Origin: Wenjunlia tyrosinilytica
GTDB taxonomy: Bacteria > Actinomycetota > Actinomycetes > Streptomycetales > Streptomycetaceae
Length of the DNA stretch: 40,343 bases
Assembly (NCBI RefSeq): GCF_014646055.1
Contig: NZ_BMMS01000044.1
Span: forward strand, 1-40,343
Reading direction: 5' to 3'
Shown here: in pieces, positions 1 to 40,343 of the stretch
Numbering within the stretch: position 1 is the first letter of the stretch
Layout: every line of letters begins with the position of its first letter
Made by a program: the position numbers and the translations under genes
Notes under the pieces: generated by a model
What the model saw: only the letters and a program-made list of their open reading frames with translations
Told to the model about the DNA's origin: nothing
Database searches by the model: none

Positions 1-2399
1 GGTGGTTCCAACTGGCCGTACCCGAGCTCGAACGTCGCGGTGACGGCCAGTTCGCCCACCCGCAGCTCGTCCAGCCGCCGCCGATCGTCGGCCAGCTTCT
101 TCGCCAGGACCGAGACCGTCCAGGTGCGCCGGGTGGCCAGGCGCGAGGCGGCGATCCGGATGGCCAGCGGCAGGAAGCCGCACGCCACGACCACGTCCAT
201 GGCAACGTCCCGTTCCGCTCCGACCCGCTCCTGCCCGACGATCCGGGTGAACAGGGTCAGCGCCTCCTCCGGGCTCATCACATCCAGGTCCACCAGGTGG
301 GCGCCGGCCAGGTCCACCATCCTGGTGCGGCCGGTGACCAGCACCGCGCAGCCGGGGGAGCCGGGCAGCAGGGGGCGCACCTGGGTGGCGTCACGGGCGT
401 TGTCCAGCAGGATCAGAACGCGGCGTCCAGCAAGCGTGGAGCGGAACAGCGCTGCTCGTTGATCCAGACCGTCCGGGATGGCTTGGTCAGGGATACCCAG
501 GGCCTGGAGGAAGGACCCGAGAACGGCTTCAGGCAGGGTTGGGGCAGGTTGATCGCCGAGCAGGTCGACGTAGAGCTGCCCGTCGGGGAAGTGCTCGCAG
601 GCGGCGTGCGCGACATGGACCGCCAGCGTGGTCTTGCCGACACCGCCGATGCCCGCCACCGCGGAGACTGCCATGACCCGGCCCTCCGCGCTCGACAACT
701 GCTCGCTCAGCTCCTCCACGAACGCCTTGCGCCCGGTGAAGTCGGCCACCGTCGCCGGTAGTTGGGCCGGGCGGACGGTCTGATGCTCCCCCGCCCCCGC
801 CCCCGCCCCCGCCGCCGGGGGCGCCGCGGCGTGCACCGGGGGCGTCAGCGCGGGGTCGGCCTGGAGCACCCGCTGGTAAAGCTCGGCGAGTTCGGGACCG
901 GGGTCGATGCCGAGTTCCTCGGCGAGCAGGCGGCGGGTGTCGGCGTAGACGCCCAGCGCCTCGGCCTGCCGCCCACCCCGGTACAGGGCCAGCATGAGCA
1001 GGCCACGCAGCCGCTCGCGCAGCGGGTACTCGGCGGACAGCGCGGTCAGCTCCGAGACCGCCTCGGCATGGCCGCCGAGCTCCAGATCCAACTCCAGACG
1101 GCTCTCCAGGAGCGCGATCCGCCAGTCGGACAGCCGCGAGCGCTGCGCCGCGGCGTACGGGCCGGGGACACCGGCGAGCGGTTCTCCCTCCCACAGCGAC
1201 AGCGCCTGGCGCAGCAACTCCCGTGCCCGGGGAAGCTCACCGGTGGCACGCACCTTCTCCGCCTCGACGGCCAGCTTCTGGCAGACGCTCAGGTCCAGTG
1301 CCCCGGGCACGCTTTTGACGAGATAGCCACCCGCATCGGAGATCAGGACATCCGAGCCGAGGGCCTTGCGCAAGCGGAACGCGTAGGTGCGCAACGCGGC
1401 GAGGGCCCTTTCCGGGGCCTCCTCGCCCCATACGGCGTCCACCAATTCGTTGAGGGTTGCAGTGCGGCCATCGCGCAACACAAGCGCCGACAGCACGGCT
1501 CGTTGCTGGGGCGAACCGGTATCGAGCCAATGCCCATCGCGTTGGGCCCTCACTGGTCCGAGCACCGAGAAGCGGACGTCTGCTGTCCGACGCGGCAAAG
1601 CAAGCGGTGCCGCAGGGGCAATGATGGGCCGGTAGATGTTCTGGTCGCCGCGCATGATGGCAGAACGCATCGCCTGCAACGCTCCGACATCGGTGGGAGC
1701 AGCGTCCTTGGGTAGGGCAGTTAGAACGCGTTGCTGCGTTTGCAGTGCTTCATAGGCGCGATCGGTGTTGTACAGGGCTGCAATCAACTGCAGTTGAAAG
1801 CGCGCATACGAGGGATACTCGCCGCTGAGACGCATGAGCTCGGGAACGACGCGCGAGGAACGCCCAAGAGACAGGTCAGCCTCGATGCGCAGAGCCAGGG
1901 CCTCCAGGCGGAGACCTTCAAGACGGCCCGCCTGTCGGCGAAGGCCGTCGCCGCCAGCGCATCCCGCGATCGCCGGCCCACTCCACAGCTGCAAAGACCG
2001 CTGCAACAGGCTGTGTGCGAGGTCGGTGCTCCCGTCCGCAAGAGCTTGACGGGCCTTGGCCGTCAGATCCTCGAATCTGACCAGGTCCAGGCTGCGCCTG
2101 GGGATATGGGCTGCGTAACCGACTGGATGCGATGCGATGATCTGGCGACACCGGCTCGTCCCTACCTCCACAGCGATGGGTTTACGCAGCTGATGAACGC
2201 ATGACTGCACTTGGGCAGTCGCTGTCACCGGAGCTCCCGTACCCCACACATCCGCGATAATGCTCTCGCGCGGCACAACCGTGTCGACGGCCAGCAGCAG
2301 CGAGGCGAGAAAGCTGCGCGCACGAGGTGCCGAGGGTGTGACGTCACGCCCGTCCACAATCAACGTCACTGGCCCCAGCAATCGGGCTTCCACGCTCAT
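1..2399 (-). CDS. Double-SARP, NB-ARC regulator of the AfsR type (C-terminus outside window)
   Basis: The frame stays open from the ATG at 2399 down to base 1 (about 799 codons visible). Seen: an N-terminal winged-helix/BTAD module (about aa 1-255, beginning MSVEARLLGPVTL). A second complete SARP module follows (about 276-525, beginning RFSVLGPV, with the LLAEELGIDPGPEL segment typical of BTAD). An Ala/Gly linker then leads to an NB-ARC ATPase from about aa 555. Its Walker A is GIGGVGKTT (near 585), kinase-2 is RRVLILLDNARD and the GLPL-like motif is GFLPLAIRI. Family knowledge: SARPs bind direct repeats and activate antibiotic pathway genes, and NB-ARC gates AfsR-type activators by nucleotide. 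The start overlaps the stop of the upstream SARP (ATGA), implying translational coupling. Two SARP modules in one chain is unusual. TPR repeats may follow outside the window. Confidence 0.85.
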   Translation of the reverse strand, partial: MSVEARLLGPVTLIVDGRDVTPSAPRARSFLASLLLAVDTVVPRESIIADVWGTGAPVTATAQVQSCVHQLRKPIAVEVGTSRCRQIIASHPVGYAAHIPRRSLDLVRFEDLTAKARQALADGSTDLAHSLLQRSLQLWSGPAIAGCAGGDGLRRQAGRLEGLRLEALALRIEADLSLGRSSRVVPELMRLSGEYPSYARFQLQLIAALYNTDRAYEALQTQQRVLTALPKDAAPTDVGALQAMRSAIMRGDQNIYRPIIAPAAPLALPRRTADVRFSVLGPVRAQRDGHWLDTGSPQQRAVLSALVLRDGRTATLNELVDAVWGEEAPERALAALRTYAFRLRKALGSDVLISDAGGYLVKSVPGALDLSVCQKLAVEAEKVRATGELPRARELLRQALSLWEGEPLAGVPGPYAAAQRSRLSDWRIALLESRLELDLELGGHAEAVSELTALSAEYPLRERLRGLLMLALYRGGRQAEALGVYADTRRLLAEELGIDPGPELAELYQRVLQADPALTPPVHAAAPPAAGAGAGAGEHQTVRPAQLPATVADFTGRKAFVEELSEQLSSAEGRVMAVSAVAGIGGVGKTTLAVHVAHAACEHFPDGQLYVDLLGDQPAPTLPEAVLGSFLQALGIPDQAIPDGLDQRAALFRSTLAGRRVLILLDNARDATQVRPLLPGSPGCAVLVTGRTRMVDLAGAHLVDLDVMSPEEALTLFTRIVGQERVGAERDVAMDVVVACGFLPLAIRIAASRLATRRTWTVSVLAKKLADDRRRLDELRVGELAVTATFELGYGQLEP
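788..811. repeat. Four tandem CCCCCG hexamers in the SARP/NB-ARC linker
   Basis: Four perfect copies of the hexamer lie inside the double-SARP gene and encode an Ala-Gly run on the minus strand. A change in copy number would keep the frame and only change linker length. Confidence 0.8.
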
Positions 2400-3202
2400 C
2401 GGGCTGCGCCACCAAGGTGAGGCTGCGCATCCGCAGAGCCGGACCGCAGGTGCTCGTACTGGATCAGCAGGGAGCGTGGCGCCATTCTGAAGTTCGTTTG
2501 CCAACGCGCCAGCTCATCGGCGAGCAGGCTTAGCGCACGGCTGGAGTCACCCGAATCCCTCAAGGCGGAGGACAGCAGAATCACCACCCTCTCATCATTA
2601 GGGTGGCGCATACGCAGATCCCACAAGTCTTGCATGGCTCGGGACGCGGCTCCGACATCGATCAAGCAGGCTGCCCGGCGCTTGCGAGCATCGAAGCGCA
2701 TCTCTTCCAGACTGGACCGGATGCCGTCGAAGTAGACAGAGCTCCAAATCCCGCCCAAAGGATCGCCTCGCCACAGGCGCAGCGCAGAGTCGAACGCCTC
2801 TATCGCGCGTGCGCTATCTCCCTTCGCTTGATGCGCCTCGCCCTCGTCCAGTAGCTGGCGGAACCGGTGCACATCGATGCACTCGGATCCGGCATGCAGG
2901 GTGTAGCTCCCGCTGTCGGAGTCATGGGCCGGGTGATGGACTACGCGCGGCGCATCGGCAACGCCGAAGCTCCGTAGCTGGCTCCGAACGTGGTGGACAT
3001 GGACCTGTAGCGCTGTCACCGCGGAGGCCGGGGGACGTGAGCCCCAGATGCGCTCACGCAGGCACGCGACACTAACCGCCTCGTTGGTGGCGAGAAGCAG
3101 GATGACCAGTACTGCCAGGCGCTGGGGCGGCCCCATGGCAATCGGGATCGACTCGCGGCGGCACTGCACCGGCCCGAGGAGAAAAAACTGACAACCCGTC
3201 AT
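2396..3202 (-). CDS. Stand-alone SARP-family transcriptional activator (winged helix + BTAD)
   Basis: 268 aa. The N-terminus (CQFFLLGPVQ, then a winged-helix stretch with LRERIWGSRPPASAVTALQVHVHHVRSQLR) is the OmpR-like DNA-binding part of a SARP. The second half (about aa 115-255, helical, with LDEGEAHQAKGDSARAIEAF and LRLWRGDPLGGI) is a bacterial transcriptional activator domain. Its length is normal for small SARPs of the RedD/ActII-ORF4 kind; no ATPase is present. A purine-rich stretch about 10 nt before the ATG could serve as ribosome binding site. Its stop shares ATGA with the start of the double-SARP gene, so the two are almost certainly co-translated. Targets are unknown and no biosynthetic genes are visible in the window. 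Confidence 0.85.
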   Translation of the reverse strand: MTGCQFFLLGPVQCRRESIPIAMGPPQRLAVLVILLLATNEAVSVACLRERIWGSRPPASAVTALQVHVHHVRSQLRSFGVADAPRVVHHPAHDSDSGSYTLHAGSECIDVHRFRQLLDEGEAHQAKGDSARAIEAFDSALRLWRGDPLGGIWSSVYFDGIRSSLEEMRFDARKRRAACLIDVGAASRAMQDLWDLRMRHPNDERVVILLSSALRDSGDSSRALSLLADELARWQTNFRMAPRSLLIQYEHLRSGSADAQPHLGGAAR

Positions 3203-3216
3203 AGTTAGTTTCCCCC

Positions 3217-3585
3217 CTACGATGCCTGCGGCTTCAGGCTAACAGCTCGCATAGCATCCGTTAAGCGATCGAGAAGGATCGCACTTCGGTACAGGTCACC
3301 GACGAGTAGGTCATGGCGCAACGAGGGCTTTCTGGAGGACCAGCATCTGTCCGCCTGTCTATCTCCATCAATAATTGAACATGGGGCGCAGGAGGTTCCC
3401 GCGGCCCACACGGACGGACTCGTTCCGCCGCGCAGCCTCGAGGAAACCTGCGCAACATCACGCCAACGGCCGGTCGCCAACTGGTCCAACACAGCCGTCG
3501 GCCACCTCGCCGACAGCCGCTCGATCTGCTCATATGCTACTTCAGCCCAGGCATGGCGACGCATGGCGACCACATTGGCCGCCAA
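3217..3585 (-). CDS. Possible small gene upstream of the SARP pair
   Basis: 122 aa, no family recognised. The first half (VAYEQIERLSARWPTAVLDQLATGRW) and the last 35 residues (LLVGDLYRSAILLDRLTDAM) look protein-like. The middle is richer in Cys/Trp/Ser and less convincing, so a frameshift or a chance ORF is possible. It ends 14 nt before the SARP start, which would make it the first gene of the operon. ATG at 3585 is the longest start; an internal ATG 7 codons later is also possible. Confidence 0.35.
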   Translation of the reverse strand: MAANVVAMRRHAWAEVAYEQIERLSARWPTAVLDQLATGRWRDVAQVSSRLRGGTSPSVWAAGTSCAPCSIIDGDRQADRCWSSRKPSLRHDLLVGDLYRSAILLDRLTDAMRAVSLKPQAS

Positions 3586-4181
3586 CCCGCGTGGTCCCCT
3601 CAGAGACTCGACTCACGCCTACGGCAGCTGGCCACCCCTCTACGGGCCGGTTTTGCGGGCGCGAAACGGACGTACGTCCGCCAGGTCGGGGCAGATCCTC
3701 CACTGCTGCGCTCGTCCTCGACGGCGCAGCATGGCTAGAAGTATCCGTTAAGTGAGAGCATAGAGATCGAAGAGACAGTCCGTGATAAGAGCCCGTCAAC
3801 GTGGACATACAGCGTTTGAAACTGCATGCAGATTGCCTGCCCAGGGCGCCGGAGGATAGTGGTGGGTGTCTTGTGGCCGCCTAGTCCGACGACTACCTGT
3901 CCCAGGACACAGGTGGAGTGCCTCGGGGGTGGTAGCCCGAGGCACCCACCTTCCCCTCCGAAGCACAGGGACCGCACTCGGACGGCCAGTCGGGCTGGAT
4001 AAGCACCGCAGCCGTACTCGACTCCGTCAACTCTGGTGTATGTCGCCCCACTTAGGCTACCGTCGTCGTTACTTGCCGTGCGGTGGTGGGGTAGATGGAG
4101 CTCTCCTACCTGAGCTTTTCATGATCTTTTCCGCTGACGCTCGTCAAGAGTCGGACTAGGCATGGCTCAAGAGGAGATTTC
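3586..4181. other. Long intergenic region with a strong hairpin
   Basis: About 600 nt without a convincing gene. It holds the hairpin at 3912-3950 and the second copy of a 10-mer (ATCCGTTAAG at 3743-3752; first copy at 3256-3265 inside the small ORF upstream of the SARP). It should contain the promoter of the minus-strand SARP operon and of the plus-strand small membrane gene, but no clear -35/-10 pair could be picked. Confidence 0.4.
3912..3950. terminator. Perfect-stem hairpin, possible terminator
   Basis: GTGCCTCGGG (3918-3927) pairs perfectly with CCCGAGGCAC (3936-3945). The stem continues after one bulged A with GGTGG/CCACC (3912-3916 with 3946-3950). There is no T-tract, as often in actinomycetes. 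It could also be an operator. Confidence 0.45.
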
Positions 4182-4379
4182 ATGGAACAGCAACGTTCCA
4201 CATTGCTCATGGCCGGGGTGGTCGTTGCCCTGGCCTTCTTTGTGCTGGTGGGCTTCCTTGCCCGGACCCTGCGCGCCAAGCGCGGCCTGCCCGTGACCAT
4301 CGTGGCGATCGGATCCCTGATTGGTACGCTTCCACCCATCCTCCTTGCCATTTACGAGGTGCTGAAGCCGATTGCCTGA
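4182..4379 (+). CDS. Small two-helix membrane protein
   Basis: 65 aa, family not recognised. Two hydrophobic segments are visible: about aa 8-28 (LLMAGVVVALAFFVLVGFL) and about 37-58 (PVTIVAIGSLIGTLPPILLAI). They are separated by a short basic loop (ARTLRAKRG). A good ribosome binding site (AGGAG) lies about 7 nt before the ATG. It stands alone between a large intergenic region and the IS4 remnant. The function cannot be inferred. Confidence 0.6.
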   Translation: MEQQRSTLLMAGVVVALAFFVLVGFLARTLRAKRGLPVTIVAIGSLIGTLPPILLAIYEVLKPIA

Positions 4380-4521
4380 GCCGGGCTTCGACGGCAAGGG
4401 ATCGGTAGAAGAGGAAGGCCGTTGTCCCTTCGCTGTCGCAAACACGGGGACAACCTCCAAGGCCGGGTAGTTAGCGTTTTTGCAGATGAGCGCAAGGGAG
4501 TTGAGGAAGTCCTGACACGCA

Positions 4522-4585
4522 GCAACGGAGCTCGTTGGTACAGGCAGTCGTCCAAGACAGCTTGTTCCCGAAGGAGCTCCGTTGC
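4522..4585. repeat. 12-bp perfect inverted repeat at the left flank of the IS4 remnant
   Basis: GCAACGGAGCTC at 4522-4533 is exactly reversed at 4574-4585, with 40 nt between. The right arm overlaps the start of the transposase reading frame. It may be part of the left IS end or a structure in the transposase leader. Confidence 0.5.
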
Positions 4586-5508
4586 CCGGTCATTGTGTCC
4601 TGCCGTCGCCGCTGGCGACCATCACCCGTACGGTCACTGTGGCCGCGAGTCGGTTTGCACCGGCCCATCTGGGAGAGCTGACGCCGGTCGTGCCGTTCGA
4701 GCTGGTCGATGCCGTCTTGTCGGAGACGCGGACCGTGCAGCGGCGGCTGCGGGATCTTCCCTCACGGGTCGGGGTCTACTTTCTACTGGCGACGTGCATG
4801 TTCCCCGAGGTCGGCTATCGGCTCGTGTGGGCCAAGCTGACGGCCGGCCTGTCGGGGATGCCGGTTGTCCGCCCGAGCACGAAGGCACTCCGTGATCTGC
4901 GCCGCCGACTCGGCAGCGCGCCGGTGCGTGCATTGTTCGAGGTGTTGGCCGGGCCGTTGGCTCGGCCAACCATGCCGGGGGTGCGGTTCGTCCCATATCG
5001 GACGGTGTCGTTCGATGGCTGCAGCTCGATCAAGGTGCCTGACAGCGAACGCAACCGGGGCTGGCTGGGGGCGGTGCCTGCACGGCGGGTATCCCCAGGT
5101 CGAGCTGATGACGCTGGTCGAGACCGGCACCCGGGCCGTCATCGCGGCGGTCTTCGGCCCCACCCGGGAGGGCGAAACCTCCTACGCCACCAGGCTGTTG
5201 CACCATCTGGGCCCCGAGATGCTGGTGCTGTGGGACCGGGGCTTCGACAGCAACCACTTCCTCACCGCCGCGCACGCCACCGGCGCACAGGTCCTGGGCC
5301 GCATCCGCCAGCGCCGCCGCCCACCAGTCCTTCAAACTCTCGCCGACTCCTCCTATCTCTCGGTCATCGGCGGCGTCCCGGTGCGCATCATCGAAGCCCA
5401 GGTGAGTATCACCTGCACCGATGGCAGCAATTTCGAGGGCTCTTACCGTCTGGTGACCACGCTCCTGGAGGAGGGCAGCCGGAATACGCCGGAAACGTGC
5501 CGTAGGCC
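4582..5508 (+). pseudogene. IS4-family transposase, frameshifted and 3'-truncated
   Basis: The reading frame from TTG 4582 gives the IS4 N-terminal domain (LGELTPVVPFELVDAVLSETRTVQRR, then LPSRVGVYFLLA). It reaches the first catalytic Asp in TVSFDGCSSIK. At about 5065-5070, an extra G in a run of five shifts the frame. Translation resumes in the +1 frame (HGGYPQVELMTLVETGTRA) with the second Asp in LWDRGFDSN. The protein then stops matching after SYRLVTTLL near 5468, before the catalytic Glu region, and runs into flanking DNA. It therefore lacks the complete DDE triad and is dead. The truncation abuts the integrase pseudogene. Confidence 0.8.
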
Positions 5509-5515
5509 GCTGTGA

Positions 5516-6581
5516 TCAACCCCGACGGCGGGCGGCCGGGTCGCTCGCGGCGACGTGCGCGGCGACCGCGTCGACGTCGGGGCGGGCACCGCTCAAGGGA
5601 CCGCACGGAGGCGTGGCGGGAGCGGGCCAGCAGCATCGGCGTGGACGTGCCGCGCTCGGCATCGTGCGTCAGAGCACTGTGCCTGAGTCGGTGCAGCGTG
5701 AAGCCCTCCAGGTTGGCGATGTCCTCGGGGCAGGCGAGGGGGTTGGCCAGCAGCCGCGTTGCGTACTCGAAGATCTCCTCTGCTCGGCGGTAGGACAGGC
5801 GGGCCCGGTCGGTCTCCTCGCATACGTCCAGCGTGGCGGTGCCGGCGGGCACCTTGCGGCCGGTGAGGAACAGCGGGCCGCGGGTGCGGCCGGCGATCAG
5901 GCGGGGTAGGAGCTGGGCGGTGCCGGACTGCCAGTGGATCCACTCGGTCGCTCCGCCCTTGGACGTGATCTTGCCGCGCTTGTCGTGCGGGTACAGGTCT
6001 TCCACGTTCAGGCACAGCACCTCGTCGGCCCGTGCGGCACTTTCGTAGAGGAGCTTCCAGAACGTCCTGTCGCGGAGTCCGACGTCCAGGCGCCACAGGG
6101 CGGCGATCTGGTTCTCGGCCAGGGCCTTGGTGCGGTCGGGCGGTGCCGGCCGCCGCTCGATACCAATCGTCGGGTCGCCGATGATCCAGCCCTGACGCTG
6201 CCACCAGCCGATTGCCTTGCGCGCGATGGACACTTCCCGGTTGACGGTGTCGGCGTCCATCTCGTCCGCCCGCGCCGCCGCCAGCTCCGCCAGCGTCTCC
6301 GGCAGCGCCGGGTCGTCAATTACGGAGACGGGCACGACGGGTGGCTTCGCGCCGCGGCGGGCGCGTCCGGTCGGCGCTGGCTGCCCGGCAACCATCCACC
6401 CCCACGTCGTCAGCGAGATCCGGTAGATCCGCGCTGAGGACTTCGCGATCCCCGCACCGGTGAGGTACCGCTCGACCGCCGCGGTGTACGTCGCCGGAGG
6501 AGCGGACAAGGGCACCACCTGGGCGCGCGGCGACAGAAGTGCGCCCTCACCCTCCGGCACGCTCGCCAGTTCGACCGACAC
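5516..6581 (-). pseudogene. Tyrosine recombinase (phage-type integrase) with catalytic Tyr codon deleted
   Basis: The main frame (start 6581) shows an N-terminal SAM-like core-binding domain (about aa 30-150, TYTAAVERYLTGAGIAKSSARIY). The catalytic domain follows, with the first Arg in LLYESAARADEVL and the HxxR box in LHRLRHSALTHD. After SLERC the frame is garbage. Reading the next frame from 5587 gives a sensible tail (DVDAVAAHVAASDPAARRRG) ending at the TGA at 5516. The simplest reconstruction is a 2-nt deletion at about 5588 inside the Tyr codon of LERY. The recombinase should be inactive, so this is a relic of an older element. Confidence 0.8.
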
Positions 6582-6602
6582 TGCCTACCCCTTCCTGACT
6601 CT

Positions 6603-6709
6603 GTCGCAGTAAATGCGTACGCCTCGCCTGCGACGGCCGGAGAGTCCGCCGCAGGTCGCGATGATCACGGTAGAGGCTCTGCCGCAGTAAATCCGGCATT
6701 TACTGCGGC
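6603..6709. promoter_or_regulatory. Three GCAGTAAAT boxes upstream of the dead integrase
   Basis: GCCGCAGTAAAT (6681-6692) and its exact reverse complement (6698-6709) form a perfect 12-bp inverted repeat with a 5-nt spacer. A third copy in direct orientation (TCGCAGTAAAT) lies at 6604-6614. They sit just upstream of the integrase start and stand out as AT-rich in GC-rich DNA. An operator for a repressor or a recombination directionality factor is plausible. The remaining part of 6582-6988 holds only the terminator-like repeat listed next. Confidence 0.5.
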
Positions 6710-6912
6710 ACTACACTGGCAGTCTGTCGTTGACCCGAAAATCAGGTAGACCGACCCCAAAGTGGACCGCTGCTACCGCCAGCCGCTGTACCGTTGACTC
6801 TCGTGCCGAGGCAGGCCCCGTGCATCACGCAGCGCTACATGTCCGTTTGCCGTAGCTATACGAGAACACGGCCGAAGCGAGCGGCAACAACCTCCGTCGA
6901 CCCTCCGGCTGC

Positions 6913-6963
6913 CGGTTGGCTCGACTGCGACGCTGGGGCGAATATGCCCAGTCGAGCCAACCG
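6913..6963 (-). terminator. 15-bp perfect inverted repeat downstream of the 99-aa gene
   Basis: CGGTTGGCTCGACTG (6913-6927) pairs with 6949-6963 across a 21-nt loop, beginning 26 nt past the stop of the minus-strand gene at 6989. The position suits a transcription terminator for that gene. The long loop leaves an operator possible. Confidence 0.45.
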
Positions 6964-6988
6964 AACGGCTACCGGTCGACGCACATGG

Positions 6989-7288
6989 TCACCGAGGAAC
7001 GTCGCGTCCCGTCATGTCCTGCACGCGCCGCATCGCCCGCCCCACCCGGGAGGGAACGAGGCAGTCAACAAAGCCGACCAGCAACTCGGGCCGCTCGCTT
7101 GCCTTACTGCCGCGCAGCACCAATGCCAGTGCAGCCAGTACGGCCACGCGCGAGAGCATGGAGCGGATAAGGGCGAACAATGCCACGGCTGGGACGTAGT
7201 CGCCTGCATGACTCAGGACATTCATGTGATCGAGACCCTTCTGACTGAGTTGGGTGTACCGGTCGACCGATGCCCTCAGTCTTGACAT
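6989..7288 (-). CDS. Small hypothetical protein divergent from the NACHT gene
   Basis: 99 aa, family not recognised. There is a hydrophobic helix at about aa 35-60 (VALFALIRSMLSRVAVLAALALVL) and a basic C-terminus (SRVGRAMRRVQDMTGRDVPR). Its codons have reasonably GC-rich third positions. It is transcribed away from the NACHT gene, with 73 nt between starts, so the two share a promoter region. It is followed by a hairpin. A role as regulator or partner of the NACHT NTPase would be inference only. Confidence 0.45.
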   Translation of the reverse strand: MSRLRASVDRYTQLSQKGLDHMNVLSHAGDYVPAVALFALIRSMLSRVAVLAALALVLRGSKASERPELLVGFVDCLVPSRVGRAMRRVQDMTGRDVPR

Positions 7289-7361
7289 GCCTCAGAGGGG
7301 CCCGAAAGGGGCTCTGACCAGCAGTGAATGAGTGAATGACCAGTGAGGGAGCAACACGAGG

Positions 7362-10022
7362 ATGGCGGAGCGGCAGGGGCGGGGCGGTAGGCGAACACCA
7401 GGGATCGATCGCCCAGGGAGCGACGGGCCGTGGGCAGATCTGGCTCGGCTTCTGTATGACGAGTTGTACAAGCCAGCGGGCCGTCCAACGCTGGCGGACA
7501 TCGCAAAGCAGGCTCACATATCTGTTGGATGGGTGAATTACATACTCAAGGGCCAGCGGCCATCCACATGGCAGACAGGCAAGGGTGTTGTCGCGGCGCT
7601 AAAAGGCAAGCCCGACGACTGGGAACCACGGTGGGCGAAGGCCGAGCGCCGTCATGAAGAAGGGCGCCGTGCGGGCAAGTTCCCGCCGCTGCCCTGGGTG
7701 GAGGACGACAGCGAGCGTCCCACCAAGGAATCGTTGGGGGTGGGTGATTGGCAGCGTCCACGTAGGGCGACGTGGCGTTGGGCTCGGAGCATGGCCTGGA
7801 CCCTGCTCGGCTTGTTGGGGATCACCACTGCAGCGGGCCTGGTCGCGTGGCGACAGGACAAGGTTGGATTCGCAGCCGCAGGGCTGGCACTGGCAGTCGA
7901 GCTGGCTGCTGCCGCGGCATGGCAGCAGCAGCATCGCCATCGGGCCAACTCCTCCTTACGCAGACGCCAAGTGATGATCAAGCACGTTCTGTTCCGGGCC
8001 GAGGAGACCCTGTCCCACAGAGGGAAGAACCTCTACCTGCATCCGCGGTTCACCCGGCTCACCGACGAACCCGGCACGAGGCGGGACAGACGCAGGCATC
8101 GACGATCATCAGGACCCCACGCCATCCGAGAACCAGTAGCCGAGGATACGACGCTCCGTGAACTCTTCGGTTCTGCGGCGGAAAGCCTCGTACTCATCGG
8201 CGATTCCGGACTCGGCAAGACGACCCAACTGGCCACTCTGGCTAGGGAACTCTCCCTCGAAGCACTGAAGCAGATCGAGGAGATCGATACAGGTCAGAGG
8301 CACAAGCCGCCCGTGATCCCGCTTCTGCTCAGCCTGGCCAGGTACCGTGGGCAGCCCCTGCATGACTGGATCGCCGACGAGGTCAGGATCGCCTACGACG
8401 GCATCTCCACGGAGATTACCCGCGCCTGGCTGGCCGAAGACGCGATCCTGCCCCTCCTGGACGGACTCGACCGAGTACCCGAGGAACACCGGTATGCCTG
8501 CGCAGAGGAGATCCGTCAGTTCCGGGAGCAGTGCACCGGAGTGGTGGTGACCTGCCGTGAACGTGACTATGGTCTCGCCAAGACCATCCGGGCCTTACAG
8601 TATATCGAACTCGGTAAGCCCGACCGCCACCAAGTGCAAGCGTACCTGACCACCCACGCTGATGCTCTGGCCGACGTACGCGCCGCGTTGGAGGCGGATC
8701 GCAACCTCTGGGGTTTGCTGCAATCCCCATTGATGCTCAACATCATCAGCCACACCTACGCCCATCGGCCTGCGACTGAGCTACGCGATCCAGGCACCCC
8801 CGAGCAGCGCCTCAGCCGCATCCTTGACGCCTACGTCCGCCGCATGCTCGACCACCGCTCCACTTCGTACCAGGACCGCGAGACCCTGCAGTGGTTGACG
8901 TGGCTCGCCCGCACCCTCACGGCCCGAGGGGAACACGTGCTCTACCTCGACCGGATCGATCCGACTTGGGTTCCCCGAGCCGTGGGTGATCCATGGGATA
9001 CGGTCGGCGGGATCCGCGGCCGGCGATATTCAGCGCTGTGGAACCTCCTCACGCTTGACGGCTTGGTGGAACGCCTTGAGGGCGGTCAGGGCGGAGGACG
9101 TCGGAACTCGCCCCCGGGGCGCTGGTCGGTGGACGCCATCACGATCGGTCTCATCGCTGGTATCGCGGTGCTCCTGGGGGCGGTTTTCCTCGCTGCTACA
9201 GGAACCCTGACGGAACCAGATCTGCTGGGTATCGCGGCGTTCCTGTTCATCGCCAGCGGCCGACTGTGGGGATCAGTCCTCGAACACCTGCTGATAAAAG
9301 GCGTAAACCCAGTGGAACGAGTCACCTGGACTTGGCAGTGGCGCTCCTCGACGACGGACAACTACAAAAACATCGTCTCCACCGACTTCAAGCACCTGAC
9401 GATGTTTCATGTAATAACCAACGCTATGCAGGTGTTCTTCATCTTTGTATCTATGGGCACCGTTAGCGCTCACCCGGACGACTTGAGCGCCATCGCCTTC
9501 TTCTTTGCAGCTGCGTTGGGATGCGCGGAACTGTTCATCTCAGACCGCCTGATACCGCACATCACCGAACACCGTGCCCAACCCAACGAAGGCATCCGCC
9601 GCTCAGCCCGGTACTGCGCGATCAGCGCGATCTGCTTCGGCCTCACCGCCGGAGTCCTGACTGCTGGCATCACCATGCTCTCCGACGACACCACCACACC
9701 AGGGCGTATGGCCCTTACAGGTCTCATCGTCGGTACCTACATAGGATTGTCTCGCGGGCTCGGCCTCGGCGGCTACGCCGTCCTGCGCCACATTGTCATG
9801 CGAGTCCTGCTGGCACGTTCCGGCTCTGCCCCCCTTCGCTACAAACACTTCCTCCATGACTCCGAAATCCGCATCCTGTTGCGCCGCTCTGGTAGCGGAT
9901 TCATTTTCCCGCACCAACTACTTCTAGAACACTTCGATATCCCGTACGAATCCTTGCTCGCCCGCGTGCATGGCGATTGCCCAACAGCACACATGGGTGA
10001 GAACGCTGGTCCTCGGAGTTGA
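7362..10022 (+). CDS. Membrane-anchored NACHT NTPase with N-terminal HTH
   Basis: 886 aa. In order: an Xre-like helix-turn-helix at about aa 30-80 (LADIAKQAHISVGWVNYILKG) and two hydrophobic helices at about 146-188. A NACHT-type STAND NTPase domain starts near 260, with Walker A GDSGLGKTT (about 280) and Walker B ILPLLDGLDRV (about 362). A C-terminal half carries about six hydrophobic segments between 590 and 803. Family knowledge: bacterial NACHT proteins include antiphage sensors, and others are regulators. The HTH plus a many-helix tail in place of a repeat sensor is an unusual layout. The start is ATG 7362 with GAGGGAG about 12 nt upstream. The gene is isolated, flanked by relics of mobile elements and near a restriction-modification gene, which suits a defence role (inference). 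Confidence 0.8.
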   Translation: MAERQGRGGRRTPGIDRPGSDGPWADLARLLYDELYKPAGRPTLADIAKQAHISVGWVNYILKGQRPSTWQTGKGVVAALKGKPDDWEPRWAKAERRHEEGRRAGKFPPLPWVEDDSERPTKESLGVGDWQRPRRATWRWARSMAWTLLGLLGITTAAGLVAWRQDKVGFAAAGLALAVELAAAAAWQQQHRHRANSSLRRRQVMIKHVLFRAEETLSHRGKNLYLHPRFTRLTDEPGTRRDRRRHRRSSGPHAIREPVAEDTTLRELFGSAAESLVLIGDSGLGKTTQLATLARELSLEALKQIEEIDTGQRHKPPVIPLLLSLARYRGQPLHDWIADEVRIAYDGISTEITRAWLAEDAILPLLDGLDRVPEEHRYACAEEIRQFREQCTGVVVTCRERDYGLAKTIRALQYIELGKPDRHQVQAYLTTHADALADVRAALEADRNLWGLLQSPLMLNIISHTYAHRPATELRDPGTPEQRLSRILDAYVRRMLDHRSTSYQDRETLQWLTWLARTLTARGEHVLYLDRIDPTWVPRAVGDPWDTVGGIRGRRYSALWNLLTLDGLVERLEGGQGGGRRNSPPGRWSVDAITIGLIAGIAVLLGAVFLAATGTLTEPDLLGIAAFLFIASGRLWGSVLEHLLIKGVNPVERVTWTWQWRSSTTDNYKNIVSTDFKHLTMFHVITNAMQVFFIFVSMGTVSAHPDDLSAIAFFFAAALGCAELFISDRLIPHITEHRAQPNEGIRRSARYCAISAICFGLTAGVLTAGITMLSDDTTTPGRMALTGLIVGTYIGLSRGLGLGGYAVLRHIVMRVLLARSGSAPLRYKHFLHDSEIRILLRRSGSGFIFPHQLLLEHFDIPYESLLARVHGDCPTAHMGENAGPRS

Positions 10023-10069
10023 ACGACCGTCCATCCAGATCGATCGGACGCCTGCCTAAAGTCGCCCAA

Positions 10070-10108
10070 AGTCTACGCCGGTCCCGCTCCCGAGGATCGG
10101 CGTAGACT
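10070..10108 (+). terminator. 11-bp inverted repeat after the NACHT gene
   Basis: AGTCTACGCCG (10070-10080) is exactly reversed at 10098-10108, about 50 nt beyond the NACHT stop codon. Probable terminator; it might instead mark a transposon-debris border. Confidence 0.4.
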
Positions 10109-10193
10109 TCCGGGGCATGCGATGGCCTGCAACTCAGTACCGATGCTGTGGAGATGTTCCGAGACCTCGCTCTCAGGCCGGGAAGCCGCACCG

Positions 10194-10558
10194 TCACGCG
10201 ACCATCCGCAACCGGCCCACCGCCTCGTTCTCGGGCGGCTCCATGTCCAGGTGCCAGGTCCCGAAGCGCCGGGTCTTGCTCGTGATGTACGGGGTGACTG
10301 TGGCCAGGTCCACCGGGTCCACCTCCCAGCCCTCGTCTATGAGGTCGTTGGCCACCTTCGTGATGTCCACGGGGGTATGAAAAATGAGGCAGTTCGCCAG
10401 CAGCTCGTTGAACTTGATGGTCTTCTCCTGGTGGTCCGGGTCGTTGTCCTGGAGCACGTCGGAGGCGAACATCAGCCAGTTGCTGAACTGTGGAACGCCT
10501 CGACCTTTTTCGTCATCGCCTGGATGGATTCGCGCAGCTCGGGTTCCGACAGAAACCT
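10194..10558 (-). pseudogene. Tn3-family transposase, C-terminal fragment
   Basis: The segment NWLMFASDVLQDNDPDHQEK, followed by KFNELLANCLIFHTPVD and DPVDLATVTPYITSKTRRFG, is the C-terminal end of a Tn3-type DDE transposase. The residues before it are out of frame. Reading the other frame gives FLSEPELRESIQAMTKKVEAFH, the expected preceding stretch, so one nucleotide was lost near 10488. Only about 120 of the roughly 1000 residues of a full enzyme remain. No resolvase or 38-bp terminal repeat was seen. Confidence 0.75.
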
Positions 10559-10587
10559 GAGGAGCACGATCGTCCGACAATCGCCAA

Positions 10588-10842
10588 GGTGTCCCGATCC
10601 TTGCCGACCGCGCCTACATGGGGGCCGGTCCGTGGGCAACGACGTCCGTCAGGCGCCCGCCGGGCCGCGACCTCACGCCAACCCAGCAAACCGTCAACCG
10701 CGCACTGTCCGCAGCGCGGGCACCGGTCGAGCGCGGCGTCGCACGTCTGAAGTCGTGGCGGATCCTCCGCAGGGCACGATGCAGTCCGAATCGAATGTCG
10801 TCAATCACCGCAGCCATCCTCGCCCTGGAGCGGCAGCGCTGA
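10588..10842 (+). pseudogene. IS5-type (DDE_Tnp_4-like) transposase, C-terminal fragment
   Basis: The frame reads GVPILADRAYMGAG, then LTPTQQTVNRALSAARAPVERGVARLKSWRILRR, and ends SSITAAILALERQR. This matches the last third of IS5-group transposases: the second catalytic Asp region and the ARAPVERGVARLK segment with the catalytic Glu. The 5' part is missing and is replaced by the Tn3 fragment. Confidence 0.7.
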
Positions 10843-10850
10843 AAACGCTC

Positions 10851-12195
10851 AGTGTTCTGTCCAGGAGCTCGCGTCGGCAGGTCTGTATCCAGCGCTCGTT
10901 TGGCGGCCTTCCCGGTCGGAGCGCGCCAGGGCGACGACCGCGCCAGCCTCGCCGGTGGGTGATCAGGCGGCTTGGGGTCGTGGTCGGCCCCAGCGTTGTT
11001 GGCGTTCGCTGCGGGCCTTGGCGCGTTCGCGGCGTTGGGCGGCCAGGACGTCGGGGTGCCGGGCGTTGGTGTTGCGCCACCGGAGGTAGTCCTGGAGTTT
11101 CCGGGCGAGCACGGTGTGGTTCGGATGGTTGGAGCCACCCATGACGAAGTTGCGCAGTGGCCCGAACTGGGCCTCGATCGGGTTGGCCCACGACGCGCTG
11201 GTCGGCGTCAGGCATAACTCGACCTTGTGTTTCCTTGCCCAGGCCCGGATCGCCGGGGTCTTGTTCGCCGACAGGTTGTCCATGATCACGTAGATGGGGG
11301 CGCCGTCGGGTCGGGCGGCCCGGATCGACTTCAGTGCCGTGAGGCTGTGGTCGCCGCCTTTGCGGCGGCGGGTCACACCCCGCAGCTGGTCATCGCCGAT
11401 GGAGTAGCAACCGTGGAAGTAGCGGATACCGTGGGTGCGGTGGTAGGTGGCCGGCAGTCGCTCCGGTTTCTTCTCCGGGGGCCCAGCCGGAGCCGTGGCA
11501 GGGGCGGATCGACAGCGGGCCGAACTGGTCGAAGGCGAAGCATCGGTCCGGGAAATGGCTGGTCACGTGCTCGATGCGGTCGAGTTTGGCGTCCTTGTCA
11601 GGATCTTTGGACTCCTTCCAGGTGCGAGTGCGCTGGAAGGAGATCCCGTGTTCGCGCAGGATCTGTCGCAGCCGTTCCCGGCCGATCTTGACCGTCCGGA
11701 CCCGGTTGCGGGCCAGGTGGTCGGCGAGCTTGCGAAGGCTCCAGTGCGTGAACGGACGTCCCACCGTCACCGGGCGGGTCTGGGCCGTCGCGATGATGAA
11801 CCCGCGTTCGTCATCGCCGATCAGGCGGGGACGGCCTCCCGCCCACCGAGGGTCCAGCGCGGCCAGGCCCTTCTCGTTGAACGCGTGGATCACATCGCGG
11901 ACAGTGTCCTCGTGAGCGGCGACCAACCGGGCGATCGCTGTGACCGGAGTGCCCGATGCCGACGCCATGATGATCAGGGCCCGTCGGACCCGCACCGACT
12001 CGTGTCTGCCCCGCCGGACGATCTGCTGCAGCTTCTGACCCTCGTTGTCACTCAACCGCCGTGCCCTGACTGGCTCTGCCATCCACGACCTCACCCTCAA
12101 CAGCGACCATCCGGCCATCAAGAGCGAGCCTGGCAGCCCCAGCACCGCAAGCACCAACCCACGACCACCCCGGCGAACGTTCGTGGACAACGCAC
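10851..12195 (-). mobile_element. IS630-family insertion sequence (ends inferred)
   Basis: The transposase region is bounded by imperfect inverted ends: AGTGTTCTGTCCAGGAGC at 10851 and, reading inward from 12195, AGTGCGTTGTCCACGAACG. The family inserts at TA, and a TA does follow the right end (12196-12197), but this TA is shared with the neighbouring IS427-group copy. The left TA was not found, so the exact tips are uncertain. Confidence 0.5.
10963..12082 (-). pseudogene. IS630-family transposase in two frames
   Basis: The first frame, from the preferred start at 12082 (MAEPVRARRLSDNEGQKL), carries the helix-turn-helix region (TPVTAIARLVAAHEDTVRDVI). It then reaches the DDE domain (FAFDQFGPLSIRP, first Asp). 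At about 11480, a run of five C shifts the frame. Continuing in the other frame gives the expected YHRTHGIRYFHG, then YVIMDNLSANKTPAIRAW (second Asp) and SWANPIEAQFGPLR (Glu). All three catalytic residues are therefore present across the two frames. IS630-type elements sometimes use programmed frameshifting, so it may still be functional; otherwise it is a pseudogene or a homopolymer sequencing error. Confidence 0.75.
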
Positions 12196-12197
12196 TA

Positions 12198-13095
12198 GGC
12201 CGTTTCGTTTGGATCAGCTGATCGTTGGTCCGGGTGTGTCGTTGACTGATGCGCAGTGGGCCGGATCGAGCCGTTGTTGCCGGACCGGACGCCCAGGCGA
12301 GGTGGTCGATGGCGAGATCACCGTGAGGTGATCGATGCGATCGCCTGGAAGTTCCAGACCGGGTCGCAGTGGGTCCACCTGCCCGAGAAGTACGGCAACC
12401 GGAGGGGTATCTGCAACCGGCTTCGCATGTGGGCCGTCGATGGAACCTGGGAGCGGGTGTTCACCGCGCTCATGGCCCAGGCTGACGCTGACGAGGACCT
12501 GGACCGGGCCGTCTCGGTGGACTCCACGATCGTGCGCGCCCACCAGCACGCGGCCGGGGCCCGCAAGAAAGGGACCCGGCCCGCGAGCCGCACGACTACG
12601 CCATCGGCCGCTCCCGCGGCGGGCTGAGTACGAAGATCCATCTTGCGGCCGACGCTCGCTGCCGATCCCTGGCGTTCGTTCTCACCACCGGACAGGCCGG
12701 TGACGCGCCCGCCTTCGTGGATGTGATGGCGCGCCTGCGTGTCCCCCGCCGCCGCGGGCGACCCCGCACCAGACCGGATGTGGTCCTGGCCGACAAGGCG
12801 TACTCCTCACGCGCCATCCGCGACCACCTGTGCAGGCGCGGCATCCGGGCGGTCATCCCCGTTCCGGCTGATCAACGCGGCCACCGCCTGCGTCGCGGCA
12901 GCCGAGGCGGCAGGCCACCTGCCTTCGACCGCGAGGCGTACAGTCAACGCACCACCGTCGAGCGGTGCATCAACCGCTCGAAACAGTGGCGCGGCATCGC
13001 CACCCGCTACGAGAAAACAGCCACGATCTACCTCGCCGGACGCCACCTCGCAGGCATCTTCCTCTGGTCGGCAAGATGATCCAAACGAAACGGCC
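12198..13095 (+). mobile_element. IS5-family insertion sequence, IS427 group, complete with ends
   Basis: GGCCGTTTCGTTTGGATCA (12198-12216) is repeated in perfect inverted orientation at 13077-13095. Both ends are flanked by TA inside CTAG (12195-12198 and 13095-13098). IS427-group elements characteristically insert into CTAG/TA sites. The element is 898 bp and landed at the right tip of the IS630 copy. The perfect ends suggest recent insertion. Confidence 0.9.
12256..13079 (+). pseudogene. IS427-group transposase in two frames
   Basis: The first frame (GTG 12256) reads RIEPLLPDRTPRRGGRWRDH and continues to AVSVDSTIVRAHQHAAGARKKG, with the first catalytic Asp. The second frame resumes as DYAIGRSRGGLSTKIHLAAD, then VVLADKAYSSRAI (Asp) and TTVERCINRSKQWRGIATRY (Glu). 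The switch lies at about 12567-12575 and is in the -1 direction, as in many IS427-type orfA/orfB pairs. Another nucleotide seems missing near 12262, where LTDAQWA would otherwise precede RIEPLL. The TGA stop lies within the right inverted repeat. It could be a programmed-frameshift gene or inactive. Confidence 0.8.
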
Positions 13096-13299
13096 TAGGG
13101 GACCCCTTTAAGGGCCTGCAGCACCGACCTGTGCCAGAGCTGCGGATCAGAAGGTTGAACCCGTGCAGCGCGGGGAGATGGGGGCACTGCCGGAGGCCGG
13201 TGGGTGTACGCAGCCTTGAGACCCTCTCGACGGTCAGTGATGTTGTACTTACCCTGTGTTGAGTTGGATACCAGGAGTGTGCTGGCCTCTGGGGGCGGG

Positions 13300-16200
13300 A
13301 TGCAGCGCAGGGACGGGTTTCGGCGGATCATCAGCGAGTTCGGTGCAGCGTGCAAGCAGGCATTGCTGCACGGGCAGAAGGAAGCCGCGATCCGTCGCGC
13401 CGTGGAGACGCTTCTCGTCGACGCGGCGAACGTGTTAGGGCTACAGGCCGTCCTGCATGCCGAGGTAGCGATTGCCGCGCACCGAATCCGCCCCGACCTG
13501 GCTGTGCGGATCGGGAAGTTATCTCGCAACATCGTCGGCTACGTCGAGCTGAAGAGCCCGGACAAGAGCGTGATCCATCCTGGCGGACTGAACCAACGTG
13601 ATCGACGGCAGTGGGAGGGCATGGCGAAGCTCCCCAACTTGATCTACACCAACGGCCAGACCTGGATCATGTATCGCTCAGGGCGGCAACACGGCGACGC
13701 CATCCATCTCAACGGCGATCTGCGTACTGCCGGGGCCCGCCTGCGGCTACCGGTAGCCAGCGAAGCCGCCTTCGAATCAATGCTGACGGCGTTCTTCAGT
13801 TGGCAGCCGCATCCACTGACATCGATGCGGGAAGTTGTCGCTCAGGTAGCCCCGCTGTGCACACTCCTGCGCGATGCTGTCCACGACCGGCTCGACGCCG
13901 AGGCCAGGCTCCCGCGCCACCGGCGTCCCTTCACTGACCTGGCCTCCACTCTCGAAGTCGATCTCTTTCCCACCACTGATGATCGGGACAAACGCGCGGC
14001 CTTCGCCGACCGCTATGCCCAATCCGTCACCTTCGCGCTCCTACTCGCAAGCTCGGATGCCGCCGATGGCCATGACAGCTCACTGGCCAGGATGAGCCTG
14101 CATGAGGTCGGCCGCCGGCTGGGAGCGGAGCATTCCGTCATGGGGCGCGCTCTGCAGATCCTCACCGACCAGGTCGAGGGAGAATTTCGCGACAGCCTCG
14201 ACATGCTCGTTCGCGTCATCGACGCCATCGACTGGCGGAGCGCCCTGGCCAGCGAACCCGGCTTCCACATCCACCTTTACGAACACTTCCTGCAGGAGTA
14301 CGACCCCGACCTCCGCAAGGACTCCGGCACCTACTACACCCCAGCGCCGCTGATGGAGGAGATGATCCGCCTTGTCGACGAAGTGCTGATCACCACGCTG
14401 GGTTGCCCAGCCGGTTTCGCCGACCCTGGCGTGTCCATCATCGACCCGGCCATGGGCACCGGCACCTTCCTCACCGGCATCATCGACCTCGTCGCCCGCA
14501 AGCAGTCCGAGGGCGGAAATGATGGCTTCCGTGCCGAATCCGTCCAAGAACTCGCAGGCCGACTGATCGGCTTCGAAAAGCAGATGGGCGCTTTCGCCGT
14601 TGCGCAGATGCGCGTCGGGCAGATGCTGCGTTCTCTCAACGCCCGGGTTCGGCTGCGCGACATGCGCCTACATCTAGCCGACACCCTTGCTGACCCCTGG
14701 CGGCCGAGCGAACTCTTCACCCGCTACGGCGCCCTGTGGGGCCCCTTGCGCGACGACGCTGAAGCCGCAAGCTTCATCCAGCGCGAAGGCCGCATCACTG
14801 TCGTCATCGGCAATCCTCCCCACCGCGAACAGGCGGAAGGCCAGGGTGGATGGATCGAGAATGGCTCACCAGACCGAGGCGCCCCACCGCTGGACGCCTT
14901 CCGGCTACACGGTGCGGCAGGGGTGTACGAGAACAAACTGAAAAGCCTCTGCACCTACTTCTGGCGCTGGGCCACGCACAAGGTGTTCGACCAGTACGAC
15001 GACCACCGTCACGGCGTTGTCTGCTTCGTTAGTACCGGCGGGTTCATCCGCGGCGCCGGCTTTCAGGGCATGCGCTCGTACCTGCGCCGCACTTGCACCG
15101 AGGGCTGGGTCATCGACCTCACTCCTGAAACGAAGAGACCGCCACTCAACAGCCGTTTCTTCCCGGGCGTCCAGCAGGAATTAGCCATAGCCATTTTTGT
15201 CCGCAAGCAAGGCGAGCGGCGAGACCAACTGGCCCCTGTCCACTACGCGGCCGTCCACGGCACTCGCCGGGACAAAGAAGAGCAACTACACGACCTGCAC
15301 ATCAACGGCCCCGACTGGCGCACTTCCCGGCCTGTCAAGCACGCCCCCTTCACACCCGCCTCCCACAGCGGCTGGGACTCCTTTCCCGCTCTCACCGACC
15401 TCATGCCCTGGCGTAAACCGGGCATAAAACCCAACCGGAACTGGGTCTTCAGTCCATCCAAAACCACCTTGCGTCGACGATGGGACCGCCTCGTCCAGGA
15501 ACGTGACCTCTCAACGCAAAAGGCACTGTTCAAAGAGACCCGCGACCGCACCTTGGACAAGGAAGCCGTCCAGATACCCGGTCACCCCCACCCGCCGACC
15601 CTTCTCCGCGACGAGCACAGCGCCTGTCCTGTTCCGATACGCGTCGCCCGCAGAGCCTGGGACCGCCAATGGCTCATACCCGACGGGCGCGTCATCGACT
15701 TTTCCCGCCCGGAGCTATGGCAAGCCGTCATAGACGGCCAGGTCTTCATCGTCGAACAGCACTCACAACGCCTGCAGACTGGCCCAGCCCTGCTCTTTAC
15801 CGCGCTCATCCCGGACATGCACTACTTCAACGGCAACGGCGGTCGCGTGCTGCCGTTCCTGCATGCAGACCGCTCGCCCAACATCGCCCCCGGGCTGTTA
15901 CATCACCTCGCCAACTCCTACGGTCTCCAAGAGGTCATCCCGGAAGACCTGCTGGCCTACGTCGGCGCCGTCACCGCCCATCCCACCTTCACCGAGCGCT
16001 ATGCAGACGACCTCAACTCACTCGGCGTACGCATCCCCTTGACCGCCGCTAGTGACCTCTGGCATGAGGCCGTCAGCCTGGGACACCACATTCTGTGGGC
16101 GTCCACCTTCGGCACACGAAGCATCAGTCCAGGTGATGGACGCCCCGCAGGCACATCGAACTGGTGGAGAGACCTGCATCCCGAGATCACATACGCCCGA

Positions 16201-16764
16201 CAAGTCGCGCCTGACGGGCTCCCCTCCACGATCACCTACGACTCCGAAAACGAGCACCTGATCATCGAGGGGGGCGTCTTCACTGGCGTCACGCCGCGCA
16301 TGCGCAACTACACCACCGGCGGTCGTAACGTACTCGACAGCTGGCTCGCGTACCGCAGCACCCGCAGCGCCGGCAAGGTGACCAGCGAACTCGACCGCGA
16401 GCGCCCAGAGCACTGGGAGCACGAGTGGAGTCGGGAACTCGTGGAGATCCTCGCCGTACTTAGTCACCTGACTGACCTGGAGCCGCGGCAGGCAGAGTTA
16501 CTCGACCGCATAGTGACCGCCCCTCTGATCGATGTGGCTGAACTGAATCGGCGCCGCATCCTCCCAGTACCCGAGCGCGCCAAGAACGCTCGCACCGATC
16601 CGGACCACGCGTTTCTGCCCGGCCTGGAAACAGTCGATGGTCAACCTCCTGGACCTGTCGAGCCTCTAACGCCCCCGAACGACTCCCCGGGTGACGCGGC
16701 ACCTGACCGGCACTCACCTGTGCGGCCCGGCCCTCATGCCCGACGGCACCGCGGTCGGGCATGA
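13300..16764 (+). CDS. Type ISP-like single-chain restriction-modification enzyme without helicase
   Basis: About 1155 aa from ATG 13300 (the frame opens at GTG 13204; ATG 13300 was chosen because family-like sequence begins there). Seen: an N-terminal PD-(D/E)xK nuclease (RPDLAV near aa 64, VGYVELKSP near 80, LPNLIYTNG). An alpha-helical coupler ends in YEHFLQEYDPDLRKDSGTYYTP. An N6-adenine methylase follows, with motif I DPAMGTGTF (about 383) and motif IV GNPPHREQ (about 505). A long C-terminal region resembles the type ISP specificity domain. Family knowledge: LlaBIII-type ISP enzymes also carry a RecA-like helicase between nuclease and methylase. It is missing here, so the layout is closer to type IIG/IIL. 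NPPH in place of NPPY/F is a key substitution. Flanked by an IS and a Uma2 relic. Confidence 0.8.
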   Translation: MQRRDGFRRIISEFGAACKQALLHGQKEAAIRRAVETLLVDAANVLGLQAVLHAEVAIAAHRIRPDLAVRIGKLSRNIVGYVELKSPDKSVIHPGGLNQRDRRQWEGMAKLPNLIYTNGQTWIMYRSGRQHGDAIHLNGDLRTAGARLRLPVASEAAFESMLTAFFSWQPHPLTSMREVVAQVAPLCTLLRDAVHDRLDAEARLPRHRRPFTDLASTLEVDLFPTTDDRDKRAAFADRYAQSVTFALLLASSDAADGHDSSLARMSLHEVGRRLGAEHSVMGRALQILTDQVEGEFRDSLDMLVRVIDAIDWRSALASEPGFHIHLYEHFLQEYDPDLRKDSGTYYTPAPLMEEMIRLVDEVLITTLGCPAGFADPGVSIIDPAMGTGTFLTGIIDLVARKQSEGGNDGFRAESVQELAGRLIGFEKQMGAFAVAQMRVGQMLRSLNARVRLRDMRLHLADTLADPWRPSELFTRYGALWGPLRDDAEAASFIQREGRITVVIGNPPHREQAEGQGGWIENGSPDRGAPPLDAFRLHGAAGVYENKLKSLCTYFWRWATHKVFDQYDDHRHGVVCFVSTGGFIRGAGFQGMRSYLRRTCTEGWVIDLTPETKRPPLNSRFFPGVQQELAIAIFVRKQGERRDQLAPVHYAAVHGTRRDKEEQLHDLHINGPDWRTSRPVKHAPFTPASHSGWDSFPALTDLMPWRKPGIKPNRNWVFSPSKTTLRRRWDRLVQERDLSTQKALFKETRDRTLDKEAVQIPGHPHPPTLLRDEHSACPVPIRVARRAWDRQWLIPDGRVIDFSRPELWQAVIDGQVFIVEQHSQRLQTGPALLFTALIPDMHYFNGNGGRVLPFLHADRSPNIAPGLLHHLANSYGLQEVIPEDLLAYVGAVTAHPTFTERYADDLNSLGVRIPLTAASDLWHEAVSLGHHILWASTFGTRSISPGDGRPAGTSNWWRDLHPEITYARQVAPDGLPSTITYDSENEHLIIEGGVFTGVTPRMRNYTTGGRNVLDSWLAYRSTRSAGKVTSELDRERPEHWEHEWSRELVEILAVLSHLTDLEPRQAELLDRIVTAPLIDVAELNRRRILPVPERAKNARTDPDHAFLPGLETVDGQPPGPVEPLTPPNDSPGDAAPDRHSPVRPGPHARRHRGRA

Positions 16765-16772
16765 GGGCCGGG
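16726..16772 (+). terminator. 19-bp perfect hairpin overlapping the stop codon of the ISP gene
   Basis: 16726-16744 and 16754-16772 are exact reverse complements around a 9-nt loop. The stop codon of the ISP gene lies in the right arm, so the last codons are part of the stem. A strong stem without T-tract; terminator likely. Confidence 0.65.
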
Positions 16773-16785
16773 GAGCAGCTGCTTC

Positions 16786-16971
16786 GTGGCTCGCACACCT
16801 CCTCGTCTCACTCTCTTGCCGACGACCTCACGAGGCACCGGACCGCCTGAAGGAGGAAGGGCTAGCCAGAACGGATTCGCGACGAAGACCTACCCGGACG
16901 GAGACGTGTTCACCGGCGTCCTCAAGGTAGCGGCCCCGTTCCCGGTGGAGATCAACCTCGGTCAGATCTGA
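16786..16971 (+). pseudogene. Uma2-like endonuclease, C-terminal remnant
   Basis: The last 32 residues (FATKTYPDGDVFTGVLKVAA, then PFPVEINLGQI) resemble the C-terminus of actinomycete Uma2/DUF820 putative endonucleases. The residues before them are not Uma2-like and the PD-(D/E)xK core is absent. It is most likely the tail of a gene lost by rearrangement. Recognition is by memory of the family ending and should be tested. Confidence 0.4.
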
Positions 16972-17134
16972 CCATGCGCTGCTTAGCAGTCCGCGGCGCG
17001 TGAGCGATGCGTGAGCGGACTGCCCGATACAGGGCGGCATGAGCTGGATCAAGTGGCTCGCCGCGCGGCTCTGACTAGGGCAAACAGCACCGCGCGGCAG
17101 CGCCGGACATCCCCCCGGCAAGGATCCAATCCCA

Positions 17135-17162
17135 CTCCTAAAGCGGGTGTCGCAGGTTCGAA
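17135..17162 (+). other. Putative attachment-site core, matching the middle of tRNA-Arg(CCT)
   Basis: These 28 nt match, as far as I recall, the stretch from the anticodon loop (CTCCTAA) through the T-loop (GGTTCGAA) of actinobacterial tRNA-Arg(CCT). Neither the 5' half of the tRNA nor the closing T-stem/acceptor strand flanks it, so it is not a tRNA gene. It lies 129 nt beyond the 3' end of the integrase gene, the usual place of attP in pSAM2-like elements. A short GC hairpin (17168-17183) follows. No second copy was found in the window. The remainder of 16972-17290 holds nothing else recognisable. Confidence 0.55.
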
Positions 17163-17290
17163 GTGGTCCCCGCGCCCGCGGGGGTGGTCCCGTGGCCACC
17201 GTGGTGGTGCTACCCATCGATGTACTTCCGGCGCACGCCGTGGGCAAGGGCGCACGGTCTCACCTGGTGGTTCACGTGAGCGCCTGCGTG

Positions 17291-18532
17291 TCACGATGCG
17301 ATCGATAGAAGTTCCCTGCCTTCGCGGTCCTGGCGGTGGCGTTCGATGGAGCGCCGCCAGCGGGTTTCGAGACCTGCCAGGAGGCGGGAGTCGATGCTGG
17401 AGGTGACGTGGGAGTACACGTCGTCAATCTTGTTTTCCATGGTGTGGCCGAGGCGGCGTGCCTGGGCGACTTCGGGGACGCCGTCTTCGATGAGCCAGGT
17501 CTTGTGTGAGTGCCGCAGTCCGTGGAACGTCAGTCCCTGCCGAACGGGCGTCCATGTCTCGTTCAGGTGGCGGCCGCCGCTTACAGCCGGAGCCCACAGG
17601 CGGCGTTGGAAGCCGGAGCGGCGTAAGTGTTTGCCGCGGATGGTGGTGAAGACGAACGGGCGGGTGGAGGCGGCGAGGTCTGCTGTCAGCAGTTCGGTGA
17701 GGAACGGCGGCAGGGTGATGGTGCGCACGCTGGAGTGGGTTTTGGGGTGGCCCAGGGTCAGGTGGCCGTTGACCTCGTGGAGGGCACCGGCGTCGGCGGT
17801 GATGTGGATGAGCCCTTGGGTCAGGTCGAGGTTCTCGCGGTGGAGGCCGGCGAGTTCGCCCCAGCGCATGCCGGTGTAGGCGGCGGTGATCACCAGGAGG
17901 CACTGGTTGCGGGAGGACAGGCGCAGGATGCGGTGGGCGATGGCGAGGACTTGGTGTTCGTCGGCCCACAGGCGTTCGCGGCGTGGCTCGAGGCGTCCTC
18001 GTCCGCGGCGTCGGGGGCGAACGGGGTTGGTGGTGAGGAGGTCGTTGTCCACGGCGTCGCCCATGAGCATGGCGAAGAGTTTGCGGAGACTGGTGATGGT
18101 CGACGGTGCGTAGGTGGTGCGTAGTCGGTTGAGCCAGATCTGGATGTCGGCGGGGGTGATCTGGTCCACAGGGGTCGTGCCCCAGCGCGGGAGGATGTGG
18201 CGGGTGAGCAGGCTTCGGTAGAAGGCTTCGGTGTTGGCGCCGACGTCTACGGTCTGCCACCAGATCTCTGCCCATTCGGCCACCGTTGCCGTGGGTTTCG
18301 GTTCGGGCTCAGGGACGGTTGACCGGAACTCGACGGGCGGCACAGCAGGGGGTGAGTCGGCGGGCTGGGTGCCTTGCGTCGGCTTGGTTGTTTCGGGGGC
18401 GGTGTTGAGTTGGTGGGCGTGTGCCTGGGCTGCTTGTTTGGTTTCGAATGTGCCGGGAATGCTTCCGGCCTTGCCGTCGGGTTTCCAGTACCGTACGCGC
18501 CATTTGTTGCCGCGTCGTTCGACCCATGCCAC
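17291..18532 (-). CDS. int: Tyrosine integrase of the conjugative element
   Basis: 413 aa from GTG 18532, the start that gives MAWVERRGNKWRVRYWKPDGK, a typical arm-type DNA-binding N-terminus. The frame is open further upstream, but that part is low-complexity. A core-binding domain follows at about aa 90-190 (TVAEWAEIWWQTVDVG, SLRKLFAMLMGDAVDND). The catalytic domain has Arg in TAAYTGMRWGELAG, HxxR in FHGLRHSHKT, the LGH box and the nucleophile Tyr in KIDDVYSHVTSS, so it looks intact. It integrates or excises the element at the att core just downstream. It is the last gene of the minus-strand operon, 113 nt after the excisionase gene. Confidence 0.92.
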   Translation of the reverse strand: MAWVERRGNKWRVRYWKPDGKAGSIPGTFETKQAAQAHAHQLNTAPETTKPTQGTQPADSPPAVPPVEFRSTVPEPEPKPTATVAEWAEIWWQTVDVGANTEAFYRSLLTRHILPRWGTTPVDQITPADIQIWLNRLRTTYAPSTITSLRKLFAMLMGDAVDNDLLTTNPVRPRRRGRGRLEPRRERLWADEHQVLAIAHRILRLSSRNQCLLVITAAYTGMRWGELAGLHRENLDLTQGLIHITADAGALHEVNGHLTLGHPKTHSSVRTITLPPFLTELLTADLAASTRPFVFTTIRGKHLRRSGFQRRLWAPAVSGGRHLNETWTPVRQGLTFHGLRHSHKTWLIEDGVPEVAQARRLGHTMENKIDDVYSHVTSSIDSRLLAGLETRWRRSIERHRQDREGRELLSIAS

Positions 18533-18645
18533 GGATGGGCCTCCTTGCTGTGCGAAAGTGGAGAGGCGACCGGGTTCGCGTCGCCGGGGCATCCATGGAC
18601 GCTCGCCGGCTTGGCAGAGCGGAACACCCGGTTGGGGGATTTTCG

Positions 18646-18996
18646 TCAGGTGCTGGCATTGGGCTGAGGGCTTCGGGCGCCGCTGCGGATGATGTGAGTC
18701 AGGTCGGCTTGGGAGAACCTGAGGTGGCGTCCGATCTTCGTGCAGGGAATGTGACCGGCGGCCGCCTTCTTGCGTAGCCACGAGGCCGGTACCTGCAACA
18801 GGACAGAGGCTTGCTCCGCGGTGTGCAGTCGGATCTCGGCATGCTCCGTCTTGGTCCCGTCCGGCTCTTCCCGTGACGGTGGAGCAGCCGCGGTAGCGGG
18901 CGTCTGCGGGGGTGGGTTGGGGCAGTGGTCTGTTCGGGCGGTGGGCAAGGGGGCACGGGCTGTGTCGGGCGTCATGGGAGCGAGCGGCTTCTTCAT
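18646..18996 (-). CDS. xis: Excisionase-like helix-turn-helix protein
   Basis: 116 aa from ATG 18996, chosen because GAGG lies 6 nt upstream; the frame extends to 19050. After a disordered Pro/Ala/Thr-rich stretch, about aa 58-105 form a MerR/Xis-type winged helix (RLHTAEQASVLLQVPASWLR, then AGHIPCTKIGRHLRFSQADL). Such domains bend DNA at att sites and direct the integrase towards excision. It sits immediately upstream of int, as in pSAM2-type elements. Confidence 0.85.
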   Translation of the reverse strand: MKKPLAPMTPDTARAPLPTARTDHCPNPPPQTPATAAAPPSREEPDGTKTEHAEIRLHTAEQASVLLQVPASWLRKKAAAGHIPCTKIGRHLRFSQADLTHIIRSGARSPQPNAST

Positions 18997-19112
18997 ATGG
19001 GCCTCAAGCTGGTCGTGGATGCGCACGGGGGCACGGGCCTTCTCGCCCAACCTCTATGGGCAACGATGGCCTCACGAGGCTGTGCCTACCGCCTGGCGTC
19101 AACCGGCCTCGG

Positions 19113-19319
19113 TCACTGGGGTAGGACGCACTCAGCGAGGTCGGCGTTGGGATCGAAGTGGGGGCCACGGCAGGCCGTTCCAAGGCATGTGCGGGAGCGA
19201 GGGGCCAGTTGGCGGGGCAGGGAGAGCGTCGGGTCATGCGTGTCCTCGGTGGAGGTGCGGCCCAGCCAGGCGACCGGCACCGTGGCGTGCGGTGCCGACC
19301 GGTCCGGTTCTATGACCAC
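19113..19319 (-). CDS. Small hypothetical protein of the element
   Basis: 68 aa from GTG 19319; the frame is open upstream to about 19430, with protein-like sequence (SRKVRAQVRQHGAGPRLRCLLARH), so a non-ATG start further up is likely. It contains two Cys near the end (SRTCLGTACRGPHFDPNADL), which do not form a known metal site that I can name. It lies between the 44-aa ORF and xis. Function unknown. Confidence 0.45.
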   Translation of the reverse strand: MVIEPDRSAPHATVPVAWLGRTSTEDTHDPTLSLPRQLAPRSRTCLGTACRGPHFDPNADLAECVLPQ

Positions 19320-19416
19320 GGCGTGCCGGGCGAGGAGGCAGCGAAGGCGAGGACCGGCGCCGTGTTGGCGGACCTGGGCTCGTACCTTTCTGCTGTCGGC
19401 TGCCGTCAGGCCACCG

Positions 19417-19551
19417 TTACTCAGTAGCTGCGTCGCCTTCGCTCTCGGGGTGGGAGGCGAGCCAGGCCAGGGCCCGGCGGATCACTGCGATCTGGCGGTG
19501 CTGGAGTGCCTCGCCGTCGCTGCCATCGATCGCGCCGTACTGCACGGTCAT
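19417..19551 (-). CDS. 44-aa hypothetical protein of the element
   Basis: ATG 19551 to TAA 19417 gives MTVQYGAIDGSDGEALQHRQ, then IAVIRRALAWLASHPE and an acidic tail. An amphipathic helix is likely in the middle. It lies between the C5 methyltransferase and the 68-aa ORF in the int-xis operon. Short and of unknown family. The support is its sensible composition and codon use. Confidence 0.45.
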   Translation of the reverse strand: MTVQYGAIDGSDGEALQHRQIAVIRRALAWLASHPESEGDAATE

Positions 19552-19699
19552 CTTCAACGGCCCTTCCCAGGACCTCCGTTCTGGTGGGAACCTGTGGTGG
19601 TGGGCTGGGTAGCGGTGACCGACGGCCGTGGGCGCTCCGTCTCGGGCGCGTCGTCAAGGCCGCGGCCTTGCGTGTTGACGGCGATCCGTGGCCGGGAAT

Positions 19700-21040
19700 T
19701 CACCGCCGGCCTTGTGCCCGCGTCCCGGACGGCGGCGATGGAGCATGCGATGGGATGCCTTCGGGGAGCAGGCCGTCCAAGGCGTGGGCGGCCTGCCGGG
19801 GAACCACGCTGTTGCCGAGGAGCCGCAGCTGGGCCGCACGGGAGAGTCCCTCTGTCCGGGTGACCCAGCCGTGGGGCAACGCCATCATCCACTCGACGAA
19901 TTCGGCGGACAACCGGTGCGTGCCGGGCTTCGTGGGCATGGGTGCGGCGCGGGCGGTGACGCGCTCCCATCGGCGGATGGCGGGCAGGTAGTCGCCCCAC
20001 CAGTGGGCAGGCGAGTGACGGCCGTTCGCAGGTTCACCCCGCCCTTTCGACTCGGGTGCGTGCCCGCACCGCCGCTGCCATCCGATGAGGTGGGAGTGGG
20101 CAGCAAGGGCTCGGTCGTCTCGGCCGGGGTGGGGCTGTGGCCTCGGGCCGTGCGTGCAACGGAGTGATGCGGCGCGACCGGTCGCGGTCTCGCGGCTGCC
20201 CAGGTCGGTGTGGTCGGCGCGGCGAGCGCTGCCGCGGTGGAGGCAAGGGTGAGGCTGCCGTCGCCGTACTTCTGCTTCGGCGAGCCCTTGGCACCGTCGC
20301 TGGCTCGCGGGGTGGGCAGCAGGTGCTCGATCTCGTCGGCCAGGTTGGGGCCGTGGCCTCCGGCCTTGCGTTTGGCCGGGTGCTGGGAGCCGCCGTTGCC
20401 GCCCAGGTTCGCCGTCGGCGTCTTCAGCAACGGCTTGTCTTCCGGCTTGTCCTCCAGGGATTGCGGGCCACGCGGTGAGGAACGCTCTGTCGCGGCGGTG
20501 CGGCGCGCCGACATCGGAAGCGCGTACGCACGTCCAGCTCGCGTCGTACCCGAGGTCGGCCAGGTCCCCGAGTAGCACGCCCAGTGCCCGCATGCGGGGT
20601 TGATCGGGTGGGTCTCCCAGACACCGCGGGCAGGGTTCCATGCGGCGAAGTGCGTGGGTTCCGGCTGGGGTGGAGAGCAGGCCGCGGACATTCTCGATCA
20701 CCACCAGGCAGGGGTTGAGGGCGTCGATGGCGCAGACGACATGCCGCCACAGGCCGGAGCGGGTGCTACTGCCGAGTCCGGTGCGAGGGCCGGCGACCGA
20801 CAGGTCCTGGCAGGGGAATCCGGCCGTCAAGACGCACACGGGCTCGGTCTGGCACCAGTCGTTGTCGCGTACGTCACCCAGGTTGGGGACGTGTGGCCAG
20901 TGCCGGGCGAGCACCTGGGCGGCTCGCGGGTCGGTCTCGGCATGCCAGGCGACATGACCACCGAGTATGGCCTGGACGCCGAGGTCCAGGCCCCCTACCC
21001 CCGAGAACAGACTGCCGATCGGAAGGTCATCGACCGTCAC
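19700..21040 (-). CDS. C5-cytosine DNA methyltransferase with a frame-switched middle
   Basis: 446-codon frame from ATG 21040. The N-terminal part is a clear m5C methylase: motif I SLFSGVGGLDLG (aa 9-20), motif IV GFPCQDLSVAG with the catalytic Cys, motif VI VIENVRGLL and motif VIII VGAPHRRDRAF. The C-terminus has WGDYLPAIRRWERV and motif X LRLLGNSVVPRQA. The middle (about 20480-20000) is Arg/Pro/His-rich in this frame. The overlapping frame there gives HLLPTPRASDGAKGSPKQ and LLPTPTSSDGSGG with NLRTAVTRLP, the usual variable-region motifs of this phage/ICE family. Two compensating frameshifts, or sequencing errors, are therefore likely. It overlaps the preceding methylase by 14 nt. Likely role: protecting element DNA from host restriction (inference). 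Confidence 0.8.
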   Translation of the reverse strand: MTVDDLPIGSLFSGVGGLDLGVQAILGGHVAWHAETDPRAAQVLARHWPHVPNLGDVRDNDWCQTEPVCVLTAGFPCQDLSVAGPRTGLGSSTRSGLWRHVVCAIDALNPCLVVIENVRGLLSTPAGTHALRRMEPCPRCLGDPPDQPRMRALGVLLGDLADLGYDASWTCVRASDVGAPHRRDRAFLTAWPAIPGGQAGRQAVAEDADGEPGRQRRLPAPGQTQGRRPRPQPGRRDRAPAAHPASQRRCQGLAEAEVRRRQPHPCLHRGSARRADHTDLGSRETATGRAASLRCTHGPRPQPHPGRDDRALAAHSHLIGWQRRCGHAPESKGRGEPANGRHSPAHWWGDYLPAIRRWERVTARAAPMPTKPGTHRLSAEFVEWMMALPHGWVTRTEGLSRAAQLRLLGNSVVPRQAAHALDGLLPEGIPSHAPSPPSGTRAQGRR

Positions 21041-21998
21041 AGCGGCTCCGTGCGCAGGTGCGGGAGCGCAGGGCCGTTCCCGTGGCTGACGTTCGAGCCG
21101 CCCCGGCCCTGCACCGTGGTCTGCTCGCTGTTGCCACGCCGCCAGCGAGGACCATCGGGATCGCGGGCCTGGTGAAGACCAGCACGTCCTCGTGCTGGAC
21201 CACCGAGAGCGGGATGCCGCGGCGGCGGGCGTCGCGGACGTTTTTCATCTGGAAGAACGAGGGGCGGGCGATGACCCGGCCGTCGCGGATGCCCGCGAGG
21301 AGGGCGACGCAGCGTTCGCTGGGGGTGAGTCCGGCGGCTCGTCCTGAGGCTAGGACGGCGGAGGGCAGGTCGATGAGTTCGCCGCGCTCGCGCCAGGGGC
21401 GGGTGGTGACGACGGCGGTGCCGCCGGGGCGGAGCATGGTGCGGCACTGGGCGAGGATCTGGGTGAAGGCGTCGAGGAGCCGGTCGGTGGAGACGTGGGC
21501 GAGGTTGGCGGGGTCGTGGCTGTAGCGGAAGTCCTTTTTGACCACGCCGCGTTCGCCGGTCTCCCGGGTGGAGCGGACCTGTCCGTGGACGCTGGCTCCG
21601 TACGGCGGTGAGGTGAGCACGAGGTCCACCTCGCCGTGAAGTGGGGCGGGGATGAGGTCGAGGAGTCGGCGGGCGTCGCCGCAGTGGACAGACCCTGATC
21701 CGGCACCGCCTTTGGCGGCAGAGGCGGCGTTGAGGTGGGCGAGGCCGGCCCACTGGGGTTCGTACTCGACGCCGAGTGCGCTGCGGCCGAGGTGGATGGC
21801 TTCGACGAGGGTGGTGCCGATGCCGCACATCGGGTCGAGTACCAGGTCGCCGGGCCGGGTGTAGGTGCGGATGGCGTGGGCGGCGATGCCCGGGAGCATC
21901 TTGGCGGGGTGGGCGGCTGAGCCGGGCAGGTAGCGGCCCTTGCGCTGGGCGGGGGCGGAGGTGGGGGCGGTGTTCCACACCGAGACGGGAACAGGCAC
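21027..21998 (-). CDS. SPPY-type (probably N4-cytosine) DNA methyltransferase
   Basis: 323 aa from GTG 21998, chosen because AGAGGAG lies a few nt upstream and the upstream gene ends at 22016. The frame is open much further, but that part is shadow. The SAM-binding motif comes first (GDLVLDPMCGIGTTLVEAIH, aa ~55-75) and the catalytic box later (LVLTSPPYGASVHG). The order is therefore permuted relative to usual N4/N6 (PF01555) methylases. Close relatives occur in actinophages and integrative elements. The last 30 residues read as low-complexity. It probably methylates element DNA in the recipient, together with the neighbouring C5 enzyme. Confidence 0.8.
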   Translation of the reverse strand: MPVPVSVWNTAPTSAPAQRKGRYLPGSAAHPAKMLPGIAAHAIRTYTRPGDLVLDPMCGIGTTLVEAIHLGRSALGVEYEPQWAGLAHLNAASAAKGGAGSGSVHCGDARRLLDLIPAPLHGEVDLVLTSPPYGASVHGQVRSTRETGERGVVKKDFRYSHDPANLAHVSTDRLLDAFTQILAQCRTMLRPGGTAVVTTRPWRERGELIDLPSAVLASGRAAGLTPSERCVALLAGIRDGRVIARPSFFQMKNVRDARRRGIPLSVVQHEDVLVFTRPAIPMVLAGGVATASRPRCRAGAARTSATGTALRSRTCARSRCDGR

Positions 21999-22015
21999 GG
22001 TGGACTCCTCTGCCC

Positions 22016-22681
22016 TCAGGCGTAGTGGATCGCGGAGAGAGCGATCAGGTCGCTGTGCGTGACTCCGGGACTGGCGTCGATGGGCGGGGCAGCGACGAGC
22101 CGGTCGCCAGCAGGATGGGCATGAGCGATGACGATGTGCTGCAGGTAGCGGAAGCCCGCGGTGCGTGCGCAGGCGATGACCGAGCCGAGCGGGTCGGTGA
22201 GAACTCCGCGGTCCCTGAGCTGCCGGGCGGCGAGCAGGAGGAGTCCGTCGGCGGGCAGGAGGCGGTGGGCGCGGTGGAGGAAACCGGGCCATCCGTTCTC
22301 CATCGCCCCGGGCATCGCGGCATCGGCCGGTGACAGGTCGTCGCCGGGGTCGGGGAGGGCGTCGGGGTGAAGTTCGGCAAGAAGCACCGGGGCCCCGCCG
22401 GCCGTGTCGTCGGCGGTGTCGGTGTAGGTCGTGCAGGGGGTGCGCGCGTCCATGCCCGGTACGGTGTCCTGGATGGAGATTTTGAGCAGAGTCGCGGGCA
22501 TCCGGCCGGGGCGGTGTGTGAAATCGGTGCGGATCTTCTCGATCGCCCAGGCGGGCAGCACGCTGCCGGGGGCGGGTGCGGCGTCCGGCTCGTCGGGGGC
22601 GGGCAGCCAGATCGTGGTCGGCAGCTGGCGGGCGGCGTTGATCCGAGTGGTTCCTCGGCCGCAGGATGAAGTCGTGGACAT
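22016..22681 (-). CDS. MTase-like partner protein of the SPPY methyltransferase
   Basis: 221 aa. The first part (NAARQLPTTIWLPAPDEPDA, then PAWAIEKIRTDFTHRPGRMP) and the second half (FLHRAHRLLPADGLLLLAAR, then FRYLQHIVIAHAHP) look like the C-terminal sheet of a Rossmann methylase. There is no visible SAM-binding glycine motif and no catalytic PPY box. It ends 17 nt before the SPPY methylase, so the two are an operon pair. It may be a regulatory or target-recognition subunit (inference). The ATG at 22681 has a weak ribosome binding site. Confidence 0.6.
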   Translation of the reverse strand: MSTTSSCGRGTTRINAARQLPTTIWLPAPDEPDAAPAPGSVLPAWAIEKIRTDFTHRPGRMPATLLKISIQDTVPGMDARTPCTTYTDTADDTAGGAPVLLAELHPDALPDPGDDLSPADAAMPGAMENGWPGFLHRAHRLLPADGLLLLAARQLRDRGVLTDPLGSVIACARTAGFRYLQHIVIAHAHPAGDRLVAAPPIDASPGVTHSDLIALSAIHYA

Positions 22682-23147
22682 CGGTAGGTGGCGCCCGGGG
22701 GCGGAGGTCCGTCTTGTGCTGACGTGAAGTAATAGGGATCCGTCCAGGCAGGATTGCCACCTGGCGCCGAAGATGTTCGAACCGTCGGCGTGCCATGAGC
22801 TGCGTGGGTCGCCCGGTGCTCATCTCGGGGCAGTCGGCTGCATTTGCCAGGTCATCAGGTGAGCGAGCCTGTGGCGCGCCACCTGCGAGCCACTGCCGAG
22901 CCACCGTTACGGGCGGGCGGTGGGCCGGAAGGCGAGGCCAGAAAATTCTTGATGTTCGATACCGGGTGAGGCGGCTGTGGCGGCGGTGCAGGCCAGCGCG
23001 GGCGGGCCTGTTGCGCGCCTTCGCACACGCCGCGCCAGTGGGCCGGGCTTGGTGCGGCGGTGACGCGCGGTCGGTCCGCTGGTGGCACGGGGGGTTGAAA
23101 GGGGTGGTGGCAGACGTTGTCAGCCACTCCCCTCAAGGAGCAGTGCC
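22682..23147. promoter_or_regulatory. Divergent promoter region with a 12-bp palindrome
   Basis: 466 nt between the minus-strand methylase-int operon and the plus-strand sigma-like/transfer genes. It has no convincing gene. It contains the perfect palindrome GTGGCGCGCCAC (22871-22882), flanked by direct GCGAGCC copies, and an AT-richer patch near 22940-22960. It likely carries both promoters and an operator controlling integration versus transfer genes (inference). Confidence 0.45.
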
Positions 23148-23966
23148 ATGCATCACTCTCACCGTCCCGCGCACCGCGCGGCCCGCACGTACGCCGAGGG
23201 CCGTAGCCCGCTGCGGGTGCTGGAAGAGACCTTCTTCGCGCTGGCGGCCGCGGCCACCCCGCTCACGCTGCCGGCCCACTTGGTCTGTGAGGAGCCGGAC
23301 AGCGCCGCGCTGCCCGTCGATCAGTTCCGTACTCGCCTCGCCCACCCCGCGACCGCGCCGGTGCTGCGCGAGCGGACCTGGCGTGAGGTGGTTCGCCGCG
23401 CTCAGCAGCTCGGCGAGCCGTGGGGCACAGTGGCCGTCGCGATGAGTGTTCCGGTGCTGCGCCGGATGCTGGCGCGCCTGGCGCGTCCCGCTCACCTGGA
23501 GCGCGAGGAGGTCGAGCAGGAAGCGCTGGCCGCCGTCGCCGTCGCCGTGCGCACCGTGGATGTGAACACTGCGGATGTGGGCCGGGAGCTGTTCTCGGCC
23601 GCCGACCGGGCGGTGCACCGCCTGGTGTACGCCGCGCGCCGCCAGGGTGCGCGGGAGAGCGGGCCGATGGCCGCGCACGTGGGGCGGCTCGCCCATCCCG
23701 CAGTCCCCGCCGGGTGCCAGGACGTGGCCGAGTCGGCCGATGACGGCGGGGAGGGGGACGAGTACGCGGTGCTGGCCCGCGCGGTCCGGGCTCATGTCGT
23801 GGACGTCGCCGAGGCGCGGCTGATCGCGCGTACGCGTCTGGGGGGTGAGCCGATGCGGCGCCTTGCCGCCGAGCGCGGGGTGAGTGTGCGTCAGCTCTAC
23901 CGGCACCGCGCCACCGCCGAGCAGCACCTGGCTGCCCACCTGAAGGGCCGGAGGCTCGAGCAGTGA
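23148..23966 (+). CDS. Sigma-factor-like regulator heading the transfer genes
   Basis: 272 aa from ATG 23148 with AGGAG 7 nt upstream; the frame extends to 23082 without support. It is helical throughout, with a central region (HLEREEVEQEALAAVAVAV, then RAVHRLVYAARRQG) like sigma region 2. A C-terminal helix-turn-helix (GEPMRRLAAERGVSVRQLYR) resembles region 4. It is not a housekeeping sigma factor and the match to ECF families is weak. Its position suggests that it controls the type IV secretion operon. It is followed by a very strong hairpin. Confidence 0.65.
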   Translation: MHHSHRPAHRAARTYAEGRSPLRVLEETFFALAAAATPLTLPAHLVCEEPDSAALPVDQFRTRLAHPATAPVLRERTWREVVRRAQQLGEPWGTVAVAMSVPVLRRMLARLARPAHLEREEVEQEALAAVAVAVRTVDVNTADVGRELFSAADRAVHRLVYAARRQGARESGPMAAHVGRLAHPAVPAGCQDVAESADDGGEGDEYAVLARAVRAHVVDVAEARLIARTRLGGEPMRRLAAERGVSVRQLYRHRATAEQHLAAHLKGRRLEQ

Positions 23967-24038
23967 GTTGGTGAGGTGTGCGGGCCTTCGCGGTGGCGGA
24001 TGTCAATTTCCGGTGCCGTGAGTCTCTATTACCGGTGA

Positions 24039-24081
24039 GCTGCCGCCGCCGGATGCCCGCCAGGCATCCGGCGGCGGCAGC
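24039..24081 (+). terminator. 19-bp perfect hairpin between regulator and transfer operon
   Basis: 24039-24057 and 24063-24081 are exact reverse complements with a 5-nt loop (CGCCA), followed by a short T-rich patch. It isolates the sigma-like gene from the transfer operon or attenuates read-through. The rest of the gap up to 24322 is leader sequence without a recognised gene. Confidence 0.65.
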
Positions 24082-24322
24082 CTCGGCAAGGCCTTTTCAG
24101 CTTGTCGTGGCGAGGTCTTGCTTGCTGGTGGGGTGAGCACACCGTTCTCGTGCTGACACCCGAGCGCCCTGTTCCCGCCGCCCTTGAAGGAGGACGGCCC
24201 CGGGACGAGGGATCCGTGCTCGCCCCACCCCCGCAGCACCGCGCCCCTGCGCGTCGTCGTGCGCTCTCCTCTTCTCTCCCTGGCTGCTGCCCTGCTGTTC
24301 CCCGTTGGAGGTGTGCTCCGCC

Positions 24323-24703
24323 ATGTTCGCGAGACTCCGCCGGCCGCGTCGGCCTCCGGTCTGCCCGCCGGGCCGCCGGGCAGCCCGGCTCAGCTTCATC
24401 ACCGTGTTGACGGTCTTCGTGCTGCTGGCGGACCCGCCGTACGTATGGGCGGTCGCGGACATCCCGACCGTGGTGACGAATCTGCGGAACTGGATCGTCG
24501 GGATACTGGCCGGGCTCGCCACGTTGTTCCTCACGTTCGGCGGGCTGCGCTATCTGATGGCCGGTGGCGATCCCGGCGAGGTCGAGTCGGCCAAGAGGGC
24601 GCTGAAGGCCGCGGCCATCGGTTACGGGCTGGCGATCCTCGCTCCGGTGATCGTGACCGTGCTGCAGGGCATCGTCGGCGCGGGCGGCGGGGGCGGGCAT
24701 TGA
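24323..24703 (+). CDS. VirB2/TrbC-like pilin of the type IV secretion system
   Basis: 126 aa from ATG 24323 (GGAGG about 11 nt upstream; an in-frame TTG at 24305 is possible). There is a basic N-terminus and a signal-like hydrophobic stretch (LSFITVLTVFVLLADPPYVWA). Two membrane helices follow (GILAGLATLFLTFGGLRYLM and GYGLAILAPVIVTVLQGIVG), separated by the charged loop GGDPGEVESAKRALK. This two-helix layout with a GDPxxVxxAK loop is typical of TrbC/VirB2-like subunits in Gram-positive T4SSs. It ends in a short Gly run and overlaps the next gene. Confidence 0.75.
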   Translation: MFARLRRPRRPPVCPPGRRAARLSFITVLTVFVLLADPPYVWAVADIPTVVTNLRNWIVGILAGLATLFLTFGGLRYLMAGGDPGEVESAKRALKAAAIGYGLAILAPVIVTVLQGIVGAGGGGGH

Positions 24704-26703
24704 CCCCCGCCAGGCGCCTTGTCCGCGCCCTGCCCGTGCTGCTCGCCCTGACCGTTCCCATCCTGGTGCCGCTGCCAGCCGAGTCCGCCTCCGCGCACGC
24801 GGCGCCAACAGCAGCCCAGGCGCCCGCAGCCCCGGCACCGCCGCGGCCCGGTCCTCGACCCGCGCCGGGGCCCACCGTCCCGGATCCGCGGCACCGGCCG
24901 CCCCAGCCCGACCCGGCGCCGGGACCGACCCCCGCGCCCGGCCGCGCCAAGCCCGAACCCGCGCCGCGCCCCCCGCAGCCGACACCGGGACCGACGCCCC
25001 CGGCGTGTGAGGTCAGCGGTATCAAGTGCGAGAAGGCCACCTGGGGATGGGGGGACCTGCTCGACATCCCCGGCCTGATCGTCAACGCGATCACCGCGTT
25101 CCTCGGCACGCTCATCGAGCAGGTCATGGAGCCGGTCCGCGAATTCCTCGCCGACACCCTGCTGGCCACTCCCGACGTCACCCGGCACGCCGACATCAAA
25201 CGGCTGTGGAGCGCAATGCTGGCAATCACCGCCGGGGTCTACGGGCTGTTCGTTACCGCGGGCGGCATCACGGTCATGGGCTACGAGACCGTCCAGACCC
25301 GCTATGCGGTCAAACAGATCGCCCCGCGCCTGCTGGTGGGGATGGTCGCCGCTGCCGCCTCGCTGACCGTGATGGGCAAGGCGATCGGGCTGTCCAACGC
25401 CCTAGCCCACGCGATCATGGCCACCGGCATGGCGGACGCCGGGCAGGGCATGGTCGAGCGTGTCCTGCCCTTCGCGCTGTTCGGCGCCCCGGGTCTGAAG
25501 CTGTATCTGCTGCTCCTGGCTGTTGTGATGATCGCGCTGGTGCTCGCGGTGCTGATCGGCTTCCTGGTGCGGGTCGCGGTGATGGCGCTGCTGGCGGTCT
25601 GCGCGCCGCTCGCCCTGGCGTGCCATGCCCATCCGCTGACCGATCCGGTCGCCCGGCTGTGGTGGCGTGCCCTGGCCGGATGCCTAATCATCCAGATCGC
25701 CCAGTCGATGACCTTCGTCCTCGCGCTGAAACTCTTCTTCGCCCCGGGCGCCACCGCCCTGGGCGTTCCCAAGTCCGATCAGCTGGGCACGATGCTCGCC
25801 GGAGTCGCGCTGTTCTGGGTGCTGTTCAAGATCCCCGGGTGGGCCCTGCAGGTCGTCCTGCGGGGCACTCCGATCCACAACCCGCATGCGCCCACCGGTG
25901 TGCGGATGCTCAAGCACCTGGCGATGTACCGGCTCATGGACCACGCCCTGCCCGGCATGCGCCTGCCGCGTCACCGACACGGCGGCGGCGGAGGCGGACG
26001 CGGTGGAGGCGGAGGCGGTGGAGGTGCTGGCTTCGGCCTGGGTCGCGGTGGTCCGGGAGGCGGAGGCGGAGGCGGCCGTCCGGGAGGTGGCGGAGGCGGT
26101 GGCCGACCGACCGCAGCCGGGCCCGGCGGCGGCGGTGGTGGGGGTGTGCGCGGCCGCCGGGGCCGGGGCCTGCTCGCCCGCGGCCGAGCTGCCCTGGGCG
26201 GTTCCGGCGCCCGAGCGGGAGCAGCACGCCGGTCCACTCCCGGCCCCCCGGCTCGGGCGGACGGGCGCCGCTTGGGCGTTGTGGGCGCGCCCATGGCTCC
26301 CGCCGCGGCTGCTGCTCCTGCTGCAACTGCCGGGCCACCTGAGGGCCAGGCTCCCCCGCGCCGCGGCACCGGCGCCGATCGCCCCGTCCGTGTACCGAGA
26401 GGCCCCCGCGCTGTGATCCCTCCCGTGCAGACGCGCCGGACGCGGCAGCCGGCTGCGCCCGTCACTGCCCCACGCGCTCCCGCCCGCCCGGGGCGGACCA
26501 CCCGGATGCGGCTGCCGATCCGCGCCGAGCGCGGCCCCGCACCGCAGGCGGCTCGTGCCGTACGCGCCACGGCCGCGCTGCCGCGCCCTGCGCCGGTGCC
26601 TCGCGCCCGGCAGCCGGCCCTGCCCGTTCCCGCCGAGCGTATCCGTGTGCGCCCGCCGCGCCCCATGCAACTGCGGCTGCCCCTCGAACCGCCCCGGAGG
26701 TAA
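24700..26703 (+). CDS. TrbL/VirB6-like polytopic membrane protein with Gly- and Pro/Arg-rich tail
   Basis: 667 aa from TTG 24700, which overlaps the preceding TGA. This start gives a signal peptide (LPVLLALTVPILVPLPAESA). A Pro-rich linker (about aa 35-105) is followed by the TrbL-like domain with about six membrane helices (aa ~125-405, e.g. LVRVAVMALLAVCAPLALAC and TMLAGVALFWVLFKIPGWAL). It forms the inner-membrane channel of the T4SS. From about aa 427, the protein becomes a long glycine run. It then becomes Ala/Pro/Arg-rich to the end (about 240 residues), an unusual cytoplasmic or cell-wall extension of unknown role. Confidence 0.75.
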   Translation: MTPARRLVRALPVLLALTVPILVPLPAESASAHAAPTAAQAPAAPAPPRPGPRPAPGPTVPDPRHRPPQPDPAPGPTPAPGRAKPEPAPRPPQPTPGPTPPACEVSGIKCEKATWGWGDLLDIPGLIVNAITAFLGTLIEQVMEPVREFLADTLLATPDVTRHADIKRLWSAMLAITAGVYGLFVTAGGITVMGYETVQTRYAVKQIAPRLLVGMVAAAASLTVMGKAIGLSNALAHAIMATGMADAGQGMVERVLPFALFGAPGLKLYLLLLAVVMIALVLAVLIGFLVRVAVMALLAVCAPLALACHAHPLTDPVARLWWRALAGCLIIQIAQSMTFVLALKLFFAPGATALGVPKSDQLGTMLAGVALFWVLFKIPGWALQVVLRGTPIHNPHAPTGVRMLKHLAMYRLMDHALPGMRLPRHRHGGGGGGRGGGGGGGGAGFGLGRGGPGGGGGGGRPGGGGGGGRPTAAGPGGGGGGGVRGRRGRGLLARGRAALGGSGARAGAARRSTPGPPARADGRRLGVVGAPMAPAAAAAPAATAGPPEGQAPPRRGTGADRPVRVPRGPRAVIPPVQTRRTRQPAAPVTAPRAPARPGRTTRMRLPIRAERGPAPQAARAVRATAALPRPAPVPRARQPALPVPAERIRVRPPRPMQLRLPLEPPRR

Positions 26704-26709
26704 CCCCAC

Positions 26710-27660
26710 ATGACCGCACCGGATGAGTCGGCGGACACTGCCTGCGCCACGCGGATCCCCGCTGACATCTCTCGGCCCGACCGGCTGCTCGGCCCCTTCA
26801 CCGCCCGGCAGAGCGCCATCCTCGCTGTCGCAGCCGTGATGCTGTACGGAGGCTGGTGGGCGACGCGCCCCTTTGTGGCGCCGCTGGCCTACGCGGTCAT
26901 GGTGATCCCCTTCGCCGGGGCCGTGGCCGCGCTCGCACTGGGTCGTCGGGAGGGCATCGGCCTGGACCGTTTCCTGTTCGCCGCCCTCGCCCATACCCGC
27001 ATGCCCAAACGCCAGGTGCACGCCCCCGAGGGGGTTCCGCCGCTGCCCACCGTCGCCCCCGACCGCTGGAAGCGGGCCGCCGGGCCCCCTCCGGCCGCGA
27101 TGCGCATGCCGTACGACGGCATCACCGCCCATGGGGTGCTCGACCTTGGCAGCGAGGGCACAGCTGCCCTGGCGACGTGCTCCACCGTCAACTTTGAGCT
27201 GCGCTCGGCGGCCGAACAGCAGGGCCTGACCGCGGCCTTTGCCCGCTGGCTCAACTCCCTGACCGGCCCGACGCAGTTGCTGGTGCGCTGCCACCGCATC
27301 GACCTCGCCCCGCTTGCCGACACCCTGCACCACGACGCCGCCGCGCTTGCGCACCCGGCGCTGGAGCGGGCAGCCAGGGCGCACGCCGACTTCCTCGCCG
27401 ATCTCGCCACCAGCGGCAACCTGCTCGGCCGGCAGATCGTGCTGGTCGCCCGCGAAGAAGCCGCAACGCACAGCGCGAGACGCGGCTCAGGAGCGGGCCG
27501 GGCACGCCAGCGCCTCGACGAAGCCGCCCGTGCACTGACAGCAGCCGAGATCACCGTTACTGCCCTCGACGCCGAGCAGAGCGCCGAGCTGATCAGTGCG
27601 GCCTGCAATCCCGACACCCCGACCCCGCCCGATGCCGGACCGGAAGGTGACCTCCCATGA
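26710..27660 (+). CDS. PrgI/VirB3-like membrane protein
   Basis: 316 aa; ATG 6 nt after the previous stop. The N-terminus fits the PrgI family: a short cytoplasmic lead (ADISRPDRLLGPFTARQSAI), then two membrane helices at about aa 33-52 and 58-78. The loop RREGIGLDRFLFAALAH follows. The remaining 220 residues are soluble, with a segment like SCO6880-type extensions (YDGITAHGVLDLGSEG, LNSLTGPTQLLVRCHRIDL). In Gram-positive T4SSs, PrgI docks the VirB4 ATPase, which is the next gene and overlaps by 4 nt (ATGA). Confidence 0.8.
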   Translation: MTAPDESADTACATRIPADISRPDRLLGPFTARQSAILAVAAVMLYGGWWATRPFVAPLAYAVMVIPFAGAVAALALGRREGIGLDRFLFAALAHTRMPKRQVHAPEGVPPLPTVAPDRWKRAAGPPPAAMRMPYDGITAHGVLDLGSEGTAALATCSTVNFELRSAAEQQGLTAAFARWLNSLTGPTQLLVRCHRIDLAPLADTLHHDAAALAHPALERAARAHADFLADLATSGNLLGRQIVLVAREEAATHSARRGSGAGRARQRLDEAARALTAAEITVTALDAEQSAELISAACNPDTPTPPDAGPEGDLP

Positions 27661-29519
27661 TCCGACCCTTCGTCGGCCGCCATCGCCCCGCGACGGACGC
27701 CCCGGCCGTCGAGGGCGCGCTGTTGCTGGATGCGGCCGGCCCGGAGGCCATCGAGGTGCGTGCCCGGGCCCTGGCTGTCGGCGCGCACTTGGCCACCACC
27801 TTGGTGGTCACCGGCTATCCGGCCGAGGTCACCGCCGGCTGGCTCGCTCCACTGCTGAACTTCCCCGGCCACCTCGATGTCGCGCTGCACATCGAGCCCG
27901 TCCCCAACCCTGTGGCCGCCGCGGGGCTGAAGAAGCAGCGCGCCCGCCTGGAATCCGGCCGCCGCACCGGCTTCGACAAGGGCCGCCTGGACGACCCGGA
28001 GGTGGAGGCCGCCGCCGCGGACGCCGCCGAACTCGCCTACCGCATCGCCCGCGGCGAGGGCAAGCTCTTCCACGTCGCCCTGTACCTGACGGTGCACGCC
28101 GAGGACGAGGACACCCTGGCCGAGCAGGCCGCCGCGGTCCGCTCGATCGCCGAGTCCCTGCTCATGACAGTCGCCCCGACCACCTACCGGGCCCTGCCGG
28201 GCTGGCTGGCCACCCTCCCCCTCGGTATCGACACCCTCAAGATCCGCCGTACCTTCGACACCGCCGCGCTGGCGGCCTGCTTCCCCTTCACCAGCCCCGA
28301 CCTGCCCATCACCACCGGCGAGAACGCAACGGCATCGGGAGTGCTGTACGGGCTGAACGCGGTCTCCGGCGCTCCGGTGGTGTGGGACCGCTTCGCCCAG
28401 GACAACTACAACTCCATCACCTTGGCCCGCTCCGGCGCGGGCAAGTCCTACCTGGCCAAACTCGAGCTTCTGCGGCTGCTGTTCACCGGCATCTCTGCCT
28501 CGGTGATCGATCCGGAGGACGAATACGTCCGTCTCGCCGAGACCGTCGGCGGACACGTCGTCGCGCTCGGCGCCGACGGCGTGCGCCTCAACCCCTTCGA
28601 CCTGCCGTCCGCGGACGGCGGGCAGGACATCCTGACGCGGCGGGTGCTGTTCCTGCACACCTTCCTGGCCGTCCTGCTCGGCGCCGACCAGACCGCCGCC
28701 GACAAGGCCGTGCTCGACCGGGCGATCCTCGCCGCATACCACCGTGTGGGGATCACCGCCGATCCCCGCACCTGGCAGCGCACCCCGCCCAGTCTTACCG
28801 GCCTCGCCGCGGTCCTGGCCGAGGACGGCAGCCAGGCAGCAACGGACCTCGCCGACCGGCTGGTCCCCTACACCACCGGCTCACACGCACACCTGTTCAA
28901 CGGTCCCAGCACCGCCGCCACCGCCGGGCACCTGGTGGTCTTCGCGCTGCGCCGGCTGCCGGAAGAGGTCAGGGCTCCGGCGATGCTGCTGGCCCTGGAC
29001 GCGATCTGGCGGCAGGTCACCCACCGCGGCCAACGGAGCAAGCACCTCGTCGTGGTGGACGAGGCATGGCTGCTCATGCGCGACGGTGCCGGTGCCCGGT
29101 TCCTGTTCCGCATGGCCAAGGCCGCCCGCAAGTACTGGACGGGACTGGCGGTGGTCACGCAGGACGCCGACGACGTGCTCGCCTCCCCGCTCGGACGGGC
29201 CATCGTCTCCAACGCGGCCACCCAGATCCTTCTCCGCCAGGCCCCGCAGGCCATCGACACGATCAGCGAGAACTTCCACCTGTGCCACGGTGAGCGGGAG
29301 TTCCTGCTGGCCGCGGTCCGCGGCGAGGCCCTGCTGCTGACCGGAGACCGCCGCCACAAGGTCGCTGTGATCAGCATCACGGCGCCCGGCGAACACGAGG
29401 TGATCACGACAGACCCCGGCGAGCTCGCCGCCGAGCGCCCGGAGGACGAGGCCCTCGACGCTGATGGCCTCGCAGGCGAGGACCCCTTCGGCACCGGGGA
29501 GGCGGGATGGCAGGCGTGA
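27657..29519 (+). CDS. VirB4-family T4SS ATPase
   Basis: 620 aa. The N-terminal half is the CagE/TrbE-VirB4 domain (FDTAALAACFPFTSPDLPIT, then GVLYGLNAVSGAPVVWDRF). The C-terminal RecA-like domain has Walker A ARSGAGKSYLAK (about aa 256), the VirB4-typical SASVIDPEDEYVRLAE and NPFDLP, and Walker B KHLVVVDEAWLLM (about 464). VTQDADDVL and the arginine-finger region follow. It powers substrate transfer and pilus assembly. It overlaps PrgI (4 nt) and the coupling protein (13 nt). Confidence 0.92.
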   Translation: MIRPFVGRHRPATDAPAVEGALLLDAAGPEAIEVRARALAVGAHLATTLVVTGYPAEVTAGWLAPLLNFPGHLDVALHIEPVPNPVAAAGLKKQRARLESGRRTGFDKGRLDDPEVEAAAADAAELAYRIARGEGKLFHVALYLTVHAEDEDTLAEQAAAVRSIAESLLMTVAPTTYRALPGWLATLPLGIDTLKIRRTFDTAALAACFPFTSPDLPITTGENATASGVLYGLNAVSGAPVVWDRFAQDNYNSITLARSGAGKSYLAKLELLRLLFTGISASVIDPEDEYVRLAETVGGHVVALGADGVRLNPFDLPSADGGQDILTRRVLFLHTFLAVLLGADQTAADKAVLDRAILAAYHRVGITADPRTWQRTPPSLTGLAAVLAEDGSQAATDLADRLVPYTTGSHAHLFNGPSTAATAGHLVVFALRRLPEEVRAPAMLLALDAIWRQVTHRGQRSKHLVVVDEAWLLMRDGAGARFLFRMAKAARKYWTGLAVVTQDADDVLASPLGRAIVSNAATQILLRQAPQAIDTISENFHLCHGEREFLLAAVRGEALLLTGDRRHKVAVISITAPGEHEVITTDPGELAAERPEDEALDADGLAGEDPFGTGEAGWQA

Positions 29520-31921
29520 CAACGAACCTGCCGCTGGCCAGCGCTGAGCCGACCGGCCCGCTGGTGGACCTGCTCACCCACCCGGAGACCTTCGGTTCCA
29601 CCGCCATCGGGGCGGCCATTGACTGGTGCACCTCCTCCGCACCTGTGCTGATCCCCTCCATCCTGGTGTCCGCAGCATGCGGATACACCATCCGGCGGCG
29701 CCTGCTTCGATCGCGCCAGCGGCGGCTCGCCAACGGCGCGCGCTGCGTGGAGATCCTCGCCCCGCCCACCATCGCCCCCAAGGGCGGTGAAGTCCTGTGG
29801 GCCCAGCTCGCCGGGCTGCTGCGCCCATGGTGGCGGCGTATCACCACCGGCCAGCCGCACCTCGCCTTCGAATACACCTGGTCCCACACCGGGCTGCGGC
29901 TGCGCCTGTGGGTACCCGGCGCGGTGCCGCTGGGCCTGGTCCAGCGCGCGGTGGAGGCCGCCTGGCCCGGCGCCCACACCCGCGTCACCGAACCCGCACC
30001 CCTGCTCCGCGACGGCCACACCGTCTGCGCCGGACGGCTGCGCCCGGCCCGGCCCGACGTCCTGCCCCTGCGCACCGACCACAGCGCCGACCCGCTGCGC
30101 GCCCTGCTCCAAGCCGCCACCGGCATGGCAGAGGAGGAGTCCGCGTGCGTGCAGATCCTGGCCCGCCCCGCCACCGGCCCAGCGCTGCGCCGAGCCCGCC
30201 GCCAGGCCCGGCGGCTGAAGGCCGGGCACATCCCCTCCCGGCCGGCCGCCCTGGCCGCACTCCTGCTCCACCGCGCCCAGCCCGCCGCCACCGGCAAGCA
30301 GGATCCCGAACACGGCGCCGCCGTACGGCAGACAGCCGCCAAGCTGTCCGGCTCCCAGTGGCAGTGCGCCCTCACCTACGCCGCCACCTGCACCCGAAAG
30401 CAGGAGCGGGCGCAGGATGTGGCACGCGGCCGGGCCCACGCGGTCGCGTCCGCGTTCGGCCTGTACGCCGACCGCAACCACCTCGTCCGCACCCGGCTGC
30501 GCCGTCCCGAGCCGCACTTGAGTGCCCGGCAGTTCCCGCCGTCCCGGCCGGTGCTGCTGTCGGTGCCGGAACTGGCAGCTCTCGCCCACCTCCCCCTCGA
30601 TCCGGACGCGCCCGGGGTGCAGCGGGCCGGGGCCCGCTCCGTCCTGCCGCCCCCGCAGATCCCCGAACCCGCCCCCGCAAGCGGCATCAAGCCCCTGGGA
30701 CGCTCCGACACCGGCGCCCGCCGCGGCGTCGGACTCGCCGTGCCCGACGCCCGCCACCACCTGCATGTCATGGGAGCGACCGGCTCCGGCAAGTCCACCC
30801 TGATCGCGAACCTCGCCCTGGACGACGTGACCAACCAGCGCGGAGTCATCGTCATCGACCCCAAGGGCGACCTGGTCACCGACCTGCTGGACCGCCTCCC
30901 CGACACAGCCGCGCACCGGCTGGTCCTGATCGACCCCGACGCCCCCCACATCCCGCCCTGCCTGAACGTGCTGGACGGGGCGGACATCGACGTGGTCGTC
31001 GACAACATCACCGGCATCTTCCGCCGGATCTTCACCGCCTTCTGGGGCCCGCGCACCGACGACGTGATGCGCGCCGCGTGCCTGACCCTGCTCAAACACC
31101 GCGACCGCGCGAACCAGGTGGTCACCCTCGCCGACGTCCCCCGCCTGCTGGGCGAGAGCGCCTACCGGCTGCGGATCATCCCCGCGCTCAAGGACCCGGT
31201 GCTGCGCGGATTCTGGGCCTGGTACGAGTCGATGTCCGAACCCTCCCGCGCGGCGGTGGTCGGCCCGGTGATGAACAAGCTGCGCGCCTTCCTGCTGCGC
31301 GACTTCGCCCGCCGCTCGATCGCCGCCGGGCCCTCGACCTTCGACCTCGCCCAGGTCCTGGACGGCGGCATCCTGCTGGCCCGCCTGCCCAAGGGCGCGC
31401 TCGGCGAAGAGACCGCACGCCTGCTCGGCTCGTTCATCGTCGCCGGGACCTGGCAGGCCGCCGCCGCCCGCGCCCGCACCCCCGAACGCACCCGCATCGA
31501 CGCCACGCTGAGCATCGACGAGGCGCACAACTTCCTCACCCTGCCGTATCCCCTCGAAGACATGCTCGCCGAGGCCCGCGGCTACCGCCTGGCCATGCTG
31601 CTGGCCCACCAGCACCTCGCGCAGCTCCCCCGCGACCTGCGCGAAGGCATCTCCGCCAACGCCCGCAACAAAATCTTCTTCAACTCCTCCCCCGAGGACG
31701 CCGGTTCGCTGGAGCGCCACACCCTGCCCACGCTGGCCGCGCACGACCTCGCCCACCTCGGCCCCTACCAGGCCGCAGCCCACCTGCTGACCGGCGGCGC
31801 CGAATCCGCAGCCTTCACCCTCACCACCCGCCCCCTGCCCCCCGCCGTGCCCGGCCGCGCCGAAGACCTGCGCGCGGCAGCCGCCTCCCGAACCGGCCCC
31901 CGACCGGCCACCCGGCCCTGA
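29507..31921 (+). CDS. VirD4/TraG-type coupling protein
   Basis: 804 aa. One N-terminal membrane helix (about aa 45-62) is followed by a VirD4-type soluble region. Walker A is HVMGATGSGKSTLIANL (about aa 420), followed by GVIVIDPKGDLVTDLLDRLP. Walker B is TLSIDEAHNFLTLPYPLEDM (about 667) and the family motif LLAHQHLAQLP follows it. It recruits the relaxosome or DNA to the channel. The long N-terminal part (about 80-400) is specific to actinobacterial systems. ATG 29507 lies inside the end of the VirB4 gene. Confidence 0.9.
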   Translation: MAGVTTNLPLASAEPTGPLVDLLTHPETFGSTAIGAAIDWCTSSAPVLIPSILVSAACGYTIRRRLLRSRQRRLANGARCVEILAPPTIAPKGGEVLWAQLAGLLRPWWRRITTGQPHLAFEYTWSHTGLRLRLWVPGAVPLGLVQRAVEAAWPGAHTRVTEPAPLLRDGHTVCAGRLRPARPDVLPLRTDHSADPLRALLQAATGMAEEESACVQILARPATGPALRRARRQARRLKAGHIPSRPAALAALLLHRAQPAATGKQDPEHGAAVRQTAAKLSGSQWQCALTYAATCTRKQERAQDVARGRAHAVASAFGLYADRNHLVRTRLRRPEPHLSARQFPPSRPVLLSVPELAALAHLPLDPDAPGVQRAGARSVLPPPQIPEPAPASGIKPLGRSDTGARRGVGLAVPDARHHLHVMGATGSGKSTLIANLALDDVTNQRGVIVIDPKGDLVTDLLDRLPDTAAHRLVLIDPDAPHIPPCLNVLDGADIDVVVDNITGIFRRIFTAFWGPRTDDVMRAACLTLLKHRDRANQVVTLADVPRLLGESAYRLRIIPALKDPVLRGFWAWYESMSEPSRAAVVGPVMNKLRAFLLRDFARRSIAAGPSTFDLAQVLDGGILLARLPKGALGEETARLLGSFIVAGTWQAAAARARTPERTRIDATLSIDEAHNFLTLPYPLEDMLAEARGYRLAMLLAHQHLAQLPRDLREGISANARNKIFFNSSPEDAGSLERHTLPTLAAHDLAHLGPYQAAAHLLTGGAESAAFTLTTRPLPPAVPGRAEDLRAAAASRTGPRPATRP

Positions 31922-31983
31922 ACGCCCCGCTCTCGCGCGGCCCGACCTCTGAAGTGTTCCTACGCACCCGGTGGTGACCTGCC

Positions 31984-32970
31984 ATGCCCGCACTCCCCCG
32001 ACCGGCCTCCGGCCCCGGCTCCCGCTACACCGCCCGCGCCGCCACCACCCGCCCCCGCCCACCACGACACATGGACGTGGCCACCCTCGCCCGCCGACTC
32101 ACCGGCCGCGACCTGTGGCTCGCCCGGATGCTGCACGAGCACAGGGTCCTGACCACCCACCAAATCGCCCGCCTCGCCCACACCTCACCGCGCTCCACCC
32201 AGCGCCGCCTGCGCACCCTGCACCAGCACACCGTCCTGGACTCCTTCCGCCCCCTGACCCAAACCGGCTCAGCACCCGAGCACTACACCCTCGGCCCTCT
32301 CGGCGCCGCCGTACTCGCCGCCCACGCCGACCTCGACCCCGCCGCCCTGGGATGGCGCCCCACCCACACCGGCCGCATCGCCTACTCCCCCTGCCTCGGC
32401 CACGACCTGGGCGTCAACGAGCTGCTCACCCACCTCGCCGCCCGCCACCACAGCACGCCCGAGGCCGGGCTGCCACTGTGGCTCTCCGAACGTTCCGCGG
32501 CACGCCGCTGGGGCGACATCGTCCGCCCCGACGCCTACGCCCACTGGCAACACGGCGACCAGCTGCTGCCGTTCTTCCTCGAATTCGACACCGGTACCCA
32601 GCCGCTGACACGCCTCGAGGCCAAACTCGCCGGGTACGCCGCCTTCACCACCGCCACGAACACCCGACCGGCCCTGCTCATCCACACGCGAACCCAATCC
32701 CGGGACCAGGCACTGCGCCGCCGCCTGGCGAGCATCGCACGCGAGTGGGGCCTGGACGTGGCGACCTCCTCCGCGGACTTCACCACCACCGACCCCTGGG
32801 GCCCCTGGTGGGCCCCACTCCAGCCCGCCGCCCCCCGCACCACCCTGACCGGTCTCGCTGCCCACTGGCCGAACCTCACCCCGGCCGCCGGACTGGAGCC
32901 GACCGACGCGGACACCGTCCTCACCCTCCCCGTGCCCCCGCTGCCGCCCGCCCTCGGAACCGGTTCGTGA
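31984..32970 (+). CDS. Replication-relaxation family protein
   Basis: 328 aa. A winged-helix N-terminus (about aa 38-110: RDLWLARMLHEHRVLTTHQI, then HTSPRSTQRRLRTLHQH) is followed by a domain with GHDLGVNELLTHLAAR and RPDAYAHW. LPFFLEFDTGTQPLTRLEAK comes next. The EFD/E-x-K arrangement is the hallmark of the Replic_Relax family (PF13814), linked to plasmid replication and mobilisation in actinomycetes. In this operon it is the best candidate for nicking or origin recognition, since no HUH relaxase is visible (inference). Confidence 0.75.
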   Translation: MPALPRPASGPGSRYTARAATTRPRPPRHMDVATLARRLTGRDLWLARMLHEHRVLTTHQIARLAHTSPRSTQRRLRTLHQHTVLDSFRPLTQTGSAPEHYTLGPLGAAVLAAHADLDPAALGWRPTHTGRIAYSPCLGHDLGVNELLTHLAARHHSTPEAGLPLWLSERSAARRWGDIVRPDAYAHWQHGDQLLPFFLEFDTGTQPLTRLEAKLAGYAAFTTATNTRPALLIHTRTQSRDQALRRRLASIAREWGLDVATSSADFTTTDPWGPWWAPLQPAAPRTTLTGLAAHWPNLTPAAGLEPTDADTVLTLPVPPLPPALGTGS

Positions 32971-33902
32971 ATTCCCTGTTCGCCAAGGCGGCCGGCGGCA
33001 TCGGGTGCGCGGTCATCGCCCTGCCACTGCTCGCCGCCCTCACCATCGCCGCCCTGCTCGGCAGCGTCACGCCCGGCGGCAGCGTACCGGCGGCCCCGAG
33101 CAAGCACGCCTCGGCCGACATCCCGGCGCCCATGCTCTCCCTCTACCAGCGCGCCGCCTCCGAGTGCCCCGGCCTGTCCTGGACGATCCTGGCCGCGATC
33201 GGCAAGGTGGAGAGCGACCACGGACGCCACCCCACCATGGTGTCCTCGGCAGGAGCCGTGGGCCCCATGCAATTCCTGCCGTCGACCTTCAGCGCGTACG
33301 CGCATCCCGCGCCACCCGGCGGCAAAAGGCCCCCCACCCCATGGGACCGCGTCGACGCCGTGTACGCCGCGGCACGGCTGCTGTGCGCGAACGGCGCCAG
33401 GAACAGCCGCGACCTGCGGCACGCGATCTGGGCGTACAACCACTCGGCTGCCTACGTGAACCAGGTCCTCAAGATCGCCGGACAGTACGCGGCCGCGGCG
33501 CCCGCGCCGGACCGCCCGGCCGCCGCGGCGGTTGCCTTCGCCCGCCGCCAGCTCGGCACGCCGTACGTGTGGGGCGGCGACGGACCGGCCGAAGGCGGCT
33601 TCGACTGCTCCGGCCTCACCCAGGCCGCCTACCGCGCTGCCGGCATCCGGATCCCCCGCGTGGCGCAGGCCCAGTACGACGCAGGTCCCCGCCTGCCGAA
33701 GAACACCCAGCTGGCACCCGGCGACCTGCTCTTCTTCGGCACTGGCCCCGGCCACATCACCCACGTCGCCCTCTACACCGGCAACGGCAACGCCATCGAC
33801 GCCCCACACCCCGGGGCAGTGGTACGCATCGGCCCCGCACGCACGAACAGCCCGACCTTCCAGGGCGCGACCCGACCGGCAGCTCACCGAGGCCACCGGT
33901 GA
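32967..33902 (+). CDS. Lytic transglycosylase-NlpC/P60 peptidoglycan hydrolase (VirB1-like)
   Basis: 311 aa from GTG 32967, overlapping the previous stop as GTGA. An N-terminal membrane anchor (about aa 9-32) is followed by an SLT-type domain (LSWTILAAIGKVESDHGRH, catalytic Glu about 82, then SAGAVGPMQFLPSTF). Its AIWAYNHSAAYV stretch is the usual Asn-His-Ser region. A linker leads to an NlpC/P60 endopeptidase (TPYVWGGDGPAEGGFDCSGL, catalytic Cys about 214, His in GPGHITHVALYTG). It opens the cell wall for the conjugation channel. Confidence 0.92.
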   Translation: MNSLFAKAAGGIGCAVIALPLLAALTIAALLGSVTPGGSVPAAPSKHASADIPAPMLSLYQRAASECPGLSWTILAAIGKVESDHGRHPTMVSSAGAVGPMQFLPSTFSAYAHPAPPGGKRPPTPWDRVDAVYAAARLLCANGARNSRDLRHAIWAYNHSAAYVNQVLKIAGQYAAAAPAPDRPAAAAVAFARRQLGTPYVWGGDGPAEGGFDCSGLTQAAYRAAGIRIPRVAQAQYDAGPRLPKNTQLAPGDLLFFGTGPGHITHVALYTGNGNAIDAPHPGAVVRIGPARTNSPTFQGATRPAAHRGHR

Positions 33903-34768
33903 AGCAACCGGCGGCACAGGAAGCCGTCGCGCTGCTGCGGACCATGACCCGGGTGCTGTGCGCGGTCGGGTTCCTGGCGCTGGTCTTCACCACCGTCAAC
34001 GTCACCCGCTTCGCCACCAGCCGCGACGTACCTTTGCCCATCGCGGTCCTCCTCGACCCGATGATCGGCACAGCGCTGGCCGGAATCCTCTACGTCGACG
34101 CCCGACTGTCCTCCTGGGGCATCCGCCCGCCGACCTGGTCGACCGCTTTGCGCTGGAGCGCCGGCTGCACCGCCGCCCTCATGAACTCCTGGGAAAGCCT
34201 GTGGCCGGATGGGCAGATCGGCTGGCCCCGCCAAGCAGATCCGGCCGCTGTACTGCTGCACCTGAGCCCAGCACTGCTCCTGATCGGTCTGACCGAGACG
34301 ATCGCCGCCTACCGCAGAACCATCACCGATCTCCCGAACAGGATCGGCACCACCAATCGCGTCGGGCCACCCGTTGCGCACGCAGCACCCACCCGCCGAT
34401 CGGCCACGGACCGGACCTTCCCCCATCCGAACAGCGGCTCACCCCAGCAGCACAGATCCGCGTCCTTCCGCGCGGGATCCGGAATCCCCGCCACTACCAG
34501 CGGCGGACCCGCCGGGGCCCAAACGGGCGACAGCGCGCCCCACACGCCCGCCGTGCCACCCGCGCCACCATCGGCCGACAGCGGGCCCGCAGACGCCGAC
34601 GTGTGGCCGCAAGCCGTCGCTCTGGACACAGCTGTCCGCGGATTGACCGGCAAACCGGTGAGCACCTGGCGACTGCGCACCGACCTGCACATCGGCCCCC
34701 GCCGTGCCCGACAGCTCCGCGACCAGCTCCTGGCCCGCCACGCCGACCCACCCCACCCGAGCGAATAA
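33899..34768 (+). CDS. DUF2637-like membrane protein (Spd-type transfer spread protein)
   Basis: 289 aa from GTG 33899, overlapping the preceding stop. Four hydrophobic helices lie in the first 140 residues (VLCAVGFLALVFTTVNVTRF, LDPMIGTALAGILYVDARL, ALRWSAGCTAALMNSWESL, AVLLHLSPALLLIGLTETIA). This is the DUF2637 pattern seen in plasmid spread proteins. A disordered linker follows, then a C-terminal helix-turn-helix-like segment (STWRLRTDLHIGPRRARQLR). It is the last gene of the tightly coupled run. Confidence 0.7.
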   Translation: MKQPAAQEAVALLRTMTRVLCAVGFLALVFTTVNVTRFATSRDVPLPIAVLLDPMIGTALAGILYVDARLSSWGIRPPTWSTALRWSAGCTAALMNSWESLWPDGQIGWPRQADPAAVLLHLSPALLLIGLTETIAAYRRTITDLPNRIGTTNRVGPPVAHAAPTRRSATDRTFPHPNSGSPQQHRSASFRAGSGIPATTSGGPAGAQTGDSAPHTPAVPPAPPSADSGPADADVWPQAVALDTAVRGLTGKPVSTWRLRTDLHIGPRRARQLRDQLLARHADPPHPSE

Positions 34769-34785
34769 TTGCAGGCCTCACAGCC

Positions 34786-34991
34786 ATCCGATCGATCCCC
34801 CACCGATCGGATCCCCCGCGCTCCTGGCCATGCCGCTCCACGCTCGCCCACCGCTGCGTCGGGCATCACCAAGAACCGATCCGCCACCCAGGGCAGCCGC
34901 CGTGACCTGGTCGAATCCCCGCCGCTTGACTTCCCACCCGATCTGGAGCGTCCATGGTCGTGGCCGACGAACCACACGGGGCTCCAGATCG
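34786..34991. repeat. Two inverted repeats in the gap after the transfer operon
   Basis: ATCCGATCG (34786-34794) pairs with 34804-34812, about 20 nt after the DUF2637 stop, and may terminate the operon. CGATCTGGAGC (34939-34949) pairs with 34981-34991 across 31 nt, closer to the winged-helix gene, and may be an operator. The rest of 34769-35135 shows no convincing gene. Confidence 0.45.
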
Positions 34992-35135
34992 TGAACTCCG
35001 CGTGCACGACGGCCGTGTTCGCCGGACAGGAACGCGATGCGCACGCACCCGGCGAACGCGCGGACCCCATCTGCGGATCCGCACCCCCGGCCGGGGACCT
35101 CAACCCCGTACCCCTCACGCAAACGAGGTTCCCCC

Positions 35136-35930
35136 ATGTCCGACACCACGACCGACCGCACACCAACCCTGCGGCCCGTCCCCTCCCCCGAGCCGCCGGC
35201 CGAACTGACCGGCTCGCCCGCCGCGATCTACACCGAACTACGCAGCCTCACCGAACCGGCCACTGTCACCGAACTCGCCCTCGCCGCAGGCACAGGCCGC
35301 TCCACCGCCGGAAAAGCCCTGACCACCCTGGAACAGCGCGGCCTGGCCGTCCGCATCCCCGGCGGCCACGACGGCCCCCGCCGCACCCCCGACCGCTGGC
35401 ATGCCGCAGCGCCCACTCATGAGACCAGCAGGCCCGAGAACCCCAGTGACGGCGAGCCCTCCGGCTCCCACTCGGAACCCCCCGTCAGCGCCGACCAGGA
35501 AGGCGCCCGCGCCCCGCAGGCACCGGACGGCGACAACACAGACGCCGCCGGCGCACGGACAGCCGAGGAGGAGCAGGACTGCGGACTCGAGGACGGCGCG
35601 GAAGACCCCGCGGAGAACGACAGCGGTGGCTCGCAGAACCTCCCGGTCCCGCAGAGCGGAGCTGGGCGGCAGACGTCACAGACGGAAGCGATCATCCCGC
35701 CGGGTGAGAGGAAGCGGCTCGCCCCCGGAGGGCTGCGGCACCTGGTCATCGAACACCTGCAAGCGCATCCCGGCGAGGCGTTCACCGCCACCAGGATCAG
35801 CCGTGTGATCGAGAAGTCCTCGGGCGCGATCGCGAACGCCCTGGTCACCCTCACCCGGCAAGGTACCACCGAGCAGGTGACCGACAAGCCGCGCACCTAC
35901 CGTCTGACAGCGTCAGAGGTCAAGGGATAG
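35136..35930 (+). CDS. Protein with two winged-helix domains
   Basis: 264 aa from ATG 35136 (GAGG 7 nt upstream; the open frame starts earlier without support). The N-terminal winged helix (about aa 25-85) reads LTEPATVTELALAAGTGRST and AGKALTTLEQRGLAVRIPGG. A long acidic disordered linker spans about 90-195 (e.g. EEEQDCGLEDGAEDP). The C-terminal winged helix (about 205-262) reads LVIEHLQAHPGEAFTATRIS and IANALVTLTRQGTTEQV. It is MarR/GntR-like in shape, possibly a regulator or DNA-organising protein of the element. A strong hairpin follows. Confidence 0.7.
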   Translation: MSDTTTDRTPTLRPVPSPEPPAELTGSPAAIYTELRSLTEPATVTELALAAGTGRSTAGKALTTLEQRGLAVRIPGGHDGPRRTPDRWHAAAPTHETSRPENPSDGEPSGSHSEPPVSADQEGARAPQAPDGDNTDAAGARTAEEEQDCGLEDGAEDPAENDSGGSQNLPVPQSGAGRQTSQTEAIIPPGERKRLAPGGLRHLVIEHLQAHPGEAFTATRISRVIEKSSGAIANALVTLTRQGTTEQVTDKPRTYRLTASEVKG

Positions 35931-35948
35931 CCGACCGCGGATGAGCAA

Positions 35949-35984
35949 CCGGGCAGGCTCCCACGCGGTTGGGAGCCAGCCCGG
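35949..35984 (+). terminator. 15-bp hairpin after the double winged-helix gene
   Basis: 35949-35963 pairs with 35970-35984 with a single A-A mismatch and a 6-nt loop, 18 nt after the stop. Outer GCAA/TTGC pairs extend it. A good terminator candidate. Confidence 0.65.
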
Positions 35985-36226
35985 ATTGCTGTGCGGGTTA
36001 TCGGCAATGGGCGTAGGGCTCCAGACCGTGCCACTGATGCGGCTGGTGCCGGCAGGCACGGCGGTACTGGCCCCTCCCGTGGAGCCGGTGGTGAGGAGTC
36101 AGAAGGTTTCGCCCTACCGGCAGGTGCTGGTGTGGCCTGCGCCGACTACCTGGTCAGTGGGCTGCGAGATGACGGAGCCGACGCCGCTCGAGCGCGGAGG
36201 TCGGCAGATCTTGGGCCTGCCGTCGT

Positions 36227-36371
36227 AGGAGACCCGGACGGAAGCCATGACGTCGTCCCAGGTCTGGGCGCCGGCCAGGCGGCGGATGCGGGTGCGGCGG
36301 GATCCGAAGCTGCGTTTGAGGTGACTGATACGGTCTTCGATGCTCACTCTCCGGTTCCGCATCCTTCGCAA
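36227..36371 (-). pseudogene. Transposase C-terminal scrap
   Basis: The minus-strand frame reads RNRRVSIEDRISHLKRSFGS, then RRTRIRRLAGAQTWDDVMAS. This resembles the Glu-containing C-terminal helix of DDE transposases (the EDRISHLKR segment). Sequence before and after is unrelated. The family could not be fixed. It is the only mark in the 35985-36482 gap. Confidence 0.35.
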
Positions 36372-36482
36372 CGGGCCGACCCGGTGGGGCAGTTGCCGCG
36401 CTCGGACACCGTCTGGTCAGCCCTCTTGGGATACTGGGACGTGCTGCCACTGGAGCGGCGTGGACACTCGGAGGGGATTGTT

Positions 36483-37070
36483 GTGACGGCAGGTTCGGAC
36501 CTTGGGTGGCTTCCCGAGGTGTTCGACCTCGGTTTCTGTGTCACGTTTGCCCGCGATGTGGAGCCGGATGAGCTGCTTGTGCGTATGGGAGGCGATCCGG
36601 GGGCCGCGGTGTCGCTGAGTGCGGCAGAGGCCGAGACGCGTGAGCTGGAGGACGAGGACGCAGGGCCGATCGTGCGCGTCGGTTCCTACCCGGGGTGGGC
36701 GTTCGCTGTGGAGATCTGGGGCGCACACGGCACTCGTGACGAGGTTGTCCGTGCGGTCTCCGCCAAGACCGAGGCCGTGGTGCTTCTCAGGAACGCCAAT
36801 GCGGTCAAAAGGTTCGTACACGCGCAGGACGGCGTCATCGTGTGCAGCTTCGATGTGGACCTACCCCACCTGCGCACCGGCAGCGATCCGGATCGGCTGC
36901 TGCCGCACATGGAACGAGTGGGTCTGGCCCCTGAGATCGGTCCGGATGTCGATGCTTCCCAGGCGATGCTCTCGCTTGCCGTGAGCGCGTTCGGGGTGGG
37001 GCTGCCACGCGATGAGGTGCAGTCCGGCGTGCTCCCGGCGTCGCGAGTCACCACCGCGGCTGGGGAGTAG
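36483..37070 (+). CDS. DUF6461-like protein
   Basis: 195 aa from GTG 36483, chosen because GGAGGGG lies 6-7 nt upstream; the open frame continues upstream to 35991 but reads as noise. The motifs LGWLPEVFDLGFCVTFARDV, RVGSYPGWAFAVEIWG and SFDVDLPHLRTGSDPDRLLP recall the DUF6461 family of Streptomyces proteins of unknown function. It is a soluble alpha/beta protein. Its 3' end is followed by a shared terminator with the convergent nuclease gene. Confidence 0.7.
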   Translation: MTAGSDLGWLPEVFDLGFCVTFARDVEPDELLVRMGGDPGAAVSLSAAEAETRELEDEDAGPIVRVGSYPGWAFAVEIWGAHGTRDEVVRAVSAKTEAVVLLRNANAVKRFVHAQDGVIVCSFDVDLPHLRTGSDPDRLLPHMERVGLAPEIGPDVDASQAMLSLAVSAFGVGLPRDEVQSGVLPASRVTTAAGE

Positions 37071-37085
37071 CAGGACTTCGAGGCG

Positions 37086-37125
37086 CCCGGGGGCGGGCGG
37101 CTGGTCGTAGTCGCCCGCCCCCGGG
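37086..37125. terminator. Bidirectional terminator between convergent genes
   Basis: CCCGGGGGCGGGCG (37086-37099) pairs perfectly with 37112-37125 across a 12-nt loop. It lies 16 nt after the DUF6461 stop and 4 nt before the stop of the nuclease gene on the other strand, so it can serve both. Confidence 0.75.
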
Positions 37126-37129
37126 ATGC

Positions 37130-38503
37130 TTACCCGCCAATCCTGCCTACATCGATGTAGTAGGCGTCCTGGTCGAGTAGGCGTACATCGACGGTGAACC
37201 GCCCCAGGTCCCCTCCAACGCCTTCGTTCTGGCCCTGCGGGATATTGCCGCGCCCGCATCGTTCCTTCTGACTGGGGCGCGGGAACCGGCTGTCCAGTGC
37301 GAGATAATTTGCGTCGGTGTCATAGTACATCTGCACGCATTCTTTGCCCGATTTGATGCCGAGTTGGCCACCGCTTTCCTGGGACGCGGCGAACGGGAAT
37401 TCGTCACAGGAGGTCTCGTGAGTATCGGGGTGCGGCTTGAAAGTACTGTCGCAGATCTTACGCCGGTTCTTGTCCTGTTCTGCTTTTGAGGCCAGCCGAT
37501 GGAGGGGGCTGTCTTCCGCCTTGCTGCCCCAGTGGTCCGGAAATTCCGTTTGGACCCACTGGTAGAAAGTTTGAGCTGCAGGGAACTTCTTGCTGTTCAC
37601 CTTGAAGGCCGGAGTGGACCGGAAGAACACGCAGCCTGGGCTCCTGCCTACTTCATCGTCGCAGCGCACGTCTGCCATCAGGTTGTACCAGGCAACGGTG
37701 CCTGGCTCTCCTTGGTTGACAGGGGAATCCGCCTCGAGAATTCCCGTGAGGTTGAGAGTGTCGTTGCCGCTGCTCTCCGTCCACCAGTGGGAGAGCTGCC
37801 CTCTGGCTTTGTGCTTGTCGCCGGGAAACCATGTCCTGCTTCCCGACCATGACTGCTTTGAGGACTTGCACTTGACCGCGCAGTCGGGCTTCCAGGTCAG
37901 AGTGAGCTCGACCATCGCGGCGTCGAGGCGGGTGGGAACGAGGTTGAGCTCCTCGTGGAAGAGGTCCCTCCCATCGCCCTTCGAGGCGAGGGCTATGCGC
38001 CTGGACATGGCGAACCTGGCTATGCCCAGAACGTCGCCGTTCCGGTCGTACAGGGTGTACTTCGCCATCTTCTTGTTCATGCAGGCGCCGAAGCGCGTGA
38101 AGACGTCCTTGCGCTTGTGCTTGTCCTTGTCGCACCACGGCAGGAAGCTGTCCGACGCGGCATCAGCCACCGCCTGCTGCGCCTCCTCAAGATCTTCTGG
38201 AGTGTCGGGTGAGGCATCCACGCAAAGCCTGGTGCTTTTGGTGCGGATCGCCTCTGCCATGCACTCCCGCGCATTCCGCTCGTTACTGTCCTCGGGCGCT
38301 GCGGGCATCTCCTCCGGCTCCTGGTCGGTGAAATCGATGTCCGCAGCATTCGGGTCCGGCGTCGCCGTGGCTTGTGTCGGCGATTCGGTGACGGGCGGCA
38401 AGTCCTCGGCCCATGCCGGTCCCGCGGTCGGAGAAAGCAGCAGGGCCAGGGCCGCCATGATGGCGCCCGACGTGATGGACAACCTCTGACGAGGTGTCGC
38501 CAC
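37130..38503 (-). CDS. Secreted NucA/NucB-type deoxyribonuclease
   Basis: 457 aa from GTG 38503 with a G-rich ribosome binding site. The signal peptide spans about aa 1-32 (SGAIMAALALLLSPTAGPAW ending in AEA-like AWAED). A Glu/Pro-rich stretch and a middle domain with several Cys follow (about 90-330; LTLTWKPDCAVKCKSSKQSW, DDEVGRSPGCVFFRSTPAFK). The C-terminal domain has SCDEFPFAASQESGG and RCGRGNIPQGQNEGVGGDLG, the signature of NucA/NucB nucleases. Paired Cys suggest disulfides, fitting export. Possible roles are nutrient DNA scavenging, competition or clearing extracellular DNA. No immunity gene is evident next to it. Confidence 0.8.
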   Translation of the reverse strand: MATPRQRLSITSGAIMAALALLLSPTAGPAWAEDLPPVTESPTQATATPDPNAADIDFTDQEPEEMPAAPEDSNERNARECMAEAIRTKSTRLCVDASPDTPEDLEEAQQAVADAASDSFLPWCDKDKHKRKDVFTRFGACMNKKMAKYTLYDRNGDVLGIARFAMSRRIALASKGDGRDLFHEELNLVPTRLDAAMVELTLTWKPDCAVKCKSSKQSWSGSRTWFPGDKHKARGQLSHWWTESSGNDTLNLTGILEADSPVNQGEPGTVAWYNLMADVRCDDEVGRSPGCVFFRSTPAFKVNSKKFPAAQTFYQWVQTEFPDHWGSKAEDSPLHRLASKAEQDKNRRKICDSTFKPHPDTHETSCDEFPFAASQESGGQLGIKSGKECVQMYYDTDANYLALDSRFPRPSQKERCGRGNIPQGQNEGVGGDLGRFTVDVRLLDQDAYYIDVGRIGG

Positions 38504-38636
38504 GAAGATCCCCCCTTGTTCAGTTGGATCACGACAGCGAAGGCAGCAGCTGTGGCCACCCCCGGCGTCCGCTCCCCACGAACGCTCAGAAAATGTAAAG
38601 GATCAGTAGCAGTGAGGCGAAGGTATTCGGCCAGAG

Positions 38637-38858
38637 TCAGCGCCGCTGGATGAACCGCCGAGATGCAGTGGTGTCATCGTTTGACGCTGGAGGTCTCCGC
38701 AGAATCTGTTGTGGGCCAAGTCGGCGGAAGTCGAGGGTGGCCATCGGCCGGAACTCGTTGGCCTCGAGGCAGGTTTCGGTGGCCGGTGCAGGCTCGTCGG
38801 CAGTGGTGCGGCGGATGAACACAGCGGCGCCGTGGGCGCGTTCGGCGAGCGACGTCAT
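38637..38858 (-). CDS. Small hypothetical protein
   Basis: 73 aa from the internal ATG 38858 (MTSLAERAHGAAVFIRRTTA); the open frame reaches 38924. Third codon positions are GC-rich over most of its length, which supports coding. The tail (FRRLGPQQILRRPPASNDDT) is basic. It lies upstream of the nuclease gene on the same strand, separated by about 130 nt. No family recognised. Confidence 0.4.
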   Translation of the reverse strand: MTSLAERAHGAAVFIRRTTADEPAPATETCLEANEFRPMATLDFRRLGPQQILRRPPASNDDTTASRRFIQRR

Positions 38859-38928
38859 GGAATTCGGCGTCTTTCGCGATCGGGGGTGCAGCGGGTTGCC
38901 GCCCCGGACGTGCCGGGGCGGCAACCGG

Positions 38929-39743
38929 TCAGGGCCGGGCGGCGGCCAAGGCAGCGGTGGCGGTCTTGGCGATCGCGGCGGAGGCCTGGGCCGGGTCGGT
39001 CAGTTCGAGTGCGGTGGTGCCGGGGAGCGGGCGGGGGTCGGGTTCGAAGGCGAGCCACAACACGGCGCAGCCGGTCTTTCGTAGGGCGGTGATGCGCTGG
39101 GCCGCGTTGGCGGCTTCGTCTCGGCGGTAGTGGCAGTCGGAGGCGATCACTAGGAGGCGGCCCGTGCCTGGCTGGGCGAGTTCGACTCCCGCCGCCAGGG
39201 CGTCGATGGCCTCGGCCAGGCTGTGTCCGAACCCGTCGGCGTTGAACTGGGTGACGCGCCCGGGTGAACGTCGATGGCCTCTGCCAGGTTGTGTCCCAAT
39301 CCGTCGGCGTTGAACTGGGTGACGCGCCCGGGTGCGCGGCCCGGTGCGGTGACCGCGGTCGGGCAGTGGTCGTAGGCGACGGTTGCGCTGCGGAGTCGGG
39401 GTCGGTGAGCGAGGCAGTCTTGGCGAGGATCCAGGCGGCAGAGGCGATCGGCGCGGGCAGCGGCGCTCATGGAGCCGGAGACGTCCACGGCGATCCCCAC
39501 CCGCAGTGGCGGTGTCGGACTCGAGCGGTGCACGGTACGCGTCCACGGGGTGGCAGTCGCGGTGGCGCCTGCGGCTCGCTGGGCGTCACGGGCGAGGGCC
39601 TGGCGCATGTTCAGGCGTCCGGGCGGAGACGCCGAAGCGGTGACGGTGGCGGTGCGTTCACGGTAGGCGGCGGCCCGCAGCGCCCTGGCAAGTTGCCCGG
39701 CCGCCGCCTTCTCCGCTCGCGTCGGTAGCCGGGTCCCGGTCAC
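38929..39743 (-). pseudogene. vWA-domain protein broken by indels and a 68-bp duplication
   Basis: The N-terminal frame reads LPTRAEKAAAGQLARALRAA, then RVGIAVDVSGSMSAAA, the DxSxS metal-binding (MIDAS) motif of von Willebrand A domains. Shortly after, the expected PIASAAWILAKTASLTDPDS is found only in another frame, and SATVAYDHCPTAVT is back in the first, so two small indels compensate. At 39336-39201 a tandem duplication of 68 bp (GRVTQFNADGLGHNLAEAID twice) shifts the frame again. The C-terminus (RLLVIASDCHYRRDEAANAA, then GCAVLWLAFEP) follows in the second frame to 38929. Probably non-functional unless these are assembly errors. Confidence 0.75.
39201..39336. repeat. 68-bp tandem duplication inside the vWA gene
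   Basis: 39201-39268 and 39269-39336 are the same sequence, differing at about four positions plus the junction. The period is not a multiple of three, so one extra copy breaks the reading frame. Confidence 0.85.
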
Positions 39744-39772
39744 GGGGGACCGACCGCGCCGCCCCTAAAGGG

Positions 39773-39789
39773 CGTGGCAGCGTGCCACG
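39773..39789. terminator. Short hairpin between the vWA and DUF5954 genes
   Basis: CGTGGCA (39773-39779) pairs with TGCCACG (39783-39789) around a 3-nt loop, upstream of both divergent genes. A CCCTAAAGGG-like palindrome lies just before it. An operator role is as likely as termination. Confidence 0.3.
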
Positions 39790-39848
39790 TCGGGAGTTCT
39801 TGGGGCATTCGGTCCGGGTCCCGGCTCGACATTCGCAACAATGCGCAC

Positions 39849-40343
39849 ATGGCCGATGACTGGAAGCGACAACTCGACGCTCTGCACGAGGGGCTGGTCC
39901 GTCGCGAAGATCCCGCCGCGTGGGTGGCCGAGGCTGACGCGGTGGATGCCTCCCGGCGCTATCCCAACCTCTCGCTGCGCGGAAGGGTCTTCGGTATCGC
40001 GGAACTCGATCCCGCGCACGGACCGCACTGGCGGCTGCTCAAGCCGGTGGTGGACGGCATGCCCCAGCAAGCCCGCGACGGCCTGAACTCGCACCTGTGG
40101 TTCAAGGCCAAGGACGACACCACCGACCCGGGCGCACGGCGGGAGCTGCTGGCGGCCGTATCGGTGCTCGAATGCGAACCTGTCAACGAACTGGAGATCC
40201 TGAGTATCAGGTACCGGGTCGTCAGCGGGGAGGAGTTCGCACGCAGCAACGCGGACGGATTGGAACCACCGCGGCCCACCGATCCGGAACCGATCGACGC
40301 CTCCTGGCAGGCCCGGCCCGAGGCCCTTTCGCCGGATGTGGGC
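39849..40343 (+). CDS. DUF5954-like protein (C-terminus outside window)
   Basis: 165 codons visible from ATG 39849; the ribosome binding site is weak. Motifs: DDWKRQLDALHEGLVRREDP, AAWVAEADAVDASRRYPNLS, WRLLKPVVDGMPQQARDGLN and LWFKAKDD, ending in PPRPTDPEPIDASW. These recall the DUF5954 family, found almost only in Streptomyces and relatives, of unknown function. The frame remains open at the window edge. It is divergent from the broken vWA gene. Confidence 0.75.
   Translation, partial: MADDWKRQLDALHEGLVRREDPAAWVAEADAVDASRRYPNLSLRGRVFGIAELDPAHGPHWRLLKPVVDGMPQQARDGLNSHLWFKAKDDTTDPGARRELLAAVSVLECEPVNELEILSIRYRVVSGEEFARSNADGLEPPRPTDPEPIDASWQARPEALSPDVG

Follow-up and report, generated by a model that had tools for sequence, protein, structure and literature searches.

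A coupled two-gene unit with three SARP modules, an AfsR-like half and a candidate leader RNA in Wenjunlia tyrosinilytica

Two overlapping genes at the left end of a 40,343-nucleotide stretch of Wenjunlia tyrosinilytica DNA (the window) encode three SARP modules, two of them fused ahead of an NB-ARC ATPase domain. An earlier note had proposed a pre-assembled heteromeric activator under ATP control. Both the fused modules and the coupled third one proved to be real and conserved, but the three are not equivalent. The second keeps most of the residues by which AfsR contacts RNA polymerase and the others few of them; judged from sequence trees, the second module and the NB-ARC domain are an AfsR half with an ancestry separate from that of the other two modules. 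Our best explanation, to which we give a little less than an even chance, is that the locus encodes an ATP-gated activator derived from AfsR, which its dedicated SARP modules direct to new sites, 11-bp repeats that control a membrane peptide and the unit itself.

Layout and recurrence of the two-gene unit

The fused gene lies on the reverse strand at positions 3-2399, as defined by its open reading frame and Pfam, with 799 residues visible; the contig end cuts it because the window begins at base 1 of contig C44, and a search of the genome and of contig stretches for a bridge between both contig sides of the gene found none. It encodes a first SARP module, M1 (residues 1-270, positions 1590-2399, assigned from Pfam and orthologues in seven other genomes as the conserved cassette part), a second, AfsR-like module, M2 (residues ~271-525, positions 825-1589, from Pfam, contact residues and the tree), and an NB-ARC ATPase domain with an intact Walker A motif (residues 558-760, positions 120-728; 61.1 bits in Pfam against a cut-off of 23.5). 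The earlier description of a SARP-SARP-NB-ARC polypeptide therefore holds: rather than a single BTAD and a single winged helix, Pfam finds two stretches of BTAD (226.6 bits over the whole protein, cut-off 22.1) and two of Trans_reg_C (55 bits, cut-off 26.2). As in large SARPs of the AfsR-type STAND class, an ODB plus BTAD module stands ahead of an ATPase, here an NB-ARC domain with Walker A, but the protein departs from their rule of one SARP module per protein. That rule, which the note had taken as usual, applies at 79 of the 80 AfsR loci from Streptomyces; only S. boluensis L030 breaks it.

The third module, S3, is a stand-alone SARP of 268 residues on the same strand (positions 2396-3202, by Pfam and the tree). 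It has the BTAD of a small SARP (78.3 bits), while its Trans_reg_C score of 24.5 bits falls slightly below the cut-off of 26.2, and AlphaFold2 confidence is low in the same part. The stop of S3 overlaps the start of the fused gene in the ATGA at positions 2396-2399, with both frames open, just as had been read from the DNA.

The same fusion was looked for elsewhere, as the note had advised, and the two-gene layout was found in seven other genomes, making eight genomes in three genera with the window; because of these seven, a chance origin of the layout is excluded. In the seven, the S3 stop and the fused-gene start overlap by 4-11 nt (in G234 only with a GTG start); for G427, S3 was taken from a position without a start codon, 9 nt upstream of the ATG. 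S3, M1, a divergent small gene and its candidate leader RNA recur together in other genomes, and the eighth complete unit was detected through a model of one leader hairpin. TPR repeats follow in three of four relatives' fusions scanned (G265, G427 and G140); none was reported in G234, where the C-terminus differs, and the window gene is cut. Between relatives, dN/dS was 0.13-0.69 in every part and pair tested (all pairs among relatives, the window in none), and the unit is under purifying selection between them. Each of seven carriers examined also has a separate AfsR or AfsR-like gene.

The surroundings of the window copy are mobile (integrase, transposase, restriction-modification and conjugation genes), and the copies in G265 and G581 lie amid photolyase, amine oxidase and AMP-ligase type genes. 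No shared neighbouring pathway was seen among annotated carriers, and a biosynthetic cluster was dropped as a candidate target, the neighbours differing among these carriers. A plasmid search gave no match for the leader and small gene and only matches below 60% identity for S3 and M1, and a search of viral contigs gave no relative of S3. Thirteen viral contigs carrying the 16-mer CGGGGGTGGTAGCCCG scored no higher than 33.1 bits under the RNA model and were taken as chance.

Contact residues and ancestry of the modules

The three modules differ in the residues by which AfsR contacts RNA polymerase. On the BTA side, a mean of 9.0 of nine contacts is retained in AfsR (10 rows), 8.4 in M2, 2.9 in M1 and 1.3 in S3, the last falling short of the contact residues expected of a small SARP; the mean is 7.0 in 42 other SARPs, which were chosen by AfsR similarity, a choice that favours full BTADs. 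M2 has the AfsR base-reading residues and most of the polymerase-contact residues, with ODB-side contacts averaging only 3.9 of 7. Base-reading residues vary in ordinary SARPs too (1.0 of 3 retained, 42 rows), and the recognition helix of S3 is uniform (Q, V or G, H) and differs from that of AfsR.

For M1, the earlier statement that both fused modules are complete stands at the level of fold: AlphaFold2 predicts a complete SARP fold, from an alignment whose rows were 25 AfsR SARPs and may bias it. It does not stand for the sequence match, since the Pfam BTAD match ends at position 129 of 146 and few polymerase-contact residues remain. We considered an M1 shortened by two helices and rejected this for the window copy, in which AlphaFold2 predicts both. 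Taken together, these comparisons suggest that S3 and M1 hold the SARP fold with few polymerase contacts, the loss of docking by M1 being read from its residues alone. As for the ATPase, AfsR is ATP-gated (PMC10936776) and Walker A is intact in all seven fusions examined, so that the proposed ATP control is plausible; the fusions do not as a rule retain S391 and T506, the sites phosphorylated in AfsR.

Trees separate the origins of these parts. The S3 sequences form one clade (support 100/100), as do the M1 sequences (100/98), but a single clade of M2/AfsR halves is rejected (AU p=4e-48), with M1 rows shortened to 225 residues in both tree and AU test, and the AfsR halves require at least four label changes on the tree. 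M2 and NB-ARC are nearest to the AfsR of the same genome, of which the window's half is a near-copy, though the M2 of G265/G581 falls within Streptomyces AfsR in one tree and outside it in another. G1097 was left out of the trees, the residue counts and the RNA alignment. Since S3 and M1 each group in a single clade and the AfsR halves do not, it appears that an S3-M1 cassette was either linked to the local AfsR or overwritten by it repeatedly; on these trees, relatives' units carry their own genomes' versions of AfsR. The earlier note had overlooked that M2 and NB-ARC together make up an AfsR half, nearest to the resident AfsR. The chromosomal neighbourhood of AfsR lies on contigs C53 and C9 rather than in the window, so the fused gene is not assigned as the AfsR orthologue.

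The divergent small gene, its candidate leader and the repeats

A gene for a 65-residue membrane protein with two hydrophobic helices lies divergently from S3 (positions 4182-4379, forward strand), with GAGGAG upstream. Ahead of it, on the same strand, is a conserved stretch of ~300 nt (positions 3865-4171), a candidate structured leader RNA by covariation and folding. The earlier note had remarked on neither. The predicted fold has an outer stem P1 (5' strand 3873-3888; 3' strand 4152-4166, directly ahead of the ribosome-binding site), a hairpin P2 with UGGUAG in its loop (3918-3945; model R1 matches 3898-3960 at 68.2 bits) and a hairpin P3 with the loop CCUACC (4098-4117).

In a seven-row alignment, 8 of 40 pairs show compensatory changes, and none of 500 shuffles reached the covariation score. 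For two of the five covariation measures in the same seven rows, some shuffles did as well: 46 of 500 for the number of pairs changed and 128 for the other. Stems vary on both sides and loops are fixed, G-U pairs favour one strand, and folding z-scores are -3.6, -5.9 and -3.8. The best six of 394 genomes with the hairpin model are all unit carriers; weaker matches in G195 (41.7 bits) and G218 (37.4) are not accompanied by S3, M1 or the small gene, and nine further genomes score 30.4-36.2 bits. Rfam gave one sub-threshold match for the window leader, on the opposite strand (25.2 bits against a gathering score of 55), and no match at four relatives' loci. These results suggest that the stretch behaves like a structured leader RNA outside known Rfam families.

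Direct repeats of 11 bp, putative SARP sites, are present at the unit. The putative S3 promoter (positions 3236-3265, reverse strand) has the repeat CTTAACGGATG followed by a TAnnnT hexamer assigned by eye, and CTTAACG is found upstream of S3 in all eight carriers. A second copy of the element, CTTAACGGAT, lies at positions 3740-3752 on the reverse strand in the window only. Upstream of the leader, an 11-bp repeat with a -10-like hexamer is present in seven of eight carriers; the repeat at the window's leader promoter is degenerate, and the repeat pair picked there falls inside the RNA.

Explanations considered and comparison with known systems

In our best explanation, S3, M1 with its AfsR half (M2 and NB-ARC, with TPR in relatives), the shared intergenic repeats and the small gene with its leader would form one regulatory unit. 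M2 would be the module suited to RNA polymerase docking and, with NB-ARC, would supply AfsR's ATP gate; M1 would be provided in cis, with translational coupling keeping S3 synthesis in step. Reading their own half-sites beside M2, M1 and S3 could redirect an AfsR-type activator to two promoters, that of the leader and small gene and that of the unit itself, and an AfsR half near to the host's own, by recent copy or gene conversion, would remain compatible with host polymerase and signals. In this we infer that each module binds DNA, that a heteromer forms, that ATP acts as a gate, that the RNA is transcribed and that the small gene is activated. It is also possible, though we would not count on it, that a dedicated S3-M1 cassette repeatedly captures the resident AfsR or becomes homogenised with it, giving a self-contained, asymmetric three-SARP unit with one polymerase-docking and two specificity modules, whose output is an undescribed class of leader RNA and a membrane microprotein.

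Alternatively, S3 and M1 could be antagonists: able to bind or pair but not to dock on polymerase, they would titrate AfsR away or occupy its boxes, and the unit would damp AfsR instead of retargeting it. Their few polymerase contacts and the separate AfsR or AfsR-like gene in all seven carriers examined would fit this, but we think it unlikely: the AfsR activation residues are retained in M2, which shares a chain with M1; the uniform S3 recognition helix is unlike AfsR's; and the unit's own genes have SARP-type repeats next to them. It is similarly improbable that the locus is a conditional membrane-toxin device, akin to defence or toxin-antitoxin systems, in which the STAND regulator senses a trigger and frees a small toxin restrained by the folded leader. 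None of the unit's three proteins gave a PADLOC hit, and the G265 and G581 copies are not among defence genes, even though a two-helix small protein adjoins a folded leader in eight carriers, a pairing shared with type I toxin-antitoxin systems, and the window copy sits amid mobile and restriction-modification genes.

The intergenic stretch might instead be DNA operators, made of inverted and direct repeats, rather than RNA. It does lie between two divergent promoters and contains inverted repeats, and some covariation measures are not significant; yet hairpin stems change on both sides around fixed loops, G-U pairs favour one strand and the folding energies of the leader strand are low, which leaves this reading doubtful. 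Least probable, to our minds, is that an AfsR duplicate is simply decaying in mobile DNA, with an unrelated SARP as its neighbour. Tandem SARPs do occur elsewhere (L030, and two BTADs in one G234 frame) and the window's surroundings are mobile, but the four parts (S3, M1, small gene and RNA) are found as a set in other genomes, with dN/dS of 0.13-0.69 between relatives.

If an AfsR-derived, retargeted activator is the right explanation, its different, covalently linked and separately evolved protomers would allow a direct test of upstream versus downstream protomer roles. Repeated reuse of the host's AfsR half, if true, would be an unusual route of regulator evolution, and the leader RNA and membrane peptide, both unannotated, could reveal the input or the output of an AfsR-type switch.

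AfsR is a global SARP of Streptomyces antibiotic control, and its solved structure has two identical protomers on two repeats. M2 and NB-ARC align to residues 21-546 of S. coelicolor AfsR (PDB 8k60, 8jke, 8hvr; PMC10936776) at 740 bits, with the DNA, base and most BTA contacts present in M2 and Walker A intact; unlike AfsR, the window unit adds the N-terminal M1, the coupled S3 and the divergent small gene with its leader, and it is not at the AfsR locus (C53-C9). S3 appears to share the ODB plus BTAD layout of small SARPs of the ActII-4 and RedD type (described in PMC10972967), but differs from these in forming its own clade and in its 1.3 of 9 BTA contacts. The tandem SARP protein of S. boluensis L030 likewise has two SARP modules ahead of NB-ARC and TPR, the second AfsR-like, but its first module does not group with the M1 clade, keeps 7 of 9 BTA contacts and follows a long N-terminal stretch within the same 1810-residue frame. 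Finally, EmbR of M. tuberculosis (PDB 2fez, 2ff4) has the SARP fold, with a TM score of 0.82 against the M1 model, but carries an FHA domain (PMC10936776) and a single SARP module.

The gene pair and its carriers

The fused gene at the left edge of the window (2399 to the window's first bases, minus strand) runs into the end of contig C44, and its 799 visible residues match two BTADs, two OmpR-type winged helices and NB-ARC in Pfam. Just upstream lies S3, a stand-alone SARP of 268 aa (2396-3202, minus strand), with a BTAD above the cut-off and a winged helix scoring slightly below it; the S3 stop overlaps the fused-gene start in an ATGA. Profile searches of both genes thus bear out the earlier note, which had described two SARP modules (here M1 and M2) and NB-ARC in one gene, coupled to a third SARP. 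Walker A is intact in 7/7 fusions, and neither of the phosphorylation sites, S391 and T506, is generally retained.

That note had also raised a search for such fusions in other genomes, and eight genomes in three genera, including the window's, proved to carry the whole unit, namely S3, the M1-M2-NB-ARC gene and a divergent small membrane-protein gene with a leader. Among 297 family genomes, S3 orthologues comprise the window's own and four others (E 4.9e-53 or better; next 4.1e-31). With the M1 profile, G265 and G581 reach at least 351 bits and G427, which has the full unit, 215 among 392 genomes of genus g9 (next 198), while three of 70 genomes of genus g14 score 398-404 bits (next 183.5). 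In a phylum sample of 396 genomes, 15 match M1 at E 1e-50, and the window's genome alone scores above 195 bits; the order sample of 197 genomes has 39 with an S3 match at E 1e-35, of which just two score above 151 bits, the window's own (445) and G265 (412). These samples overlap, so the counts are not additive, and distant members may have been missed among the matches below the gaps. The total includes G1097, found with the model of a leader hairpin and close to G265 (S3 95% and M1 92% identical). S3 overlaps the start of the fused gene in each carrier, in G234 only with a GTG start.

In pairs of relatives (window excluded), dN/dS is 0.15-0.39 for S3 (four pairs), 0.32-0.60 for M1, 0.13-0.36 for M2 and 0.43-0.59 for NB-ARC/TPR (three pairs each), and 0.22-0.69 for the small gene (four pairs of 67 codons). 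In G234, the same S3 and M1-M2-NB-ARC arrangement (L123:5773-11091, minus strand) has another ATPase-like part and repeats in place of the usual TPR C-terminus. Further reading frames with two BTAD matches occur in G234 (C223:219830-221293) and in G166 (C1:1195004-1195957), the latter about 13 kb from the unit.

Positions 4865-40343 of the window look like a mobile region. It holds transposase and integrase genes, a type ISP/IIG restriction-modification gene (13204-16764, plus strand), and DNA methylase, PrgI, TraG/VirB4-like, coupling-protein-like, replication-relaxation and NucA/B-like genes. An 886-aa protein (7362-10022, plus strand) has a weak NACHT-like match (20.5 bits vs a cut-off of 26.7) and no match in PADLOC.

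Ancestry of the AfsR half

Judged by alignment, the second half of the fused gene is AfsR: residues 271-799 align with S. coelicolor AfsR 21-546 at 740 bits. The window's genome has an additional, single-SARP AfsR on contig C53. The DNA identity of the two is 82.9% across 1,167 bp and 95.6% across 361 bp, climbing to 100% where the contig ends. C44 and C53 break off at one and the same position in the gene, and two further contigs, C9 and C99, both begin at one C-terminal position, which suggests that a shared repeat broke the assembly. We compared the flanking genes with the best 80 AfsR loci among named genomes, all titled Streptomyces. The four C53 neighbours are matched in 37-52 of these, upstream of AfsR among the matches listed, and three of four C9 neighbours in 34-42, downstream of AfsR among the matches listed; the remaining C9 gene and the two genes of C99 have no match in these 80 loci. 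Because the neighbours of C53 and C9 recur at Streptomyces AfsR loci, C53-C9 is the AfsR locus, and by elimination C99, a contig of 5 kb, most likely carries the rest of the fused gene. This contig, which probably holds its C-terminus, also has a phage-integrase-family gene (L137, 4023-4607, minus strand).

In a 73-row tree, S3 forms one clade (100/100), as does M1 (100/98), and the M2 rows are dispersed among AfsR genes; the AU test rejects a tree constrained to one M2 clade, whose log-likelihood is 117 lower (p-AU 4e-48). Another tree, built on 45 rows of M2 with NB-ARC, some of which are long, including FUS_G234, requires at least four label changes for the fusions, and 0/200 bootstrap trees give one. 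There, the fusions of the window and of G427 each pair with their own genome's AfsR (both 100/100), the three g14 fusions form a six-row clade (100/100) with their sister group, the AfsR-like genes from their own genomes, and the fusions of G265 and G581 branch outside the remaining AfsR rows of Streptomyces type (92/98, not starred). The G427 fusion is 88.4% identical to its own AfsR over 2,848 bp, beginning at the M1/M2 border, and a separate AfsR or AfsR-like gene is kept in 7/7 carriers searched (all but G1097). The S3-M1 cassette may have been joined to a local AfsR on several occasions; alternatively, gene conversion may have overwritten a single old fusion again and again. AfsR-type genes do exchange sequence, since the G581 paralogues L183 and L190 share about 600 bp of the SARP part at 100%, with the remainder 63-95% alike, in what looks like recent gene conversion. 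Two more AfsR copies in G265 (L185, L198) are both ended by contig ends at query residue 224, as if a shared repeat had broken that assembly too.

The divergent small gene and its leader

Divergent from S3 is a small gene absent from the earlier note (4182-4379, plus strand), whose 65-aa product has two hydrophobic stretches. Homologues 41-58% identical to it occur in five of six other carriers compared; a different small two-helix protein takes this position in G427, and the G1097 protein is 94% identical to that of G265. Pfam, PHROG and PADLOC gave no convincing family, the best match being a holin family (E 0.004, G265's protein).

Between S3 and the small gene lies a strongly conserved stretch. 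Its small-gene strand can fold into an outer stem, with the 3' end directly before the ribosome-binding site, and two hairpins, the loops of which (UGGUAG and CUACCA) are fully complementary in 6/7. In the seven-row alignment that yielded both the structure and the covariation figures, standard pairs make up 93.1% of pair cells vs 35-54% when the structure is slid. The covariation score (0.231 vs 0.152 shuffled) and the cells changed on both sides (16 vs 7.1) are each equalled in 0/500 shuffles; the eight pairs changed on both sides are reached by 46/500, and the count of additional pair types is reached by 128/500. G-U pairs favour the small-gene strand, and three single leader sequences, with one strand folded, give z of -3.6, -5.9 and -3.8. 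Rfam gave one sub-threshold match in the window, on the other strand, and none in four relatives' loci. A one-hairpin model matched 17 of 394 family genomes at E 0.01; every one of the six scoring at least 51 bits has the unit. Five of these had been in the model, and the sixth, G1097, was newly found.

Upstream of the leader, 7/8 carriers show an 11-bp GTTT/CTTT-type repeat; 5 nt past its second 11-mer lies a -10-like hexamer, assigned by eye. The window's copy of the repeat is degenerate. With a core of 8 bp, the length in AfsR, the leader repeat would fit the 8-bp spacing that PMC10936776 states for SARP promoters. Before S3, CTTAACG is present in 8/8 carriers, CTGA 11 bp further in 7/8, and a TAnnnT hexamer was assigned by eye; the S3 transcripts of G427, G140, G166 and G234 look leaderless. 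The spacer from S3 to the leader is about 490 bp longer in the window than in relatives, and two CTTAACGGAT copies flank this extra sequence (3266-3752).

Module roles and comparison with AfsR

On DNA, the AfsR SARP pair makes distinct upstream and downstream contacts, according to PMC10936776, and we mapped the contact residues given there onto the modules of seven carriers. The three base-reading residues are retained in M2 in 7/7 and in no S3 row. Nine polymerase contacts in the BTA part are retained at 9.0 in AfsR (10 rows), 8.4 in M2, 7.0 in other SARPs (42 rows), 2.9 in M1 and 1.3 in S3. Two further counts tell against a simple division of labour: other SARPs keep only 1.0 of the three base-reading residues, and the seven polymerase contacts in the OmpR-type DNA-binding part stand at 3.9 in M2, 1.9 in other SARPs, 0.9 in S3 and 0.6 in M1. 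Coverage of the BTAD model ends at position 130 or earlier in 10/14 M1/S3 modules and in 5/138 other BTAD matches in seven genomes, three of these five being short fragments. The AlphaFold2 model of the window's M1 is a complete SARP fold (pLDDT 89.5; TM 0.81 and 0.87 to AfsR 8k60_J); that of S3 is confident in the BTA part and not in the DNA-binding part.

The likeliest reading is that the unit encodes an AfsR-derived, ATP-gated activator. M2 would dock on polymerase, and M1 and S3 would read half-sites adjoining M2, thereby directing the activator to the leader/small-gene promoter and to its own promoter. Among open full-text PMC papers, PMC10972967, PMC12692060 and PMC10663231 included, literature searches listed none on AfsR fusions with tandem SARPs, on capture of AfsR or on this leader RNA. 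AfsR-type regulators usually have one SARP module, as the earlier note had stated: 79/80 of the best Streptomyces loci do. The remaining one, in Streptomyces boluensis (L030:3291-8723, plus strand), is a frame of 1810 aa in which two SARP modules, NB-ARC and TPR follow a long N-terminal stretch. This tandem-SARP protein is not related to the M1 cassette.
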